DNA from: a virus
Direction: 5' to 3' (one strand)
IMG/VR virus record: IMGVR_UViG_3300032334_001128
Coordinates: 62,001-126,000 of that record
Length of the DNA stretch: 64,000 bases
The notes under the pieces are model-generated. The model was not told where the DNA came from and did no database searches. It saw nothing but the letters and a program-made list of their open reading frames with translations. This document shows, piece after piece, positions 1 to 64,000 of this stretch. Every line of letters starts with the position of its first letter. Positions within the stretch are counted from its first letter, which is position 1. The translations under genes were made by a program, and so were the position numbers.

Positions 1-1
1 A

Positions 2-754
2 GTTACTTCAGCTAGCCACACTTACAGCGTTGGCGACAGCATTACAGTCGGTAACGCAGATACTACTTACCTAGTAACTAACAAGGCTGCTACTACTTCT
101 ACTGTAACTTTGACACTTGCGTCTGGTCACGGTGTTGTAGTTGGTGACAAGATCATTGTTTCAATTGGTGACAGTGCATTTGACGGTACTTATGGTGTAG
201 CTACAGTGTCGACTAACGACATTACCTACGCTAAGACCAATGCGGTTGCTGTGACTAGCGTTGCTGTAAACAGTTCATCTGCTGTTGTTACTCGCAGCAT
301 CTTCAATGGTACATTCACTGCTCTTGCAGGTACAACTGGAACTAGCGTTGCTGTTGCTCGTCGTGTTGCAATTTCAGCATGTACAGGCGCTACAACTACT
401 GGTACATACACTGCTACAGCTCACGGTCTAGTTACTGGTCAGCTAGTGACAGTGACTGGTTTCTCGACTAACGCAGCATTCAACGTTACCGCTGCTGCTA
501 TTACAGTAACTGGTGTAAACACCTTCACTGCAACTATCTCAAGCACAACCGCTACAGAAACTATTGCGGCCGTTGCTCAGGTAACTCGTGGTACTGCAAT
601 CACTGCAACTGCGGTTCCTTACGGTGCTTCTGTTTCATCAGCTGTGGCTGGTACTGCAGGTACAACTGGATACAACGTTCCTGGTAACATCAACTACAAC
701 CCTGATGTTGCAATTGACCGCGTTATCAAGTCTAACGAGGACCCAACCTCTTAA
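2..754 (+). CDS. Phage virion protein, 5'-truncated (possible major tail or decoration protein)
   Basis: The frame is open from base 2, so the gene starts upstream of the window. The visible part is about 250 residues, rich in Thr, Ala, Val and Ser. It carries two copies of a beta-rich unit whose core reads (A/G)HG-x-x-x-GD/GQ followed by a F-x-G-T/F-x-V strand (around bases 120 and 418). The same unit recurs in the tail proteins at 10446 and 13588. No catalytic motif is visible. It precedes head-tail connector genes, and no other candidate major tail protein lies before the chaperones, so major tail protein, capsid C-terminus or decoration protein are all possible. Identity is inference from position and composition. 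Confidence 0.6.
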   Translation, partial: VTSASHTYSVGDSITVGNADTTYLVTNKAATTSTVTLTLASGHGVVVGDKIIVSIGDSAFDGTYGVATVSTNDITYAKTNAVAVTSVAVNSSSAVVTRSIFNGTFTALAGTTGTSVAVARRVAISACTGATTTGTYTATAHGLVTGQLVTVTGFSTNAAFNVTAAAITVTGVNTFTATISSTTATETIAAVAQVTRGTAITATAVPYGASVSSAVAGTAGTTGYNVPGNINYNPDVAIDRVIKSNEDPTS

Positions 755-768
755 TAGACAAGTAAGAA

Positions 769-810
769 CGGGCGGCGCGTTAGAGTGTTTATCACAAAAC
801 GCGTCGCCCG
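769..810 (+). promoter_or_regulatory. Strong GC-rich intergenic stem-loop
   Basis: Arms 769-781 and 798-810 form a 13-bp stem with one mismatch around a 16-nt loop, in the 77-bp gap between two virion genes. No T-run follows, so it is not a classical intrinsic terminator. It could be a partial terminator, an RNase-processing site or a 3' mRNA stabiliser for the upstream gene. Confidence 0.7.
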
Positions 811-831
811 CTTCACTAAGGAGAAGATTAA

Positions 832-1941
832 ATGACAGCTCTATGGGTTACACCATCAGATCTAGGATCTTACGAAAACACAGAGTTTGCTCAGGAGGCC
901 TGCGAAATGGCATCCTATCTAATGTGGACTATGTCTGGTAGAAAGTTCACTGGAGAAGTAACTGTAACTGAACGTTACGTTTGTGCTAAGCGTGCATACC
1001 GTATGGGCCCTTCTTCTAAAAACTACTATGCCACACTAATTTCTGGTGAGGTATACAATATTCCGATCACTGATTTCCAAGAATATGCTGAATTGGTATC
1101 GGACGGTCTCTCCCCTGAGTCACGTATTAAGTTACGTGGTAGACCGATAACAAAGATCCATTCAGTTCGTATTAGGACCGGAGCTATCCTTAGTGAGGAT
1201 AGTTATTACCTAGTGGATCACTCTACGTTACAGGCAGCAGCAGGTGTTCCATGGACTCCTTGTAACGTTGAAGTAACCTACACTTATGGCTCTCCTATTC
1301 CAACAGCTGGAAAAATGGCTGCTCGTACTCTTGCCATTGAGTTTGCAAAGCTCTGGGCTGGAGATGATGACTGTATGCTTCCACAGCGTATTACATCTAT
1401 TTCTCGCCAGGGTGTTTCATACACACTTCTAGACTCACAAGACTTTATTGAGGACGTTAGAACCGGTCTATATATAGTAGATCTATTTCTGAAGTCAATC
1501 AACCCAGACAAGGCTAGAGCTAGAGCTAAGGTGTTCTCTCCTGATGCTCCTAGAGGACGTCGCTATACTCGTAAGGAATTACCACTTGCAGTTAATGCTG
1601 CTACTGACATTACCTTAAACAGGGATACTACTGCAACTTGGACATCTGCTGGCAAAGCCGGTGTTGATGTAAGTCTATTTTTTGATGAACCTGGATGGAC
1701 CCCTAGCGTGACTCTAAGAAGTTATTCTGGATCTAAAACAGTAGAAATTACTGCAGCTGACATCACCCTTAACAGCGGTGCTGAGACTGTAACTTTTCCG
1801 GTCACATACAAGAATGCCTGGGGTGCTCTTGGAATGGTAGATCCTGGAACATGGACTCTATACGCAACTAAGACTGTTGCTGGTGTTACGACCGTATCAG
1901 AGATTGAGACTGGAAACCTCCAGATCAAGTTATATAACTAG
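832..1941 (+). CDS. Head-tail connector-like protein with C-terminal beta domain
   Basis: 369 aa; the ATG follows the purine-rich site AAGGAGAAG. Residues 1 to about 225 resemble phage head-tail connector (gp6-like) proteins in size, position and helix-rich start, with a conserved-looking turn near residues 150-160 (VEVTYTYGSPIP). Residues from about 245 to the end are Thr/Val-rich and look like an added Ig-like or other beta-sandwich domain, which connectors normally lack. It lies between a structural gene and other neck genes. Connector function is inferred from position and shape rather than a diagnostic motif. The extra domain may decorate the neck. Confidence 0.5.
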   Translation: MTALWVTPSDLGSYENTEFAQEACEMASYLMWTMSGRKFTGEVTVTERYVCAKRAYRMGPSSKNYYATLISGEVYNIPITDFQEYAELVSDGLSPESRIKLRGRPITKIHSVRIRTGAILSEDSYYLVDHSTLQAAAGVPWTPCNVEVTYTYGSPIPTAGKMAARTLAIEFAKLWAGDDDCMLPQRITSISRQGVSYTLLDSQDFIEDVRTGLYIVDLFLKSINPDKARARAKVFSPDAPRGRRYTRKELPLAVNAATDITLNRDTTATWTSAGKAGVDVSLFFDEPGWTPSVTLRSYSGSKTVEITAADITLNSGAETVTFPVTYKNAWGALGMVDPGTWTLYATKTVAGVTTVSEIETGNLQIKLYN

Positions 1942-1954
1942 AAAAGAGTAGAGA

Positions 1955-2164
1955 ATGTCAGTTCAGACAAACTTCCGTGCCGTCGACATGCTCGGTGGCG
2001 TAAAGGCTGCAGAGGTTGTAGTTGATGCCCCTAAGAAGGTAGCACCTAAGCCAATTGCTAAGAAGGTTGAAGAACCAGAGGTTGTAGTTGAGCCTGAGGT
2101 TGTAGTAGAGCCTGTAGTAGAAGAGCCAGCCGTAGTAGTAGAAGACGACAAAGTAGAAGAGTAA
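1955..2164 (+). CDS. Small acidic Val/Glu/Pro-repeat protein
   Basis: 69 aa. The N-terminal 35 residues contain Lys/Ala/Pro; the C-terminal half is a low-complexity run of E-P-E-V-V-V-type units ending in an acidic tail. ATG is preceded by AAAGAGTAGAG and sits 13 bases after the previous stop; the next gene starts 4 bases after this one ends. No family is recognised. The neck position suggests a virion-assembly accessory or a flexible linker peptide. Confidence 0.55.
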   Translation: MSVQTNFRAVDMLGGVKAAEVVVDAPKKVAPKPIAKKVEEPEVVVEPEVVVEPVVEEPAVVVEDDKVEE

Positions 2165-2168
2165 ATAA

Positions 2169-2675
2169 ATGGCATTAGCGGTAGATATATCTAACGTGTC
2201 TGAAGACGCACTTGCGTTGAAAGATATGATGGATGGTGTTGTTGAGCGAGTGGGTACTATATACCAGTCGTATAACGTACCCCTACCCGCTCGTCGTTAT
2301 TGGACTTTTGGTACTCCAATCGTTGACTGTGAACAAATGGTGGTGGCCGTGCAGCAGCTATATCTTGGCCCTCCGGGAGATCAAGCTAGCAGACCACAGC
2401 GTTGTAACGTACCTAGAACGGTAGTTATGAACATCATGGTCGCACGTGCCGTCCCCATTGTTGGACAGAATGGACGTCCACCTACAGCAGAGCAGATCGA
2501 GAAATCTGGTCACATTTCGGCTGTAGATTCCTGGGTGCTCATGCAAAGTATCAATTTGTTAGATCAGTGGGATGAGACTGGTTTTGGTGCAGGCGTTATT
2601 GCCACATTGGAGGCCCCGTCAGCTGAGGGTGGTTACCAGGTAATCAACCTGCAGGTGACAATGGCGGTTCCATAA
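2169..2675 (+). CDS. Neck/tail-terminator-like structural protein
   Basis: 168 aa, in the slot that tail-completion or tail-terminator proteins occupy in siphovirus head-tail modules: after the connector and before an HK97-gp10-like protein. It begins with a helical segment, then beta-rich sequence with a positional resemblance to actinophage neck proteins, and a C-terminal strand pair. No catalytic residues are visible. It is tightly packed with its neighbours (4-base and 1-base gaps), showing one operon. The role is inferred from gene order. Confidence 0.45.
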   Translation: MALAVDISNVSEDALALKDMMDGVVERVGTIYQSYNVPLPARRYWTFGTPIVDCEQMVVAVQQLYLGPPGDQASRPQRCNVPRTVVMNIMVARAVPIVGQNGRPPTAEQIEKSGHISAVDSWVLMQSINLLDQWDETGFGAGVIATLEAPSAEGGYQVINLQVTMAVP

Positions 2676-2676
2676 A

Positions 2677-3225
2677 ATGCCAGCATATGTAATTAATGAC
2701 AGCTGGCTAACGTACGCCATCGGACAGGGTAGACGCCTAGCTAAAAGAAGCGTACGCCGAGGCCGTGGATTTGGTGGAAATCCTTCTGGTATAGGTGCGT
2801 CATCACGCCCTTCTCTTACTTATAAATTTTCTGGTGTAGTTTTTTACGAACCTGTTTTAGAAAGATATTTACACTCTCCTACCGGAGCCGTGGGACGCTG
2901 GATGACTGTCCAAGGAAATAAAGTAGTTGTCGGTGCTAAGGCTCAGGTTGGTGTACGAACCGGACGTCTAAGAGAATCTATTAGAATCCAGGACCATAGA
3001 GCCGACGCACGAGGCCAAGTAATGAAAATTGGATCTACTGTCAATTATGCCTACGTGCATCACGAGGGTATGAAACCAGTCGTAATCACCCCTAAGGGTA
3101 ATCACAAGACCCTCAGATTTAGAACCGGTGCTCGTATTATTTACAGTAGAAGAGTGGTTCACCCTGGATTTAAGCCAAATAGGTATTTGAAAGATAGCCT
3201 AAAATTAATAGATGGAGTTAAGTAA
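2677..3225 (+). CDS. HK97 gp10-like minor capsid/neck protein
   Basis: 182 aa and basic. The central segment TGRLRESIRIQ followed by a YAYVHHEG-like stretch matches the pattern typical of HK97 gp10-family proteins (a Gly-x-Leu-Arg-x-Ser-Ile core, then an aromatic-rich loop and a C-terminal R-x-x-H-P-G segment). These proteins sit at the head-tail joint. The start overlaps the preceding stop region with a 1-base gap. The Arg/Gly-rich N-terminus (residues 18-45) is longer than usual for the family. Confidence 0.6.
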   Translation: MPAYVINDSWLTYAIGQGRRLAKRSVRRGRGFGGNPSGIGASSRPSLTYKFSGVVFYEPVLERYLHSPTGAVGRWMTVQGNKVVVGAKAQVGVRTGRLRESIRIQDHRADARGQVMKIGSTVNYAYVHHEGMKPVVITPKGNHKTLRFRTGARIIYSRRVVHPGFKPNRYLKDSLKLIDGVK

Positions 3226-3270
3226 ATAACTTCATGTCCACATTCAATACTAAATTAAGGATACGTAAAT

Positions 3271-3597
3271 ATGGCTAGATTCAAAGACTTTGGTGGATCA
3301 GTTGACACAACTGCTGAACCAGTAAAATTCAAGCTTTTTAACGAAGAGTTCGTATGCGTGAAGCAGCTTCAAGGCAAGGTTCTACTAGAACTTGTTGCTG
3401 ATTCAGGTTCGGACGATGCTGCAAAAACTGCATCAGTAATGACTAAGTTCTTCAAGACCGTTCTTCTCGATGAGAGCTACGAGCGATTCGACGCACTTCT
3501 AAACGACAAAGAAAAGATTGTTCCAGTAGAAACTCTTGCTGAGATCACATCATGGCTTGTCGAGGAGTACTCAGACCGCCCCAACGATCGGCCATAG
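3271..3597 (+). CDS. Tail assembly chaperone (G-type frame)
   Basis: 108 aa; ATG preceded by AAGGATACGTAAAT. It precedes the tape-measure gene and overlaps the next frame by 46 bases, the standard layout of lambda G/GT-type chaperones that coat the tape measure during tail assembly. The sequence is helical and acidic toward the C-terminus (LVEEYSDRP), as in other actinophage G proteins. Expression as the short form is expected to exceed the frameshifted long form. Confidence 0.7.
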   Translation: MARFKDFGGSVDTTAEPVKFKLFNEEFVCVKQLQGKVLLELVADSGSDDAAKTASVMTKFFKTVLLDESYERFDALLNDKEKIVPVETLAEITSWLVEEYSDRPNDRP

Positions 3598-4031
3598 GGT
3601 TAATCGAGTGGGGGCTCGACTTATGGCCGTACGTAAACGGTAAATGCATTTTAAATGGAATACGACTAGAAAGTTTGGAGGCATCTGACATGCTAGATGT
3701 ACTTCACTATCTTCTAGAAGATGCTTTTGATGTGAGCTCTGCGGAACAGGCTCAGGCTAGAGATCAGATTCGAACTACTTTATACAAAGACTTTTATGGC
3801 AAAACATACAAGTATGCTGCTAAAAAGAAAAACGATGGCTTTAGTACAGCTAGCGGATTTGACGATCAAGAGTTTGCTGAAGAGAATAAGTTGTCTGCTG
3901 AAGAAGATTCAGACATTAAACCATTTAATCCTAGGTATAAAGAACCTACCAAACCATTTACCCCTGCCACCGAAGTTGGACCTGACATGTTAGATCCTTT
4001 TGGTGGAGTACTAGATAGTCCATTGGGATAG
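3552..4031 (+). CDS. Tail assembly chaperone T-type extension, made by -1 frameshift
   Basis: This frame is -1 relative to the upstream chaperone gene. An ATG exists at 3552 but without a clear ribosome binding site. The overlap holds C-CCC-AAC (3579-3585): the P-site CCC codon at 3580-3582 can re-pair perfectly one base back, and the reading frame then continues with CAA CGA TCG. The predicted fusion would be about 253 aa (104 from the first frame, 149 from this one). The extension has a Trp-rich start and an acidic/Pro C-terminus. The fusion is inferred from layout and slip potential; the A-site codon does not re-pair well, so efficiency is uncertain. Confidence 0.6.
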   Translation: MACRGVLRPPQRSAIGLIEWGLDLWPYVNGKCILNGIRLESLEASDMLDVLHYLLEDAFDVSSAEQAQARDQIRTTLYKDFYGKTYKYAAKKKNDGFSTASGFDDQEFAEENKLSAEEDSDIKPFNPRYKEPTKPFTPATEVGPDMLDPFGGVLDSPLG

Positions 4032-4040
4032 AGGTGACGC

Positions 4041-7000
4041 ATGGCAATTGTAGGTGAAGCTCATATTATTGTTCGCGCTTTAACAAATAGAGTTAAAGGC
4101 GACATTCGTAATGGGTTCAGCGGATCTGAAAAACTTGGATCTCAGGCTGGTAAACAGATTAGTGGTGCTTTTTCTAAAGCATTCAACGCGGCTGGAAAAG
4201 ATGGTATATCTTTCTTTGGTCGCGTCTCTAAGGGCCTACAAGCCTTGCGTCCTGGTGCTGCTCAAGCATACGATGCATTTGCCTCTTTGCAACGTAAATT
4301 CTACACAATGGGAACCGCAGCTGGCGGTCTTATTGGTGGAATATCATCACTAGGTAGTGCTGCACTAGCACTTGGTGGTGCACTGGCAGCTGCTGCTCCA
4401 GCTGCAATAGCCCTTGGTGGAGCCATGGTGTCTCTCAAGCTTGCTGGCTTTGTAGGCAAACTTGCTATGAAGGGAGTTGCGGAAGCAGCTTCTGCCTTAT
4501 CTGAGCAACAGAAGGGTCTAGGCAAGACTGCTAGAGAACTTAGAGAAGATATGCAGCAGCTGGCTTTTGAAGCCGAAGAAGCTGCACTGGGGGAAATGAG
4601 AGCAGGACTGTCCCTAGAGCAGGCTAGAGAAAACCTAGCTATGGTACAGGATCTACCTCCTAACTCTAGAGCTAGACGAGAAGCTGAACTGGCATATGCC
4701 GAGGCCGATCTCAATATGAGACAGGCTATAGATCGAAATAAAGATCTACAGGAGCAGCAGGAGAAAGGCTCCAGAGGCTTCGGGCGTAATCCTATGGAAG
4801 ACGCTCTAAAAGGTCTAAACGTATATCAAAAAACTTTTGCTAAATTCTTAGCCGGATTATCTAAGTACATGACTAGACTTCGTCTAGTTGCAGCTAGAGG
4901 TCTATTGCCACCTCTTCAAAGTGCCATATCACTAATTGTTAAAAAGGGATTCCCTGTACTTGAAAAGGGTGTTGGTGCTATTGCAGTAGCAATGGGCAAG
5001 GCTGCTAAGGATTTTGCCAAAATAATCACCACCACTCAAAATCTTAAAGCAGTAAACTCCGTAATGCAAATGTCTGCTCATTTTATTCAGCAGATGGGAA
5101 AACCTTTAGGTAACATATTTGCAATATTAGTTTTGCTACTAAAACAAGCTGCTCCTTTGCTCAGCATGTTTACTAAATTTTTAAATAAAAAAACTAAAGG
5201 ATTTTTGTCTGATCTAAGGATCAAAGAGGCAACAGGTGAGCTAAGAAGATTCTTTGTTAGAGCTGGAAAGCTTGCTGCCCAGCTTGGAGCTATCCTCGGT
5301 AATACTTTTGGAGCTTTTGGTGGAATTGTTAAGGCTTCTGTAGGTAAGAACTCTGGCGGTGGATTACTACTAGATTGGTTCCAAGAAGTAACTGCAAAGT
5401 GGAAAGCACTTAGAAACGCACCTGAAGGCATTGAAAAAATGCGTGAAAGTCTTTATGTTGGGGCTAAAAATGCTAAAAGTCTGTTGCAGCTTGTTGGTGA
5501 CTTATTTAGAACTTTGTTTGGAACTCTTCAGACTCCAAATCTTCAACTATTCTTTGATGCGGTTAGAGCGGGAATACCTTCACTTAAAGACATGTTTGAA
5601 GAAGTTGGATCTGCTTTGCCAATTATGGGTGAGCTTATAACCAACATCCTAAGGTTTTTTGGAGCATTTGCACAGTCTGGTGCTGTAGTTGAGTTCTTTA
5701 AGATCTTAAATGGTGCAGCCAAAATGCTTGCAAACTTTATGGAAAAACCTATGGTAAAGGCGTTCTTTAAAGCTACTGCTAAAATTCACGCCTTTGCTCT
5801 TGCTTTTGGTATGCTAGCCATATATGGTGGCAAAGCCCTAGATATTGTTGTCGGTGGTGCAGCAAAATTTATGGGCTTTCTGGATAAGATGGCTCAGCAC
5901 CCTATTCTGACCTTTCTTGGCTTATTAGCCGGTGCATTTATATATTTATATAAAACTAATGCGGATTTTAAAGCTTCTATGGATGAGTCCTGGAAAGCAA
6001 TTCAGGATTTAATAAAGCCGGTTGTTGACGTAATAAATCTAGCTCTCAAAGAGTTTGGTCAATTAATTTCTTCCGAAGTTAGTGCTGGGGTTAACAAACT
6101 TATAGTTCCTTTGACTAAGTTGGCAGAGGTTCTTATGGCTTTAATTCCCCCGTTAATGGAAGCAATTGTTCCAACTCTAAAAATATTTGTAGATATTCTT
6201 GTACTGGTAATCAAATATGGATCTGATCTAGTTGCACAGTTTGTATCTTCATTAGTTCCTGCCATACAAATTCTCTCGGAACTAGTAGGAACTTTGCTTA
6301 AAGCATTTGCTCCTTTAGTAGAGCTTTTGATTAAAGATCTAATCCCAGTAATTGCCTTATTTATATCTCATATCATAAACTTGGCACTAACCCTATTAAA
6401 AGATTTTACTCCAGTAATTAAATCAATTATTGAAGCCATAACTCCACTTGTAAAAATATTTACGGAAATGGCTGGGACTGTACTTAGAGAGTTAATGGAT
6501 GCTTTCTATCAGCTTACCGCTGCATTTGTAGGTAAGGGTAACGGACTTAATGGAATAATTGGTGGACTAGTAGATCTGTTCGGTTCACTAGGTAAAATCA
6601 TTGCCGACACTGTAGTTCCAATATTTAATAATCTAGTCCAGCATATTTTCCCTCTGTTTAATCAAATGGTTGCTGAGCTTGCACCTGTAGTTATAAAACT
6701 TATTACTGACGTTCTTCCAATAATTGTAAAAATTGCAGAAGCTTTTGGAGAAGTATTTCTTCAAATTGCTAACGTTGCTATTCCTGTAATTTCTGGTCTT
6801 GTTAGCGCATTCCTGCCTATTATTAAAGTTCTAGCTGAGCAGCTAATTCCTATATTTGATTCCCTGCTCACTGCGGTTCTCCCTCTATTTAAGAGCATTA
6901 TTCCGGCAATTACTCCTTTAATTAGTGAATTAGCTTTGTTTATTCAAAAACTATTTGAAGCAGTTGTTCCATTTATAGAGAAACTTATGCCAAGCATAAT

Positions 7001-8756
7001 GTCTCTTATTGGGATGCTTCAACCTATATTTATTAAATTAATGGAAGTTATAACTCCAATAGCAGATCTCTTTATCCGACTATTAGATCCAATTCTATCT
7101 TTAGTCATGCTAATGCAGGATCTATTTTTAGAAGTTATTCAACTTGTAATAGACATAGTAATTTCTTTGGTAGAAACCCTACTGCCTCTTTTTGACATCT
7201 TTGTAAAGCTTATAGACCCGATCGAATCTCTGATCAAGAGTTTGCTTCCTCCACTAAAAACTATTATTTCCACAGTGGTGGATGTATTTATTACATTATT
7301 TAAATCAATTATGCCTGTAATTGACGCTCTTCTAGACATACTTATTCCAGTTATTGATACTTTAATAAGAACCGTAATTCCACCTTTGACTCAAATTATT
7401 ATGGTTCTTGTTGACTCTTTCCTTGATCTATTTAATGCAGTTATGCCAGCAATTTCTGGTGTACTAAAGGCTCTGCTTCCAGCGGTTGCTGATGTTGTTA
7501 AGGCTGTATCTCCACTAGTTCAGGTGCTTGTTAATCAGCTTGGCCCAATAATTTCAGACGTAATAATTCCTGTAATTAAGTCATTGATTGATCCTTTAAT
7601 CTCTATAGTTACAGTTTTTACAGATATTGTTAAAGCTCTTGCTCCATTTATTGCTCAGGTGGTTCAGCAATTAATGCCTGTAATTACAGAATTAGTTAAA
7701 ATTCTTGTGCCTCTTATAGATAGTTTAATAAAAATGTTACTGCCTGTTATTAAAGATATTTTGACAGCAATACTACCTTTGATCTCAGTTCTAATTGCTG
7801 ATCTAGTTCCGGTATTTGGCGATATTATTACGGCATTGATGCCTTTTATTACAACTTTGCTTAACCAACTTATTCCTGTAGTTATGCAATTACTTCATGC
7901 TTTAGAACCAATTATAGATTTATTGTTGGATATACTCAAGCCACTTCTTCCTATAATTAGTGATCTATTTAAACAATTATTGCCCCCTATTCTTGAAATT
8001 GTTAAAGCATTTTCTAAATCTCTTGGACCTATACTAGAGCTTCTTCTTACACTTATAGAACCAGTGATTGACGTCATAACTACTTTGGCTAGCATTCTCT
8101 CTGGTACGTTGAGCATAGGGATTGCAGGTATGGTAAATGGGTTAAAACTTATAATGCCTGCAGTCATCGGCGTTACAGATGTGATTGCCAAGCTTGCAAC
8201 AGGAATTGTAACTGGTCTTGCTAATGCGTTTACTTTCCTTATTAATATGGCTAAAGGTTTTGCAATTGTTTTTAAGCAAATATTTACTGGAATAAATATA
8301 GTCATAAAAGCAGTACTAAATGGTCTTTTAATTGCAGTTGAAGCTGTACTTAACTTTATTATTGCTTCAATTAACACCTTGTTAGATGGAATTAATATAG
8401 TTCTTGATGGCATAAAGATTGCAACTTTTGGTGCTGTAGACATACATCTAGATCCAATTAAGCCAGTAAAACTTACTAGGCTAGCTGAGGGTGGTACTGT
8501 AATGCCTAGCCCTGGTGGATCTATTGTTAACATTGCTGAAGCTGGTAAGCCTGAAAGAGTAGTCCCTCTGGACTCAAACGGGCTATCTGCTGGAGATAAA
8601 GCTGTTTTAACTGCGATCAAAGACATGGCAGCTTCTGGTGCCGGAGGACCTGGCATTGAAATTAACGTCTATGCTAGTGAAGGAATGAGCGTCAAGGATC
8701 TAGCAGCTGAGGTATCAAGACAACTTTCATTCTCAATGCGTAAGGGCACGATCTAA
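4041..8756 (+). CDS. Tail tape measure protein
   Basis: 1571 aa, the second-longest gene of the module, directly after the chaperones. Residues 30-150 contain Ala/Gly-rich hydrophobic stretches; residues 150-250 are charged and helical. From about 700 to 1400 the protein is built of irregular repeats of the type L-x-P-x-I/L-x-x-L, punctuated by Pro about every 15-25 residues, which gives a long hydrophobic rod. The last 100 residues hold the Gly-rich EGG-x-V-x-P-S-P-G-G segment and a PERVVPL turn typical of tape-measure C-termini. No peptidase or lysozyme domain is obvious. Its length would set the tail length. Confidence 0.9.
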   Translation: MAIVGEAHIIVRALTNRVKGDIRNGFSGSEKLGSQAGKQISGAFSKAFNAAGKDGISFFGRVSKGLQALRPGAAQAYDAFASLQRKFYTMGTAAGGLIGGISSLGSAALALGGALAAAAPAAIALGGAMVSLKLAGFVGKLAMKGVAEAASALSEQQKGLGKTARELREDMQQLAFEAEEAALGEMRAGLSLEQARENLAMVQDLPPNSRARREAELAYAEADLNMRQAIDRNKDLQEQQEKGSRGFGRNPMEDALKGLNVYQKTFAKFLAGLSKYMTRLRLVAARGLLPPLQSAISLIVKKGFPVLEKGVGAIAVAMGKAAKDFAKIITTTQNLKAVNSVMQMSAHFIQQMGKPLGNIFAILVLLLKQAAPLLSMFTKFLNKKTKGFLSDLRIKEATGELRRFFVRAGKLAAQLGAILGNTFGAFGGIVKASVGKNSGGGLLLDWFQEVTAKWKALRNAPEGIEKMRESLYVGAKNAKSLLQLVGDLFRTLFGTLQTPNLQLFFDAVRAGIPSLKDMFEEVGSALPIMGELITNILRFFGAFAQSGAVVEFFKILNGAAKMLANFMEKPMVKAFFKATAKIHAFALAFGMLAIYGGKALDIVVGGAAKFMGFLDKMAQHPILTFLGLLAGAFIYLYKTNADFKASMDESWKAIQDLIKPVVDVINLALKEFGQLISSEVSAGVNKLIVPLTKLAEVLMALIPPLMEAIVPTLKIFVDILVLVIKYGSDLVAQFVSSLVPAIQILSELVGTLLKAFAPLVELLIKDLIPVIALFISHIINLALTLLKDFTPVIKSIIEAITPLVKIFTEMAGTVLRELMDAFYQLTAAFVGKGNGLNGIIGGLVDLFGSLGKIIADTVVPIFNNLVQHIFPLFNQMVAELAPVVIKLITDVLPIIVKIAEAFGEVFLQIANVAIPVISGLVSAFLPIIKVLAEQLIPIFDSLLTAVLPLFKSIIPAITPLISELALFIQKLFEAVVPFIEKLMPSIMSLIGMLQPIFIKLMEVITPIADLFIRLLDPILSLVMLMQDLFLEVIQLVIDIVISLVETLLPLFDIFVKLIDPIESLIKSLLPPLKTIISTVVDVFITLFKSIMPVIDALLDILIPVIDTLIRTVIPPLTQIIMVLVDSFLDLFNAVMPAISGVLKALLPAVADVVKAVSPLVQVLVNQLGPIISDVIIPVIKSLIDPLISIVTVFTDIVKALAPFIAQVVQQLMPVITELVKILVPLIDSLIKMLLPVIKDILTAILPLISVLIADLVPVFGDIITALMPFITTLLNQLIPVVMQLLHALEPIIDLLLDILKPLLPIISDLFKQLLPPILEIVKAFSKSLGPILELLLTLIEPVIDVITTLASILSGTLSIGIAGMVNGLKLIMPAVIGVTDVIAKLATGIVTGLANAFTFLINMAKGFAIVFKQIFTGINIVIKAVLNGLLIAVEAVLNFIIASINTLLDGINIVLDGIKIATFGAVDIHLDPIKPVKLTRLAEGGTVMPSPGGSIVNIAEAGKPERVVPLDSNGLSAGDKAVLTAIKDMAASGAGGPGIEINVYASEGMSVKDLAAEVSRQLSFSMRKGTI

Positions 8757-8759
8757 AAA

Positions 8760-10400
8760 ATGATAAAGACAAACTATGTATATAACCCAACGTTTAGTTT
8801 GGGCACGGCTGGGTGGTCTACATCCAACGCTACTCTTTCTAAAGTAGCTAGCTCTATAGCATCTCCGTCATACTATGGGGATTCTTACGGCAGCTTATCT
8901 AAGACTGGAACTAGCAACCCGTCTATCTATACAACTACTAAGTTAGCTACTACCGTGGGGTCTACATATACCTTCTCGGCATATGTAAAAATTCCTACTG
9001 GCCAAGAGTCAGGAACTTATCAGCTATCTATTGGATGGTATACAGCGGTACCTGCTTTAGTTTCTACATCAACTTCAACTAGTACATCACTGACTAGTTC
9101 GTCTGGCTGGACAAGGATCACTGTTACTGGTACTGCTCCAGCTACTTCTACTCAGGCTCAGCTGAACATTATAAATACAAGTGGAAGTACAGTCGGTCAA
9201 ATATTTTTGGTTGACGCACTTCAGTTTGAAAATAATGCTACTGCTAGCCCCTTTGTTGAGCCAATCAGTCAAGATCAAGAAAATAACAAAACTAACAATG
9301 TTTTACGTCCGGTTCCTCCTCCACATCTAACCGGTATTGAGCTTAACGCTGATATCATGCTTAATGGACTTCTTCTTAACACAATTGACAACAACAATGT
9401 TTTGTGGGTATGTACTGACATTAAAGGTTGGTGGGATCTTCCAGATCCTGAAATTCTAGATCTTACAAGAGGTCTGGATGACGGTTCATATGATGTGAGC
9501 GGAAGATACACAGCTAGAAATCTAACTTTAACTGGGTCAATTCTTGTACCTAGTAGAACATACACAGCTGCGGCTAGAGATAGATTGATTTCAGCTATAA
9601 ACTTAGTAGCTACTGGTGGGTGGTTGTATGTAGATGAAAGCCCTACTAAAGCAGCTTACGTACGTTTGAGCGGACGTCCAAACATCGAGGTTGTTAACGC
9701 TAGAGGTCGTATTGACTTCTCTATTGGCCTAAAAGCAGCTAATCCAGTAAAGTTTAAATGGAACTGGAATGATGCTAATGGCTATGAGTACTCATCAGTG
9801 TCTGCAGGCGGATCTACTGCTATAACTAATGCAGGAAATTACCCCGTACCTGTTGTGTACACGCTTACTGGAGGAACCAGTGGCTTGACTGCTCCTATAA
9901 CAATTGTAAACTCTACTACCGGTAAAACACTGACTGTAACTAAAAAAATCCGTGGGTCTACCTACTCCGAGTCTATTGGGACTACCCTGGTAGCTTCTGG
10001 TGTAGTGACTATTGGATTTGGCGCAACTGTTCACTCTTTCTTAGTTGGAGATATTGTAAACGTAGCCAGTATTAGTACTGCTGGTCGTACCGGTCTGAAT
10101 ACTACTGGTGCTGTTATCACAGACGTAACTGATACAACTTTAAGTTTTGCAAAAACTACTGGTGATTTAGCGTCTCTTTCTACTAATGGAACTGTAACTT
10201 TAGCTGCGGCTGACATTTTAGAAATTGATACTTATAATAAGTCTGCCGTATTTAATGGATCTTCAAGTATTGCTAGATCTTATATTGATACTTTGACAGA
10301 TTGGACAACTCTTCTACCTGGAAGCAATACCATTCAATTTACCCCGACGTCTGGATCTACATCCTTAACTGTAAAATACAGATCTGGTTGGATCGGTTAG
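8760..10400 (+). CDS. Distal tail (Dit-like) protein with N-terminal carbohydrate-binding-like module
   Basis: 546 aa, starting 4 bases after the tape-measure stop. Residues 1-165 form a Ser/Thr-rich beta-sandwich whose opening (NPTFSLGTAGWS) and closing strand (LVDALQFE) match the CBM4/9-like carbohydrate-binding pattern. Residues about 180-340 look like a distal tail protein (RGLDDGSYDVSGRYTARN, then SGRPNIEV). Residues 340-540 include another variant of the AHG-type beta unit (near base 10030). Dit proteins form the hub between tail tube and tip. The fused sugar-binding module suggests binding to host glycans. The ATG lacks a strong ribosome site, so translation is probably coupled. Confidence 0.65.
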   Translation: MIKTNYVYNPTFSLGTAGWSTSNATLSKVASSIASPSYYGDSYGSLSKTGTSNPSIYTTTKLATTVGSTYTFSAYVKIPTGQESGTYQLSIGWYTAVPALVSTSTSTSTSLTSSSGWTRITVTGTAPATSTQAQLNIINTSGSTVGQIFLVDALQFENNATASPFVEPISQDQENNKTNNVLRPVPPPHLTGIELNADIMLNGLLLNTIDNNNVLWVCTDIKGWWDLPDPEILDLTRGLDDGSYDVSGRYTARNLTLTGSILVPSRTYTAAARDRLISAINLVATGGWLYVDESPTKAAYVRLSGRPNIEVVNARGRIDFSIGLKAANPVKFKWNWNDANGYEYSSVSAGGSTAITNAGNYPVPVVYTLTGGTSGLTAPITIVNSTTGKTLTVTKKIRGSTYSESIGTTLVASGVVTIGFGATVHSFLVGDIVNVASISTAGRTGLNTTGAVITDVTDTTLSFAKTTGDLASLSTNGTVTLAAADILEIDTYNKSAVFNGSSSIARSYIDTLTDWTTLLPGSNTIQFTPTSGSTSLTVKYRSGWIG

Positions 10401-10445
10401 AATAGATATATAAATGACGATTAGACGCAAGGTTAAATATATCCA

Positions 10446-13400
10446 ATGGTAGATGCTGCAACGTATAAATACTTTACTGTTGACATAGTAAGTAACACAA
10501 TACTCGCTGAAATTCCTTTTAGTGATGTGAGTTTTGAGCGAGCTCTAAAAGGTTCTGGAAAATTTGCTGGAACCATAGCTATTAGCGAAGAAACAAACAA
10601 TTTAGATCTATATGAATCAACTATGCCTGGTAGAACTGCTGTTTACGTTTTACGAAACGGAGTTTGCGTATGGGGCGGAATTATTTGGTCAAGAGACTAC
10701 AAAGTAACAAGTAAGGAGTTATCTGTAGACGCTTCTGAGTTCACTAGTTATCTACAACACAGGTACGTATGGAAAACTTTTAATTACAATCTTGAAGCAA
10801 AGGCTGAAAAAACTGTAGCTGGTGGAAATGTTAAAATTACTTTCCTAAATAGAAGCTACACCATGCCTACTCTGGACAGCGCTGGAAATAGAGTAAAAGC
10901 GTACATAAGTTTTGGTGAGCAAGGCTATGCCCAATACGGTGGATTCTATGAAGTTCTAAGTAGTCCTGCACCCACAAATACTTATTTTTATGTCAAGATC
11001 CCTAAGCTACCTACTAGAGCTAGCAGTTACTATTCAAAAGTCACTGTCACTGCAAAAGTAGATACGTATCAATACATACGAGATATGCTTGATGGAGTTT
11101 TTAGTGATTTTATTGATACTGAATTTGCTAACGAGTTAATTGCACCTGGTGTTAAAGAAGCTAATACAATTACATATAGAAAAGTAGATAATTCAATAGC
11201 TACAATAACAACGCTTTCTGCCCACGGGTTAATTCCGGGCCAACGTGTAGAAATTGTAAATTTATATGTAACTGAATTAAATGGTACTTTTACGGTTCTC
11301 TCTGTTCCGTCGTCAAATACTTTTACTTATGATGTAACTGGTTTAATTTCTACACTTGCAATAAATACATCTCCACTAACTAGCGTTTACTATCCAATAA
11401 AGAGCAGACGCGTCACCGAAACAAGTAAGCGTGGAATTACTAAAGTAAAAAGAATTTCAAATGTGGCTTATATAACCACTAGATATCCTCACAAATTTGC
11501 TGTTGGAGATATTATCACAATGAAAGTTGAAGAAAAATATAAAGCTTTCAACAACGGAGATCCTGCGGTACCTGTAACAGTTACATCTGTTCCTAGCGAT
11601 AAAGTGTTTACTTATGCAAACACTGGGTCAAATACTTCATCTGATGGAGTAACTGTGACAGACTCTAGATGTGAGTTTTCTGTTAGTAGAAAAATTCTTG
11701 AATTAACAGTATACGATGGCTACAGTTTAAACTTTAGTGCTGATGACTATGTATTAGTAAATGGTGTAGATGATCCGTCATGGGGAGTACCTATGTATGA
11801 TGGGTACAAATATGTGATTGCTACTGATACGGCTTCTCCTAAAACTTGGTTCCAGTTTGATCCTGAATTTGATATGACTGTAGAACCGTCAAGTGTTACT
11901 CAGATCAAAACTAAAAAATATACAACATCTAGTAATTTAATTACTATTGTCACGAATTCTGCTCATGGATTTATGGTTGGTGACACCATTATCATAAATA
12001 TGGCTAAAGCTGATAAATTTTATGATGGTACTCAGACCATAAAAACAGTCACAAATTCTACAACTTTCTCATACACTCCTAAAGACCCTGGAACTGCTGA
12101 TACTAAACAAGCAATGGCAGCTGGAACTGCTAAACGTATAAAGACTCAGCTTGCCCCTATTGCAAACACTTCTTACACTATAGAGGCAAAAAAGCGGGTA
12201 TTGTCTACTGCAACAATTAGAACTACTGCGGCCCATGGCTTTGTTGTTGGAGATACAGTACTTGTTTCTTGTGATGATACGACTTTTAATAACTCAGACT
12301 CTCCTGTGCTCATCCTTGACGTACCTACTACTACAACTTTCTCATACACAAGTGTTGGAACATCGGTGCCCACCTTGATTGCTGCTACTGGTACAGCAGT
12401 TGCTGTGTATACAAATTATGGCGTGGCTAGATACCCAACTCATATATCATCTAGCGGAACTTCTAGAACTATCTATTTCTATGGAGACGAGCATGGGTTT
12501 ACTGCAAATCAATTTGTAACTGTTTACATAAAAGGTAAAACAAAATATAACAACAATAGTATTCCTGTACAAATTACATCTGTTACTGATAACAGCTTTA
12601 CATACACTGTTACTGGATCATATACTGAATCTTATGTGGCTGCCCCGGATGATAGCAAAGTTCTAAAATCCGCCACAGTTTCTAAAATTCCTACTGCATT
12701 CTCTAGAACTTATGGAGAGTTTCCTAATAATGCTGGCATGGGTGGAATTACTTATAGTAGTAATAACTATAGCCAAAAGGAGATCATCAATGCTCCGGTA
12801 ATTGGAAGTGCCTTGACAAACGTTGGGGATATGCTTAACAAATACTCAAATAGCGTAAATGGATTCCAATATAGAATAGATTGCTCCGTCGAGAGTGTTG
12901 GCGGTATAAATGTATTCAAACGAAAATTTGTTCTTATACCTAGAACTCCTACTAGTCTTACTACTTACTTACTAACAAATCCTCTTGATCCTGGAGAGTA
13001 TGCTCCTATAAGTGCTTTTGGTGCAGACAAACTTACTTTTGAGTACCCAGCGAATATTAACGATGTAACTCTGCAAGAAAATGCTGAAAATGGGGTAACT
13101 CGTATGTTTGTAGTAGGTGATGGTAAGGGATCTGGCGGTGGAGATACTGGTGCTAGATATTCTGCTGCATCTGATAATGCACTACTAGATGATGGATGGC
13201 CTTTACTAGAAAGTAGTGAAAAAGTTAGCTGGCCTTTAGTAGGTTACAATCAGATCAACTTGGATAACTGGGGTAATTACGATGTTGAAGGAGATCTACA
13301 AAAATCTGCAGAACGTTTCTTAGCTGAGTCAAAGCCACCTATGGGTGAGTATTCAGTAGAAGTTAATGGATCTATTGACCCTGCCGTTGGTTCATATAAT

Positions 13401-13595
13401 CCAGGAGATTGGTGTCAAATAGTTATTAAGGATGATTTTATCTCTAAGCGTCTAAATAGTGCACTCGAGCCAAGAAAGAATGCAATACTTAGAAAAATTG
13501 AATCTATTAAGGTAAAAGTTCCTGAGGGCCCGGAAGCCACCGAAACTGTAACATTAAACTTAGTTCCAGAATGGGATATTGATCGACATGGGTAG
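10446..13595 (+). CDS. Large minor tail protein (Tal/baseplate-hub-like) with inserted AHG repeats
   Basis: 1049 aa. The N-terminus (about 1-110) with VWGGIIWSRDY and the C-terminus with LNLVPEW look like the hub-type protein that follows Dit in actinophages. In between are at least five beta units centred on AHG-x-x-x-GD-like motifs (near residues 257, 345, 504, 593, 680), each followed by a strand of F-x-Y-type residues. The repeats resemble those in the proteins at 2 and 13588. The gene overlaps the next one by 8 bases. No peptidase motif is seen. The tail-tip role is from position. Confidence 0.65.
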   Translation: MVDAATYKYFTVDIVSNTILAEIPFSDVSFERALKGSGKFAGTIAISEETNNLDLYESTMPGRTAVYVLRNGVCVWGGIIWSRDYKVTSKELSVDASEFTSYLQHRYVWKTFNYNLEAKAEKTVAGGNVKITFLNRSYTMPTLDSAGNRVKAYISFGEQGYAQYGGFYEVLSSPAPTNTYFYVKIPKLPTRASSYYSKVTVTAKVDTYQYIRDMLDGVFSDFIDTEFANELIAPGVKEANTITYRKVDNSIATITTLSAHGLIPGQRVEIVNLYVTELNGTFTVLSVPSSNTFTYDVTGLISTLAINTSPLTSVYYPIKSRRVTETSKRGITKVKRISNVAYITTRYPHKFAVGDIITMKVEEKYKAFNNGDPAVPVTVTSVPSDKVFTYANTGSNTSSDGVTVTDSRCEFSVSRKILELTVYDGYSLNFSADDYVLVNGVDDPSWGVPMYDGYKYVIATDTASPKTWFQFDPEFDMTVEPSSVTQIKTKKYTTSSNLITIVTNSAHGFMVGDTIIINMAKADKFYDGTQTIKTVTNSTTFSYTPKDPGTADTKQAMAAGTAKRIKTQLAPIANTSYTIEAKKRVLSTATIRTTAAHGFVVGDTVLVSCDDTTFNNSDSPVLILDVPTTTTFSYTSVGTSVPTLIAATGTAVAVYTNYGVARYPTHISSSGTSRTIYFYGDEHGFTANQFVTVYIKGKTKYNNNSIPVQITSVTDNSFTYTVTGSYTESYVAAPDDSKVLKSATVSKIPTAFSRTYGEFPNNAGMGGITYSSNNYSQKEIINAPVIGSALTNVGDMLNKYSNSVNGFQYRIDCSVESVGGINVFKRKFVLIPRTPTSLTTYLLTNPLDPGEYAPISAFGADKLTFEYPANINDVTLQENAENGVTRMFVVGDGKGSGGGDTGARYSAASDNALLDDGWPLLESSEKVSWPLVGYNQINLDNWGNYDVEGDLQKSAERFLAESKPPMGEYSVEVNGSIDPAVGSYNPGDWCQIVIKDDFISKRLNSALEPRKNAILRKIESIKVKVPEGPEATETVTLNLVPEWDIDRHG

Positions 13596-16500
13596 TGACA
13601 GACTTTCTAGGCACAGAAGTATAGGATCTTATTTAAATTATCTAGATGAAAAATCTAGGTATAGCGAATATAGAACTGACTACTCTAGTGTTATTGCCAC
13701 AAATGCTATTGGTGAATCTTCTTTATCTGAAGAATTATCAATAATTGAAAAAGCTATACAAAGTGGTAACTATATCTCTGGTGAAGCTGGCTGGAGAATA
13801 ACTGGTAATGGTGACGCTGAGTTTGGCAACGTTGTGGTTCGTGGAGACATAACTGCTTACTCCGGTGCTATTGGATATTGGAATATATCTAGTCCGGCTG
13901 TTACCCGTGTAGTTGGAACTACAACACTACTGGGAACCTTTCTTGAGAGCTCTGGTATTGGTGATAATGATGATAGCGTCACGTCAGGCACATACGTAGG
14001 TCTATTTAAGTCTTATTCTCCAGATCCATTTGACGTATCCGTTAAAAGTAGAACTAACAACGTAGCCACTCTTACAATACTTGGTCACGATCTATTAATT
14101 GGAGACTACATAATTGTAGCTTTAGAGGATGACACTACCTTTAACTCTAACGGTGCGATAGTTCAAATCACCGATATTGATTATGAAACAATTAGTTACG
14201 CTAACACTGGTGCTGATGTAGCTAAGTCAGACTCTATTGGCTACGTATATTTCCAGAACAAGGACGTAGCAGGTCTTTACCTTCGTGACTATTCAAAATC
14301 TGAGTTTGATTATGGGTATTTTTCTAATACTGGTATAAAGTATGTTTCAGCTGAAGACGTAAACTTAATTGAAAACCCTAGTTTTGAATATAAAAATGAC
14401 TCCAATGTCATTACATCTTCTACAACATCTTGGTCTCAGGGTACAGGATTAACTTTAGCATCTTTAGATATTAGTTCTATATATTCTAGTGATAGCACTT
14501 ACGGTGGAAAACTTACATGGGCTGGCACTGGGCTATCTACCTATTTATCTTCAAAAATTGACTATTCTTCCGGAAGTAGTTATAGCGTATTTAATTCAGG
14601 AAAGAGTCTTTACCTTGATCTGACAGTTTTTCCTTACTATGTTCCTGTAGCCAAAACTATAAGCTCTATAGCAAGTTGGTCAGTGGGAAGTACTTGGTAT
14701 CTAAAAGTATACTCCACAGCTCACGGATTTTCTGCAGGAGATACTGTATTTTTAGACGTTAATGCTACTTTTACTAAAGATGGTGTAACAACAACCCACT
14801 GTCCGCATACAATTGCTGATGGTACACTTGGATACACCTTTACCGTCCTATCTAGCCCTGCCCCGGCTGCTAATTATTTTTATGTAAATGCAAATCCAAG
14901 TGGAAGTTTTAACGCTCCTGAGCAAACTTTAACAACGGCTTCTGCCACCGGCGTGTCTAAATCTGCTTATAAAGCATATGAAGTTGCTTTGGATTTAACT
15001 GCAATACGGTTTAGATATGAGAACGGTACTACAACCCCAATAACTGATGTTGTATCTATTGCAACAGAAGCTTTATGGAATTCTGGAAAAAATAAATACT
15101 TATTTAGTAATTCAAATGATTACATTTTTTCTTATATTAAGCATCAAAATGACCCAACTTTCGTGGTTGCGCCAATGTATAAAACTGATCCTATTATTAT
15201 TGATGCTGAAAGCCTTGAAACTAGTTACAGAAGCTCTAACATTGATAGTTTAAATGATCAGTTAGATTTTTATTTAGATATTCCTGGCTGGTTGCTTAAG
15301 CACGACGGTAATTACGTAGTTTCTGGTACAAAAGTAACTAATTCTTCTGGAATAGGTTACATTGTAGATAATGTTTTATTGTCAACTGCATCTAATTTTT
15401 TCTATGGTTCTTATCTAGCCACAAATAGTTGGGCTGATGGTAATAATAATCCTGCTCAAGCGTCTATTGAAAGCAGTAAAACTTGGTTAAATGTAGACTT
15501 AGCGAGTCAATCTGCTAGCCTAGATTATTTTGATTACGTTAAGTTTAGAAATAATACTTTTACTAAAACTATGATTCAGCGGCCATCTTTAAGTATGAAT
15601 GATTCTTTAGAATTATATGTACCTTTTTCTGGAAATACTTATGACACACTTACTCTTAGTTCTGGAGAATATCAGTATTTAGCTAGTGAATCTAGTTATA
15701 AAAACATTAACTCTAATTTAAAACTTATAACTGGAGATAATAATTCTCAGTTTGAGCTTTCTACTAGCAGTAGATATATAGATACTACTACTGGGATTCT
15801 AGATTATAGAGTTGCAGCTGTTATATCTGGAAACGTAGAGTCATCATACGGTTCTGAAACTTCTACTATTAGAATTGCTAGCGATAAATTTGTTTGGACT
15901 TATCTACCAGATGAAATGACAACTGATGAAAGAGTTGTTTTTGATCAGGATCATATACTTTTATCTGCTCCTCAAACTACTATAAATGGTGATTTATTAG
16001 TTACTGGAGCTGCGGTTTATGACGGTGGAGCTACCTATTCTGGAGATACTTCTTATCAAAGAATAAGAATTACATCCGTTGATGGTGTTGGAAGCGGTAC
16101 CCAAGGTTTTCAGTTGGGAGCTACTCTTGGCTTAAATCTTCAAATGGATAGAAATAGTATTCAGGGGTATAACAACAGCGTTGCATCAGCTATAGATATA
16201 AATGCTTCAGGTGGATCAGTTAGTATTGGAAGTACCTCATCTGATGTGGAGATTAAAAAACTAACTGTTGCAGGATACGTCACTAATACTTCTGGTGGAG
16301 TACTAGGAACTACTACAACCATTCCTAATGCTGGTTTAACGAACTCTGCAATAACAATTAATGGATCATCAGTGTCATTGGGTGGTTCAATAACAGTTGC
16401 AAACTTTAATGGTTCTGGAACATCAATCACTGGTTTGCAATCTGCTGCTGGTATTGCACTACCTATATCAACTGCAAATAACACTACTGCATCTGGTGCA

Positions 16501-18588
16501 ATCACACTTCAAACTGGTACTTCTTCCACTTCTTCAACTACTACTGGCACATTAACAATCGCTACTGGAAGTCACTCAAATACAAGCAGTGGTCTTTCTG
16601 GTGCAATAAGCATTAAGTCTGGAGATACTACTGGTGCTGGAGGTAACTCTGGTGCAGTGACTATTGATGTTGGAACTGGTTCTGGTACTGGTGCTCCAGG
16701 AACACTGAGCATCGGTAATACAAATGCTAAAATCATAAATCTTGGTTCTAGTGCTAGTGGGACTAAAACTTTAACTATACAACCTAGTGCAAGTACTGGT
16801 ACTAATACAATAGGTATTGGAACAGGAACAGTCTCTACTGGTGCTATGGTCATAAACATTGGTACCGCATCTATTTCTTCTGGAAGTTCTTCTATTACTA
16901 TTGGTGCTTCTGGTGCTACAACTACAATAAATGGAACGCTTGTAGCGTCTGCTCCTGCTGATTCTCTTACAGGCACATCTTTACCTGCTGCAATTACGTC
17001 TGCTTCTGGGTTAGCAACCGTTGGAACTATTGATACAGGAACTTGGAATGCCACTGCAATTGCTGATGGAAAAATTGCATCAGCTCTTACAGGTAAAACT
17101 TACAATGGCCTAACAATTACAACTAGCACAGGTACTTTGACAATTGCTGCTAGTAAAACTCTTACCGTAAATAACACAATTGCAATAAGTGCTACTAATG
17201 ACAGCAATAGCGGTCTTAACATTGGGGGTGGTGGAACATTAGGAAGTGCGGCGTTTACAGCATCTACCGCATATATTTCTTCTACATTAATGACTGCATT
17301 AGGTGACATTATATACGGTGGATCTTCTGGTGCAGCTACTAAACTACTTGGAAATACCACTACTACTAGGAAGTTTTTACGTCAAACTGGTGATGGTACT
17401 AACTCGGCTGTCCCTGCTTGGGACACCGTCACTAAAACTGATGTCGGACTCGGTAACGTAGACAATACTTCAGATGTTAATAAGCCAGTATCGACCGCCC
17501 AGCAGACTGCGTTAGATCTAAAGGCAAATAAAAATAATGCTGTATTTACTGGAACTATGCCATCAGTCACTAGCTCTACTTCTTCAAGTGTTAAGTCTAG
17601 TACTGATTTAGTAAACAGAGCGTACATAGATTCTGTTGTTAATCCAACAACTTGGAAAGTTTCAGTCGTATGCGCGACTACAGCGGCTTTAGGTACTACT
17701 GGTAATCTAGTTGGCGGAACCATCACTACTACCTATAATAATGGAACTTCAGGTGTAGGGGCAACTTTAACTATTGCTACTTCATCGAACTGGACAGCTA
17801 TTACTATTGATGGATATAGTTTTACCACAGGTGATCGTGTACTTATTAAGAATCAAGCATCAGCTTTTCAAAATGGTATTTATACAGTTACAACTAAAGG
17901 AACTGTTGGAACAACTACTTCATTTGTTTTTACTAGAGCAACTGACGCAGACACTTCTACAGAAAATTTTGAAAAACATTCCTTATATGTTGAATCCGGA
18001 ACTAATTATGCTGACAATGCTTTTGTAAATATTATAAATGGTGATATCGTAATGGGGACTACCGATATAGTCTACAGCCTTGGTGTTTTTAATTCAACTG
18101 TCCCAATCTCAGGATCAGGTAGAATTCCTTATACAAACTCTAGTAGAGGGATTACCTACACATACCCATCTTCAAAAACTGGTCAGGTTTTAAAAAGTGG
18201 ATTTGCTTCACCTGGTGCAGATTTAGGTTGGTATGATCCAGTCCCATTTGATATGAAAACTGGAAAAATTGCTTCTGCTGACTGGGATAATGTTGCTAGT
18301 CCAGTTGGTGAAGTGATCGTTACTTTTGATGCTCCTTTTCAAACAGGAGCTGTTCCTAATATAACACTTAGTCCGGTATCTACCTCCACAACTACAATTT
18401 TTACAGTTACCTTAAAATCAGCGCCTACGGCAACTGGTTTTACTGCCATTATTAGAACTTGGAATGGTACAGCTTTTTCAGTTACTACGGCTCCTACTGT
18501 ATATTGGACTGCAGTGCAAGGAGCAAGAATAGTAGGTGATCCATCTAGCACTAATGATGGTAGAACAGACTATGGAGCTGTTGGTTAG
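13588..18588 (+). CDS. Giant tail fibre / tip protein
   Basis: 1666 aa. The start is the ATG at 13588, overlapping the upstream stop; a TTG nine bases earlier is less likely. Residues 1-100 probably attach to the tail tip. Two AHG-type units occur (near bases 14085 and 14716). Residues about 900-1220 are Gly/Ser/Thr-rich short beta repeats of the G-T-L-T-I-type, as in beta-helical fibres. Around residue 1285 the segment VGLGNVDNTSDVNKPVS is a repeat shared by many phage tail fibres. The C-terminal 300 residues probably form the receptor-binding tip. Single-domain boundaries are estimates. Confidence 0.8.
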   Translation: MGSDRLSRHRSIGSYLNYLDEKSRYSEYRTDYSSVIATNAIGESSLSEELSIIEKAIQSGNYISGEAGWRITGNGDAEFGNVVVRGDITAYSGAIGYWNISSPAVTRVVGTTTLLGTFLESSGIGDNDDSVTSGTYVGLFKSYSPDPFDVSVKSRTNNVATLTILGHDLLIGDYIIVALEDDTTFNSNGAIVQITDIDYETISYANTGADVAKSDSIGYVYFQNKDVAGLYLRDYSKSEFDYGYFSNTGIKYVSAEDVNLIENPSFEYKNDSNVITSSTTSWSQGTGLTLASLDISSIYSSDSTYGGKLTWAGTGLSTYLSSKIDYSSGSSYSVFNSGKSLYLDLTVFPYYVPVAKTISSIASWSVGSTWYLKVYSTAHGFSAGDTVFLDVNATFTKDGVTTTHCPHTIADGTLGYTFTVLSSPAPAANYFYVNANPSGSFNAPEQTLTTASATGVSKSAYKAYEVALDLTAIRFRYENGTTTPITDVVSIATEALWNSGKNKYLFSNSNDYIFSYIKHQNDPTFVVAPMYKTDPIIIDAESLETSYRSSNIDSLNDQLDFYLDIPGWLLKHDGNYVVSGTKVTNSSGIGYIVDNVLLSTASNFFYGSYLATNSWADGNNNPAQASIESSKTWLNVDLASQSASLDYFDYVKFRNNTFTKTMIQRPSLSMNDSLELYVPFSGNTYDTLTLSSGEYQYLASESSYKNINSNLKLITGDNNSQFELSTSSRYIDTTTGILDYRVAAVISGNVESSYGSETSTIRIASDKFVWTYLPDEMTTDERVVFDQDHILLSAPQTTINGDLLVTGAAVYDGGATYSGDTSYQRIRITSVDGVGSGTQGFQLGATLGLNLQMDRNSIQGYNNSVASAIDINASGGSVSIGSTSSDVEIKKLTVAGYVTNTSGGVLGTTTTIPNAGLTNSAITINGSSVSLGGSITVANFNGSGTSITGLQSAAGIALPISTANNTTASGAITLQTGTSSTSSTTTGTLTIATGSHSNTSSGLSGAISIKSGDTTGAGGNSGAVTIDVGTGSGTGAPGTLSIGNTNAKIINLGSSASGTKTLTIQPSASTGTNTIGIGTGTVSTGAMVINIGTASISSGSSSITIGASGATTTINGTLVASAPADSLTGTSLPAAITSASGLATVGTIDTGTWNATAIADGKIASALTGKTYNGLTITTSTGTLTIAASKTLTVNNTIAISATNDSNSGLNIGGGGTLGSAAFTASTAYISSTLMTALGDIIYGGSSGAATKLLGNTTTTRKFLRQTGDGTNSAVPAWDTVTKTDVGLGNVDNTSDVNKPVSTAQQTALDLKANKNNAVFTGTMPSVTSSTSSSVKSSTDLVNRAYIDSVVNPTTWKVSVVCATTAALGTTGNLVGGTITTTYNNGTSGVGATLTIATSSNWTAITIDGYSFTTGDRVLIKNQASAFQNGIYTVTTKGTVGTTTSFVFTRATDADTSTENFEKHSLYVESGTNYADNAFVNIINGDIVMGTTDIVYSLGVFNSTVPISGSGRIPYTNSSRGITYTYPSSKTGQVLKSGFASPGADLGWYDPVPFDMKTGKIASADWDNVASPVGEVIVTFDAPFQTGAVPNITLSPVSTSTTTIFTVTLKSAPTATGFTAIIRTWNGTAFSVTTAPTVYWTAVQGARIVGDPSSTNDGRTDYGAVG

Positions 18589-18625
18589 TAATGATAAAAT
18601 TAAGTAAAGTTTTGAAGGATAAGCA

Positions 18626-18754
18626 ATGTACACGATTCTAAAAATAACTACTGATGAAGTAGACAAATTTATTGTATATAATAAACTAACTAATTTAGAG
18701 GTTGCTCGATATTCTACTTATCGTGAAGCATTTCAAGATTTATTATCTAGATAA
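18626..18754 (+). CDS. Small protein of unknown function (42 aa)
   Basis: 42 codons from ATG to TAA with AAGGAT 8 bases upstream. It is polar, mixed alpha/beta, with an N-terminal strand (YTILKITTDE) and a C-terminal helix. It follows the fibre gene by 37 bases on the same strand and ends 2 bases before the stop of an opposing small gene. No family is recognised. It may be real because of the ribosome site and close packing. Confidence 0.45.
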   Translation: MYTILKITTDEVDKFIVYNKLTNLEVARYSTYREAFQDLLSR

Positions 18755-18756
18755 AT

Positions 18757-18906
18757 TTAATTTTTAGGTCTAGGTTCTTGTCTAGGATCTCTGACAAAGA
18801 CTACTCCTTTATGCTTTAGCTCACAGCACTCGGCTAATTTTCTAACGACAAACATTTGTCTACATACCGTACATTGATATGGATCCTGATACTTATTATT
18901 CTCCAC
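18757..18906 (-). CDS. Small zinc-finger-like protein (49 aa)
   Basis: On the minus strand an open frame from GTG (18904-18906) to TAA (18757-18759) encodes 49 residues containing C-x2-C-x13-CC-x3-H (core YQCTVCRQMF then ECCELKH). That is a plausible single zinc site. It converges with the small plus-strand gene ending at 18754. TAAGG lies 6-10 bases upstream of the GTG. It is too short for certainty, but the Cys/His spacing is unlikely in a random frame. Target and role are unknown. Confidence 0.4.
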   Translation of the reverse strand: MENNKYQDPYQCTVCRQMFVVRKLAECCELKHKGVVFVRDPRQEPRPKN

Positions 18907-18976
18907 GCGGGCCTTACGGTCGTCGATCTTATAGATTAATTATCTCATCTAACCGGCTAAGTCATATGGTAAATTA

Positions 18977-19008
18977 GATGTATAAGCTTAAAGTTAAGTT
19001 TATACATC
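18977..19008. promoter_or_regulatory. Long imperfect hairpin, copy 1 of a repeated element
   Basis: Arms GATGTATAA-G-CTTAA and TTAAG-T-TTATACATC pair with one mismatch around a tiny loop; the dyad extends weakly outward to about 18968-19020. A very similar dyad occurs at 50477-50502. Each is followed by the same 28-base promoter-like block. It is likely an operator or a terminator for upstream transcription. Confidence 0.6.
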
Positions 19009-19025
19009 AAATTTTACCCAAAAAT

Positions 19026-19053
19026 GATGTACAAAACTGATACATTATTATAT
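19026..19053 (+). promoter_or_regulatory. Promoter-like conserved block, copy 1
   Basis: The block TGTACAAAA-C-TGATACATT followed by ATTATATAAC is repeated with a single base change at 50525-50552, in the same position relative to a similar hairpin. AT-rich hexamers in the block (TATTAT, TATATA) could be the -10. It lies 22 bases upstream of the metallopeptidase ATG. Promoter function is inferred from conservation and position. Confidence 0.55.
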
Positions 19054-19074
19054 AACTAGTTAGGTTCGATAGAA

Positions 19075-19419
19075 ATGATGCCAAAACAGGTAAAAGTTGG
19101 TCTACAAACTTTTAAGATCGTAGAAAAGACTGCTTTAGATGATGGAATGCTAAATGAGGGTAGCTACGGATATACTTTAGAGAATCAAAATCTAATAGTG
19201 ATCGATAAAAATATCCCTAAAAGCAAAAAACAAGTAACGGTGCTTCATGAAGTTCTCCACGCTTGTAGAATGTCGCTTGAAGGCCCTACAAGGCCTAAAA
19301 AGTCTGATGACTACGAAACTTGGGAGCATCATTTCATTGGAATATATGAAAATGCTGTTCTCATGGTGATGAGAGACAACCCTACTCTTTTAAAATGGCT
19401 ATTAGAAGTTGGTGAATAG
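19075..19419 (+). CDS. Zincin-type metallopeptidase-like protein (HEVLH)
   Basis: 114 aa. The motif HEVLH at residues 58-62 is a classical HExxH zinc site, and a downstream Trp-Glu-His-His segment (83-86) and Glu92 could supply the third ligand, as in small phage and ImmA-like peptidases. The N-terminal half is beta-rich. The gene overlaps the recombinase by 8 bases, so the two are translationally coupled. ImmA-type enzymes cleave repressors; a role in controlling the recombinase or a repressor is inference. No signal peptide is present. Confidence 0.6.
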   Translation: MMPKQVKVGLQTFKIVEKTALDDGMLNEGSYGYTLENQNLIVIDKNIPKSKKQVTVLHEVLHACRMSLEGPTRPKKSDDYETWEHHFIGIYENAVLMVMRDNPTLLKWLLEVGE

Positions 19420-20071
19420 TTTGACTGAGCCAGGTAAAGCCCTTTTATATGCCCGTGTATCCACCCAGCTTCAGGTAAATGACGGTGTATCTCTCGACGT
19501 CCAGGAAAGACAGCTTATAAGTGCTGCTGGACTAGCTGGATTTACGGACTATGAATTGATCAGGGAAGAGGGTCGCTCAGGTAAGTCAATTACGGGCCGT
19601 CCGGCTCTTACAGCGGCTTTAAAGCGTCTAGACACTGGTGATGCTCAAGCACTGTTCGTGACGCGTATCGACCGCCTAGCCCGTTCTACAAAGGACTTTT
19701 TGAGCATAATAGACCGGGCAAATGCCAATAAATGGCGTCTAGTTATGCTAGATCTAAACTTGGACACAGCCAGCTATCAGGGCCGCTTTGTGGTTACAAT
19801 TATGTCCGCTCTAGCTGAGATGGAACGTGGAATCATTGCAGAACGTCAAAAGGACGTCCATAAGGATCGCCGCGCTCGTGGAATCAAATGGGGCATTGAT
19901 ATGGGTCCTAAAAACAAGACTCCAGAAGAGATAAAAGAACGGATTAGATCTGAACGATCTAAGGGTAAGTCTTTTAGGGCTATAGCTGATGGGTTGAATA
20001 AGGATGGCATACCCACTCAAAATGGTGGAAAATGGTATGCAACCACGGTCAAGAATATTCTAGACAAATAA
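19412..20071 (+). CDS. Small serine recombinase (resolvase/invertase family)
   Basis: About 219 aa from GTG 19412; TTG 19421 is possible too. The N-terminal catalytic domain has YARVSTQ with the nucleophile Ser near residue 17, the R-x-D-R-L-x-R-S block (RIDRLARS) and the long helix MSALAEMERGIIAERQ. The C-terminal 50 residues hold a short recombinase-type helix segment (FRAIADGLNKDGI). Full phage serine integrases are about 450-600 aa and have a zinc ribbon and coiled coil; both are absent here. A resolvase, invertase or minimal integrase role is possible. No attachment site was identified. Confidence 0.85.
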   Translation: MNSLTEPGKALLYARVSTQLQVNDGVSLDVQERQLISAAGLAGFTDYELIREEGRSGKSITGRPALTAALKRLDTGDAQALFVTRIDRLARSTKDFLSIIDRANANKWRLVMLDLNLDTASYQGRFVVTIMSALAEMERGIIAERQKDVHKDRRARGIKWGIDMGPKNKTPEEIKERIRSERSKGKSFRAIADGLNKDGIPTQNGGKWYATTVKNILDK

Positions 20072-20075
20072 AAGA

Positions 20076-20107
20076 AACCGGATCCTTTTGAGATCCGGTT
20101 CTTTTTT
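20076..20107. terminator. Bidirectional intrinsic terminator
   Basis: Stem AACCGGATC (20076-20084) and GATCCGGTT (20092-20100), 7-base loop, then CTTTTTT. On the minus strand the stem is followed by TTTCTTTT. It separates the recombinase (+) from the convergent primase gene (-). Confidence 0.9.
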
Positions 20108-20149
20108 GTGTCTCTCCCCGAGATCACATTTATACCTAAGTATCTCTAC

Positions 20150-22765
20150 TTAAAAGTTTCTAGCCATTCTTGTAGCAGTTCCCCAGTCTACTTCAGCAGA
20201 TGGAACTGCTCTAGGTGGGACATATCTACCATGAATTACAGCTGACTTACCTTGGCCTTTAATATCTAAGCCCCGATCATTTAGTTTACGAGTAAATCCA
20301 ATAGTGCTGAGTGGACGTTCTCCACGTTCTTCGCTCCACATTCTATAAATTGCATATAGACCTGATAGCTGAGTTTCACGTTCTGGATCTTCTACAGTCT
20401 CTTCTTCAAGGAATAGGCCAATACGATCCTCATTCTTGCGATACATCTCGGCTGCTTCTGTTACTGCTGAACACCAACCTAGTGGATCTCTAAGAGAAGA
20501 TCCTAAATACTTAATAGCACCTTCAACTGCCCATGCTAGGACAGCTGGAAGACCACCCTCGGGGTCAGTTAGATATGCTTTTAGGTCTGGATCTGACTTA
20601 CCTTTTTCTGGTGCATTCATCCATGGGATAGGACGTAGACGTCTCCACATCGCATCATCATTGATGATAGGTCTGTGGTTTGTTGTAATCCACAACTTAC
20701 CCTGAGCTTTGAATGTAAATGGCTTTTCACCTGGGGAACGACCTTGGATAGTAGATGAACCAGTTAGGTTCTTAACTTGATTTTCGTTAAGACGTTCTGA
20801 TTCAGGAAGCTCGTCTACCCAGATCATACGCTTACCACGAAGCTCGGCCAAGTAGTACTGGTTTGAACTATTTTGTCCACCGCCATTTGCAGCCAGTTGA
20901 TCTGATGGAAGTACACCAGCATATTGGTCAGTACCCATTGCCTTAACAATAGTCTCAACAAAAGTGTTCTTACCGGAACCTGATGGACCATATACAAGGA
21001 ATAGAACGTCTTGATTACTCAATCCAGTCAATGTATAACCAACTGCACGCTGAATCCAGTCTTGTAATTCTTTATCTCCACCGGTAGCAAAGTCAATAAA
21101 CTGCTCCCAACGAACGTTACGCATACCTGGAGTGTAGTTAACAGGAGCACGCTTTGTGATGTGGAGATCTGGTTGACCTTTAAGAAGTTCTCCAGTGCGA
21201 AGATTAATTACTCCATTCAGTACACCGAACAGGTGGTCATTGTTATCCCACTCTTCGACTTCATTTACGATTCGAGGGTCTGACTTAGCACTGTCGATAG
21301 CTGCACGCATACGTGAGTTAGCTCTCGCCTGATATGCCCATTTAACCACTTCACGCTTTTTGTCATCGTCAGAGTACTTGGCTGTTTCAGCCGCAATGAT
21401 TGTAGCTAAGTGCTTAGCAATTTCTTGTGTAGACAAATCTTCAGCATCTGGTTTCCAGTACTGACCGTCCCAGATGAACCAACCGAGTCCAGGTGTGTAA
21501 CGCATCACGTTACCAAATGAGTCAACTAGTCGACGTCCATTACCGATGTCTGAAAGTGATCGACGTTCAGGATCTCCACCCTCTACTTCTGATAGAGCAT
21601 CGGGGTTATTTGGTACGTCGACGTTATTACCACTAAAAGCACCTGATACTGAGACACCAGAGTGTGCAGCTGCAGAGATTGCTTCACCAATTGTATTTTG
21701 CATACGTGGAGATGGAGCTCCTGGGTCAACTGGAGTTGTGGTAACTCTAGGGGTACCCGACCCTGTGCCATCTACCGGTCTTGAAGCCCAGGCGGTTAGA
21801 CCTGGATACATAACTTCAATAATCGGGTTCTCAGCTACAAAGTCAATAGCACGGCGAACGTGCATTAGTAATCCACCCTGTCCCTCGATTTCTAGAGGTG
21901 GACGAACCTTTTCGTGATTAAAACGGATCATGGTTGTTTCAATCATCAAACGTTTTTCAGGAGTATCGACTCCAAACTTATTTGCAAGGGCGCATGTTAG
22001 TTTGTAGATGTCTACGGCACGTGAACCTTCATCGATTCCGTCTTCAAGCATCTTAGTAATATCTACACGCTCACCTTTGTAGTCAAGACCGCTCATCCAG
22101 TCCCACTCGCCATTACCTAGAGCTGTACCACTTCTACGTGCACGCTTTCTAATGACTTGTAAAAGTTCTTCTGGAGCTTCAGCAATCTCCATTTGCCATG
22201 GAGCATGACCGTCTCTCCATTCGTACTCAACACCAGATGCGTGACGAGATGGGGCAAGCATTACGTAACCGTTATGTTTGATATCAATGCCCGGAAGATC
22301 GGTAGCTTTTAGGTTTCCCTGGAACTGCTCACCCTCGGAAACTTTAAAGTATAGGTGGCGACCACGTGCAGTTACACCATTGTATGTATATACACCTGTA
22401 TATGCTTCAACGGTTGGAGGTAGGCAGTAGTTAAGCTGCTCTTCAAGTGTTTCAAAAGATGCAACACCACCAGAACGTGGGTCAATGTCGATAACAATAA
22501 AACCTGATGCCTGACAGTAAACACCAATATTGTTCTCTGATCCTTTTGACCACCAGTTATCCACGGTCTCTAAATTATCCGTAGCCTGTGTGTTCCAGGC
22601 ACCAATCACAGGGTGCTTACCAGCATCTTTAGGCTCACCGTGTGGCCCTCCACAGGTACAACGTCCACCTGAATTAATTCCGTAGCATGGTAGAAGTTTC
22701 CACCCGTGTCCCGCATACCACTGGGCTCCAGCGGATAGTTTGTCGGCATGAGTTCTGTCGTTCAT
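20150..22765 (-). CDS. Bifunctional primase-polymerase / SF3 (D5-like) helicase
   Basis: 871 aa. The N-terminal part (about 10-190) is a Prim-Pol domain: GWKLLPCYG start, C-x-C cluster with GGPHG, GKHPVIGAW, and the metal-binding FIVIDIDPRSGG (D-x-D). A linker spans about 190-400. The D5-type N-terminal region and an SF3 helicase follow, with Walker A GPSGSGKNT near residue 590, Walker B-like IWVDELPESE, and sensor WITTNHRP. The enzyme would prime and unwind DNA at the phage fork. It is transcribed alone, divergently from the gene at 22936. The length is normal for this fused class. Confidence 0.9.
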   Translation of the reverse strand: MNDRTHADKLSAGAQWYAGHGWKLLPCYGINSGGRCTCGGPHGEPKDAGKHPVIGAWNTQATDNLETVDNWWSKGSENNIGVYCQASGFIVIDIDPRSGGVASFETLEEQLNYCLPPTVEAYTGVYTYNGVTARGRHLYFKVSEGEQFQGNLKATDLPGIDIKHNGYVMLAPSRHASGVEYEWRDGHAPWQMEIAEAPEELLQVIRKRARRSGTALGNGEWDWMSGLDYKGERVDITKMLEDGIDEGSRAVDIYKLTCALANKFGVDTPEKRLMIETTMIRFNHEKVRPPLEIEGQGGLLMHVRRAIDFVAENPIIEVMYPGLTAWASRPVDGTGSGTPRVTTTPVDPGAPSPRMQNTIGEAISAAAHSGVSVSGAFSGNNVDVPNNPDALSEVEGGDPERRSLSDIGNGRRLVDSFGNVMRYTPGLGWFIWDGQYWKPDAEDLSTQEIAKHLATIIAAETAKYSDDDKKREVVKWAYQARANSRMRAAIDSAKSDPRIVNEVEEWDNNDHLFGVLNGVINLRTGELLKGQPDLHITKRAPVNYTPGMRNVRWEQFIDFATGGDKELQDWIQRAVGYTLTGLSNQDVLFLVYGPSGSGKNTFVETIVKAMGTDQYAGVLPSDQLAANGGGQNSSNQYYLAELRGKRMIWVDELPESERLNENQVKNLTGSSTIQGRSPGEKPFTFKAQGKLWITTNHRPIINDDAMWRRLRPIPWMNAPEKGKSDPDLKAYLTDPEGGLPAVLAWAVEGAIKYLGSSLRDPLGWCSAVTEAAEMYRKNEDRIGLFLEEETVEDPERETQLSGLYAIYRMWSEERGERPLSTIGFTRKLNDRGLDIKGQGKSAVIHGRYVPPRAVPSAEVDWGTATRMARNF

Positions 22766-22807
22766 AACTTTCCTTGTCTATGTCTATATCGATAAATTTA
22801 AATTACA

Positions 22808-22879
22808 CCTAAAAGCTAATTTTGTCTAATTGACACACTACCTGAAAAAGAGACAGGTATCCCAAAATCAGCTTTTAGG
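22808..22879. promoter_or_regulatory. Nested palindrome in the divergent primase promoter region
   Basis: Arms CCTAAAAGCTAATTTTG (22808-22824) and its complement (22863-22879) pair over 17 bp with one mismatch. Inside is a second dyad TACCTG (22839-22844)/CAGGTA (22854-22859), and TTGACA sits at 22830-22835. It is located between divergent genes, fitting an operator or origin-like cruciform with embedded promoter. Function is inferred. Confidence 0.6.
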
Positions 22880-22935
22880 GGAATAGGTTACAATTATACG
22901 AGAAACAATCTCCCCTTATTTTTGTTTAGGAAATT

Positions 22936-23274
22936 ATGACTCAAGAGCTAATCCTCAGTATAGCAGCCATATTCAGTGGAATTGGCGTAATATTTGGCGG
23001 TGTACTATCCGTCTATAAGATCTCCAAGCGTATTGACTCCGCCATTGGTTTAGATAGTAGCGGTAGAACTCTAGCTGAAAGATTAGAGCGTGTAGAGAAC
23101 CAACTTTGGGAGAATGGTGGATCTTCACTGGCGGATAGAGTAAACGTTATTGAAAAGCATACCGTGAAAACCTCGGCAGAAGTAGAACTCATAAAAAACT
23201 TAATTATTGCTAGCACTGGTGCGCAAGTAACTGCTGTAGAAACCCCAGTTAAAAGACGTAGAAAAGCTTCGTAA
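22936..23274 (+). CDS. Membrane-anchored coiled-coil protein (DUF2746-like)
   Basis: 112 aa with one N-terminal membrane helix (about residues 5-27), then a charged coiled coil (SIGL..RTLAERLERVENQ) and a basic tail (VKRRRKAS). The N-out or N-in orientation is not determined. Small actinophage proteins of this shape (DUF2746-like) are often annotated near lysis or early genes. A holin-like or superinfection function is possible but not shown. ATG follows a GTTTAGGAAATT leader. Confidence 0.5.
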   Translation: MTQELILSIAAIFSGIGVIFGGVLSVYKISKRIDSAIGLDSSGRTLAERLERVENQLWENGGSSLADRVNVIEKHTVKTSAEVELIKNLIIASTGAQVTAVETPVKRRRKAS

Positions 23275-23354
23275 TACATCGGTGTAGTTCTATGGATTAT
23301 AGATAAGTAATCCGCTAATATTGAAAAGACAAATACGCATCGAAGGGATCCACT

Positions 23355-23624
23355 ATGTCGCTATCAGATCGACTAAACTCTGCAATCAATGCCACACCTT
23401 CTCGTAAGTGTAAACTTATGATTATCCTTGATAGTGAAAAGCTTACTGACGAGGACAGAGCAACCTTTACCTCACTACTGAATGTTCCAGACGGTAATCC
23501 TTCTAGAGTTAGTAATGTAGTTTTAGCTCAGGTTCTTAGAGATGAAGGTTTTGATCTATCAGATAGTGCAGTTGATAGACACCGTCGTAAATCATGTAGC
23601 TGTAGCCGAAACTTGGGAGAGTAA
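23355..23624 (+). CDS. Small protein with C-terminal Cys/His-rich tail
   Basis: 89 aa. The first 60 residues look helical and could hold a winged-helix-like DNA-binding fold (VVLAQVLRDEGFDLSDSAVDRHRRK). The end has C-x-C-S-R, and His/Arg-rich residues. It precedes the phosphoesterase by 2 bases, so they are co-translated. A role as an accessory to that enzyme is inferred; no named family is recognised. Confidence 0.5.
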   Translation: MSLSDRLNSAINATPSRKCKLMIILDSEKLTDEDRATFTSLLNVPDGNPSRVSNVVLAQVLRDEGFDLSDSAVDRHRRKSCSCSRNLGE

Positions 23625-23626
23625 AA

Positions 23627-24826
23627 ATGGCACTTTCAGAAAACTTAAAAAAATTAGCAGAACCTGGGCAGACTGGTTCTGATATCAAAGCACTGGGTAC
23701 CCCAGAAGAATGGCGACCACGTTTAGACGTCGATGACTCTAAAGGTGGTTTTGTTGTATCTAAGCCTCACCCAGTCGGTGAGATTCCTGACACAGCTGAC
23801 GTACTAAAGGAATTTGATCTTGATCCAAACTCTTGGACTGTAACTTCTTTACGTCGTTCTCGTTGGCAGACGTACAGCGGTGAATGGTTGGAGTCAGTTC
23901 GTGTAAACGTAACTCCATCTGGTCTAGTTGTTGCTGATCAGCTTGACGCTGAAAAACTTATTGATGAAGTTAAGAAGTGGCGTCCAGAACGTGGTATCAA
24001 AGCTGGTACCGGTAACGGAGCTTACCTAGTCTCTCCTAGCGATCAGCAGATCGGTAAGAAAGCTAATGGCCAAGGTACTCAGCAGTCAATTGATAGAATT
24101 CTTCACTTGACTGAGGCTTCAGTAAACCGTCTACATGACCTTCGTAAAATTGGTCTTAACCTTGGAACTGTAGTTCTAGCACTCCCGGGAGATCACGTAG
24201 AGGGTCTTACAAGCCAAAATGGTCGTTTGCAGGGTCAAGCAGCATCTGACCTAGGACTCACTGAGCAGGTGCGTGTTGCACGTCGTTTGCTTATGGCACA
24301 GATCAAAGCTTTAGCCCCACTAGCGGAGCGCGTAATTGTTCCGGTCATCAACGGAAACCATGACGAGGTAACTCGTCAGGTAGCTGCCGATCCCGCTGAT
24401 GGCTGGAACGTTGAGATTGCATCAGCAGTGCAGGACGCATGTGCTGAGAATCCAGCGTTACAACACGTCGAGTTTAGGTATCCGTCATCTGGTCACCAAA
24501 CTCTAACTGTTGATATCAACGGAACTATGCTTGGACTATTCCATGGTCACCAGGTTGGTAGGGATGTAATGAAGTATCTATCTGGTCAAGCTGCAGGTCA
24601 GACTGCTCTCGGATTAGCAGACGTATGGATCTCTGGTCACTACCACAACTTTAAGACTATGGACATCGGTCAGCGTCTTTGGGTTCAATGCCCTACTACT
24701 GATCCAGGATCGGAGTGGTTCCGTGATCGTGCAGGTCTAGAATCAAAGCCAGGTCTATTGACTATGGTTATTGGTGGAGACTACGAGCCACGCGAACACA
24801 TCAGCGTTCTAGCTGTTAAGCTTTAG
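23627..24826 (+). CDS. Calcineurin-like phosphoesterase (Mre11/SbcD-like)
   Basis: 399 aa. Metallophosphoesterase motifs occur in order: SPSDQQIG (the usual D-x-H-x-G has Gln for His), PGDHVEG, NGNHDE, FHGHQVG and SGHYHN. The N-terminal 130 residues contain a conserved-looking Trp/Arg-rich extension (SWTVTSLRRSRWQTYSGEW) that ordinary SbcD lacks. It is expected to be a metal-dependent nuclease or phosphatase acting on DNA ends during replication or host DNA degradation. No SbcC-like partner is in the window. The gene converges with the WhiB gene with an 11-base overlap. Confidence 0.8.
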   Translation: MALSENLKKLAEPGQTGSDIKALGTPEEWRPRLDVDDSKGGFVVSKPHPVGEIPDTADVLKEFDLDPNSWTVTSLRRSRWQTYSGEWLESVRVNVTPSGLVVADQLDAEKLIDEVKKWRPERGIKAGTGNGAYLVSPSDQQIGKKANGQGTQQSIDRILHLTEASVNRLHDLRKIGLNLGTVVLALPGDHVEGLTSQNGRLQGQAASDLGLTEQVRVARRLLMAQIKALAPLAERVIVPVINGNHDEVTRQVAADPADGWNVEIASAVQDACAENPALQHVEFRYPSSGHQTLTVDINGTMLGLFHGHQVGRDVMKYLSGQAAGQTALGLADVWISGHYHNFKTMDIGQRLWVQCPTTDPGSEWFRDRAGLESKPGLLTMVIGGDYEPREHISVLAVKL

Positions 24827-25313
24827 GGCTTTTACTTTTAGCTTTTTTACTTGCTTTTTCTTCAGCTAGTGCGTGGAAAGCATTAACCGCGTTAGCACTG
24901 GTACGACTACGCCATTTAAAATTACATTCGGTGCACTCTACTACTCGCATGGTAGTCCAACGTCCACCGCCTGGTTTATCAACAATCATTGTTTTTAAAA
25001 ACTTTGTATTTGCCGAGCAATATGGGCATATCGGGTATCTACTTCTTCTTACTTCGGCTCCATCGACGTTGACAGATAGAGTTCGTCTAATCTCGTCTTC
25101 ATCTCGCCCTCCCCAAATTCCCCATATTTGTTTACTTTCCAGGGCCCATTTAAGGCAATCTTTACGCACTGGGCATGAGAAGCACATATTTTTTGCTTTA
25201 TGTCTTTCTTCATATTTTGGAGAGAAGAACATCTCAGCTAAATGTTTATTTTCTAACTTCCCACATTCGGATCCATTCATCCAATCTAGATCTTCTGGAT
25301 TATTTTTAGACAT
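24816..25313 (-). CDS. WhiB-like regulator fused to a C-terminal zinc ribbon
   Basis: 165 aa. The N-terminal WhiB domain has Cys17, Cys44, Cys47 and Cys53 (C-x2-C-x5-C) as [4Fe-4S] ligands and the turn GIWGG at 65-69. A second part (about 96-130) has C96-x2-C99 and C127-x2-C130, a zinc-ribbon pattern uncommon in WhiB proteins. The basic tail is Lys/Ser-rich. WhiB proteins are actinobacteria-specific redox-sensing transcription factors; phage versions such as WhiBTM4 repress host whiB2. This one probably regulates transcription. The ribbon may add DNA or RNA polymerase contacts. Confidence 0.9.
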   Translation of the reverse strand: MSKNNPEDLDWMNGSECGKLENKHLAEMFFSPKYEERHKAKNMCFSCPVRKDCLKWALESKQIWGIWGGRDEDEIRRTLSVNVDGAEVRRSRYPICPYCSANTKFLKTMIVDKPGGGRWTTMRVVECTECNFKWRSRTSANAVNAFHALAEEKASKKAKSKSPKA

Positions 25314-25648
25314 TAAAGCTCCACAACTGTAATTAGGATGATTTGATCTACGGTATCTCCGTACTCAGTCTCACCGTTTTCATCACAGATGGTTAGATAA
25401 ACTTCACCGTTTAATTCACCAGCATAAGCGTGAGTAATTTTTCCACGCTCTACTAAATGAAATGCCTCGCTTAATGAATCTACAGATCCATCTCTTTGTA
25501 CAGCTGAGGCTAGGGCTCGTTTTATTACATCGATATCAAGATCAACGTGATCTTCAGTATAAAAAACAATAGGATTTAGCCTACTTGTTTCGTAACCTTC
25601 ACCAAACCATTCAGACCATAAAAATTCGCCTGGGCGTTTGTCAATCAT
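25313..25648 (-). CDS. Hypothetical protein (111 aa)
   Basis: Acidic, alpha/beta, with a Trp-rich start (GEFLWSEWFGEGYE), a middle helix (DVIKRALASAVQ) and a final strand. The stop overlaps the WhiB start by one base, so the pair is co-translated. No family is recognised. A role in early takeover is only suggested by location. Confidence 0.5.
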   Translation of the reverse strand: MIDKRPGEFLWSEWFGEGYETSRLNPIVFYTEDHVDLDIDVIKRALASAVQRDGSVDSLSEAFHLVERGKITHAYAGELNGEVYLTICDENGETEYGDTVDQIILITVVEL

Positions 25649-25710
25649 ATATAACCATCCTAAAGATAATTATATATTTGTCTTCGTTAGAAGTTGCCGA
25701 TGTATTGTTA

Positions 25711-26205
25711 TTAGGCTACTGGCCAGATATATTCGTAAGTTTCTGGCTTTGATCCTGGATCTTCTTCCCAGTCAAACTGGGAATACCACTCGTAATCTTT
25801 ATTAAGTAGTGCCAGTCTGTGACTTGCAGCAATTTCTTCGTATTGAGGCTGATACCTCATCCACTGAGGATTAAACATGTTATCGTCTCTAATGAGCCCT
25901 AGCTCGATCGCACGAAAAACTGTTGTTTTAGCTTTGTCGCCAATGGTTGACTTATAGCCGCGACGCTTCCATTCGTCTACCATACATTGAATGTAGTAGT
26001 GCAAAGCCATTTCGTGACCACGCCACATCTTGACTGCAGGATGGTTTACCCAGCCTTTAGGGGTACGATGGTTTCCTTGCGGATCAAGCTCAAGCAGAGT
26101 CATAAGGATTTGCCATCCTTCAAGAGCTTGCTTGTTTAGACGCTTATTATCAAGCACTTTAGCAATGTCTTCAAAGCTGGATGTTAGTGGTACAAATGTT
26201 TGCAT
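25711..26205 (-). CDS. Pyrimidine-dimer DNA glycosylase-like protein (Pyr_excise family)
   Basis: 164 aa. The start MQTFVPL, the L-D-N-K-R-L-N-K-Q block, and the W-V-N-H-P-A-V-K-M-W segment (near residues 52-60) match the T4 endonuclease V-like/MSMEG_6728 family in actinobacteria and phages. It would excise UV photoproducts; this suits a phage in sunlit water. The T4 catalytic N-terminal Thr is not evident, so a different chemistry or target is possible. Confidence 0.7.
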   Translation of the reverse strand: MQTFVPLTSSFEDIAKVLDNKRLNKQALEGWQILMTLLELDPQGNHRTPKGWVNHPAVKMWRGHEMALHYYIQCMVDEWKRRGYKSTIGDKAKTTVFRAIELGLIRDDNMFNPQWMRYQPQYEEIAASHRLALLNKDYEWYSQFDWEEDPGSKPETYEYIWPVA

Positions 26206-26225
26206 ATTATTCCTTTGATATGTAG

Positions 26226-26432
26226 TTATTTGATTTTGACGTAAACGTGGCCGGTGAAACCAACACCCTCTGATTCTAGTACAGCTTCCATCTCCACGTC
26301 AACTAGATCTTCAATATCTTCGTAATTATCTAAAAGGAAATAATCTAAGATAACTTGCTCGGCTCTGCGTTTTAGTTCTTCCTGATTTTCACCAAAAACT
26401 TCAAACTTTAGTTTAGTTCTCCAAGCAGCCAT
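26226..26432 (-). CDS. Small hypothetical protein (68 aa)
   Basis: It has an alpha/beta pattern with a strand-helix-strand order (KLKFEVFGENQEELKRRAEQ) and acidic C-terminal half. It overlaps the next upstream gene by one base. No family is recognised. Ordinary operon member of unknown function. Confidence 0.45.
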   Translation of the reverse strand: MAAWRTKLKFEVFGENQEELKRRAEQVILDYFLLDNYEDIEDLVDVEMEAVLESEGVGFTGHVYVKIK

Positions 26433-26851
26433 TATCTGATCCTCTTCTCCAGCTGAGCCGGTCTGTAGTGGATTCCATCAAGAATTGGATTTAAGCCATC
26501 TGTTGAGTTGAAGATAACATCTCCAGATCTAATTGCAGCTACAATTCCTGGACGACCGTTCTGATTTGCCCCTACAACGCCGTCAAAGGCATCGTGGCGG
26601 ACTCTAACAATATCTCCTACAGAGATTTGCCCTGGCTCTGCTTGAACCCACAGCTCGGTCTTAGGGGTCTCGATGATGGCATGTCCTAGAGCTACTTTTG
26701 AAAAAATGTCTAATACTGCTCTAAGATCCTGGGGAGACATCTCAATAGGTTCCCAAGCTTTCAGCAGATCTAGCACAGCTAGCCCTACTCCTTTTTTAGT
26801 TTTTGTAGCTACAAATTGCTGTTTTACCCAGTCAATATCGACTTTACTCAT
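26432..26851 (-). CDS. Hypothetical protein with SH3-like C-terminal half
   Basis: 139 aa. Residues 1-60 are helical; residues about 70-130 are beta-rich with ISVGDIVRVRHDAFDGVVG, the pattern of an SH3-like or KOW-type barrel. It overlaps the glycosyltransferase-like gene by 8 bases. It may bind nucleic acid or protein. No family name is assigned. Confidence 0.45.
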   Translation of the reverse strand: MSKVDIDWVKQQFVATKTKKGVGLAVLDLLKAWEPIEMSPQDLRAVLDIFSKVALGHAIIETPKTELWVQAEPGQISVGDIVRVRHDAFDGVVGANQNGRPGIVAAIRSGDVIFNSTDGLNPILDGIHYRPAQLEKRIR

Positions 26852-27875
26852 TATTATTCTCCTGATTATTATTTAGACCGATGGTCGTTTCTAAAATTTT
26901 TCCTGCCAAGCCTTTTGATGGTATATACGATTTGTACAGATCTTTCTGGGCCATAGCTAGAATTCTTCTGTTTTCTGGATGCATAGCTTCAATGCTAGAA
27001 GCTAGTGCTTCCCACGCATCACCAAGTTTACTGGACTCTTTCCACTCCGTAGCAATTGGTGTGAGAGTGTTTAAAGCTTGAACATATCTGTATGTCCACC
27101 AAGTTCCATCTTTTTTGTGTGGACTTATTAGCACACCGATAGATTTTTCAATCTGAGATAAGACTTGATCGTCTGTCCAGCCTTTATTCCACTTCATAGG
27201 AGAATTTGGGTAGATCAATGATGCGGTAGTTGACTTAGCCCAGTCTGTTTTATGTGTATCAGCTACCCATTTATCTCGTCTTGACTCTTCAGATTCTAAG
27301 TCTTGTAGTAGATACGAATCTAAATTAATTCCAGATAAAACTTTTAAATTAGGTGGCAGAAGACTTTTAATTTTTCCTGGAGTTGACCAAGGGAGTGTTG
27401 GATAGATTACATCCGGCCAATCCTGATCCATTAATTTTTCTACAGCACCAAATAATCTGGTTTTTAAAAGTTCGTCAGAAGTTACTAAAGAAAAGTCTTT
27501 TCTATATGAAAAGAAAGATTTTGTAAATGATTCAGGATTTGAATGTATTGATTTGATACTAAAAGTAATTTGATTAACTTTAGGAGCATCAATAAAAAGT
27601 TTAAGTTTCGGTGAGTCCCACATTAGATCAATAATGCTAAGTGCACCGTACAGTCTATTTGCAGCAAGACTTGTTAGTGGGGATATTCCCACCAAAATAG
27701 AGTCGTAAGAATCTAAATCTTCATAAGAAAAATTAATGTCTGGATCTACCCAAGTCACATCGTGACCTACTTCTGTGAGTACTTTATTTAGTACTCCAGC
27801 AAAATTTAGAGATTTTTTATTAGCTGACTCTGACGCTTGAGATGCAGACATACCTGTCAATAAAATGTTACTCAT
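26844..27875 (-). CDS. Glycosyltransferase-like protein (GT-B-like), uncertain
   Basis: 343 aa. The start (NILLTGMSASQASE, then a DVTWVDPD strand) resembles the N-terminal Rossmann domain of GT-B enzymes, and the region ISPHKKDGTWWTYRYVQAL followed by TPIATEW has the shape of the C-terminal sugar-nucleotide site. No DXD motif is seen, as expected for GT-B. Placement in the replication operon hints at DNA-base glycosylation, as in phages with modified bases, but the cognate modified-base synthesis gene is not seen. Alternative: a host-glycan enzyme. Confidence 0.4.
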   Translation of the reverse strand: MSNILLTGMSASQASESANKKSLNFAGVLNKVLTEVGHDVTWVDPDINFSYEDLDSYDSILVGISPLTSLAANRLYGALSIIDLMWDSPKLKLFIDAPKVNQITFSIKSIHSNPESFTKSFFSYRKDFSLVTSDELLKTRLFGAVEKLMDQDWPDVIYPTLPWSTPGKIKSLLPPNLKVLSGINLDSYLLQDLESEESRRDKWVADTHKTDWAKSTTASLIYPNSPMKWNKGWTDDQVLSQIEKSIGVLISPHKKDGTWWTYRYVQALNTLTPIATEWKESSKLGDAWEALASSIEAMHPENRRILAMAQKDLYKSYIPSKGLAGKILETTIGLNNNQENNNE

Positions 27876-27903
27876 AAAATCTCCTTAATAAATTGTGTAA
27901 GGA

Positions 27904-27924
27904 CACCACGCATGTAGCGTGGTG
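27904..27924 (-). promoter_or_regulatory. Intergenic stem-loop between SSB-like and GT-like genes
   Basis: CACCACGC (27904-27911) pairs with GCGTGGTG (27917-27924), 8 bp and 5-base loop. No U-run follows on the minus strand (reading TTACACAATTT). It is probably a partial terminator or mRNA-processing hairpin reducing expression downstream of the SSB-like gene. Confidence 0.55.
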
Positions 27925-27943
27925 CCCCCACAAGCAATCTAAT

Positions 27944-28468
27944 TTAGAACGGCGCACCTGGGGCAGGAGCCGGAGCAGGGGCAGGAGCCGGTGCTGGAGG
28001 TACAGCTGCACCTGCAGTAGTAGCGGCAACTGAGTCGATAGAAACGCCAGGAGTAGCCGCAATGCGGTGGTACTTCTTGATCTCGTTGCTAACGTTTCCG
28101 TTGTAAGTCTTTTTACCAAGAGTTACACGGAAGTGTGCACCACGAAGAGCATCTTCAATCTGAGCGTCAGTACGGTCAGGAGTGAAGTAGCTCTGAGGTA
28201 GACCAAGGGCAGCCATCTTAGAGAAGAATGCACCTAGGGCCTTAGGGTTGTCAAGAACAACAACGAGGTTGTCCCAAACAAGACGCTTAGCATAAGCGCC
28301 GTTCTGAACCTCTGCCTTGATCTTGAACATCTTACGTCCAGTCGAAGCAGTGGTAGCGGTAGCTTCAACGACCTTTAGGTCGTAGTCGCCGTCTGGTAGT
28401 GGCTCGTAGTTTCCACCTGCTGAATCTCCAGCAAGTTTGACAATGTCAGCCCAGTTTGTTGTACTCAT
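27944..28468 (-). CDS. Single-strand DNA-binding-like protein (DUF669-like)
   Basis: 174 aa. An OB-like beta-rich core (about 15-130) with PDGDYDLKVVEA at the start of strand 1 and an unstructured Pro/Ala repeat tail of alternating P-A pairs ending in GAPF. The tail length and acid-poor composition differ from bacterial SSB but resemble phage DUF669 proteins found next to Sak4-type ATPases. It directly precedes none but follows the Sak4-like gene in the operon. Binding of ssDNA and feeding it to the annealase is the likely role. Confidence 0.6.
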   Translation of the reverse strand: MSTTNWADIVKLAGDSAGGNYEPLPDGDYDLKVVEATATTASTGRKMFKIKAEVQNGAYAKRLVWDNLVVVLDNPKALGAFFSKMAALGLPQSYFTPDRTDAQIEDALRGAHFRVTLGKKTYNGNVSNEIKKYHRIAATPGVSIDSVAATTAGAAVPPAPAPAPAPAPAPGAPF

Positions 28469-28485
28469 AATTTATGAATACCTTT

Positions 28486-29250
28486 CTACTTAGTAGTTGA
28501 TTTGTTAGTTGCGGCTTTTGGGCCAAAGATGATGTCAAGCATACGCTCAACACCAAGGTCACCCTGCTCGACAATCGAGCCTAGGCGTCCCTGAACGCGT
28601 TCACCGGCATCGTACTTGTCAGTACGCTCGACATACATACGACGAGCTTTGTATGCTGGTTGGGTTGGATCAGGGTTTGGGATGTTCTCCAAAGCAATGG
28701 CACCAAGAACATCATAGAAGTATGGAGCCTGAACTGCAAGTTGACCCTGCAAGTAAGGCTTCATATGTCCATTCTGATCAGAACGAGCCATAGCTGTTAG
28801 AACCACTGCCTCAAGAGGCTGTGTTGGATGCATCGTTAGGTCACGTAGGTCGCGTAGAAGAGCACCCATGTGGCGAAGTAGTTCGCCCCACTGCTGCATC
28901 TTCATCTGCTCTGTACCAGCGATGTTGTCCATGCACTTGACCTGCAGCTCCGAAATGGAGTCGATGATCAAGGACTTGAACTGGTGCTTACCAGCTTGTA
29001 ACCACTGGAAAGCTTTTAGAACTACGTCATAGTCACGCACTGGCACTACGACGGTGTCCCAAGTTCCGTCCGCTACAGGAGGTTCTTCCCGCATTGGATC
29101 CCAATACTTTACGTTGATTGGGAGGAATCTGTGTCCACCCTCAACGTCAAGCATCAGACGAGGATATGGTGCTGTTACTGCGAAAGTTGATTTACCAACC
29201 TTTGACTCGCCGTAGACCATAAGAGTAAGAGAACGTTGTACGTCTGACAT
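28486..29250 (-). CDS. Sak4-like RecA-family ATPase (single-strand annealing)
   Basis: 254 aa. Walker A GESKVGKST (near residues 14-22), then a D-V-E-G-G segment, and a hydrophobic strand ending in SLIIDSISEL as Walker B. The size and domain order match AAA_24/Sak4 recombinases of phages, which are RecA-core proteins used in single-strand annealing. It sits between the SSB-like protein and a PD-(D/E)XK nuclease; together they form a phage recombination set. The 1-base overlap with the nuclease supports one operon. Confidence 0.75.
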   Translation of the reverse strand: MSDVQRSLTLMVYGESKVGKSTFAVTAPYPRLMLDVEGGHRFLPINVKYWDPMREEPPVADGTWDTVVVPVRDYDVVLKAFQWLQAGKHQFKSLIIDSISELQVKCMDNIAGTEQMKMQQWGELLRHMGALLRDLRDLTMHPTQPLEAVVLTAMARSDQNGHMKPYLQGQLAVQAPYFYDVLGAIALENIPNPDPTQPAYKARRMYVERTDKYDAGERVQGRLGSIVEQGDLGVERMLDIIFGPKAATNKSTTK

Positions 29251-30203
29251 TACTCACTACCTTTCTTTTCTTCTGTGTTGTAATAACCGTATGGATCGGA
29301 GACCTCATACATATCTGCAATAGCTGCTTCAGCTGATGATCCATCATCAATCATTGGGCAGATAGTGTAGAACTGGCACTTCCACTTGCAGTCCTTGGTA
29401 GGACGTGGGTAAGCGACAAAATTAGGATCAGCACCTGCATCAAGTGACTTTTTCACGTTGATTAGGTCTGTTACTGCACCGTGAATACGTTGCCAAAAAG
29501 CACGCATTGTAAACACGTTGTGACGAACTTCAATCTGCTCATAGAAAGGTGGCTTAGCGTTAGCTGTACGCTTTACTTTCTTTAGCATAGTAAAGATACC
29601 ACCCTCAGCACGTTCTTCAGGTGCTTTGTTCTGGGCGTGTTCCAAAAGCATGTAAGTCAAAATCTGCTCATTCATCTGAGCCTGGTTTGCAAAGTCTGCA
29701 AAAGATCCACCAACAGTTTTGAAGTCACGGAACATACGAACGCCATCGATCTTACGACGGACACGCATGTCAAGTTTTCCCTGCAGAATTACTTCTCCAT
29801 CAAACATTGGCATCTCAATGATTTCTTCTGTAGAGATCATCTCAAGTTCAGCATCAATACCCTGATCTTCTACCCATTGTAGGTAGCCCTCAAGCATGAT
29901 TCGACCAAGTTCTGCCTCTGACTCTAAGTCTGAAGTATCTCTAAACTCTTTAACCAAAGATTCCAAATCTTTCTTCACTAAAGCAGCATGTGCTTCTAGA
30001 AGACCGATTGCACCTTCAGACGAGTAATACTGATCTAAAGCTTCGTGAATACGAGATCCAAGAGCAAGTGCGCCGGTGTATTGAGTTTGCTTTGGCATTA
30101 GACGACGGTAGTAGTTTAGCCACCATTTACGTCTGCAGTCTTTGAATACCTGAAGCTCTGAATTAGAGAGACGGTATGGTACTGGGGTGTTGTCTTCTGT
30201 CAT
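29250..30203 (-). CDS. Cas4/RecB-like PD-(D/E)XK exonuclease
   Basis: 317 aa. The start has LSNSELQVFKDCRRKWWLNY (first Cys of the iron-sulfur cluster), the helix GSRIHEALDQYY, the active-site strand LQGKLDMRV then RDFKTVG (D...D-x-K), and the final CKWKCQFYTICP cluster. This is the Cas4/AddB-like pattern with a 4Fe-4S cluster. The enzyme would resect DNA ends for the annealing pair. There is no CRISPR locus in the window, so a CRISPR role is not implied. Confidence 0.85.
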   Translation of the reverse strand: MTEDNTPVPYRLSNSELQVFKDCRRKWWLNYYRRLMPKQTQYTGALALGSRIHEALDQYYSSEGAIGLLEAHAALVKKDLESLVKEFRDTSDLESEAELGRIMLEGYLQWVEDQGIDAELEMISTEEIIEMPMFDGEVILQGKLDMRVRRKIDGVRMFRDFKTVGGSFADFANQAQMNEQILTYMLLEHAQNKAPEERAEGGIFTMLKKVKRTANAKPPFYEQIEVRHNVFTMRAFWQRIHGAVTDLINVKKSLDAGADPNFVAYPRPTKDCKWKCQFYTICPMIDDGSSAEAAIADMYEVSDPYGYYNTEEKKGSE

Positions 30204-30205
30204 GA

Positions 30206-32014
30206 TTACAGAATACCTTTCTTGTCGTCTTTTAGCAATTCGAGAAGTTTACCCTTATCTTTCACGATTTGCTCAAAGTTATCGGCCTTACTTTCTAAGA
30301 CTTGGATAACACGTTCCTCGATAGTACCTTCAGTTACATAGTCCATGATAATTACTGAGTCATGGATTTCAGAACCGATGCGGTGAATACGATCGAGAGC
30401 TTGTTTGTGGTCTACAAGAGACCATGGTCTTTGTAGCATAACTAATCTACGTCCGGTTGTCAAGGTGACACCAACACCACCAGCCTGGGCAGTGAATAGG
30501 ATCCACTTAATCTTGCCTGATTGGAAATCATCAATAGCTTTTTGACGCTCGTCTCCGCTTTGAGCACCAGTGATTAGACCATGTGGAATTCCTTCTTTGG
30601 TCATACGAGCACTAAGTAGATCAATTAGCTGACGTGATACTGCACATACAGCTACGCTGTCGTCACCAAAGTCGCCTTCTTTAATATCATCCATCAGAGC
30701 ATCTACCTTACATGATGGCTCTGACAAAGTTACAGTGGTTTCTCCAGTAGCTTCATCAATTACTGACTCAGCAAATGAGCTAGCAAACTGATGTAGACGT
30801 ACAGCTTGAGTCAGAACACTAGGAGCCACTACAGAATCTCCGCCCTCAAGCTCAGCGATCATATTGTCACGCATCTGCTCGTAAGCTTTCTTCTGCTTAG
30901 TAGACATCTCGACGTCACGACGTTCAAACATCATCTCTGGTAGCCAAGGAAGTACACGAGCCTTGAGCATACGACGCATACGCGGGTTGATAGTTGCATG
31001 GAATTCTTCTTCCATATGAGACTTAAGTCCAAGAACCATCATTCCACCAAACGCATTTAGCATTGTGTTGACCATACGATCAATCCAGCGTGTTTTGCTA
31101 GGCCACTCGTCTGGAGAAATCCAGTGAAGAATTGGCCAAAGATCAATGACGTTATTAGCAATAGGGGTACCGGTAAGTGCAAAACGAATATCTGCATCGC
31201 CAGTAGCTGCCCATAGGGCACGAGTCTGTTTAGACTTAGGTTCTTTTGAACGGTGCATCTCGTCAGCAATAACTGCCTTGAAATCAATTTCGTTTAGTTC
31301 TCTTTTGTGAACTTCACATCTAGTCTCAGTGACGCGGTCGTCCATGCCACCACACTCTTTACAGCGAGCTAGTGCAATTGATCCATATCCAGAAAGCCTT
31401 GAGTGAGAACGCAATGATTCCCAGTTGATAACGTAAACGTCAGCTGGCTCTTCAAACTGCTTACGGCGTTGCGTAGCTGTGCCAGAAATTACTTGCACCT
31501 TTACATCTGGCCACCACTTAGCAAACTCTCGTTTCCAGTTTTTCTTCAAAGTGTTAGGGCAGACAATCATTGCAGGAAATACTTCCTGACCCTGGTCTTT
31601 CAAAAGTTTTAGAGCACGGATAGCTTGGGCTGTCTTACCTAGTCCAGGTTCATCAGCTAGAAGTGCACGACGTGCAGTTGCTAGAAACTTTACGCCAGCA
31701 CGCTGGTGTGGGAATAGATCTTGATCGCCTTCGCCATCTGGCAGAAGTTCTAAGTCTCTAAGAAGATTAGCTGGATCTACTCGATTATTACGCTCTTGAG
31801 TAGCCCACTCAACGAGCTTTGGACCTAATACAAGATCGTCTCTAAAAGTAGATCTAAGAGCTAAACAAGCAGTCCAAGATACTGGAATTTTCCATACTTG
31901 CTCTTTTGGATCCCAGGTAGCACCTGGAATGCTTTTACATAGTTCTTTGAATCGCCAATCCGTATAGATGGCAATGTGAGAACCGGAGTCGTTCAGTTCA
32001 ACATTTACTGGCAT
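30206..32014 (-). CDS. SNF2-family DNA helicase/translocase
   Basis: 602 aa. Residues 1-90 have the shape of a HARP/SMARCAL1-like N-terminal module (WDPKEQVWKIPVSW). Walker A DEPGLGKTAQAIRALK, the Walker B box VIADEMH (DEMH rather than DEAH), GTPIANN, and helicase C motifs GGVGVTL and RIHRIGS follow. A CxxC...CxxH-like insert lies in the first RecA lobe (ARCKECGGMDD then TRCEVH). It probably remodels forks or loads at recombination intermediates next to the polymerase and the RuvC-like nuclease. Confidence 0.9.
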   Translation of the reverse strand: MPVNVELNDSGSHIAIYTDWRFKELCKSIPGATWDPKEQVWKIPVSWTACLALRSTFRDDLVLGPKLVEWATQERNNRVDPANLLRDLELLPDGEGDQDLFPHQRAGVKFLATARRALLADEPGLGKTAQAIRALKLLKDQGQEVFPAMIVCPNTLKKNWKREFAKWWPDVKVQVISGTATQRRKQFEEPADVYVINWESLRSHSRLSGYGSIALARCKECGGMDDRVTETRCEVHKRELNEIDFKAVIADEMHRSKEPKSKQTRALWAATGDADIRFALTGTPIANNVIDLWPILHWISPDEWPSKTRWIDRMVNTMLNAFGGMMVLGLKSHMEEEFHATINPRMRRMLKARVLPWLPEMMFERRDVEMSTKQKKAYEQMRDNMIAELEGGDSVVAPSVLTQAVRLHQFASSFAESVIDEATGETTVTLSEPSCKVDALMDDIKEGDFGDDSVAVCAVSRQLIDLLSARMTKEGIPHGLITGAQSGDERQKAIDDFQSGKIKWILFTAQAGGVGVTLTTGRRLVMLQRPWSLVDHKQALDRIHRIGSEIHDSVIIMDYVTEGTIEERVIQVLESKADNFEQIVKDKGKLLELLKDDKKGIL

Positions 32015-32093
32015 TTGTGTTATTCCTTTTGTCTTTATGTATACATACTAGCATAAAAAATCTAGTTTAGTTTTAAATTTTTTGCTAGTATCT

Positions 32094-32564
32094 CTAACTT
32101 TGTAGCAATTTTACTGGTTTCCAGCCACTTTTTACTAATCTTAATAGGGCGTGTCGGATTGCATCAAGTGCGTGTCCCTCACCACCACGGTGCCAATAAT
32201 CCAAAATTCTGATCTTTTCATTAGTGAACATGGCTTTAGCATCTGCTGGAGATTGAAAGAAAATATCATCCGGAGCTCTGCCATGATCTAACATGACTTG
32301 TTTAAGAATTCCGATCTGCTCCAATGAGTATGGAGCCTGAGAGTTCTTGACGGTCTGAGCATTGATAGTAAATCTCTCACAGACTACTTCTAATCTATTA
32401 CCAGTACCACTGGCATAAAGAAAAGCTCGGCGAATTGGATCAGCGTACTCGTGTTGCTGGTATTCACCGGACCAGAGCATTTCTGGTTCGCTTCCCTCGT
32501 CCCATCTAAAAAAGCAAACCCCACTGGCTTTACCTGGGTCAACTGCCAAAATCAATCTACTCAT
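32094..32564 (-). CDS. RuvC-like Holliday-junction resolvase/RNase H-fold nuclease
   Basis: 156 aa from ATG 32562-32564, which overlaps the polymerase stop (ATGAGTAG) and has GGGGAGAAA just upstream; an earlier in-frame start at 32585 is less likely. The first strand LILAVDPGKASGVCFF contains the catalytic Asp; a glutamate follows in VVCERFTI; the final region HALDAIRHALL holds acidic and His residues as in RuvC. Phage RuvC-like enzymes resolve branched DNA before packaging. Confidence 0.75.
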   Translation of the reverse strand: MSRLILAVDPGKASGVCFFRWDEGSEPEMLWSGEYQQHEYADPIRRAFLYASGTGNRLEVVCERFTINAQTVKNSQAPYSLEQIGILKQVMLDHGRAPDDIFFQSPADAKAMFTNEKIRILDYWHRGGEGHALDAIRHALLRLVKSGWKPVKLLQS

Positions 32565-34374
32565 ATTTTTCTCCCCAATTGTCAAACGGTCCGTCTACTC
32601 CAGCTGTAAGGGGGACTTGCCAGCCATCACGGGTGGTCATACATTCTCTAACTGTTTCCATAATCTCTGCAGCTTCTGAGCGTGGAGCTTGTAGAACAAT
32701 TTCGTCATGTACTGGAACAATAAGATACTCTGTCAAATCTGCTTGGTCAAGTTTGATTAAGTTCTGCTTAAAGATTTCAGCAGCACTTGCTTGAATCAAA
32801 TAGTTAGTAAGTGAGTAAACACGATCATCATCGCAAGGCAGACGACGTCCAGTACGAGTTCTTACGTATCCGGTACCTTCGTCTTTTAGACGACGCATTC
32901 CAAGATCTTCAATTTGATGTTGCATCATTTTTACACCTGGGTAGTTGCCATCAAAGGCATCTACAACTTCTTTCATCTGATGATCTGGAACTCCAGCTGT
33001 AAGAGCCATCTTAGATACACCAGCACCATAGAGCTTTCCATAGACAACACCTTTAATAAGTTTACGTCTAGGATCTGACTTTTGCAGACTTGGGTCTTGA
33101 TATACCTGTTGCATAATCGAAGTAAATACGTCACCGCCTACTCTATCTGCTTCATTGAATAGATCGATAAGTTGTTGATCTTCACTGAAGTTTGCAGTTA
33201 GACGGAACTCTACCTGATCTAAGTCAGATGAAATAATTACATGGTCTTCATCCTTAGGAATAAATGCACGACGTACAGTTGCGTCTCCAGACGGAAGAGT
33301 TTGTAGTGCTGGGTCGGTGATAGACATACGACCGGTGCGAGCACCAAGGGTTTTTACAGATGGATGCATGATGCCATCAATATTCCCATCAAGGAAATTT
33401 TTGAAATAAGTATTAGCTAGCTTGTCAGCTTTACGTTGTTGTAGAACTGCCTCTGCTAAAGCACGTTGTCCAGGATCTCCGTCGCGAGCAATCAACATTA
33501 GCTGTTCTTTAGATGCTGATTTTTGACCGCTGGCAGTTGTCTCTGTGATTTCAAATCCCATGGTTTCAAACTGACGAACTAGTTGGATATTGCTTGTAAT
33601 CATGAGACCGTTATAAGTATCTTTGGCCCAATCACGAACTGACTGGCCATAGTTATTTAGTTCATCAAACTTACGCTGAGAATAGTCAAGGTCCACGCGA
33701 GCACCATTGATTTCCATGCGAGTAACAATTTTACGAGTAGCCATTTCTAATTCGTATGCTTGGCTGTAAGGCATTCCAGGGCCACACTTATCCCAGAACT
33801 GCTCGAATAGACGCATAGTTAGGACTGTATCTAGAGCACCATATGCCCAGTAAGGCTCAAAGTTAGTTGGAACGGTTCCCCAGGTCCATCCATTCTCTGT
33901 TAGCGACTGATCTAAATGTGCTTGAAGTCCAGCAGCTCTACGATCTACATATTGCTGTGTAAGTTTTTTCAAAGCACCGGAACCAAGTGGATCAATAATT
34001 TGAGCCATAATCATAGTGTCGTGAGTACGGTGCCATGGAATAGACCACTTTGACTGAATCTCAAACCAACGTGCTTCAAAAGCTACGTTATGGCAGACAA
34101 TTGGTCCATCAAAACGTTCCATGCCTTCGTAAAAAACACCAGACCATTCATTCCAAGGAATGGACCAGCCCTGCTCTCCATCGCCAACTTGAACTAGACG
34201 TAAGCGTCCATGCCAAGGAGATAGAGCATCTTTATGTGGGCGACCTGGAAGCTCTCCAGTTTCTGTATCAATGGCGATAGCGTTATGAGGTCTGCGCTCA
34301 CCTAGCCAAGTTAAAAATTCTTGTGCAGTTTGCACATCTTTTACTAAATGAAGTTTGACATTTTCTAAGCTCAA
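32557..34374 (-). CDS. DNA polymerase I (family A) with 3'-5' exonuclease
   Basis: 605 aa. Translation probably starts at TTG 34372-34374 preceded by AAAGGAATAAC. The exonuclease has AIDTETGE (Asp36, Glu38) and the domain reaches about residue 200. Polymerase motif A is SSDLDQVEFRL, motif B RRKLIKGVVYGKLYG and motif C VPVHDEIV. No 5'-3' exonuclease domain is present, as in most phage family A polymerases. It is the replicative polymerase of this phage, first in the block of replication genes. Confidence 0.95.
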   Translation of the reverse strand: MSLENVKLHLVKDVQTAQEFLTWLGERRPHNAIAIDTETGELPGRPHKDALSPWHGRLRLVQVGDGEQGWSIPWNEWSGVFYEGMERFDGPIVCHNVAFEARWFEIQSKWSIPWHRTHDTMIMAQIIDPLGSGALKKLTQQYVDRRAAGLQAHLDQSLTENGWTWGTVPTNFEPYWAYGALDTVLTMRLFEQFWDKCGPGMPYSQAYELEMATRKIVTRMEINGARVDLDYSQRKFDELNNYGQSVRDWAKDTYNGLMITSNIQLVRQFETMGFEITETTASGQKSASKEQLMLIARDGDPGQRALAEAVLQQRKADKLANTYFKNFLDGNIDGIMHPSVKTLGARTGRMSITDPALQTLPSGDATVRRAFIPKDEDHVIISSDLDQVEFRLTANFSEDQQLIDLFNEADRVGGDVFTSIMQQVYQDPSLQKSDPRRKLIKGVVYGKLYGAGVSKMALTAGVPDHQMKEVVDAFDGNYPGVKMMQHQIEDLGMRRLKDEGTGYVRTRTGRRLPCDDDRVYSLTNYLIQASAAEIFKQNLIKLDQADLTEYLIVPVHDEIVLQAPRSEAAEIMETVRECMTTRDGWQVPLTAGVDGPFDNWGEKYE

Positions 34375-34428
34375 AGTTATTCCTTTTGTCGTTTTGTAAG
34401 TCTAGATGGTGTTTTCTATTTTTGTCAA

Positions 34429-34716
34429 CTAGAAGATCGAATCTCCAAAATCATCATCTTCATCATCAAAAAAATCTTTTGTATGTTTTGGATTTCCACC
34501 AAGCTCATCATCTAGTGGATCATACCTATTAGGTTCCATAATACCGGCTGCACCTGCAATAAATCCAACTAATTCTAGAGCTTCTTGTTTAGTAAATCCA
34601 GAATTTTGAAAAGCTAGATACATCTCGTGTACTTGAATTGCTGCAACGTTTAGTGCAGATGGGAACGCGGTCTCATCAATAACGGCTGGCTGATTTTCGT
34701 TGTTTTGTTCTTCCAT
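34429..34716 (-). CDS. Hypothetical acidic protein (95 aa)
   Basis: The middle (AIQVHEMYLAFQNSGFTKQEALELVGFI) is amphipathic helix typical of small phage DNA-associated or membrane-peripheral proteins; the C-terminus is strongly acidic (FFDDEDDDFGDSIF). Acid tails of this type often contact SSB or basic DNA-binding proteins; here that is inference. It is co-transcribed with the polymerase. Confidence 0.5.
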   Translation of the reverse strand: MEEQNNENQPAVIDETAFPSALNVAAIQVHEMYLAFQNSGFTKQEALELVGFIAGAAGIMEPNRYDPLDDELGGNPKHTKDFFDDEDDDFGDSIF

Positions 34717-34730
34717 GCCAGCCTCCGTTG

Positions 34731-35207
34731 TTAAGGAATGATCTCGTAGTTGTAAACCGATTGTATTCCAGGATCTTGTTTTCCAGAAGACTCTAGAAGA
34801 CGCTGAGCTACACCAGTTAAATACTTTGATCCATGATCGTCGTATTTATACAGTGCTTCAAGTATAGCAGTTGGGTTATCGCTTACTTGTGCCCAATGAC
34901 GATGTTTTTCAGGAAAAACTAAATCCGCTTCTTTTGTAGGATAGCATCGATCGCAGGGAATACTGCCTGGGGATAGTTTATCAAAAGCAAGGTCATGAAG
35001 ATTGTAGTTTCTAACCAATTGACAAGCAGCACCGTGATAAATAAGTGATACACCTATACGTGATAATACGTATGATCCGCTCTCTGTTATATAGAGCTTA
35101 AATTCTATCCACCGGGTAGATCCACGTTTAAATGAAGTGGATTCTCCTAGTAGTTTACCGTTAAATTGAAGCGTACGAGCTCCATCTTTAACTTCAAATT
35201 CAAACAT
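34731..35207 (-). CDS. Hypothetical protein with C-x2-C pair (158 aa)
   Basis: N-terminal half is beta-rich; the middle has SIPCDRCYPT (C-x2-C) and a preceding YHGAACQLVRNYNLHDLAF segment, possibly a zinc or iron site with Cys and His. It neighbours an HTH-like small coiled-coil gene and the acidic protein. No named family recognised. Confidence 0.45.
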   Translation of the reverse strand: MFEFEVKDGARTLQFNGKLLGESTSFKRGSTRWIEFKLYITESGSYVLSRIGVSLIYHGAACQLVRNYNLHDLAFDKLSPGSIPCDRCYPTKEADLVFPEKHRHWAQVSDNPTAILEALYKYDDHGSKYLTGVAQRLLESSGKQDPGIQSVYNYEIIP

Positions 35208-35209
35208 GA

Positions 35210-35404
35210 TTACTCTTTGGTTTTTTTATCTTTAGAAGATTGTTCTAGCTGATCTACTTTTGCTTCTAGCTCTTGATTCTTTTTACGTTCTAGATTTAGC
35301 ATTGCTTCTAGTTCAGCATTTAAAGCCATAGATCTATTTAGCTGATCGCGAGTAATGTTTACGATGTTACCTAAAACTTCGAGCTGGTTTTCATTTTCTG
35401 ACAT
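35210..35404 (-). CDS. Small coiled-coil protein (64 aa)
   Basis: Nearly the whole length is predicted helix with heptad spacing (LNAELEAMLNLERKKNQELEAKVDQLEQ), ending in a Lys/Asp-rich tail. It starts the minus-strand operon, 145 bases from the divergent plus-strand gene. It could dimerise or interact with a partner; no family is recognised. Confidence 0.5.
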   Translation of the reverse strand: MSENENQLEVLGNIVNITRDQLNRSMALNAELEAMLNLERKKNQELEAKVDQLEQSSKDKKTKE

Positions 35405-35576
35405 TATATAGTCCTTAATTTTGTAGTTTGGATATGGTTCTATTTTACATAGGTTTTTAAAGTGTTATCTGGACATCATGTCAAGGATAGCTTTCTGGTA
35501 AGTATTATATCTAGCAACTTCTTTTTTAGTAATGTAGCTTACATATCTATTGTATACTAATAAAAACGAAAGACAC
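35405..35576. promoter_or_regulatory. Divergent intergenic region with a likely plus-strand promoter
   Basis: The -10 TATACT at 35553-35558 (in TTGTATACTAAT) would start RNA near 35565, just before the GTG at 35577. That makes the TTG at 35550 an unlikely start. No good -35 is apparent. The minus-strand start is at 35404. Confidence 0.45.
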
Positions 35577-36596
35577 GTGTATAAATTGACTAATTTAGTT
35601 CAAAAAGCTGTTGCTTTTGGTGGCAAGCTATCGCCACTAGTTATCTCTAACGGTTTAACTTCTGGAACTGGTTTGATGAATCCATCTGTCTTTGTGAATT
35701 CTAAGAATGAAATTTTTGTAAATCTACGCCATGTAAATTACACGCTGTATCATTCTGAAAATAATCAACGGTTCAACAGCAAGTGGGGGCCGATGTCCTA
35801 CTTACATCCTGAGCAAGATCAAGCGCTTCGCACAACTAACTACATTTGTAAGCTAGATGAAAATTTGTCTATGGTCGGACACGGACTAGTTGATACTTCA
35901 GAACTGGATGTAAAACCCTTATGGGAATTTACTGGTGAAGAAGATTGTCGTCTTGTTGAGTGGAATGGTAAGTACTACATTATCGGGGTAAGAAGAGATA
36001 CGACAACTCACGGTGAGGGCCGTATGGAACTTAGTGAGATTACTATCAACGAGGAGACTTGGGAAGTAAAAGAAGTATCTCGTATTCGCATTCCCGCTCC
36101 CGGGGCTAACAATTCTTATTGCGAAAAAAACTGGATGCCGATTCTTGACAAACCGTTTCATTTTGTGAAGTGGACATCTCCGACTGAAGTTGTTAGAACT
36201 TATCCAGAGCTGCCAGCAAGATGTGAGCAGGTTATGTTGAATCAAGGACTTACTCCACTTAAAGACCAACGTGGTAGTTCTCAAGTTGTTCGGTGGGGAA
36301 ATGTGTACATTGCAATCACTCACGAAGTTGATTTGTTTAAAAACTATCTTGATCAAAAAGATGGTATCTACAGACATCGATTGGTTATCTGGGATGAGCA
36401 GTTTAACCTAATTGGGTTATCTCCTAAACCACTTACATTCTTAGAAGCAAGAGTGGAGTTTGTCGCTGGTGCTGCTAAGTATGGAGACGATTTATTGATT
36501 AGTTTTGGTGTTCAAGACAACGCTGCTTTTATTTTGAGAACTCCTAAGCTTGTTGTTGAAGAACTTATTTCGGAGGCATTGACTTATGAGTTCTAA
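35577..36596 (+). CDS. GH130-like five-bladed propeller protein A (glycosidase/phosphorylase-like)
   Basis: 339 aa from GTG 35577. Propeller-type strands repeat every 60-70 residues. Diagnostic-looking blocks are FTGEEDCRLVEWNGKYYI, YCEKNWMPIL, ITHEVDLF and RVEFVAGAA followed by LISFGVQDNAAF. These match the beta-mannoside phosphorylase/GH130 fold (E-D-x-R-L; EKNW-x-P; ...; FGVQD-like). Expected chemistry is on host or virion mannan-like glycans, but catalytic residues are inferred. A homologue lies at 42834 on the other side of the collagen-like fibre. Glycosyltransferase-linked TPR and methyltransferase genes follow. Confidence 0.6.
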   Translation: MYKLTNLVQKAVAFGGKLSPLVISNGLTSGTGLMNPSVFVNSKNEIFVNLRHVNYTLYHSENNQRFNSKWGPMSYLHPEQDQALRTTNYICKLDENLSMVGHGLVDTSELDVKPLWEFTGEEDCRLVEWNGKYYIIGVRRDTTTHGEGRMELSEITINEETWEVKEVSRIRIPAPGANNSYCEKNWMPILDKPFHFVKWTSPTEVVRTYPELPARCEQVMLNQGLTPLKDQRGSSQVVRWGNVYIAITHEVDLFKNYLDQKDGIYRHRLVIWDEQFNLIGLSPKPLTFLEARVEFVAGAAKYGDDLLISFGVQDNAAFILRTPKLVVEELISEALTYEF

Positions 36597-37164
36597 TGAG
36601 ATTATTCAAAAACTTGTTGTTGAGGCTTCTAGTGATCCACTTGATGCCAAAAAAAACTTTGATATTGCCGTTGAGTATGAGAAGTTAGGTCAGACGGCAT
36701 CTGCTGTTGGATTTTATCTTCGTGCTGCGGAATACGGATATGAAACTGAACCTCTTATTGCCTACGCTTCTTTGCTTAGAATATCTATTTGTATTGAGGG
36801 TCAGAAAGATAGAAAGCATACTGTATCTAATGTAATACTTCAAGCTATTGCCTATCTACCTAAAAGACCAGAAGCCTACTTTCTTCTATCGAGGTTTTAT
36901 GAGAAAGATGGAAACTGGCAAGAGTGTTATACATATGCAACTGTTGGTCTAATGGTCTTAGATTATCCTGTAGCAAAACTTCCGGTAAGTATTGATGGCT
37001 ATCATGGGGATTATGCTTTAGAGTTTCAAGTTGCTATGAGTGCTTGGTGGATTGGTCGCAAAGATGAAAGCATAAAAAGACTACAAGAACTAAGTCTTAG
37101 AGAAGATTTGAGTGCTATGTATAGGTCAGCAGTTTTTGATAATTTAATTAAGGTTGGTGTCTAA
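36586..37164 (+). CDS. TPR-like helical protein
   Basis: 192 aa, mostly amphipathic helices with tetratricopeptide-like spacing: DAKKNFDIAVEYEKLGQTAS and RPEAYFLLSRFYEKDGNWQE each look like one TPR unit. The start overlaps the upstream gene by 11 bases and its stop overlaps the next ATG by 1 base. TPR proteins of this type often accompany glycosyltransferases. It may hold the propeller protein and the methyltransferase together. Confidence 0.55.
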   Translation: MSSNEIIQKLVVEASSDPLDAKKNFDIAVEYEKLGQTASAVGFYLRAAEYGYETEPLIAYASLLRISICIEGQKDRKHTVSNVILQAIAYLPKRPEAYFLLSRFYEKDGNWQECYTYATVGLMVLDYPVAKLPVSIDGYHGDYALEFQVAMSAWWIGRKDESIKRLQELSLREDLSAMYRSAVFDNLIKVGV

Positions 37165-37832
37165 TGTTGCTATTTGATATTGGAGCAAATAGCGGTGATG
37201 CCGTTAGAGCTGGATTAGGGCTTGGTTATAAGGTAATTGCTTTAGAGCCTGCACCTAAAGTGTTTGCAAAGTTGGTAAAAAATTTTATATATGAACCAAA
37301 TGTTGTGCCACTTAGATTAGCAGTTGCTGAGATCTTGGGGGAAAGGATTGAATTTTACGAATGTGTTGAAGATGGACTTTCAACTATAGAAAAAGATTGG
37401 CTAACAGATCCGTCTATGCCGTACAACGGTAAAGAATTTAGAACTATTTATGTAAATACCTGCACTATGGACTGGCTGATTGAGCAGTATGGTAAACCTG
37501 ACCTAATCAAGATTGATGTTGAAGGTGCCGAATGGTCTGTCCTTCGTGGTATGACTAAACACTCTGGAAAGATTGCCCTTGAGTGGACAATGGAAACTAT
37601 GGATAAGCATAATGAACAGCTGCAATATCTTAAATCTATTGGATATACAAAATTTAGATTGCAGTTCATAGAACATCACTTACTAGAGCCTGATGATGAG
37701 TGGCAAAAGATTAACGAAAATACTGATCTTGAAAAAATTCGTCAAGACAAACAATTTTGGTGGGTCTCAAAAGGATGGAAACGTTCTAGCTTAAGGCCAA
37801 CAGCTGATGTTGGAATGCTTTGGGTTATCTAG
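37164..37832 (+). CDS. FkbM-type SAM methyltransferase
   Basis: 222 aa. Motif I LLFDIGANSGDAV, later LIKIDVEGAEWSVLRG (post I/II region) are the FkbM hallmarks (D-V-E-G-A-E). FkbM enzymes O-methylate sugars. It is co-translated with the TPR protein and converges with the fibre-tail cap gene with a 4-base overlap. A second FkbM gene lies at 51257. Confidence 0.8.
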   Translation: MLLFDIGANSGDAVRAGLGLGYKVIALEPAPKVFAKLVKNFIYEPNVVPLRLAVAEILGERIEFYECVEDGLSTIEKDWLTDPSMPYNGKEFRTIYVNTCTMDWLIEQYGKPDLIKIDVEGAEWSVLRGMTKHSGKIALEWTMETMDKHNEQLQYLKSIGYTKFRLQFIEHHLLEPDDEWQKINENTDLEKIRQDKQFWWVSKGWKRSSLRPTADVGMLWVI

Positions 37833-38020
37833 CCTAGAAGTGCTTGAATTTCTTCTTCGGTAAGGCCAAGTGCTTGTAGTTTTGCTAAAGCAGATTGTCT
37901 AGTTGCTAACGCTTGTGCCTCTTGCTCTGCTGATTGCTCTCTAGAGGCAATTTCTTCTGGTGTTTCATCTCTTTCAATTATTTCACCAGTGGTGCAGTTT
38001 AGTTCGATTATTCTATTCAT
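37829..38020 (-). CDS. Small tail-fibre accessory/C-terminal cap protein (63 aa)
   Basis: The start ATG overlaps the fibre stop (TAATG). The sequence is MNRIIELNCTTGEI, an acidic region (DETPEEIASREQ) and a C-terminal helix (LAKLQALGLTEEEIQALLG). Short proteins with the N-C-T-T-G start and acidic helix follow tail fibre genes in many aquatic phages; they are thought to assist fibre folding or attach to its end. This role is from position and resemblance. Confidence 0.6.
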   Translation of the reverse strand: MNRIIELNCTTGEIIERDETPEEIASREQSAEQEAQALATRQSALAKLQALGLTEEEIQALLG

Positions 38021-41000
38021 TAGTTTATTCCGTATAGATAGGCGGTTCCAGTGGCTGAAGTAAAAGTTCCAGTAGATGCTGTAAATGTTATTGAGGTGAT
38101 TGCTGAAGTTGATGACCCTACTCCCCATCTAGAAGACTGACTTGAAGCACCAGTTCCACCTGATACCCATACAGTTGGTCTTGTTTGAGAGTAGTTTGGT
38201 ATCTCTACTGTCATTAAATCTCCAATTGAGGGTGCTCCGTTAGTTATTGGTATGACAGTTGCTGAAGTGCTTACTGATGAAGTTGTAGAACCGGTATTAT
38301 ACAGCGTATAAGCAGTAGCAGTTCCACCATTAAATTGAATTTGTAAGTTTCCAGTAATGTTTCCAGCATTTGTAAAAATTATCTGAGCAACAAGTTTTTT
38401 GTATGTTCCTGGAATTGAAGTAAATGAAGGTGCTGCTCCAGAGAAAGCAAGTGGAGTACCGCTACCTGAAGCAACATTGTATGATCCAGTTACTCCTTGT
38501 GCTCCAGTTGCTCCAGTTGTACCTTGTGTCCCTGTTCCAGTTAGACCTTGAATTCCAGATGTACCTTGAACACCTTGTAGCCCAGTTGTACCTTGAATAC
38601 CTTGAGTTCCTGTAGTTCCTTGGCGACCTTGTACACCCTGAATGCCTTGAGTGCCTTGTAGCCCAATAATTGAAAACTTCCAAGAGGAGCTTGAACCAGA
38701 ACCAGAAAAAGATGTAATGTCTACTGTAAAATAATTATTGTCTCCGTCATAATCCAAAGAAACTATAGTTCCTTCTAGATATCTAGCAGTATTAGTTTGA
38801 TCAATAATTCTTATATTTGCTCCAGCAGCATAGGCTTCATGTGAACCAGATGAAGGGTAAAAAGCCTTTAAACCAGTTGAAAATGTATGAAGACTTGTGC
38901 TAGTTACTGTATATCCTGCACCAGTAGGTCCTGTATAACCAATAGAGCCAGTTGTACCTTGAGCACCTCTATCGCCAGCAAGAGCAAGAGTCCAAGAACT
39001 ATATGTTCCTGAACCATTTATATAGTCAATAGTTGTTATTAACTCACCAAACTCGCCGAATGCAGTGACTCTACCTTCCATATAGTTTGATTGATATGGT
39101 GCCTCTGCTATAAATCTAACTCTTACACCTATAACATTAAAACCTTTAAAGTCATTACTATTACTTGAGAATGCCTTAGAGCCTAGTGAAATTGTATTAG
39201 ATGATGAACTGTATACTCCTGTATAGCCAACTCCATTGATTCCTTGTGTCCCTGTTCCAGTTAGACCTTGAATTCCAGTTGTACCTTGAGTTCCTGTAGT
39301 TCCTTGGCGACCTTGTACACCTTGAATGCCTTGAGTGCCTTGAGCACCCGTTGTACCTTGGGAACCTGTAATGCCTTGTAATCCTGTAATACCTTGTAAA
39401 CCAGTAGTACCTTGAGTACCTGTTGTCCCTTGAGCACCTGTTGTTCCCTGTGCTCCATTTGTACCTATAAAACCGCTAGTACCTTGAGCACCAGTAATTC
39501 CTTGTGTACCTAAACCTGTTGTACCTTGTAGTCCAGTTGCACCTTGAGTCCCTGTCGTACCTTGAGTTCCTGTTGCACCCTGCAATCCAGTAGTACCTTG
39601 AGTTCCGTTAGTTCCGTTAGTTCCGCTAGTGCCTTGAGTACCAGTTGTTCCTTGGGCTCCAACTGGACTTATAGAATCAAGTGAGCCGTCACCCTTTACA
39701 TACTGAGCAGAAGTTCCACCTTGAGTGATGAACTTATCGGCGTTGATTAGCTGAAAATAGTCAATGGAGTTTGTTGTTCCACCAGTGCCCGATGAGGCAA
39801 CCAGGGTCGAGTTTGGCTTGTCGTACACGCAGTTGAGGATTGAGTAGAAGCCGATCAAAACGACTGGTGCGACATTGTTTAGTGCGGAAGTCAGTAGTTG
39901 ACAGTTTGCTAAAGTAATCACACTTGAGGCAGCCGATGTCACGGCATTGGTCACAGCAGCAACGACTACAGAATCTACAAGGCTTAGAGTTCCAGCAGTT
40001 AGAACAGGGGCAACGGTGACAGCACTTTTTACAATCACATTGGCACTAGCGTTGTTGACGGTTATGAAGTTTGGGTTACCGCCAAAGATGGCAACTAAAC
40101 CTGCTCCAGTAATGCTTGCGGCACCGAGATCACACAACCGAAGAACGGTGTAGTCAGCGTTGCTGCTCTTTGTAAAGGTTCCAGAGACCTCACAGTTTAG
40201 GATGTTTACGTTTCCCGTAGCGGTTGGGGCAGTTACGGTTAAGTTTGTCATCTTTATACCTGCAATAGTACAGCCAACACTTGTGCTTAGAGTTCCAGAG
40301 AGTACAATGTTTCCACCGATAAGCCCAGGACCTGTTATGGTAGTGTATTGGACAGTTATTGACGGGCTTTCAGTGTACGTTCCTGGGTGAACAATAATGG
40401 TTTTACGCTGTGAATCTACTAAAGTCAATGCCTTAGTAATAGAAGCAACTGGAGTAAGCAAATCACCATTACCAGTAGTGTCATTTCCATCTACTTGACT
40501 AACGTGAATTTCATAGTCATAGCCTGTGAAGGTTGTGCCTTGTACACCTTGAATACCTTGGACAGAGAGACCCTGAGTTCCTTGAATACCGATAAGACCT
40601 TGAGTACCTTGAGTACCTTGAGTGCCTTGAAGTCCTTGAGGACCCTGAGGACCCTGAGGACCATCATTACCAATAAAACCTATTTGACCTTGGATACCCC
40701 TTTGACCCTGAAGTCCCTGAGTACCTTGTGCACCTTGGGCACCTGTTGTGCCTTGCACACCTTGAGTTCCTTGGGTACCAGTTGCACCTGAGCCTCCATC
40801 TGGCCCTTGAGGTCCTGTTACACCTCTTAGACCTTGAAAACCAGTAGTTCCTTGTAATCCTTGGGTGCCTTGAGTACCTGTTGAGCCCTGAGCACCTGTA
40901 GTTCCTTGACTACCAGTTGTACCTTGAGATCCAGTGTTACCAGTTGTACCTGTTAAACCTTGTGTACCAGTGGTACCCTGCGAACCATTGGTACCGTTAG

Positions 41001-42393
41001 TACCACTCGTACCCTGAGTTCCAGTTAAGCCTTGAGTACCCGTGGTTCCCTGCGTACCAGTTAATCCTTGTAATCCAGTAAGCCCTTGAAGACCTGTTGT
41101 ACCTTGTGTACCTTGTGTACCTTGCAACTGAGCAAAGCCAAAGCCTTGAACACCCTGAATACCCTGAATACCTTGTGTACCTGTATCACCTTTATCACCT
41201 GTTCTTACAAAGGTGACTATAATGTCGTCTGAGTTTGCAAATGTGGCTGGGTTTCCAGACACGTAAGAACCAGTTACGGTGAACCAGCCTGTGTTGCTAG
41301 TTAATGCTGTGATAGTAAATAATGCAAATACACTGGCATCAAATTTCTTTGCAATTCTAAAGTGACCCTTAATAGCAGAACTAGAGTCGTCAATAGTGTT
41401 AAGGAAGCTGGATACATCGGTTGTTGCATCATTACTTGCATCAACATACATCTGAGTTGCAGATGAGATCGTAGCGTTGTTAAATCTTATAAAACCAGTA
41501 CCTGGGTCGGCTGCTGTAGTAGTTGTGCTGTAGGTGTAATCAAAAGTTGCTCCACCAAAGTTTCCATCTCTACCTACGGTACCTTGGATTCCTGTTATAC
41601 CCTGTGTACCCTGTAGGCCTTGGATGCCCTGTGTTCCCTGAGCACCTTGTGCACCTGTAAGACCTTGAATACCTGTCGTACCCTGAACGCCTTGTGTTCC
41701 TTGTACGCCTTGTGTTCCTTGCGTACCTAAAGCACCTTGAGTCCCTGTTGTACCTTGAGTTCCTGTCGTACCTTGAACACCTTGAACACCTTGAACACCT
41801 GTAGCACCCTGAGTTCCCGTGATGCCTTGAGAACCTGTAATACCTTGTGAGCCAACCAATCCTTGAGTACCTGTTGCACCTTGTAGTCCTGTTGTACCTT
41901 GTGCACCAACCACACCTTGAGTGCCTTGACTACCAGTAACTCCTTGTACGCCCTGAGTTCCCTGAACTCCTTGTACGCCCTGTACACCTTGAGTGCCTTG
42001 TGAACCGACTGCACCTTGTAGTCCAGTTGCACCCTGAGTACCTACCGAACCTTGTGTTCCAGTTGTACCCTGTAGTCCGGTAGTTCCTTGTATGCCTTGA
42101 GTACCTTGTGTACCCAGTGCACCCTGAGTTCCTGTAGTGCCTTGAATACCTTGAGGACCTTGTATTCCTTGAATACCTTGGGTACCTTGAGTAGCGATTC
42201 GTCCTTGGATACCTTGAGTGCCCTGAGCACCTTGTGTACCTTGTACTCCTTGAATACCTTGGAGTCCGGTAGCACCTTGTGATCCAACAGCAGAAACAAT
42301 TACTTTATTTTCTTGATCTTGGATAATTACGTGATTAACGTCCGAAGAATCAATGATTACTTTATTTGGGAGATCTTCATATATTGGAGACAT
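38020..42393 (-). CDS. Collagen-like tail fibre with internal beta-helix and C-terminal jelly-roll-like domain
   Basis: 1457 aa. Residues about 35-275, 395-645 and 910-1100 are almost uninterrupted G-x-y triplets (mostly G-T-Q, G-I-Q, G-V-Q, G-T-T), collagen-like but without hydroxyproline sites expected in animals. Between them lie non-repetitive blocks: about 275-395 (a virion-type beta domain), about 645-910 with S-I-T-K-A-L and V-H-P-G-T-Y-T-E-S-P, a pectate-lyase/right-handed beta-helix pattern, and further beta domains near 1110-1270. The C-terminus (about 1320-1457) looks like a beta-sandwich tip. Likely receptor-binding long fibre. Base composition of the beta-helix part (bases near 39700-40500) is more GC-rich than the collagen parts, so domains may have different origins. 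Confidence 0.85.
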   Translation of the reverse strand: MSPIYEDLPNKVIIDSSDVNHVIIQDQENKVIVSAVGSQGATGLQGIQGVQGTQGAQGTQGIQGRIATQGTQGIQGIQGPQGIQGTTGTQGALGTQGTQGIQGTTGLQGTTGTQGSVGTQGATGLQGAVGSQGTQGVQGVQGVQGTQGVQGVTGSQGTQGVVGAQGTTGLQGATGTQGLVGSQGITGSQGITGTQGATGVQGVQGVQGTTGTQGTTGTQGALGTQGTQGVQGTQGVQGTTGIQGLTGAQGAQGTQGIQGLQGTQGITGIQGTVGRDGNFGGATFDYTYSTTTTAADPGTGFIRFNNATISSATQMYVDASNDATTDVSSFLNTIDDSSSAIKGHFRIAKKFDASVFALFTITALTSNTGWFTVTGSYVSGNPATFANSDDIIVTFVRTGDKGDTGTQGIQGIQGVQGFGFAQLQGTQGTQGTTGLQGLTGLQGLTGTQGTTGTQGLTGTQGTSGTNGTNGSQGTTGTQGLTGTTGNTGSQGTTGSQGTTGAQGSTGTQGTQGLQGTTGFQGLRGVTGPQGPDGGSGATGTQGTQGVQGTTGAQGAQGTQGLQGQRGIQGQIGFIGNDGPQGPQGPQGLQGTQGTQGTQGLIGIQGTQGLSVQGIQGVQGTTFTGYDYEIHVSQVDGNDTTGNGDLLTPVASITKALTLVDSQRKTIIVHPGTYTESPSITVQYTTITGPGLIGGNIVLSGTLSTSVGCTIAGIKMTNLTVTAPTATGNVNILNCEVSGTFTKSSNADYTVLRLCDLGAASITGAGLVAIFGGNPNFITVNNASANVIVKSAVTVAPVLTAGTLSLVDSVVVAAVTNAVTSAASSVITLANCQLLTSALNNVAPVVLIGFYSILNCVYDKPNSTLVASSGTGGTTNSIDYFQLINADKFITQGGTSAQYVKGDGSLDSISPVGAQGTTGTQGTSGTNGTNGTQGTTGLQGATGTQGTTGTQGATGLQGTTGLGTQGITGAQGTSGFIGTNGAQGTTGAQGTTGTQGTTGLQGITGLQGITGSQGTTGAQGTQGIQGVQGRQGTTGTQGTTGIQGLTGTGTQGINGVGYTGVYSSSSNTISLGSKAFSSNSNDFKGFNVIGVRVRFIAEAPYQSNYMEGRVTAFGEFGELITTIDYINGSGTYSSWTLALAGDRGAQGTTGSIGYTGPTGAGYTVTSTSLHTFSTGLKAFYPSSGSHEAYAAGANIRIIDQTNTARYLEGTIVSLDYDGDNNYFTVDITSFSGSGSSSSWKFSIIGLQGTQGIQGVQGRQGTTGTQGIQGTTGLQGVQGTSGIQGLTGTGTQGTTGATGAQGVTGSYNVASGSGTPLAFSGAAPSFTSIPGTYKKLVAQIIFTNAGNITGNLQIQFNGGTATAYTLYNTGSTTSSVSTSATVIPITNGAPSIGDLMTVEIPNYSQTRPTVWVSGGTGASSQSSRWGVGSSTSAITSITFTASTGTFTSATGTAYLYGIN

Positions 42394-42755
42394 TATCTAG
42401 TCACCTGAGCTTTTACCTTGAAGTTTCCTTCAATAATGGTAGTTTTTTGTCCTCCTCCAGAAACTAGCTCAAGATCGTAAACATATTGTCCAGGTAGAAG
42501 TTGTGCAGTAACTGATGAAGCTACAGTAAGAGTGATTGTTCCTAAAGCTCCACCAAGAACTATTCGACTATTTTCAGTAGTTAGCTCCAGTAGAAAGTTT
42601 TGAGATGTTACTGCTTCTCTGACTTGCATTTTTGCAGTGTATCCAGTCAAATTATGGGGGACTTTAGCGTTGTTAGTCCAGGTCAGGACACGGGATAGTG
42701 TATCGCCTTGTGTAAAGGTGATGTTATAAACATCGGAAGATCCGCAGCTGCTCAT
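42393..42755 (-). CDS. Fibre-associated baseplate protein (BppU N-terminal-like)
   Basis: 120 aa. The pattern FTQGDTLSRVLTW, then LTGYTAKMQVR and a G-x-I-x-L strand resembles the small N-terminal baseplate-upper (BppU-like) domain that attaches fibres to tails. It lies just upstream of the fibre gene, with one shared base at the boundary, so both are co-translated. It likely anchors the collagen-like fibre. Confidence 0.6.
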   Translation of the reverse strand: MSSCGSSDVYNITFTQGDTLSRVLTWTNNAKVPHNLTGYTAKMQVREAVTSQNFLLELTTENSRIVLGGALGTITLTVASSVTAQLLPGQYVYDLELVSGGGQKTTIIEGNFKVKAQVTR

Positions 42756-42833
42756 GGAAGTCCTTATTTTAGGGAGTTATGTCATACTAATTTTACTCTA
42801 ATTAGTGAAATCTTACTTTGGTATCATTGACTG
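42756..42833 (+). promoter_or_regulatory. Divergent intergenic region with an extended -10 box
   Basis: TGG-TATCAT (-10 at 42822-42827) is an extended -10 and would start transcription within a few bases of the ATG at 42834, so the plus-strand mRNA would be leaderless or nearly so. Leaderless mRNAs are common in Actinobacteria. No -35 was identified. Confidence 0.4.
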
Positions 42834-43778
42834 ATGGAATCCCTATTTACTGACCTTGGTGGGGAGGTTTGGCGTATTCGCCGATTTGCTGACCCTGGAG
42901 ACACTAGATTCTCGGCTTTTAACCCTTCTGTAGCCTATTCACCAGTTGAAGGTTATGTAGTCCTTATGCGATCAAGTAACTATTTTTTCGATCCTAAAAC
43001 TGGCGATGTTGTTGCTACATATGGAAATAGGGTAAATAATCGCATGTGGCTAGCTAATTTAGATGAAAACTGGCAAATTATAGAAGAAACTGTGCGACAG
43101 ATTGATTTTTCCGACTGTGGTCAGTTTATTAGGGGGCCTGAAGATGGTCGATTGTATTGGAGAGATGGGGCTTGGGAAATTTTATCTGTTATGAGAGAGC
43201 CAAAGATTACAGATGACGTACCTAGGTTAGGAACCTTCAGATTAACTGGAGTAAAAGCTGAACTAGTAAAACTACATACTGAGGGGGATCTTCAAGATGT
43301 TGAAAAGAACTGGATGCCAACTTATGAAAAAAATTCTTTATTTGACTTTATTTACAGTGCTACTGACACTTATCTTATTGATGTAGGCACAATAAACGTC
43401 AGGAACCCTATTACTCAAGGTGGTGATGATATACGTGGTGGCAGTTGTTTGTGGGATCTAGGAGATTGGGGATATCTAGCTATAGTCCATGAAGTAGAGC
43501 ATTTTAAACAAATGGTCTATTCTGCTAGATATTTCTCTTATGGATCTAAAAAATTTAGACGTTACTACCACAGATTTGCTAGATATGACAAAACTGGAAA
43601 ATTAATTGGACTCTCTGATCGCTTTAGATTTGCTGGAGTTAGGATTGAATTTGCAGCCGGTTTGGTAATTTCTAAAGATAATGTTATTGTTTCTTACGGA
43701 TTCAAAGATGTTGCCTCATATCTAGGCAAAATTAAACTTAGCAAAGTAAAGGAGCTAATACATGACATCGACTCTTGA
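42834..43778 (+). CDS. GH130-like five-bladed propeller protein B
   Basis: 314 aa. Like protein A, it has the blocks RGPEDGRLYWRDG, VEKNWMPTYEKN, LAIVHEVEHF and RIEFAAGLV followed by YGFKDVASYLG. The overall order and spacing match GH130-like enzymes. It flanks the fibre cassette on the side opposite to protein A. It may act on a related glycan; the D/E residues expected for phosphorolysis were not all confirmed. The ATG overlaps no other gene upstream. Confidence 0.6.
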   Translation: MESLFTDLGGEVWRIRRFADPGDTRFSAFNPSVAYSPVEGYVVLMRSSNYFFDPKTGDVVATYGNRVNNRMWLANLDENWQIIEETVRQIDFSDCGQFIRGPEDGRLYWRDGAWEILSVMREPKITDDVPRLGTFRLTGVKAELVKLHTEGDLQDVEKNWMPTYEKNSLFDFIYSATDTYLIDVGTINVRNPITQGGDDIRGGSCLWDLGDWGYLAIVHEVEHFKQMVYSARYFSYGSKKFRRYYHRFARYDKTGKLIGLSDRFRFAGVRIEFAAGLVISKDNVIVSYGFKDVASYLGKIKLSKVKELIHDIDS

Positions 43779-44001
43779 AAGCATCGCTACTGAAGATGAG
43801 GTTATTGCTTATGATGAAAATGGTGATCAAATTTTTTGCCACTATGCTGACAAAAACAAGGTTACTGAGGGCTATGTTATGGGTACTCCTGTACAAGCAC
43901 TCTGTGGGAAGGTCTTTGTTCCGCACAGAGATCCACTAAAATACCCAGTCTGTCCTGAATGCAAGGCAATTGTAGACGCACTATTTATCAAAACTGTGTA
44001 A
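43762..44001 (+). CDS. DUF3039-family protein
   Basis: 79 aa. The segment VQALCGKVFVPHRDPLKYPV followed by CPECKAIVDAL matches the actinobacterial DUF3039 pattern (A-L-C-G-x-x-x-x-P-x-R-D-P...C-P-x-C). Its Cys residues and central His may bind zinc. It overlaps the GH130-like gene by 17 bases. DUF3039 is nearly restricted to Actinobacteria and supports the host assignment. Function unknown. Confidence 0.8.
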   Translation: MTSTLESIATEDEVIAYDENGDQIFCHYADKNKVTEGYVMGTPVQALCGKVFVPHRDPLKYPVCPECKAIVDALFIKTV

Positions 44002-44081
44002 TACTCCCTCTTTGTTTTATGAGGTATACTGGTAAAACCTCAAATACTCCCCGATAATCTGATCAGAAAGAATAATTAAAT

Positions 44082-46115
44082 ATGTTCTCTTTTAAATTAA
44101 ATGAAGAATTCGTAGCGGAGTACAAGTCAAAAGAATCTCCTTTCGGTTACAAAGATGCCGCTGGCAACTCTGTAGGCGAAATTACATTCTTGCGCACGTA
44201 CTCTCGTAAGAAAGAAGATGGCACTAAGGAAACTTGGGCTGAGGTTTGTGAGCGTGTAACTAACGGTACATACTCAATCCAGAAAGACCACGCAAAGCAG
44301 AACCGCTTGCCATGGTCAGATGCTAAGGCTGCTGCCTCAGCTAAGGAGTTTTTTGACTCCCTATTTCACCTTAAGTGGTCACCTCCAGGTCGCGGACTCT
44401 GGGTTATGGGAACTAACATTGTAAACGTTCAGAAGAACTCGGCTGCTTTGCAGAACTGTGCTTTTGTATCTACTTTGGAAATGACTAAGCAGAACCCTGC
44501 TAAGCCTTTTGCTTTCCTTATGGAGGCGTCAATGCTTGGTGTTGGTGTTGGCTTTGATGACAAGGGTGCTGATAAAAACTTTGAAATCTACACTCCGGGT
44601 GACGCTCAGGGGTATGTAATTCCTGATACTCGTGAGGGTTGGCAGGAATCTACTGTTGCTCTAATCAACTCTTATTTGAAGCCAGATCAGCCTAGCTATG
44701 AGTTTGACTACAGTGAAATCCGTCCATACGGTGCACCTATTACTACTTTTGGTGGAACTGCTTCTGGCCCAGATCCATTGATCATTCTTCATGACAAGAT
44801 CCGTGAAATCTTCAATGGTCGTGCTGGTCAGCTTTTGACTACTGTCGACATTGCTGACATCGGTAACCTAATTGGTCGTTGTGTGGTATCTGGAAACGTT
44901 CGTCGTTCGGCTGAGCTTCTTATTGGTCGCATTGAGGATGATAACTTCCTAAACCTAAAGAATGCTGAGCAGTTCCCTGCTCGTAACTCTTATGATGCGG
45001 AGAACCCTGGTTGGGGTTGGATGTCTAACAACTCAGTTATGGTAAACGTTGGAACTGACTTCTCAAAGATTATCGATGGTATTGTCCGTAATGGTGAGCC
45101 TGGAGTTATCTGGGAAGATGTGTCTAAAGCTTACGGTCGTCTAGGTGACCCAATCAACAACAAAGATCACCGCATTATGGGCTACAACCCTTGTGCAGAA
45201 CAGTCTTTGGAGAGCTACGAAATGTGTACTCTTGTGGAGACTTACCTTAACCGCCACGAGTCATTGGAAGATTACAAGCGTACTTTGAAGTTTGCTTACC
45301 TATACGCCAAGACCGTAACCCTTCTTCCTACACACTGGGAAGAGACCAACGCAATCATGCAGAGAAACCGTCGTATCGGAACTTCTATGTCTGGTATTGC
45401 TAACTTTGCTGATCAAAAGGGACTTCCAGTACTACGTACATGGATGGATGAAGGCTATGCGGTAGTCAAGAAATATGACACTGTATATTCTGAATGGCTT
45501 GGTATTCGTGAGTCCATCAAGACTACAACTGTCAAGCCATCGGGTACTGTCTCGATTCTTGCCGGTGAGTCTCCAGGTGTTCACTGGACTCCAGGTGGTG
45601 AGTACTTCATGCGTGCTATTCGATTTGGAAACAATGATCCAATGTTGCCTCTATTCAAGATGGCTAACTACACTGTGGAGCCAGCCTCTGAATCACCAGA
45701 GACTACTTCAGTAGTATTCTTCCCAATCAAGTCTGGTGCAAAGCGTGCAGAACGCGATGTAACTATCTTTGAGAAGATGGCACTTGCTGCAACTGCCCAG
45801 CGTTACTGGTCAGACAACTCTGTATCTGTGACTGTAACCTTTGATCCTGAAACTGAGTCTCAGCATGTTGAGTCAGTACTCCACATGTACGATGGTCAGC
45901 TCAAGACTGTGTCGTTCCTACCTTCAGGAAACCATGTCTACCCTCAGATGCCGTATACCCAGATTACAAAGGAAGAGTATGAGGATGCAGCTAGCAAGCT
46001 ATTCCCTATTTCTCTTTCTGGTATTTACCAGGGTCTCGGTATTGAAGCTATCGGTGATGCCTACTGCACCACAGACGCCTGTGAAATCAAGTTGATTGTG
46101 GAGAACCAGAAGTAA
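44082..46115 (+). CDS. nrdJ: Adenosylcobalamin-dependent (class II) ribonucleotide reductase
   Basis: 677 aa, the size of monomeric class II ribonucleoside-triphosphate reductases (about 740 aa in Lactobacillus). The first active-site Cys is in AALQNCAF near residue 126; NPCAEQSLESYEMC supplies the radical Cys, the Glu two residues later and the partner Cys eleven residues later; the C-terminal tail with YCTTDACEIK carries the swinging Cys pair. It makes dNTPs from NTPs using B12 supplied by the host. A thiol donor (NrdH-like) gene follows with a 1-base overlap. No intein is apparent. Confidence 0.95.
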   Translation: MFSFKLNEEFVAEYKSKESPFGYKDAAGNSVGEITFLRTYSRKKEDGTKETWAEVCERVTNGTYSIQKDHAKQNRLPWSDAKAAASAKEFFDSLFHLKWSPPGRGLWVMGTNIVNVQKNSAALQNCAFVSTLEMTKQNPAKPFAFLMEASMLGVGVGFDDKGADKNFEIYTPGDAQGYVIPDTREGWQESTVALINSYLKPDQPSYEFDYSEIRPYGAPITTFGGTASGPDPLIILHDKIREIFNGRAGQLLTTVDIADIGNLIGRCVVSGNVRRSAELLIGRIEDDNFLNLKNAEQFPARNSYDAENPGWGWMSNNSVMVNVGTDFSKIIDGIVRNGEPGVIWEDVSKAYGRLGDPINNKDHRIMGYNPCAEQSLESYEMCTLVETYLNRHESLEDYKRTLKFAYLYAKTVTLLPTHWEETNAIMQRNRRIGTSMSGIANFADQKGLPVLRTWMDEGYAVVKKYDTVYSEWLGIRESIKTTTVKPSGTVSILAGESPGVHWTPGGEYFMRAIRFGNNDPMLPLFKMANYTVEPASESPETTSVVFFPIKSGAKRAERDVTIFEKMALAATAQRYWSDNSVSVTVTFDPETESQHVESVLHMYDGQLKTVSFLPSGNHVYPQMPYTQITKEEYEDAASKLFPISLSGIYQGLGIEAIGDAYCTTDACEIKLIVENQK

Positions 46116-46339
46116 TGGTAACCGTATACAGCAATCCAAGCTGCCAAGCGTGTGAGCAGACCAAAAGGTTTCTTACGCTAAAAGAAATTCCATTTGAGTC
46201 TAAGATGATTCAGGATAGTCCAGAAGTATTTTCTCTTATTGAAGAGAAAGGCTATGCGTCAGCCCCCGTCGTAGTGGCGGGGGAGGACAGCTGGGCTGGG
46301 TTCCGTTTAGATAAATTGAATGAGCTAATCAAAGAATAG
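46115..46339 (+). CDS. nrdH: NrdH-like glutaredoxin/thioredoxin
   Basis: 74 aa with N-terminal VTVYSNPSCQACEQTKRF: redox pair C-Q-A-C where most NrdH have C-V-Q-C or C-P-x-C. The rest follows the NrdH fold (APVVV, a Gly-x-x-x-Gly-x-x-like end). It is encoded right after the RNR with a 1-base overlap and would re-reduce its active site. The variant active site is noteworthy but does not remove function. Confidence 0.8.
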   Translation: MVTVYSNPSCQACEQTKRFLTLKEIPFESKMIQDSPEVFSLIEEKGYASAPVVVAGEDSWAGFRLDKLNELIKE

Positions 46340-46343
46340 TTAG

Positions 46344-46865
46344 ATGACTAGATTTAGAGACTTTGATACAAATGACGTACAAGTGTTTTTCAAAAAATAC
46401 GAAGATCTGAACGTCAGGACTATGGCATGGTCAGATATAAACACTTTCTCTGATCTTAAAGAGAAAAATAAAGATCATGTGTCAAGGTGGGAGATCACAT
46501 CTCTTGGTGGTCCAACTACTACATCTATAGATTTTGGTATTTGGCTTGGAGATATTCCAATTGGAAAAATCACTTTGTGGAGCTTTGATAAAGTTCAAGG
46601 TAGATCTAAAGTAAGTTATTGGCTTGACCGGGACTACTGTGGTAATGGGTACATGACTAAAGCTTTAGGTATTGTAGTTGACTATGCTTTCTCTAATTTA
46701 AATATTAAAGAGATTTCAGCACCTGTTCAATTAGACAATGAAATTAGCATTTCACTTCTTGAAAAATTAGAGTTTACTAAATTAGGTCGATCTGTGTTTG
46801 AGACATTGGATGGGACATTAGTAACTCACTACATATACGTTAGGAATCTAGATGGCAACTTATGA
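46344..46865 (+). CDS. GNAT-family acetyltransferase (RimJ-like)
   Basis: 173 aa. The pattern WLDRDYCGNGYMTKAL is the acetyl-CoA binding turn (R/Q-x-x-G-x-G/A) and is followed by the conserved ISAPVQLDNEISISLLEKLEF (N-x-x-S) typical of RimJ/RimL-type GNATs. Substrate unknown; protein N-terminus or small molecule. It overlaps the next gene by 14 bases. Confidence 0.75.
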   Translation: MTRFRDFDTNDVQVFFKKYEDLNVRTMAWSDINTFSDLKEKNKDHVSRWEITSLGGPTTTSIDFGIWLGDIPIGKITLWSFDKVQGRSKVSYWLDRDYCGNGYMTKALGIVVDYAFSNLNIKEISAPVQLDNEISISLLEKLEFTKLGRSVFETLDGTLVTHYIYVRNLDGNL

Positions 46866-47043
46866 ATATAAATGTGAAAACAATCAAGAGCATGTTTTAC
46901 AACATGTCCGTAGTATTACCGATGATGAACCGGATCTGATTTGCACTGAAGAAGGGTGCGGTGGTAAAATGATTCGTATCTTCAAAGCTCCTCCCATCAA
47001 ATTTGAAGGAGGGGGCTGGAGCACTAAAGATCCATGGAGATAG
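46852..47043 (+). CDS. FmdB-like zinc-ribbon protein
   Basis: 63 aa. Starts MATYEYKCENNQEH and has the second Cys pair ICTEEGCGGKMIRIF near residue 30-40, the FmdB-type ribbon, although the first pair has only one Cys and His (C-x-x-N-x-x-H). It is probably a regulatory or accessory zinc protein. It lies between the GNAT and the second WhiB gene. Confidence 0.65.
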   Translation: MATYEYKCENNQEHVLQHVRSITDDEPDLICTEEGCGGKMIRIFKAPPIKFEGGGWSTKDPWR

Positions 47044-47068
47044 ACATCCTATAGAAAGACAAAAGAAT

Positions 47069-47383
47069 ATGGAACTCAAAGAGTTTATTGATCCAACAAA
47101 CTATGTAGATCAAGGAACACCACCCTGTGCTGAAACTGATCCAGAGGCATTCTTTCCTCAAGATATTGAAGGGTATAGAGCAGCTCAATATTACAACGAA
47201 GCTGGGGCAAAATCGGTCTGTAGAGAGTGTCCATATATGACTAGGTGTCTAACTTATGCTGTACAAAATGATGAAATTGGCATCTGGGGCGGTACCACTG
47301 AGGGTCAGCGTAAAGCTATCCGCCGGGCTATGAAATTGAATGGCCATTCTATCCAGCAAATCAACCTGTATATTAAGCGGTAA
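47069..47383 (+). CDS. WhiB-like transcription regulator, second copy
   Basis: 104 aa from ATG 47069; an earlier in-frame start would overlap the FmdB-like gene more. Ligands Cys20, Cys51, Cys54 and Cys60 (C-x2-C-x5-C) and the turn GIWGG at 71-75 are as expected. A basic C-terminal helix (QRKAIRRAMK) could bind DNA. Unlike the WhiB at 24816 it has no zinc-ribbon extension. Two WhiB genes in one phage probably act at different times or on different promoters. Confidence 0.9.
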   Translation: MELKEFIDPTNYVDQGTPPCAETDPEAFFPQDIEGYRAAQYYNEAGAKSVCRECPYMTRCLTYAVQNDEIGIWGGTTEGQRKAIRRAMKLNGHSIQQINLYIKR

Positions 47384-47440
47384 ACTAGTATTACCCCTTG
47401 GGAGAGAGGTTATTAATTCCTACTATCCCCGGGAGAATAC

Positions 47441-47707
47441 ATGAAACTCGTATTAACCATCTTAAAGAGAACAATTGCCCTTGTAATTCTAAAGGTCAGT
47501 GCCGTTCTAGCTGCTGGTTCTATTGGTGGCGTTGAACTATGGAAGTCAGCTTTGATTGCTGCTTTCGTTGGAATCATGGAAGTTGCAGAGAGCCTTGCTC
47601 GTGCTTACGTTGTAGACGGAAAACTTGACAATGATGAGATCAACATTGCTTTTGCTAGCTCTGCTGAAGCAGCTCTATCTGAGACAAAAAAGAAAAACGC
47701 CGAGTAA
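47441..47707 (+). CDS. Holin-like membrane protein A
   Basis: 88 aa with two close hydrophobic helices (about 8-28 and 32-52) and a charged C-terminal segment (LARAYVVDGKLDNDEINIAF). A homologue lies at 54945-55241 (-): both share a helix-turn-helix membrane pattern and a D-G-x-L/L-x-x-x-E-I-x-x-A-F block. The family is holin-like. This copy is followed by a strong terminator. Ribosome site GGGAGA precedes the ATG. Confidence 0.6.
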   Translation: MKLVLTILKRTIALVILKVSAVLAAGSIGGVELWKSALIAAFVGIMEVAESLARAYVVDGKLDNDEINIAFASSAEAALSETKKKNAE

Positions 47708-47809
47708 TAAATTACTGGCGTGTCGGATCATACAACCATAAAAAGTAGATAGTATTAAATTGCTTAGTTGCTGATAGTGGTTAAGTGTTGTTTCCTTTCT
47801 ATGTCGGAG

Positions 47810-47844
47810 AAAACCCCCTGGTGTTTAATCAGGGGGTTTTCTTT
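47810..47844. terminator. Intrinsic terminator
   Basis: Perfect 10-bp stem AAAACCCCCT (47810-47819)/AGGGGGTTTT (47831-47840), 11-base loop, and a CTTTT run. It follows the holin-like gene and precedes the convergent HTH gene, and may work both ways. Confidence 0.9.
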
Positions 47845-47850
47845 TATCGA

Positions 47851-48315
47851 CTAGATTGACTTTTTGAGCTTGGCTCTTGATACTGCGTAGTACAAAGGAT
47901 TAGCTGAGCTAAGTCCCAGTCCTTGAGAGATCTTAGCTAAAGACACCTTGTTGTCTTCGTACTCAGATCTGATAGCTTCGTGATACTCATCTACACCCAC
48001 TCGTTTGGCAGCTTTGATATTAGCTACTGCTGCCTCTACCTGCTCTGGGGTAGCCTTGCTGTGCACCTTTGAGTGAGGAGCAACCTGATCTGTGATGATC
48101 CTACGACGCAGTCCTGCATAAGTAACTTTAAGCAAAGATGCCATTTTTAGAAGGCTACCTCCCTTTGAGTAGAACTCAAGTAGAACTTTGGTGTACTCCC
48201 TGGAAGCATCGTGCTGAGGGGACTTAGTGTTTCTTGATCCATAAGCAACTCTAGCTAATGGTAGAAGAGCAGACAGTGTGGCTGCATACTCGTTGGTCAT
48301 TTCTTCATTCATCAT
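47851..48315 (-). CDS. HTH DNA-binding protein
   Basis: 154 aa. Two helix-turn-helix-like regions: YSKGGSLLKMASLLKVTYAG (residues 50-70) and VSLAKISQGLGLSSANPLYY (about 123-142). The spacing of hydrophobic residues and Gly turns fits a double HTH domain. It is transcribed alone from a -10 TATAAT at 48348-48353 on the minus strand, with TTGCAC 18 bases upstream. It is a likely repressor or activator of the adjacent plus-strand module. Confidence 0.6.
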   Translation of the reverse strand: MMNEEMTNEYAATLSALLPLARVAYGSRNTKSPQHDASREYTKVLLEFYSKGGSLLKMASLLKVTYAGLRRRIITDQVAPHSKVHSKATPEQVEAAVANIKAAKRVGVDEYHEAIRSEYEDNKVSLAKISQGLGLSSANPLYYAVSRAKLKKSI

Positions 48316-48424
48316 TTATTCCTTATCTATTAGATTGATGATGTATCATTATAAACACAGTTTTGCTAATAGTGCAAATCTAATTTTGTGTGTTATGATT
48401 TTTATATCAAAAGAAGGTAGATCT
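48316..48424. promoter_or_regulatory. Divergent promoter region
   Basis: Minus strand: TTGCAC, 18-base spacer, TATAAT (48348-48353). Plus strand: extended -10 TGT-TATGAT (TATGAT at 48394-48399), starting RNA near 48406, 19 bases before the ATG. Both reach into a 109-base gap between the HTH gene and a small basic protein. Confidence 0.55.
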
Positions 48425-48559
48425 ATGGCAAAGAGCAAGGGTGGTGCAAAGCCAGCACCAGAAGTAAAGAGTTCTGGTAGACAGAATGGTAAGGCGTCTA
48501 AGAAGCGTCCTAAAGTCTGGGATCCAGAAAAGCGTAAGCTAGTAGTAAAACAAAACTAA
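48425..48559 (+). CDS. Small basic protein (44 aa)
   Basis: It is rich in Lys, Arg, Pro and Gly (SSGRQNGKASKKRPKVW), ending KRKLVVKQN. It lies 7 bases before the tmRNA and shares its promoter. Its composition suggests RNA or DNA binding; a protein partner for the tmRNA is an attractive idea but unproven. The AAGAAGGTAGATCT leader contains the ribosome site. Confidence 0.6.
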   Translation: MAKSKGGAKPAPEVKSSGRQNGKASKKRPKVWDPEKRKLVVKQN

Positions 48560-48566
48560 ATATTGA

Positions 48567-48909
48567 GGGGATGACTGGTTTCGACAGTTATTCTGAAATT
48601 GGTGAAGCAAGCAGAGATGACAGTATCTCTTGAATCTGTCAAAACAATAAATGCTAACACATCTGCATACGCTCTAGCCGCGTGATTTAATCGCAACGCT
48701 TAGGCCCCTGACAAAGCACTAGTTCTAGGTGGGCAGTCAGGTTTTAAATAAGTAGGACAAAACAAAAGTCTCTCCCACAAGACTTTAAAGAGTGGTAACG
48801 ACTTGATGGTCTGGTAGGTCATACATCTAAGCCGTAACATAAACTACCTAAGCTTGTAGAAGAACAATGGATCCGTAACTGGACCGGGGTTCGATTCCCC
48901 GCATCTCCA
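48567..48909 (+). ncRNA. ssrA: tmRNA (ssrA), phage-encoded
   Basis: 5' end GGGGATGACTGGTTTCGAC and 3' end GGTTCGATTCCCCGCATCTCCA: the acceptor stem GGGGATG/CATCTCC pairs with one G-U, the T-arm and loop are intact, and CCA is not encoded. The tag frame is read from GCT at 48653: ANTSAYALAA followed by TGA at 48683-48685. The resume codon is chosen by analogy with the AAATAAGC-GCC context of mycobacterial tmRNA; a start at AAA 48641 would give four more residues. Length about 343 nt. It would rescue stalled ribosomes and tag proteins for host ClpXP. Confidence 0.9.
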
Positions 48910-48967
48910 CGCTTGTAGACAAAGGAGCGTAAAGCGGTCTACCCGTCCTAGGCAACGGAATCTCCAA

Positions 48968-49039
48968 GGACTGGCGTAGCCAAGGTGCTACGAGTCGATT
49001 CGGTAAGTAGTAGTCGGTAGTGCAAATCTACACAGTCCA
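48968..49039 (+). ncRNA. tRNA-like sequence with degenerate anticodon arm
   Basis: 72 bases. Acceptor GGACTG/CAGTCC pairs 6 bp and ends in A (CCA not encoded), a D-like arm GTAGC/GCTAC encloses CAAGGT, and a T-like arm GTAG-TGCAAAT-CTAC has a T-loop-like 7-base loop at the canonical positions. The anticodon arm does not form a 5-bp stem in any register tested by eye. It is either a decayed tRNA, an unusual tRNA or a coincidence. The anticodon cannot be assigned. Confidence 0.35.
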
Positions 49040-49061
49040 CGGATTAGATAAGGAGTAAGTA

Positions 49062-49253
49062 ATGGCTGGTGGCTTCATAAATCCTTACCCAGACCCCATT
49101 CCAGACGATTCACATCATAGGGAGAAGTATTCGACTGGTTGGCTTGGCTGGAGGAATGAATGGAAGAGTTGTTTACTTCTAGTAGTTGGGCTTACTCTTT
49201 TTGGCTTGATAGTAGTTGGGACAGTGGTTCTGGTAAACTACTTATACTCTTAA
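49062..49253 (+). CDS. Small membrane protein (63 aa)
   Basis: A polar, His/Pro-rich N-terminal 28 residues (NPYPDPIPDDSHHREK) followed by one membrane helix (about 36-61, SCLLLVVGLTLFGLIVVGTVV). AAGGAG lies 7 bases upstream. Follows the tRNA-like stretch. Possibly a lysis or membrane accessory protein, no family known. Confidence 0.6.
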   Translation: MAGGFINPYPDPIPDDSHHREKYSTGWLGWRNEWKSCLLLVVGLTLFGLIVVGTVVLVNYLYS

Positions 49254-49463
49254 ATAACTATAGGCTCTTTACTGCTGAGTCCACAAGACCAACCAGCAGA
49301 GTGAAAACTTGAGACGACTCGAAAGAGTGGGAACCTCTGGAACCAAGGTCCAAACTTGGGAAAAGTTAGTACTAGGTCTTCCAAACTTGGCTCGAAAAGC
49401 TGCGGCAGTTGTGCAGCCTGTTCTGTGAGACTAGAGCCAACCCATACAACATAAGGACAAATA
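49254..49463 (+). ncRNA. Hairpin-rich non-coding region, possible structured RNA
   Basis: No convincing gene. It has stem CTGCTG (49272-49277)/CAGCAG (49294-49299), ACTC-GAAA-GAGT (49317-49328) with a GAAA tetraloop, and an 11-base direct repeat TCCAAACTTGG (49349-49359, 49380-49390) containing CCAA/TTGG. Higher GC than its neighbours. Several strong short hairpins suggest RNA; a small open frame on the other strand has no ribosome site. Confidence 0.4.
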
Positions 49464-49787
49464 ATGAGCAGTGCATTGAAATACAGAGTCTGGGAGATCT
49501 TATCTTCTGACGGAGATCTAGAGCCAGAATTTAATAAAGAATCCATGGATGCTCAAAAAGAGGCTATTAACTATTCCTTTGCTCTATGGATGAGATTTAA
49601 TGATCTAAAAGCTACTGTCAATCACAACTATCGTGCTATTACAGAAGCAGCTAATACATCGGAAGATCCAGGATCTGTCCTAGCTGAACTGATCGAGATC
49701 CACCCCTATTGCAATGCTTTAAAAGCTTTGGATGAGGGTAAGGAATATGAGTCAGCTTTGTGGGATTTATTGAAACCAATCGACTAA
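49464..49787 (+). CDS. Hypothetical helical protein (107 aa)
   Basis: Mostly alpha-helical with Trp/Phe in the first half (RVWEILSSDGDLE, FALWMRFNDLKATVNHNYRA) and acidic residues throughout. The leader has ATAAGGACAAATA. The next small gene begins 2 bases after this stop. No named family is recognised. Confidence 0.5.
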   Translation: MSSALKYRVWEILSSDGDLEPEFNKESMDAQKEAINYSFALWMRFNDLKATVNHNYRAITEAANTSEDPGSVLAELIEIHPYCNALKALDEGKEYESALWDLLKPID

Positions 49788-49789
49788 CC

Positions 49790-49939
49790 ATGTGTAGAAT
49801 AAAAAATATGAAAAATAACGAAATTGAAGCATTAATAAAAAAGATTAAATATGACCGTCAGATGCAGAAAAAGTGTCTGTATGAGCAAGCTAAGCGAGCT
49901 CGCAAACAAGAAAAGATTGCCAATGATCCTAAACAATAA
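49790..49939 (+). CDS. Small basic helical protein (49 aa)
   Basis: ATG TGT AGA to TAA; an internal ATG at 49808 is an alternative start. It is Lys/Arg-rich (KKIKYDRQMQKKCLYEQAKRARKQ) and overlaps the dNMP kinase by 17 bases. The arrangement supports a real gene. DNA/RNA binding is possible. Confidence 0.45.
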   Translation: MCRIKNMKNNEIEALIKKIKYDRQMQKKCLYEQAKRARKQEKIANDPKQ

Positions 49940-50471
49940 CTACATCGGATTATCTGGATGGGCTAAATCCGGTAAAGACACTATTGCTAATTACCTGATA
50001 GAGAATCACGGTTATAGAAGAGTATCCTTTGCTGATCCTATGAGAGAGGCTCTTCTTAGGTTAGATCCTAAGATTCCTTTTTATGGGTTAGACATCGCCC
50101 TTTCTACAGCAGTTAGGCTAATTGGTTGGGAAGACCTAAAGCGAAATAATCCAGATGTACGTGAGCTACTACAACGTTTTGGTACAGAGGTTGGTCGCGA
50201 GATGTTTGGTGAAAACTTCTGGGTAGATCTAGCTATCTCTAAGATCCAGCCTGGAGAGAAGGTTGTGTTTGCTGATGTTAGATATAAGAACGAAGCTGAA
50301 GCAATTCGATCTCTTGGTGGCGTAGTAGTACGTGTCAATAGAGATGGAGTTCTGGCAGCTAATGACCATGCTTCAGAGCATGATTTGAATGAGTATAACT
50401 TTGATCTAGTCCTAGATAATAACGGAAATCTAGAAGATCTCTGGAACTTGATTGGTTCCTACACAAGCTAG
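49923..50471 (+). CDS. Deoxynucleoside monophosphate kinase-like
   Basis: 182 aa from ATG 49923, which overlaps the previous small gene. P-loop GWAKSGKDTIANYL (residues 11-24), then FADPMREALL, a dNMP/AMP-kinase-type block also found in T4 gp1. A C-terminal region with HDLNEYNFDLVLDN is of the same family. It would phosphorylate dNMPs for replication, complementing the RNR. It also serves the supply of modified bases if present. Confidence 0.8.
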   Translation: MILNNNYIGLSGWAKSGKDTIANYLIENHGYRRVSFADPMREALLRLDPKIPFYGLDIALSTAVRLIGWEDLKRNNPDVRELLQRFGTEVGREMFGENFWVDLAISKIQPGEKVVFADVRYKNEAEAIRSLGGVVVRVNRDGVLAANDHASEHDLNEYNFDLVLDNNGNLEDLWNLIGSYTS

Positions 50472-50476
50472 TTTTT

Positions 50477-50502
50477 GCGTATAAACTTAGGATTAAGGTT
50501 AT
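50477..50502. promoter_or_regulatory. Imperfect hairpin, copy 2 of a repeated element
   Basis: GTATAA-A-CTTA pairs with TAAG-G-TTATAC around GGAT. It parallels the dyad at 18977-19008 (GTATAA-x-CTTAA and TTAAG-x-TTATAC). It is followed by the same conserved block 22 bases further on. Confidence 0.6.
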
Positions 50503-50524
50503 ACACCCCTAAAAATATAGTCTG

Positions 50525-50552
50525 TACAAAAGTGATACATTATTATATAACC
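50525..50552 (+). promoter_or_regulatory. Promoter-like conserved block, copy 2
   Basis: TGTACAAAA-G-TGATACATT then ATTATATAAC is the same as copy 1 at 19026-19053, apart from one base. It lies 24 bases upstream of the glycosyltransferase ATG. Confidence 0.55.
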
Positions 50553-50576
50553 TGATATTATGGTAGGATTTAGACT

Positions 50577-51257
50577 ATGAAAGTTGGATTAGTTATCCCC
50601 TGGCGACCTCAGCCAACAAGAGTCTATGCTTTTGAAGCAACTATGAATAGATACTCTGATCAGCTCCCTGGCGTAACTGCCTACTATGGAGATACTGATG
50701 ATGAGATCTTCAATCCTTCCGGGGCTAGAAACAAAGGATGTCTAGAAGCTATAGCAGATGGTTGTGACGTTCTTGTTGTGTCAGATGCTGATCTATTTGT
50801 AGAGCCTTACCCTTTACATAAGTCAATTGAGAAAGCTGCGTCTGAAAACGTAATTAGTATCCCCTATATAGATTTACTATTCCTAAGCAAGATGGAATCA
50901 GATGAGATTATAGCTGGAAGAGAAGATGTACACTCTCTGGCAAAGAAGCCAGGGATCACTATATTTCGTGGTCAGGTAGGCGGAATCTTTGTTCTAAGTG
51001 AGTCGACGTTCAGGATCCTAAACGGATGGGACGAGCGATTCCAAGGATGGGGATTTGAGGACTTGGCTATCCGAGAGGCTCATAAGGCTATTTTTAATAG
51101 GGATTTGCATAGGACTTATGGAATAGCCGTATCTTTAAATCATGAGGATAGGGATAAAAGCTTGCTAGAAGATAATGAATCTAGGTTCAAGGAGTATCAG
51201 AGTCTAGGGCTATCCAGAGAAGAAATGATTGAGCACGTAAAGGGAAACCGTAAATAG
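50577..51257 (+). CDS. Glycosyltransferase (GT-A fold, GT2/GT7-like)
   Basis: 226 aa. The beta-strand start VGLVIPWRPQP, D-x-D-like VVSDADLFVEP, and C-terminal NGWDERFQGWGFEDLAIREA (W-G-x-E-D, characteristic of GT7/galactosyltransferase C-terminal regions) show a nucleotide-sugar transferase. It is paired with an FkbM methyltransferase by a 1-base overlap. Acceptor: phage protein, DNA or host glycan, unknown. Confidence 0.8.
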   Translation: MKVGLVIPWRPQPTRVYAFEATMNRYSDQLPGVTAYYGDTDDEIFNPSGARNKGCLEAIADGCDVLVVSDADLFVEPYPLHKSIEKAASENVISIPYIDLLFLSKMESDEIIAGREDVHSLAKKPGITIFRGQVGGIFVLSESTFRILNGWDERFQGWGFEDLAIREAHKAIFNRDLHRTYGIAVSLNHEDRDKSLLEDNESRFKEYQSLGLSREEMIEHVKGNRK

Positions 51258-51955
51258 TGGAAAATATCTGGCTTCAACCGATGGTTGACAACTATAAGAA
51301 GTTCTTTGGCGATGTCGCCGACGTCGTTATTGATATCGGCACTAGAGACGGAGATGATGCTGAGTTCCTTCGTGAGAAGTTGTCCGCGGGAAGGGTGATC
51401 GCCATAGACGCCAACCCTTTGGCAGTTGAGAAAACTAGGGCTGCTTATCCAGACTTTGAGGTAATAGAGAGTGCTATCTCGGATACTGCTGGTGAAAGTA
51501 GCTTCTATCAGGTTAATAGTGGAGATGCAGGTATGGATGGTTGCTCGTCTATCTATGCACAGAGGATCGTACAAGCAGAGGTATTTGAGGGTAAATACAA
51601 AGTCATCGACGTCCAGGTTAGAAGAATGGAAAGAATTCTGAAAGATATGGATCTGTGGGACAAAGTAGTCGACGTCGTTAAGGTTGATATTGAAGGGTTC
51701 ACCTACGAGTGCATCGTGGGATTTGGAACGCAGGTGGGGAACGTAAAGATGTTCCACCTAGAAACTGAGATAAATGCTACGCATCCTTGGCATAAAGGGA
51801 ATGTGGCTGTAGCTAAGCTGATGCGTCAGCTGGGCTTTGCTCTGGTAGATCTGTCGTATGAGTGGGGTCCTGGGGTTCAGGATCAGGTTTGGATTAACCG
51901 GAAATTGGCTAACGGAGACGTTCTTAAGGATTTTCAAGAACTTAGAGAAAAGTAG
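51257..51955 (+). CDS. FkbM-type methyltransferase, second copy
   Basis: 232 aa from GTG 51257, whose first base is the last of the preceding TAG. Motif I VVIDIGTRDGDDAEFL and the DVVKVDIEGFTYECI block identify FkbM. Likely O-methylates a sugar added by the preceding enzyme. Weakly related to the FkbM gene at 37164. Confidence 0.8.
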   Translation: MENIWLQPMVDNYKKFFGDVADVVIDIGTRDGDDAEFLREKLSAGRVIAIDANPLAVEKTRAAYPDFEVIESAISDTAGESSFYQVNSGDAGMDGCSSIYAQRIVQAEVFEGKYKVIDVQVRRMERILKDMDLWDKVVDVVKVDIEGFTYECIVGFGTQVGNVKMFHLETEINATHPWHKGNVAVAKLMRQLGFALVDLSYEWGPGVQDQVWINRKLANGDVLKDFQELREK

Positions 51956-51965
51956 TCATTTTGAC

Positions 51966-51994
51966 TTGACAAGGTAGACGTAAGTCACTACCAT
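51966..51994 (+). promoter_or_regulatory. Sigma70-like promoter
   Basis: TTGACA (51966-51971), 17-base spacer, TACCAT (51989-51994). The start at about 52001 would precede the ATG 52036, with AAGGAG 5 bases before it. Confidence 0.55.
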
Positions 51995-52035
51995 AATAAA
52001 TGTCATATTAACTAGCACTTAAGTAAAGGAGTAGA

Positions 52036-52236
52036 ATGACTAATATTGGAGAAGCTTACGATGCTGGTAAAAAAGCCGGTAGAGACTATGAACGTGAGCG
52101 CATCATCAAATGGATCGAAGAGAACCGCACTGGTACGGAATTAGCTGAAGGTGTGATGATGTATAGAGATCGTTTCAGATCTGAAGACATTATTGCCTTT
52201 ATCAAAGGAGAGCTAGATGAATCAGAAAGTGATTAA
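52036..52236 (+). CDS. Small hypothetical protein (66 aa)
   Basis: Helical and charged (YDAGKKAGRDYERERIIKWIEEN), acidic end. Strong AAGGAGTAG ribosome site. Overlaps the next gene by 20 bases. Function unknown; probably an early small protein. Confidence 0.6.
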   Translation: MTNIGEAYDAGKKAGRDYERERIIKWIEENRTGTELAEGVMMYRDRFRSEDIIAFIKGELDESESD

Positions 52237-52408
52237 AAAAGAGATTGTCGTATTTATACTTATCGTAGGAGCAATGCTTGGATCTTTGGTCTATGGATTC
52301 TTCTTACTAAAGGATAACCAAAAGCCAGTTCCTGTATCTTGTTGGGAGCAGTACGAGGATTCCGGAGAAGATGTAGCGATACAGATGTGTGAGGGTAAAG
52401 GTGAGTAG
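52217..52408 (+). CDS. Small membrane protein with Cys pair (63 aa)
   Basis: One membrane helix (about 8-32), then a polar domain with two Cys (SCWEQYEDSGEDVAIQMCEG). It is followed by two more overlapping single-pass membrane proteins, all on the plus strand. Function unknown. Confidence 0.6.
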   Translation: MNQKVIKKEIVVFILIVGAMLGSLVYGFFLLKDNQKPVPVSCWEQYEDSGEDVAIQMCEGKGE

Positions 52409-52556
52409 TGAAGCAAAAATGGTGCTCACTACTTTAGCAGTGGCCGTCAGTATTATTGGGTTACTATATGTATCTCAGCACTATAAGTGCACAACCCTTG
52501 AATATCAGAACTTGAGTGGTACCCACTCGGAAAGTGTTTGTGAGTGGAATGAATAA
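52401..52556 (+). CDS. Small membrane protein (51 aa)
   Basis: GTG start inside the last codons of the previous gene; ATG 52419 is the alternative. One membrane helix (about 8-25: VLTTLAVAVSIIGLLYV) and two Cys outside it. Overlaps the next gene's ATG by 8 bases. Confidence 0.5.
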   Translation: MSSEAKMVLTTLAVAVSIIGLLYVSQHYKCTTLEYQNLSGTHSESVCEWNE

Positions 52557-52716
52557 AAATGCTTTAGTATCTTTTGCGTTTTGGTTTGGATACCATGAGA
52601 TCATTGCCAGTATTATTTCTTATGGAACTGGATTTAACTGGTTGATTTTGCAGATCTTTGTAGTTCCGTTCAGCTTGGTAATGATGGCTCTAACCATGGG
52701 TAGTCAAAACAAGTAA
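52549..52716 (+). CDS. Small membrane protein (55 aa)
   Basis: ATG 52549 overlaps the previous gene. Two hydrophobic stretches (about 8-27 and 30-49: WLILQIFVVPFSLVMMAL). The last of a set of four overlapping small genes. Function unknown. Confidence 0.55.
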   Translation: MNKNALVSFAFWFGYHEIIASIISYGTGFNWLILQIFVVPFSLVMMALTMGSQNK

Positions 52717-52778
52717 TTAGTTTCACAAGACATCGATAACTTAAAAACACGATCTTAAAATGATTGTACAATTTAAGT

Positions 52779-52875
52779 GTATCGAGGGCTTTATTCCTTT
52801 CGACTCGATACCTTAAAGGACAATTATTGTCCCGAAGCCCCCTGGTTTGTGGTGTTACCGGGGGGCTTCCCTTTT
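52779..52875 (+). ncRNA. Candidate small RNA with three hairpins ending in a terminator
   Basis: A -10 (TACAAT, 52767-52772) predicts a start near 52779. The transcript would form GTATCGAG (52779-52786)/CTCGATAC (52804-52811), then GGACAA (52818-52823)/TTGTCC (52827-52832), then the terminator stem 52834-52846/52857-52869 followed by a CCTTTT run. The outer dyad TTTAAG (52772-52777)/CTTAAA (52812-52817) extends the first stem in DNA. No open frame is present. Confidence 0.5.
52834..52875 (+). terminator. Intrinsic terminator
   Basis: GAAGCCCCC-x-GG pairs with CC-x-GGGGGCTTC (arms 52834-52846 and 52857-52869), with CCTTTT after it. Strong plus-strand terminator. Confidence 0.9.
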
Positions 52876-52892
52876 ACCCTGGATAAAAGAAA

Positions 52893-52919
52893 TCCCCCCT
52901 GACATTAAATGCGGGGGGA
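52893..52919 (-). terminator. Intrinsic terminator for the minus-strand lysis operon
   Basis: TCCCCCC (52893-52899) and GGGGGGA (52913-52919); on the minus strand it is followed by TTTCTTTT. It lies 84 bases after the endolysin stop, so it closes the operon transcribed from the right. Confidence 0.8.
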
Positions 52920-53003
52920 CTCTTTATATTGGCTGATCGTATTATGCACCTAGTAGTTGTTATTTATTTGATTTTTAGATGTGCCTTTATAGCCAATAAT
53001 TCT

Positions 53004-53534
53004 TTATGCCTTCTTGGTTGGAACAACCTTCTTGACTGCACTAACAACCTTAGCTGCAACAGACTTCTTAGGAGCTGCTGAGAAAAGAGTTAGTGGGTCA
53101 ACTAGACGCTCGAATGGAAGCAAGTGTGCTTCTACTCCTGCGTAGTTCTTTCCCATTGTTGCAACGGTCATGTGGAGGTGGGCTCCAGTTGAGGCTGATC
53201 CGCTAGGGGTGTTCTTACCGCCACCAACTAGACCTACTACAGTCTGACCACCAACAACCTTGTCACCCTTCTTAAGGGTAGGTGCTGCTGCAAGGTGTGC
53301 GTATAGGACCCAGTGCTTGCCATCTGCTGAAGAGTGAACAAGGATGTGTCCAAGAACATCAGTCCAGTCAACTAGACCAACTGTGCCATCACAGATGGCT
53401 TTGATTGGAGACTTCTCCTTTGGTGCCCAGTCCTGGCCACGGTGAGGTCTTCCATTGCGGTATGGTGCTAGATTGCCCAGTTCGTCGCCACGAAGCTTTG
53501 GGTCAAATGGTTCGTAATAAGTTACGTCTGCCAT
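53004..53534 (-). CDS. M23-family endolysin (LytM-type peptidase)
   Basis: 176 aa. Zinc ligands in HRGQD (His31, Asp35) and GAHLHM (His119, His121), plus the catalytic His80 in LYAHL, all typical of M23 (lysostaphin/LytM-like) peptidoglycan endopeptidases. No signal peptide, so a holin is needed. The last 25 residues are Lys/Ala/Val-rich (KVVSAVKKVVPTKKA), perhaps a wall-binding or membrane-active tail. It is the last gene of a lysis-type operon. Confidence 0.9.
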   Translation of the reverse strand: MADVTYYEPFDPKLRGDELGNLAPYRNGRPHRGQDWAPKEKSPIKAICDGTVGLVDWTDVLGHILVHSSADGKHWVLYAHLAAAPTLKKGDKVVGGQTVVGLVGGGKNTPSGSASTGAHLHMTVATMGKNYAGVEAHLLPFERLVDPLTLFSAAPKKSVAAKVVSAVKKVVPTKKA

Positions 53535-53550
53535 CGGTGATTCTCCTTAA

Positions 53551-54729
53551 TTAGTTTGTTTGTTTTGTATCATCGGTGATCGGACCGCCAACAACCCAGG
53601 CAGAACAAGTTCTAGATGCAGCACACTTGAAATCAAATGCTTCGCAGTAGCCTAGTTCTGCTGTGTCGATTGCGTCCCAGGCATTTTGTGAGCCTGATTC
53701 CCCAGCTGCAAGACCTGTTTCTATACAGTCAAGCATTGAGGGAGTTCTAATAAACATTACACAGTTTCCACAGACGCTCTTCTTTGCGTCAGCAACCGGT
53801 AATGACCAGCGTTTTGCTTTCTCTGCCCAGAACTGTTCATTAGGTTCTTTAGGGTTGAGAGGGCCGTAGCCAGCTGTTGTAATAGCCTTTTCACGGTTTT
53901 GAAGATTGATCGCGATATCCTGAGTAGCTGGTGGACAGTCAGGAACTGCAACGTCAGTGGTAGCTAGCTCGGTAACTGAAGCGTCGATCGGCACACAGTT
54001 AGGAACCATCTTTCCATCTTTCTCCTTCATACCAATCTGCTTGTAGCCTTCCCAGCAAGGATCCTCTGTGACAAGTTCCAATGCATCTGAGGTAATCGTA
54101 GGCTTAGCTGCTGCAAGTAGGGAAGCTCTAATTGGTGAGTCTGAAGGATAGTAGACGTCCGCTTCAATAGTCTTCTTACCTCTTAGTAGGTTTGAGACTG
54201 CTCTGTGGTGGCCGTCAACTATCTTCATACCAGCAGAAGTCGCCCAAACCTTAATTGGTTTGTTAGACATTGCAACTTCTTTTGCACGCTTCAAATTGAC
54301 TGTACGTTGGGTTGGGATCAGATTAGTGATTGGAACCTGGATAACTTGATCTGGATCATTCAATGAAGTAATGGTTTTGATGTAGTCATCCATTTGACTT
54401 GGTGGCTTAGGGAAATAAGTATTAGTAGAAACGTCAGTATCTACACCAGCTGGAGCTTTAGAAGGATCTACTACACCATCAGGAATGACTGCGAAACGGC
54501 AGTAACCTTCTGATTCAACTTCGAACGCAATGATCTTACAACCATTACCACCTTCAAAGAGTACGCAGTTACCACACTTGACGCCCATCTTGGCGTAAGG
54601 GTTCTTTGAACCAGGGTGATAATCAGCCCAGATGCCAGTTTCATCCTCGTTGAACTTGCCATACTTTGTGGCTATTTCAACAAGGGCGGCAGCTAGGTCC
54701 TGCTCTTCAGGTACTAAATTTCCAGTCAT
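53551..54729 (-). CDS. ParB/sulfiredoxin-like domain between two Cys-cluster domains
   Basis: 392 aa. Residues about 45-85 have KCGNCVLFEGGNGC and then EGYCRF. The central segment (about 125-210) has VPITNLIPTQRTV and IKVWATSAGMKIVDGHHRA, a ParB-type nuclease/sulfiredoxin fold. Residues about 310-380 repeat the cluster: VCGNCVMFIRTPSMLDC, then GYCEAFDFKC and TC. The two Cys clusters (high-potential iron-like or zinc) are probably homologous. Such Cys modules also occur in phage head proteins. Function unknown: virion component or redox-controlled nuclease. It lies beside the endolysin. Confidence 0.55.
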   Translation of the reverse strand: MTGNLVPEEQDLAAALVEIATKYGKFNEDETGIWADYHPGSKNPYAKMGVKCGNCVLFEGGNGCKIIAFEVESEGYCRFAVIPDGVVDPSKAPAGVDTDVSTNTYFPKPPSQMDDYIKTITSLNDPDQVIQVPITNLIPTQRTVNLKRAKEVAMSNKPIKVWATSAGMKIVDGHHRAVSNLLRGKKTIEADVYYPSDSPIRASLLAAAKPTITSDALELVTEDPCWEGYKQIGMKEKDGKMVPNCVPIDASVTELATTDVAVPDCPPATQDIAINLQNREKAITTAGYGPLNPKEPNEQFWAEKAKRWSLPVADAKKSVCGNCVMFIRTPSMLDCIETGLAAGESGSQNAWDAIDTAELGYCEAFDFKCAASRTCSAWVVGGPITDDTKQTN

Positions 54730-54750
54730 GGGTTAATTTTACCCTAGATC

Positions 54751-54945
54751 CTATTCGTCGTCTTTTTCGCGACGGATCGGAAATGTCAAAACCCAGATCA
54801 GAAGTGTAACTCCGATCAATTTTCCAACGATGTCTCTTGCTGAGCCTTCTAAGAGCACCCAACCAAGAGCTAGACCTAGTAGGGTCCAAGCCTGGTCAAG
54901 TAGATCCTTGAATAGATCTGCTAGGAATTTAGTTATTTTCTTCAT
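54751..54945 (-). CDS. Small membrane protein (64 aa), holin-like
   Basis: N-terminal amphipathic helix (KITKFLADLFKDLLDQ) followed by one or two hydrophobic segments (WTLLGLALGWVLL; LIGVTLLIWVLTFP) and a charged tail (RREKDDE). The layout (lysis operon, overlap with the following holin-like gene: TAATG) suggests a second holin or an antiholin. Confidence 0.55.
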   Translation of the reverse strand: MKKITKFLADLFKDLLDQAWTLLGLALGWVLLEGSARDIVGKLIGVTLLIWVLTFPIRREKDDE

Positions 54946-55241
54946 TAGTTAGCTTCTTTCTTGCTAGTTGAGTTGGTTTCATCTATGTCTTTTAGCTTTG
55001 TGGTCTGGCGGAAAGCAGCGTCAATCTCTGCTCTAGTTAGCCTTCCATCCTCTAGGAAAGCTAGAGATAGGAGTTCAACAACCTTGGCAACAGACATAAC
55101 ACCGCCCATCACTGCACTAAACCAGATTGGGATATTGATTCCACTTATAGAGCCAGCAACGGATCCTGCACCAATAACTGCCAAAGCAGAGTTGACAAAG
55201 GTCGCTAAAACTCTAAGTAGTACGTTTCCAAATGTTCTCAT
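54945..55241 (-). CDS. Holin-like membrane protein B
   Basis: 98 aa. Two hydrophobic helices (about 10-35, 38-62) and a charged end. Homologous in layout and motifs to the protein at 47441: LATFVNSALAVIGAGSVAG compares with LVILKVSAVLAAGSIGG, and FLEDGRLTRAEIDAAF with YVVDGKLDNDEINIAF. Adjacent to the endolysin operon, so this copy is the more likely lysis holin. Confidence 0.6.
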   Translation of the reverse strand: MRTFGNVLLRVLATFVNSALAVIGAGSVAGSISGINIPIWFSAVMGGVMSVAKVVELLSLAFLEDGRLTRAEIDAAFRQTTKLKDIDETNSTSKKEAN

Positions 55242-58057
55242 TATTTTCTCCTGATTGTCCTGTTTGATGAACCTCCGGAACTGGAGGCTGTGGCTAAGGC
55301 TGCTGCTTGGGCAATTTGCCCAACAACAAGAGTGGTTACAACAAGGTTTTGAGCCTCTTTACGTTTCTTTGGTGAGATGTCAGCACCAACGTTTCCAACT
55401 AAGTTCAAGACGTTTGCGATGGCAACGGCTGCTTGTCCAACACCAGGAATGTTGGCAATTGACTCGTCAACAACAATGTCGTCCTGTTGGGCTGCAAGTG
55501 CAAGTGCATCCAGTGCTTGCTCGTACTCTGCTGAGCCTTCTGTGGCTGTCTCAAAGGCTACAAGGGCTGCCTCTACAAGTTGCTCTGCTTGAGCGGGAGT
55601 AAGTTCTGTAGGGTCAACGGCTGCTAGGTCGACTTGCATTAGGTCTTCAATAACTGCTGGAATCTCTGCTGAACCTTCTTCTTTCTTAGGTGGCTCCTGA
55701 TTTAGAAGATCTTTGATCTGTGATAGGGAGATCTGAGAGGAAAGGGTGGAAGCTTCTTCGTTCGAAGTTGTGGCCGCGGCTTCTGCTTCTGCTAGAAGAT
55801 CTTCTGCTGCTGTTTTATTTGATGTGGCAGCAGATGTTTCGTCTTGAGCTGCAGCGTAGTTGGCAGCAACTATATCTAAGGTTGCTTTAGCTGATGCTTC
55901 ATTAGATGTAGAGGTAGATGATGTGGTAACACTGAGGTCATATGTTTCTTGGGCAGAAAGTTGGGTAGCTTGTTTAGATCTTAGATCCTGATTTAAAGCT
56001 TCGTTAGAAGTTTGTAGCGCTTGACTTTGTCTAACTTCTGTGCTAAGAGTATTTTTCTTTGTCTGAAGTTTCGTTGATTCTTCATCAAAAGTTGATTGTT
56101 TGTTTGTTAGATCTTGCTGAGCTATCCTCAATGTTTGTGAGGCTGAGTCGTAAGAAGATTCAGCTTGGTTAGATGTGATTTGCTTGACGTCCAGCTCTGA
56201 AGAAAGAGTGTTGAGAGAAGTGGCAGTATCTATTACTTGGTAGTAGGCAGTTGTAGAGTTTTGGGCTGCTTGCTGTTGATTTGCTTGTGCGATCTGCCAG
56301 TCTTCCTCTGCTTGCTGGTTAGCAAGAACGGTTGCGTCGTAATAGATTTGTGCGTTTTGTAGATTCGGTAGTAGAGCAGGGTCGTGGATGAGTGGGTGGA
56401 CTTGTCCTGGAATTACCTCGGTGGTGTAGTAGGTTTCGTAGTCCCAAACAGTTTGTTCAACGTAGGTAGTTGTGGTGGTAGATGTTGTACCTAGGTGAGA
56501 TGGTGGAACTAGAACATAGCCTGTCTGTGGGGTGTAGTAGTAGAGCCATACGTTAGCTCCGCCACCATTCTCGTAATAGTAGAGGGTTATGGTGTGGGTG
56601 GAGCCACCTTCAAAATAAACTGGTGCAGAGGTAGAACCGCCTCCACCTTTATCTCGCCAGTCGCTGATGATTTGAACTCCGTCGATTTGGAGAATAGTTC
56701 CGTCATCTGCCGGAGAGTGGAACTGGTAGTTGCCGGAGGTTGGGAATGAAATGTTTCCCGTGAAACGTACAATGACATCTTCGCTTCTACCTGAGTTAAG
56801 AACCTGTCCTGATCCCCAGTTGAAGTTGATGTCTGGAACTATGGTTGTGTAGATAGGTCGTTCGTTTGAGGTAGGTAGTGGTGGAGCGTTGTTATAACCT
56901 TGACGGTTGAATACGTCAGCGGTTAGGCCACCTGTAAGGGTTGTGGTTGTAACTGGAACAATAGTGGTGGTTGGAACTAAGCGTTCGTGCTCTTGTTCAT
57001 AAGTAAGTGGAGTCCACGTTGGGTCAGGAATGAGTAAGTTGTCATAATCTGACTGTGCTTGGTTGAGCTGGTTGGTTGCTTCTTGAAGATTTGTTCGTGT
57101 GATGTTTAAAGTCTCTTGCGCATCCAGGTACTCGTTATAAACAGTTGTGTATGTATCAAGGATCTGGTTATAGTTTGAGACAACTTGGTTGTAAGTTTCC
57201 CTGGCTGCAGAAACTTCTTCCTGCTTCGTTCGAAGTTCTACGGTAGCTTTATTACGATCTCTTGCTGCTTCTTCTAGTGCTGATGTTGCCTGATCTAATG
57301 TTTGCTGAGCTGCAGCCAACTTTGCTTGGGCTTCGTCGGAAGTCTGCTGCTGCTGTTCTAATGCTTGCTGTGCCTGAACTATGACGCCAGCTTGGACCTC
57401 AATGGCTGTCTGGCTTAAGGTAACTAGATCCTGAGCTTTTGTGGTTGCAGACTTAAAATCCTCTAGGGTTACTAGAGCAAGTTGTAAAGCCTGAAGATCT
57501 GAAGCAGACTGGGCTGAAGCCTTTGTGTGGGTTTCTGTGGCCAAATCTAGCTCGGTTTTAGCTGTAGATTGCTTGGTATTGGCTGTCTCGAAACGCTCTA
57601 GAGCAGACGTAAGGGTACCCTTAGCTAGCTTCAGGGCTGCTAGATCTGTCTTTAGACGTAGGATTTTGTTGGTTAGAAGTTGAATCTTAGACTCTGTGTA
57701 TGAGATCTCCTGGGCAATTTGTGTGTCTAAATCTGGATCTAAAGGCTTAGAAGCTTTAAGTGTGCTAAGTTGAGATATGTAAGAATCCAGTGTAGACTGG
57801 AGGTCTAGAAGATCCTGATTGGAGGGTACTGATGCAATTAACCGTAAACTTAGATAGTTTCTGGGTTGGCTTTGCTGCCAGCTGGGTTTCACTGTTTGTG
57901 ATTGCTGTTGTGTTGGCAGTCCTAAAGCGGAGTAAGTAACTGCTTGGGCTACGCAGACTGGGTAGCCTACTAAGAGGGCCGTTGTGATAAGCAACGGTCC
58001 TTTTTTAATTATCGACTTCGAGCGCTCTCCCTCGCCCTTTGATGGGCGGAGTCTCAT
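55241..58057 (-). CDS. Secreted coiled-coil protein with a central PA14-like domain
   Basis: 938 aa. The N-terminus is basic and then hydrophobic (PLLITTALLVGYPVCVAQA), a good signal peptide with cleavage after AQA near residue 39. Residues about 60-345 and 545-790 are long coiled coils (Gln, Ala, Thr, Glu-rich), and about 375-520 is a PA14-type sugar-binding domain: SGNYQFHSPADDGTILQIDG and GGGANVWLYYYTPQ. The C-terminal 80 residues (ALDALALAAQQ...) include hydrophobic segments ending in a basic tail (SSSGGSSNRTIRRK). PA14 modules bind glycans. The protein probably acts at the host surface; large secreted proteins are rare in phages. Virion protein is the alternative. Confidence 0.7.
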   Translation of the reverse strand: MRLRPSKGEGERSKSIIKKGPLLITTALLVGYPVCVAQAVTYSALGLPTQQQSQTVKPSWQQSQPRNYLSLRLIASVPSNQDLLDLQSTLDSYISQLSTLKASKPLDPDLDTQIAQEISYTESKIQLLTNKILRLKTDLAALKLAKGTLTSALERFETANTKQSTAKTELDLATETHTKASAQSASDLQALQLALVTLEDFKSATTKAQDLVTLSQTAIEVQAGVIVQAQQALEQQQQTSDEAQAKLAAAQQTLDQATSALEEAARDRNKATVELRTKQEEVSAARETYNQVVSNYNQILDTYTTVYNEYLDAQETLNITRTNLQEATNQLNQAQSDYDNLLIPDPTWTPLTYEQEHERLVPTTTIVPVTTTTLTGGLTADVFNRQGYNNAPPLPTSNERPIYTTIVPDINFNWGSGQVLNSGRSEDVIVRFTGNISFPTSGNYQFHSPADDGTILQIDGVQIISDWRDKGGGGSTSAPVYFEGGSTHTITLYYYENGGGANVWLYYYTPQTGYVLVPPSHLGTTSTTTTTYVEQTVWDYETYYTTEVIPGQVHPLIHDPALLPNLQNAQIYYDATVLANQQAEEDWQIAQANQQQAAQNSTTAYYQVIDTATSLNTLSSELDVKQITSNQAESSYDSASQTLRIAQQDLTNKQSTFDEESTKLQTKKNTLSTEVRQSQALQTSNEALNQDLRSKQATQLSAQETYDLSVTTSSTSTSNEASAKATLDIVAANYAAAQDETSAATSNKTAAEDLLAEAEAAATTSNEEASTLSSQISLSQIKDLLNQEPPKKEEGSAEIPAVIEDLMQVDLAAVDPTELTPAQAEQLVEAALVAFETATEGSAEYEQALDALALAAQQDDIVVDESIANIPGVGQAAVAIANVLNLVGNVGADISPKKRKEAQNLVVTTLVVGQIAQAAALATASSSGGSSNRTIRRK

Positions 58058-58068
58058 TTAAGTACCTT

Positions 58069-58275
58069 CTATTTTGTCGGAGTATTCCAAACCGCGTCGC
58101 GGACTTTAAATACCAATTCAGCTACGTCTCCGCCGAGCTGTTCTACTGCTAATAGTAGGTCTGCTCTTTGATCGGGATCGGAGGTAACTTCGAACTCATT
58201 GGTGATTTCGTCGACAACAAGAGTGCACAGAATGATCTTATTTAAGATCTCTGTTGGCTCAAATGGTTCGGTCAT
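58069..58275 (-). CDS. Small acidic protein (68 aa)
   Basis: A helical, acidic sequence (EPTEILNKIILCTLVVDEITNEFEVT). It begins the minus-strand lysis-type operon, 11 bases before the PA14 protein. No family is recognised. Confidence 0.5.
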   Translation of the reverse strand: MTEPFEPTEILNKIILCTLVVDEITNEFEVTSDPDQRADLLLAVEQLGGDVAELVFKVRDAVWNTPTK

Positions 58276-58720
58276 AGGTCTATTTTATCCCGAAAACTGG
58301 AAGGGGATTATGGGGAAATGTGGTAGGTTAAAACTATGAAAAACAACCTAAAACCATGAAATGCAACTATATCTGAAAACGAGGCATAGTGTATAGTAGA
58401 AATCGGTACCTTACCATAAAGTGTTGGAGAAAATGCAAAAAGTCTTGAACAGCTGCTTAGATCTGATACATTGAGATACTAGCAAAAAAATTAAAAATAA
58501 AATGAAAAAAGTTGTTATGTCATGAAACCATGAAACCATGTAACCATGTAACTCAACTATATTTTCTATACGCGTATAGAGTTCAATTCTACGCCAAGTA
58601 AAACTATAGTTGACTTACATGGTTACATGGATTTAAGTCTGTTTTAGGTTGTTTTTCATGACATTCATGGTTTGGTTTGTGCTAGACTGAAAAAGCAAAT
58701 TTTTGTACAAGGAGAAAAAT
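58276..58720. promoter_or_regulatory. Repeat-rich, ori-like non-coding region
   Basis: 445 bases with no gene between divergent operons. Perfect 19-bp inverted repeat ATGAAAAACAACCTAAAAC (58336-58354; inverted copy 58641-58659). Inside it, 26-bp arms 58536-58561 and 58605-58630 match inversely with one mismatch. Four tandem 8-mers, CATGAAAC twice then CATGTAAC twice, occupy 58521-58552. A perfect palindrome CTATACGCGTATAG lies at 58566-58579 in the middle of the 26-bp pair. Copies of the 8-mer also occur inverted at 58615-58629. Such direct-plus-inverted repeats are known in iteron-type origins and partition sites. Function is inferred. Confidence 0.7.
58683..58688 (+). promoter_or_regulatory. 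Extended -10 promoter for the right operon
   Basis: TGC-TAGACT with a weak -35 GACATT 17 bases upstream. It would start RNA near 58695. AAGGAG at 58709-58714 is 6 bases before the ATG 58721. Confidence 0.5.
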
Positions 58721-59182
58721 ATGGAAGATAAGAATAAAGATCCGTTTTCATTTATGGATTTTACATTGGAAGAAGCGATTGAAGCGGATCAGTCAGTTGA
58801 GACTGGACGTTCTAGAGATGGAAGAGTTTGTGCTTGTGGACATCCAATGACAAGACACGTACTTGTTGCCGGACTAGTGTTCTGTAAGCCAACCAGAATG
58901 GAATGTCCATGTAAAGAACAACGAGCTGTGATTGAGACAACAGACACAAGATCGTTCCTGAGAAAGACTGCTGGACAAGGAGCTCTCCATGCTTTAGGCA
59001 GAGGACTTCAAAATGCAATCAAAGCTGGGCACAAGGTTGAATGGCTGATTGATATGAAGTGTGATCGATGTGAAGCTGAAGGTCCGATTGCTCCAGTTGC
59101 AGTTAGCCAGCGTGGCGTTGCTATGGATGAAGCAACAGGATATGATAGGCTCCTATGCAAGCAATGCAGAACGGAAATCTAA
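58721..59182 (+). CDS. Hypothetical protein with two Cys clusters
   Basis: 153 aa from ATG 58721 with AAGGAG upstream; the TTG at 58703 is not used. Zinc-like clusters: VCACGHPMTRH (C-x-C-x5-H) then FCKP and ECPCKE; a second set, KCDRCEAEGP and LLCKQCRTE near the end. It opens the right plus-strand operon. Zinc-finger regulator or DNA-metabolism accessory is plausible; no named family is recognised. Confidence 0.6.
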   Translation: MEDKNKDPFSFMDFTLEEAIEADQSVETGRSRDGRVCACGHPMTRHVLVAGLVFCKPTRMECPCKEQRAVIETTDTRSFLRKTAGQGALHALGRGLQNAIKAGHKVEWLIDMKCDRCEAEGPIAPVAVSQRGVAMDEATGYDRLLCKQCRTEI

Positions 59183-59352
59183 TGGACACCTTTTTCAAAG
59201 TGGTTTTTGTTTGGCCACTAAAGATTGCTTTCTTCCTACTGATGACAGGTTTGGCTGTGGGCTTTGCCATTATGGTGATCTCTAAGCTAGGCTCACTAGG
59301 AAAAGACGTTACAGCAATCAAAGAGAGGATCTTCAATGGGGCTAATCAATGA
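59182..59352 (+). CDS. Small membrane protein (56 aa)
   Basis: Begins with the TAATG overlap at the previous stop. One or two membrane helices (about 4-36: VVFVWPLKIAFFLLMTGLAV). Overlaps the Dam-like gene by 17 bases. Function unknown. Confidence 0.5.
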   Translation: MDTFFKVVFVWPLKIAFFLLMTGLAVGFAIMVISKLGSLGKDVTAIKERIFNGANQ

Positions 59353-59788
59353 GTCTTGGTACACATCCAATGCTGACAATTGGGGTACTCCTCAGAAGTT
59401 GTTCGACGAACTAAACACCGAGTTTGGGTTTACCTTAGATGCTTGCGCAGATGAAGTGAACTTCAAAGTCTCTAACTACTACACTAAAGAACAGGATTCC
59501 CTAAAGCAAGACTGGGAAGGAATCGTGTGGTGCAACCCTCCATACAGCCGAGCTTTAAAACTCTGGATGGCAAAAGTAGTTGAAGCCTGGGAAAATGGAG
59601 CAACCGTGGTTTGTTTAGTTCCAGCTAGAACCGATACAGGTTGGTGGCATGATTACGCCATGAAAGCTACGGAGATTAGATTCCTACGTGGCAGACTTAG
59701 GTTTGATCGACCAGGAATGAAATTAGATAACGCACCTTTCCCGAGCGCCGTGCTAGTATTTAAACCGAAATCTAAGGAAGACGATTAA
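59336..59788 (+). CDS. Phage N6-adenine DNA methyltransferase (Dam-like)
   Basis: 150 aa. The motif NPPY (67-70) and the NWGTPQKLFDELNTEFGFTLD start are typical of phage Dam (pfam05869-type). The F-x-G motif for SAM binding is in the region YTKEQ...; the protein is short, without a separate target-recognition domain. Target base is unknown. Orphan (no restriction partner in the window), so it likely protects phage DNA or regulates packaging or transcription. Confidence 0.8.
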   Translation: MGLINESWYTSNADNWGTPQKLFDELNTEFGFTLDACADEVNFKVSNYYTKEQDSLKQDWEGIVWCNPPYSRALKLWMAKVVEAWENGATVVCLVPARTDTGWWHDYAMKATEIRFLRGRLRFDRPGMKLDNAPFPSAVLVFKPKSKEDD

Positions 59789-60055
59789 ATGTCAGAAGAA
59801 AGAAAAATTGTAAGTATTGAATACTCTGAAGGATTATTCTTTAACCTCTACCACTTGGACAGCATTTCAGTCCTAGCGGCTATCGCCCTTGAGAAGGCAG
59901 ATGAATCTAAGAAGCTGATCGATACCTATGAGTTGTTCTTCTACCTACTGGTGGATCCAACCGACCGTGAAGCTCTAGAGAACCTCACAGTTCCAAAATT
60001 TCAAAGTTTAGTAGAAGGATGGTTAAGTGCTTGTAAGCCAGAAGAAACACTATGA
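59789..60055 (+). CDS. Hypothetical protein (88 aa)
   Basis: Acidic, helical. It follows the methylase stop with no gap and overlaps the glycosyltransferase start by 29 bases. The sequence ALEKADESKKLIDTYELFFY suggests helices. No family is recognised; role unclear. Confidence 0.5.
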   Translation: MSEERKIVSIEYSEGLFFNLYHLDSISVLAAIALEKADESKKLIDTYELFFYLLVDPTDREALENLTVPKFQSLVEGWLSACKPEETL

Positions 60056-60698
60056 TGTTCTGATCGCAACTCCAGGAAGTTCTCTAAACCCTGAGTATGT
60101 GAATAGTTTGCTTGCAACCATCGAATGGTTAACCGCTAACGGCTACACATACAAGTGGTTGAATAAGTACTCTTCGTTCATTCCTAGTGCCAGAGAAATT
60201 ACAGCACTTGATCAATGGGAGAACGACTGGAGTACGAAAGAAGTTGGAGCCGGGAAGTTCACCTATGGGAAGATCTTCTGGATCGACTCAGATATCTCAT
60301 GGGATGTTGAAAGCTTTGAAAAGATTTTCAAGTCAGATCTAGATGTAGTCGGTGGATTGTACAGAACTGATCCAATGGGTACAGTAGCTTGTGCGTTCTT
60401 TGATGCTAAGCGTCGACCAACCCTGGTCCATGAGAATTCGTTCTTTATGCAAGAAGATCCAATGGAAGTCTTCGGACTCGGATTTGGATTTATTGCCATG
60501 AAGCAGGGAGTCTTTGAGAACCTAGATCGACCTTGGTTTAGAATTCATGGAGTTCAATGGGATGAACTTGACTTTGAGTGCAATGTAGGAGAAGATTATT
60601 CTTGGTGCATGAATGCTAGGAAAAATGGATTCCAGGTATTCGTTGATCCAACAGTCAAAGTGAAGCATCACAAAGAAACGATTTATTTAGTTAGGTAG
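60027..60698 (+). CDS. Glycosyltransferase-like protein (GT-A fold)
   Basis: 223 aa from GTG 60027, within the previous frame. The D-x-D-like WIDSDISW (residue about 87) and later GEDYSWCMNARKNG with FVDPTVKVKHH at the C-terminus fit a GT-A enzyme that uses a metal and nucleotide-sugar. It neighbours a Dam-like methylase. Two other glycosyltransferase-like genes lie elsewhere. Acceptor unknown; DNA-base or virion glycosylation possible. Confidence 0.65.
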   Translation: MLVSQKKHYDVLIATPGSSLNPEYVNSLLATIEWLTANGYTYKWLNKYSSFIPSAREITALDQWENDWSTKEVGAGKFTYGKIFWIDSDISWDVESFEKIFKSDLDVVGGLYRTDPMGTVACAFFDAKRRPTLVHENSFFMQEDPMEVFGLGFGFIAMKQGVFENLDRPWFRIHGVQWDELDFECNVGEDYSWCMNARKNGFQVFVDPTVKVKHHKETIYLVR

Positions 60699-60700
60699 CT

Positions 60701-60949
60701 ATGGCCAAGTCTTTTACCGGAAGAACCGCTTGTGGTTTTTGTGATACAGGACACCATCAAAACTGCCGACCTAAAATAACGTGGTATGACAACGTGTGGT
60801 ACTGCGAATGTAAAACTTGCCGAAAGCAAGAGAAAGAAGATACACCTCAAAATGAAGAAACTATTCAATCAATTCAAGAAGCTATTCTCGAAGAAGAAGA
60901 AGACAAAGCCGAGCTTCCTATCACCAGCGGAGATCAGGAAGCTGAATGA
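60701..60949 (+). CDS. Zinc-binding-like protein with acidic C-terminal half (82 aa)
   Basis: TACGFCDTGHHQNC and YCECKTCRKQ give C-x2-C-x3-HH-x2-C then C-x-C-x2-C: probable zinc site. The rest is Glu-rich (AILEEEEDKAELPI) and its last 98 bases are read in another frame by the following gene. The ATG begins 2 bases after the previous stop. Confidence 0.5.
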   Translation: MAKSFTGRTACGFCDTGHHQNCRPKITWYDNVWYCECKTCRKQEKEDTPQNEETIQSIQEAILEEEEDKAELPITSGDQEAE

Positions 60950-61199
60950 GAGCAGAGCTGAGTTTGGTAAGGTTCTAGATAATCTAAAGACTGAACTTTT
61001 AAATATCGAGAAGGACAAGTTCGTAGAAGAACTTAAGATCAATCTTGAGAAGCAGACAATTGTAAAGAAGCCTGCTGCTAAGAATCCAACCACTCCGGCC
61101 AAGAAGACTGTAACCGCTAAGAAGCCAGCTGCAGAAAAGAAGCCAACCGCTAAGAAGCCAGCCACTAAGAAGGCGAGCCCAAAGAAGTCAGGTAAGTAA
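60852..61199 (+). CDS. Histone H1-like basic protein (115 aa)
   Basis: ATG 60852, inside the preceding frame. Residues 1-60 are helical and Lys-rich; residues 70-115 are repeats of AKKP/AKKPA-like units (K-K-P-A-A, K-K-P-T-A-K-K-P-A-T-K-K). The composition is that of bacterial H1-like and HupA-like tails that condense DNA. Candidate nucleoid or packaging-associated protein. It overlaps the acidic C-terminal half of the previous gene by 98 bases in a different frame. Confidence 0.6.
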   Translation: MKKLFNQFKKLFSKKKKTKPSFLSPAEIRKLNESRAEFGKVLDNLKTELLNIEKDKFVEELKINLEKQTIVKKPAAKNPTTPAKKTVTAKKPAAEKKPTAKKPATKKASPKKSGK

Positions 61200-61411
61200 T
61201 GTCTTACTGGCAAGCACTGAAGGTAGTCCTCGGTATTGATGCTATTAAGAATCGTAGGAAGATGAATCGTCAGCGTAGGATCGATGCCTTGTTTGCAAGT
61301 TCCCACTTCCAAAAACCAGAGCGAGATGAGTATGGTAGGTGGATTGTTTCTGCCCCCAAAAAATCTGGTTGCTGTGGTGGAGAGCAGTGTCAATGCAAGA
61401 AGTCGAACTAG
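61199..61411 (+). CDS. Small basic protein with C-terminal Cys cluster (70 aa)
   Basis: Overlaps the preceding stop by one base. N-terminal helix and Arg-rich NRRKMNRQRRID, then KSGCCGGEQCQCKKSN (four Cys). Zinc-binding or membrane-attached; unknown. Confidence 0.5.
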   Translation: MSYWQALKVVLGIDAIKNRRKMNRQRRIDALFASSHFQKPERDEYGRWIVSAPKKSGCCGGEQCQCKKSN

Positions 61412-61674
61412 TCAATGTAAAGACAGCTGCCTATCACGGGCAAGTTTCAATCAGCATGATTGGTTACATGATTCGGCGAGGATACGTAAAGCGTCATCCA
61501 ATTAAACCGGAATCAAGATACTATCTAGTTGATTTGAACGAAGTCCTCACTCAGCTTGAGCTTGGAGCAGAACGGAAGTCCAAATGCTACAACCTCCACT
61601 GGGATAAACAACCGAGGGATCGACACGGTAATTTTATTAAGTTATCTAATGATCCTCCGATCAATTTGAAGTAA
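61393..61674 (+). CDS. MerR/excisionase-like HTH protein (93 aa)
   Basis: ATG 61393 is the likely start. The segment VNVKTAAYHGQVSISMIGYM followed by RRGYVKRHPIKPESRYYLV is an excisionase/MerR-type winged HTH. Acidic C-terminal region. It follows small basic genes and precedes a terminator and the terminase gene. It could be a repressor, a recombination-directionality factor for the serine recombinase or a packaging initiator. Confidence 0.6.
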   Translation: MQEVELVNVKTAAYHGQVSISMIGYMIRRGYVKRHPIKPESRYYLVDLNEVLTQLELGAERKSKCYNLHWDKQPRDRHGNFIKLSNDPPINLK

Positions 61675-61681
61675 CGGCGAG

Positions 61682-61715
61682 CCCCTGTAAAATCCTTGAT
61701 TTTATGGGGGTTTTT
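61682..61715 (+). terminator. Intrinsic terminator
   Basis: CCCC-x2-TAAAATC (61682-61694) pairs with GATTTTA-x-GGGG (61698-61709), then TTTTT. It closes the operon of 58721-61674 and precedes the terminase gene. Confidence 0.8.
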
Positions 61716-61871
61716 CCGTTGTTTGTAAATAGGAAGTGTCTCTGTCAGCCAACTCACCCCAAAAAACTTTCCAGCATACTAGTACCGTCACCAAAAATGC
61801 AAATTTACGTGACGTCGGGAAGAGACTTCCAAACTGCGTAGGAACACACGCAAAAATCGGCTGGTCGCACT

Positions 61872-62900
61872 ATGTCTCTCCCCGCGGTGCGGCCAGTCTT
61901 AGAACGGACGTCTACATTGACCACCCTAAACGTCACCCCCGGCGAGGATAGCGGCGAGGATACGAATCCATTTGCCGCCCCCAAAGTTGAAGCCCCCGAC
62001 GTTCGGATTGATGAACCGATCAACCTACGTCCAGATCTATCTCAGCTAGGTATCCAAGAGTCTGACCGTGGTGTATGTGAAGATACTTATGAGAACCGTG
62101 CCATCTTACGTCGAGCAAAATTTAACTGGGCTCCTGTCTACGCCACTAACGGTGTCCCAACTGGTTTGATCCAAGCTATCTCTCCCGAGATGTTAACCGA
62201 ACGTCGAGTATTATCCCTCGCTGAGAAGAAACCACTTCTAACGGACCCATCAAACAAGAACTCAGATTACCTGGTTGGTTATGATCTAATAGCTGAAGAA
62301 GCAACCGACTACCTAGTCCCAGCTTGGGTCTTGGGTGCAACGCGTGCCTGGATCAAAGAACAAACAACGGACGTCGTTAGAAGTTCAAAGAAGAAACCCG
62401 CAGCCTTGCCTGCACGTTGTGCTGCTATAAAAGACGACGGCATCAGATGTCAGCTCTGGACGTCTGGTCGGATCCAAGATGACGGCCTGTGTAGAATTCA
62501 CCTGGGATCGATGAAGCGACGTCCTGGTGATGACATCGAACGAGCTCGTGCAAAGTTAACCCAGGCAGCGCCTTACGCCGTCGACGTTCTCGAAGATATG
62601 ATGTCTAACGCTGAGAGCGAACCGGTCAAGCTGAAGGCCGCCACTGAGATCTTGGACCGAGCCGGCGTGCGTGGTGGTGTAGAGTTAGATGCGACGGTAA
62701 ACTTAGACGTACGTCCAGCTGCTAGTATCATTGCTGAACGTCTGAACAGGCTAGCCATCAACGCCATGGAGAACGCGGCCAGCCTGGTTTCAACGGGAGT
62801 CACTGTTGAGGCCGATAAGGACGTCCGGGATGATATAGTAGAAGCAGAAGTTGTAGAAAGCGAAGAGAATGACGACAGTACAAACGAGGTCAAGGAGTGA
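61872..62900 (+). CDS. Terminase small subunit-like protein with zinc finger
   Basis: 342 aa. The middle (about 180-215) contains LPARCAAIKDDGIRCQ and DDGLCRIH (C-x7-C-x13-C-x2-H), the sort of zinc site seen in actinophage terminase small subunits, followed by the AP-x-A-V-D-V-L-x-D-M and VKLKAATEILDRAG helices that are typical of that family. The acidic tail is long. Large subunit and portal are not in this window. It is preceded by the terminator at 61682, so it has its own promoter; the cos or pac site may be near. More GC-rich and richer in GACGTC/ACGTC than the rest. Confidence 0.6.
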   Translation: MSLPAVRPVLERTSTLTTLNVTPGEDSGEDTNPFAAPKVEAPDVRIDEPINLRPDLSQLGIQESDRGVCEDTYENRAILRRAKFNWAPVYATNGVPTGLIQAISPEMLTERRVLSLAEKKPLLTDPSNKNSDYLVGYDLIAEEATDYLVPAWVLGATRAWIKEQTTDVVRSSKKKPAALPARCAAIKDDGIRCQLWTSGRIQDDGLCRIHLGSMKRRPGDDIERARAKLTQAAPYAVDVLEDMMSNAESEPVKLKAATEILDRAGVRGGVELDATVNLDVRPAASIIAERLNRLAINAMENAASLVSTGVTVEADKDVRDDIVEAEVVESEENDDSTNEVKE

Positions 62901-62902
62901 CC

Positions 62903-63061
62903 ATGGAACAGATTCTAGAAGCGGCGAGGGAACATGCCCAACGTCTGCAGGAAGATATCAAACAAGCTGGGAACCGTGTAGATCACATTCGTATGACGAC
63001 TCGAGCAAACGAAGCTCAGCACCTGGTGAGCTACCTGGAGCAACTTCAAACGGAGCAGTAA
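62903..63061 (+). CDS. Small helical protein (52 aa)
   Basis: ATG 62903 to TAA 63059-63061, overlapping nothing; ATG is 2 bases after the terminase stop, with CAAGGAG just upstream. The sequence is a long helix (LEAAREHAQRLQEDIKQAGN, QHLVSYLEQLQ), with Arg/Gln/Glu heptads. Likely coiled coil; a packaging accessory or the first half of a regulatory pair. Confidence 0.55.
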   Translation: MEQILEAAREHAQRLQEDIKQAGNRVDHIRMTTRANEAQHLVSYLEQLQTEQ

Positions 63062-63253
63062 ATGTTTAGCCGCCGGATGAGACGCAGCGGCCAGGGTTTC
63101 CGTGAAAAGTTACAAGCATTCTTGACTGAAGCGGCGAGCCATCTGGGCTATAGGAGCCATGCTGGACGTGTATCGTTCTACGGCGAGCGTAACGGGTATA
63201 GCGGCCAGCCTTGGTCCGGGTCTATTACAGCAAGCTGGTGGTTTCTATCCTAG
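63062..63253 (+). CDS. Short reading frame at a sequence break (63 aa), doubtful
   Basis: ATG 63062 follows the preceding TAA directly. Residues 1-28 (SRRMRRSGQGFREKLQAFL) look phage-like and basic; the remainder is Ser/Gly/Trp-rich without hydrophobic periodicity. The frame overlaps a second one starting at 63159 on the same strand. The 5' part could be the start of a gene interrupted at a join near 63130-63160. Confidence 0.25.
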   Translation: MFSRRMRRSGQGFREKLQAFLTEAASHLGYRSHAGRVSFYGERNGYSGQPWSGSITASWWFLS

Positions 63254-63413
63254 TGTGATGGGCGGAGTGATTCAGAATGCGGGACTTCTCTTTCCCGTGG
63301 CCGCTCGCCAGGGCATGAGTCTCTTCTCCAAGTATAAGAATGCTAAGAAGACACGCAAGGCGCGGAAAACCCGCAAGACACGGAAAGCACGTAAGCAAAC
63401 ACGAAGGGCGTAA
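63159..63413 (+). CDS. Hydrophobic protein with K-T-R-K-A-R-K repeat tail (84 aa)
   Basis: ATG 63159; the frame is open from 63126. Residues 1-55 are Gly/Ala/Val-rich (GGFYPSVMGGVIQNAGLLFP), then a tail of T-R-K and A-R-K units (KKTRKARKTRKTRKARKQ). Basic K-T-R-K tails of this type are widespread in giant viruses of eukaryotes and unusual in the rest of this phage. Codons (GCG, GGC, CTC, CGC) differ from neighbours. The phage or foreign origin is not settled. Confidence 0.4.
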   Translation: MLDVYRSTASVTGIAASLGPGLLQQAGGFYPSVMGGVIQNAGLLFPVAARQGMSLFSKYKNAKKTRKARKTRKTRKARKQTRRA

Positions 63414-63452
63414 ATTTGAACTGCCCCCTGTGCAAACTAAAAACTAGACTAT

Positions 63453-64000
63453 ATGGAATTAGCGCAACGTGCCACTACAATTCGACGCATTGCTGAAGAG
63501 GGACTCTTATACGACGAAGTTCTGAGAAAGAAGCAGCAGAATGCATGGAAATCATGGGTCCTCTATGTGGGAGGCGGTACAGTTCTCATTCTCTCTGTTC
63601 TCTCATCTATGTACATGACACATGATATGATTCGCAGTGCACTGATAAGTGCATATACACGTTCCGAAAAGACACAAGATGTTATCACATCTTCTTTCTT
63701 CTCACTCTCAAGTCTCGGTCTCATTCCACAACCAATTGACCAACCCTTTCTACCTGAGTCCATTGCCCTAAAAACACTTGAACTGCAGGAGGCATACAGT
63801 AAAACAAATGTGGCACAGACGAATACGACCAGTCTACAAGTGGAACTTCAACGTCTCGAAATCCTACAAGCCTCCGTTCAACAGATGGTCTCTATTGCCG
63901 AGCAGGCGGCCAAACTCACATCGCAACATTTCTCTCTTCATTCAATTCATGCCCAACTTCCAATCATTCTTGCCGCAACCGCCAAAAATGCCTCCTCTCT
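63453..64000 (+). CDS. Membrane/coiled-coil protein, 3'-truncated by the window edge
   Basis: ATG 63453, open to the last base (182 residues seen). A charged N-terminus, one membrane helix (about residues 33-53: SWVLYVGGGTVLILSVLSSM), then a long polar domain with Thr/Ser/Gln-rich coiled-coil character (SLQVELQRLEILQASVQQM). Codon use (CTC, TCT, ATT, CAA) differs from the phage genes to the left. No family is recognised. It runs off the window, so its length is not known. Confidence 0.5.
   Translation, partial: MELAQRATTIRRIAEEGLLYDEVLRKKQQNAWKSWVLYVGGGTVLILSVLSSMYMTHDMIRSALISAYTRSEKTQDVITSSFFSLSSLGLIPQPIDQPFLPESIALKTLELQEAYSKTNVAQTNTTSLQVELQRLEILQASVQQMVSIAEQAAKLTSQHFSLHSIHAQLPIILAATAKNASS

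Follow-up and report, generated by a model that had tools for sequence, protein, structure and literature searches.

The window analysed here, a stretch of 64 kb, comprises bases 62001–126000 of a virus record of 126,293 bases (IMGVR_UViG_3300032334_001128). Within it, positions 58276–58720 lie between two divergent genes: a conserved gene of 68 aa on the minus strand (58069–58275) borders the locus at the left, and a conserved gene coding for a cysteine-rich protein of 153 aa on the plus strand (58721–59182) borders it at the right. The initial annotation described this stretch as gene-free, and in fact the only ORF longer than 46 aa that overlaps it is a TTG-start upstream extension of the 153-aa gene. 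The 68-aa gene gave no match in the family search, and relatives with 64% identity are found at the same position in two other loci (L009 and L010). The 153-aa protein has over 70 relatives, and its Cys-rich fold is predicted with confidence (pLDDT 88); no family match was obtained for it, its predicted structure had no match among PDB or viral folds, and a search of GTDB genomes with the protein yielded none. Elsewhere in the window, we have observed a complete tmRNA gene (48567–48910, plus strand) with the tag ANTSAYALAA, and a gene of 1457 aa (38020–42393, minus strand) carrying long collagen-like coding repeats of 9 bp and 18 bp.

The symmetry previously noticed in the locus is real and greatly exceeds chance expectation. 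A perfect inverted repeat of 19 bp (58336–58354/58641–58659), the left arm of which lies at a far-left iteron cluster, an inverted repeat of 26 bp with one mismatch (58536–58561/58605–58630) and four tandem, iteron-like 8-mers (58521–58552, plus strand; CATGAAAC twice and CATGTAAC twice) were all recovered exactly where they had been placed. Dinucleotide-preserving shuffling of the 445 bp (120 replicates) produced exact arms of no more than 13, and of no more than 15 when one mismatch was allowed, versus 19 and 26 observed. The 26-bp repeat forms part of a longer pair of 44 nt that is 82% complementary (58533–58576/58590–58633). The palindrome CTATACGCGTATAG was likewise found at 58566–58579 and is unique across the 126 kb, but it does not occupy the centre of the arms, being displaced by about 10 bp. 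Moreover, AACCATGNAA words were found at this locus only within the 64-kb window, and the words of the tandem 8-mers are limited to it save for isolated single copies.

These repeats can be described as two modules, both on the plus strand. Module 1 is a dyad composed of a left half-site with its flank, GAGATACTAGCAAAAAAATTAAAAATAAA (58473–58501; half-site TACTAGCA at 58477–58484), and a degenerate right half-site, TGTTATGT (58513–58520), which lies 28 bp from the left one and reads TGCTATAC in L018. Module 2 is composed of a left arm (58536–58561; inner part TCAACTATA), the outer part of which is overlapped by the tandem 8-mers, a core (58562–58604) that contains the palindrome, and a right arm (58605–58630; TATAGTTGA...).

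Conservation of the inverted repeat and its core

Scanning IMG/VR with the 153-aa protein returned 5 loci, and scanning with an alignment of five relatives returned 74; in the public phage collection, Actinomycetia phage DSL-LC01 and several Microbacterium phages were matched. The two-module cis-element is shared by about 50 loci of other actinophage-like records that are homologous to this one and adjoin the same gene, and sequence comparison showed modules 1 and 2 conserved together. Most of the relative loci carry a long inverted repeat upstream of the homologue of the 153-aa gene. Its arms differ by lineage, yet the form CTATACGCGTATACGTGTGCGTATGGGGTAACCGAAA of the loop core is conserved, the core often being an alternating purine-pyrimidine tract; a TACGCG-type core is kept in the 40 aligned loci. 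As for the individual repeats, the inner arms, the core and the GATACTAG element recur in relatives, while the nearest one (L004/L018) lacks the outer 19-bp repeat. Tandem iterons are strong in L047 and L026–L028 and weak or absent in several lineages. Words of the arms occur in their own flanks at 0.0086/nt, compared to 0.0012/nt farther off and 0.0025/nt in the flanks of other loci.

Pairing between arms of the same locus scored 17.9 on average, versus 8.7 with the arms of other loci, which is about the level of shuffles. Each of the 14 pairs tested between the arms of the 40 aligned loci showed changes on both sides, i.e. double compensatory changes, and the covariation score of the arms was 0.589 against 0.08–0.14 in slid-partner controls. 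Judged from these alignments, it is the symmetry, not the arm sequence, that is the conserved property of module 2.

A covarying stem could belong to a structured RNA, either a regulatory RNA or a replication primer or R-loop RNA, transcribed rightward from module 1. The right half-site of module 1 is –10-like and lies just upstream of the hairpin, the predicted fold is strong (z = –8.4) and the plus strand upstream is purine-rich, all of which would suit such a transcript. However, stem cells with G-U pairs exceed those with A-C only modestly (33 versus 20), and in one group of relatives (L026, L027, L028 and L030) the orientation of the module 2 core is reversed with respect to module 1 and the gene; these two observations favour a function in DNA over one in RNA, though neither is decisive. 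In addition, an inner hairpin within the core was rejected for lack of covariation, the Rfam search returned no family and no terminator-like site was found. We regard the RNA reading as quite improbable.

Module 2 is present once in every genome that gave a match. A covariance model found exactly one copy in each of 18 IMG/VR records, which are those matching among the records initially searched, and in the circular genome of DSL-LC01; eight further records also carried one each. Where the model gave a second match, it was the opposite strand of the same site. A single copy at a conserved position, together with the deposition of DSL-LC01 as circular, would be compatible with a packaging (pac/cos) site or another DNA-processing site. 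This is nevertheless very unlikely, as TerL and TerS of DSL-LC01 are encoded at 44 kb and 128 kb while its site lies at approximately 18.1 kb, and across records the ends of contigs fall elsewhere than at the site.

The same can be said, with even less probability left to it, of a telomere-resolution, partition or integration site. The core TATACGCGTATA resembles the centre of N15 telRL, and the N15-type telRL of telomere phages likewise combines an inverted repeat and a TACGCG(CG)TA-like centre. Unlike that site, the palindrome here is off-centre and the core asymmetric, and the telomere resolvase domain ResT/TelK (PF16684) was detected in 0 of 7 genomes (control positive in 1/14). Tyrosine integrase (PF00589) and ParB_N (PF02195) were also absent from the seven genomes, with controls positive in 14/14 and 10/14, respectively. 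These searches for the required enzymes led us to reject a telomere-resolution site, a parS and a tyrosine-integrase attP; the segregation site that the initial annotation had entertained is thus disfavoured, since ParB_N was not found in the seven genomes while its controls were positive. DSL-LC01 does, however, encode a serine recombinase, which leaves a serine-type site formally conceivable.

The cis-element family is apparently undescribed. Searches of the literature for the element found nothing matching, and a DNA-pattern search with the core gave one match only, in an unrelated coding sequence (L223). DSL-LC01 (OQ999401) and the IMG/VR relatives have this element at the corresponding position; it is unannotated there, and the main text of the paper does not use the terms origin of replication, inverted repeat, hairpin or noncoding (PMC10611076). 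Microbacterium phage Cece (L094, 3690–3830) has an iteron/inverted-repeat array, AACTATCCACTATCC ... GGATAGTGG, upstream of the homologous gene; the array lacks the conserved core and is perhaps a diverged counterpart of the element.

The module 1 dyad at the helicase gene

In most loci, module 1 appears as inverted half-sites TACTAGCNNGAAA ... TTTCNNGCTAGTA upstream of the arms, mostly 28–30 bp apart, with lineage variants of the half-site that include TACTATC, TACTAAG, TACTAGG, TATTAGC, TATTATC and TACTTAGA. The left half-site with its flank (58473–58501) is conserved in relatives and has an inverted copy, 93% identical, at 32066–32094. This copy overlaps a second module 1 dyad at 32046–32090 on the minus strand (TACTAGCA, 29 bp, TGCTAGTA), which sits between a RuvC-like gene and a gene coding for a replicative SNF2-type helicase (30206–32014, minus strand), upstream of the latter. 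Of about 74 related helicase genes, most are preceded by the dyad, which usually lies 24–40 nt before the start codon. In one lineage, seen in L199, L201 and at least 15 other helicase loci, the half-site of the helicase dyad is entirely different, ATATGCGG/CCGCATAT, while the spacing, 31 bp, is nearly unchanged. The contigs available for this lineage are fragments that do not include the hairpin locus, where ATATGCGG half-sites would be predicted as well.

The two places change together. When the half-sites of the hairpin locus were compared to those of the same genome's helicase gene in 21 genomes, 111 of 126 variable positions matched where permutation expects 77 (p < 1e-5), the half-sites of a few genomes having been chosen by eye; after removal of duplicates, 81 of 96 matched versus 56 expected. 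Module 1 thus occurs at both the hairpin locus and the helicase gene and co-varies by lineage across these 21 genomes, as is characteristic of an operator regulon. Such in-step change at two separate places indicates that one trans-acting DNA-binding factor probably reads both. A small protein encoded at 61390–61671 on the plus strand, conserved in relatives and with no family match, resembles by eye a helix-turn-helix protein of the MerR/excisionase type, and it is a candidate reader of the dyads.

These data bear on the main rival to a replication origin, namely a complex early/middle operator-promoter region lacking origin function, in which module 1 would be the site of a phage regulator or of a modified RNA polymerase and module 2 a second operator for both divergent operons. 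A complex operator was among the possibilities first raised for the locus, and module 1 speaks for it: at the helicase gene it overlaps an extended –10-like TGCTAGTAT approximately 24–30 nt before the start codon, its half-sites co-vary between the two places, it is tandemly repeated in some relatives, and the locus itself sits between divergent genes. The right half-site at 58513–58520 may likewise be the extended –10 of a rightward promoter. On the other hand, module 2 has a single copy per genome, a near-perfect 26-bp arm pair round a 43-nt core is unusual for one, and, on our reading of the sequence, apparent promoters adjoin each divergent gene outside the arms. We hence rank this explanation after the origin and consider it rather unlikely, although less so than any of the rivals dealt with above. 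Concerning promoters in general, a 29-nt sequence, TGTACAAAA(C/G)TGATACATTATTATATAAC, occurs twice on the plus strand with 97% identity (19028–19056 and 50523–50551) and is possibly a shared phage promoter.

The locus as a candidate replication origin

Replication origin was the first function suggested for the locus, and it is still the best single reading, supported by the single copy, the AT-richness, the co-diverging iterons and arms, the position and the operator shared with the helicase, even though the switch in skew is missing. Mean AT content peaks at 66–69% at the site versus approximately 51% around it, as would suit an AT-rich unwinding region. No GC-skew inflection was seen in G000, in DSL-LC01 or in the averaged loci, the skew being positive on both sides. 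Since it is positive nearly all round the circular DSL-LC01, skew neither places nor excludes a unidirectional origin.

An origin joined to a replication-linked control site fits the single copy per genome, the constant place, the AT-richness, the iterons and arms that differ by lineage, and the operator that the locus has in common with the helicase gene. From sequence comparison, we propose that the locus acts in cis as a control element of the phage present in a single copy, most likely a replication origin combined with a replication-linked operator/promoter, a reading that leads the others while falling somewhat short of an even chance. Several observations stand against the origin besides the skew. 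No initiator gene adjoining the locus was recognised in family and fold searches, the control of the RepA_N search giving no match; iterons are weak or lacking in several lineages; and the Microbacterium phages with a polymerase of about 60% identity gave no match to module 2. Moreover, module 1 lies where the –10 of a promoter would be expected before the helicase gene, so it may be purely transcriptional.

If the locus does act as an origin, one phage protein would bind module 1 at both places and couple expression of the helicase to activation of the locus. Module 2, with its core and inverted arms, would be recognised by an initiator or the replisome and would be the place where the AT-rich DNA opens; transcription coming from module 1 and entering module 2, or extrusion of a cruciform, would possibly assist this opening. 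Origins of the T4 type consist of a middle promoter and an unwinding element, and here too a phage-controlled promoter and AT-rich replication-start DNA would be combined; however, inverted arms and a conserved core are foreign to that type, and the phages studied here are not relatives of T4. A second parallel is the noncoding ori of the V. cholerae phage satellite PLE, which has repeated semi-palindromic sites, the iterons varying together with the DNA-binding domain of the initiator RepA (PMC8263062); the repeats here are also lineage-variable. PLE differs in having three iterons of about 30 bp and a cognate RepA (PMC8263062), whereas our locus has a conserved core flanked by inverted arms, no recognised initiator and, apart from the arms, a dyad shared with the helicase gene. 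It is conceivable, but distinctly unlikely, that we are dealing with a phage origin of a new class. In such a class, an initiator or replisome would read a conserved core displayed by inverted arms that evolve together, as duplex symmetry or as an extruded cruciform; arms and half-sites would diversify fast, perhaps to avoid cross-talk or origin-directed attack, and one phage factor would link the firing of the origin to expression of the helicase.

The two modules define a searchable, previously unnamed family of cis-elements that occurs in a large group of actinobacteria-type phages from the environment, one related genome, DSL-LC01, having been deposited as an Actinomycetia phage. The family offers a testable candidate for the replication start of these phages, as well as a two-site regulon in which half-sites evolve in step with a putative phage DNA-binding protein.
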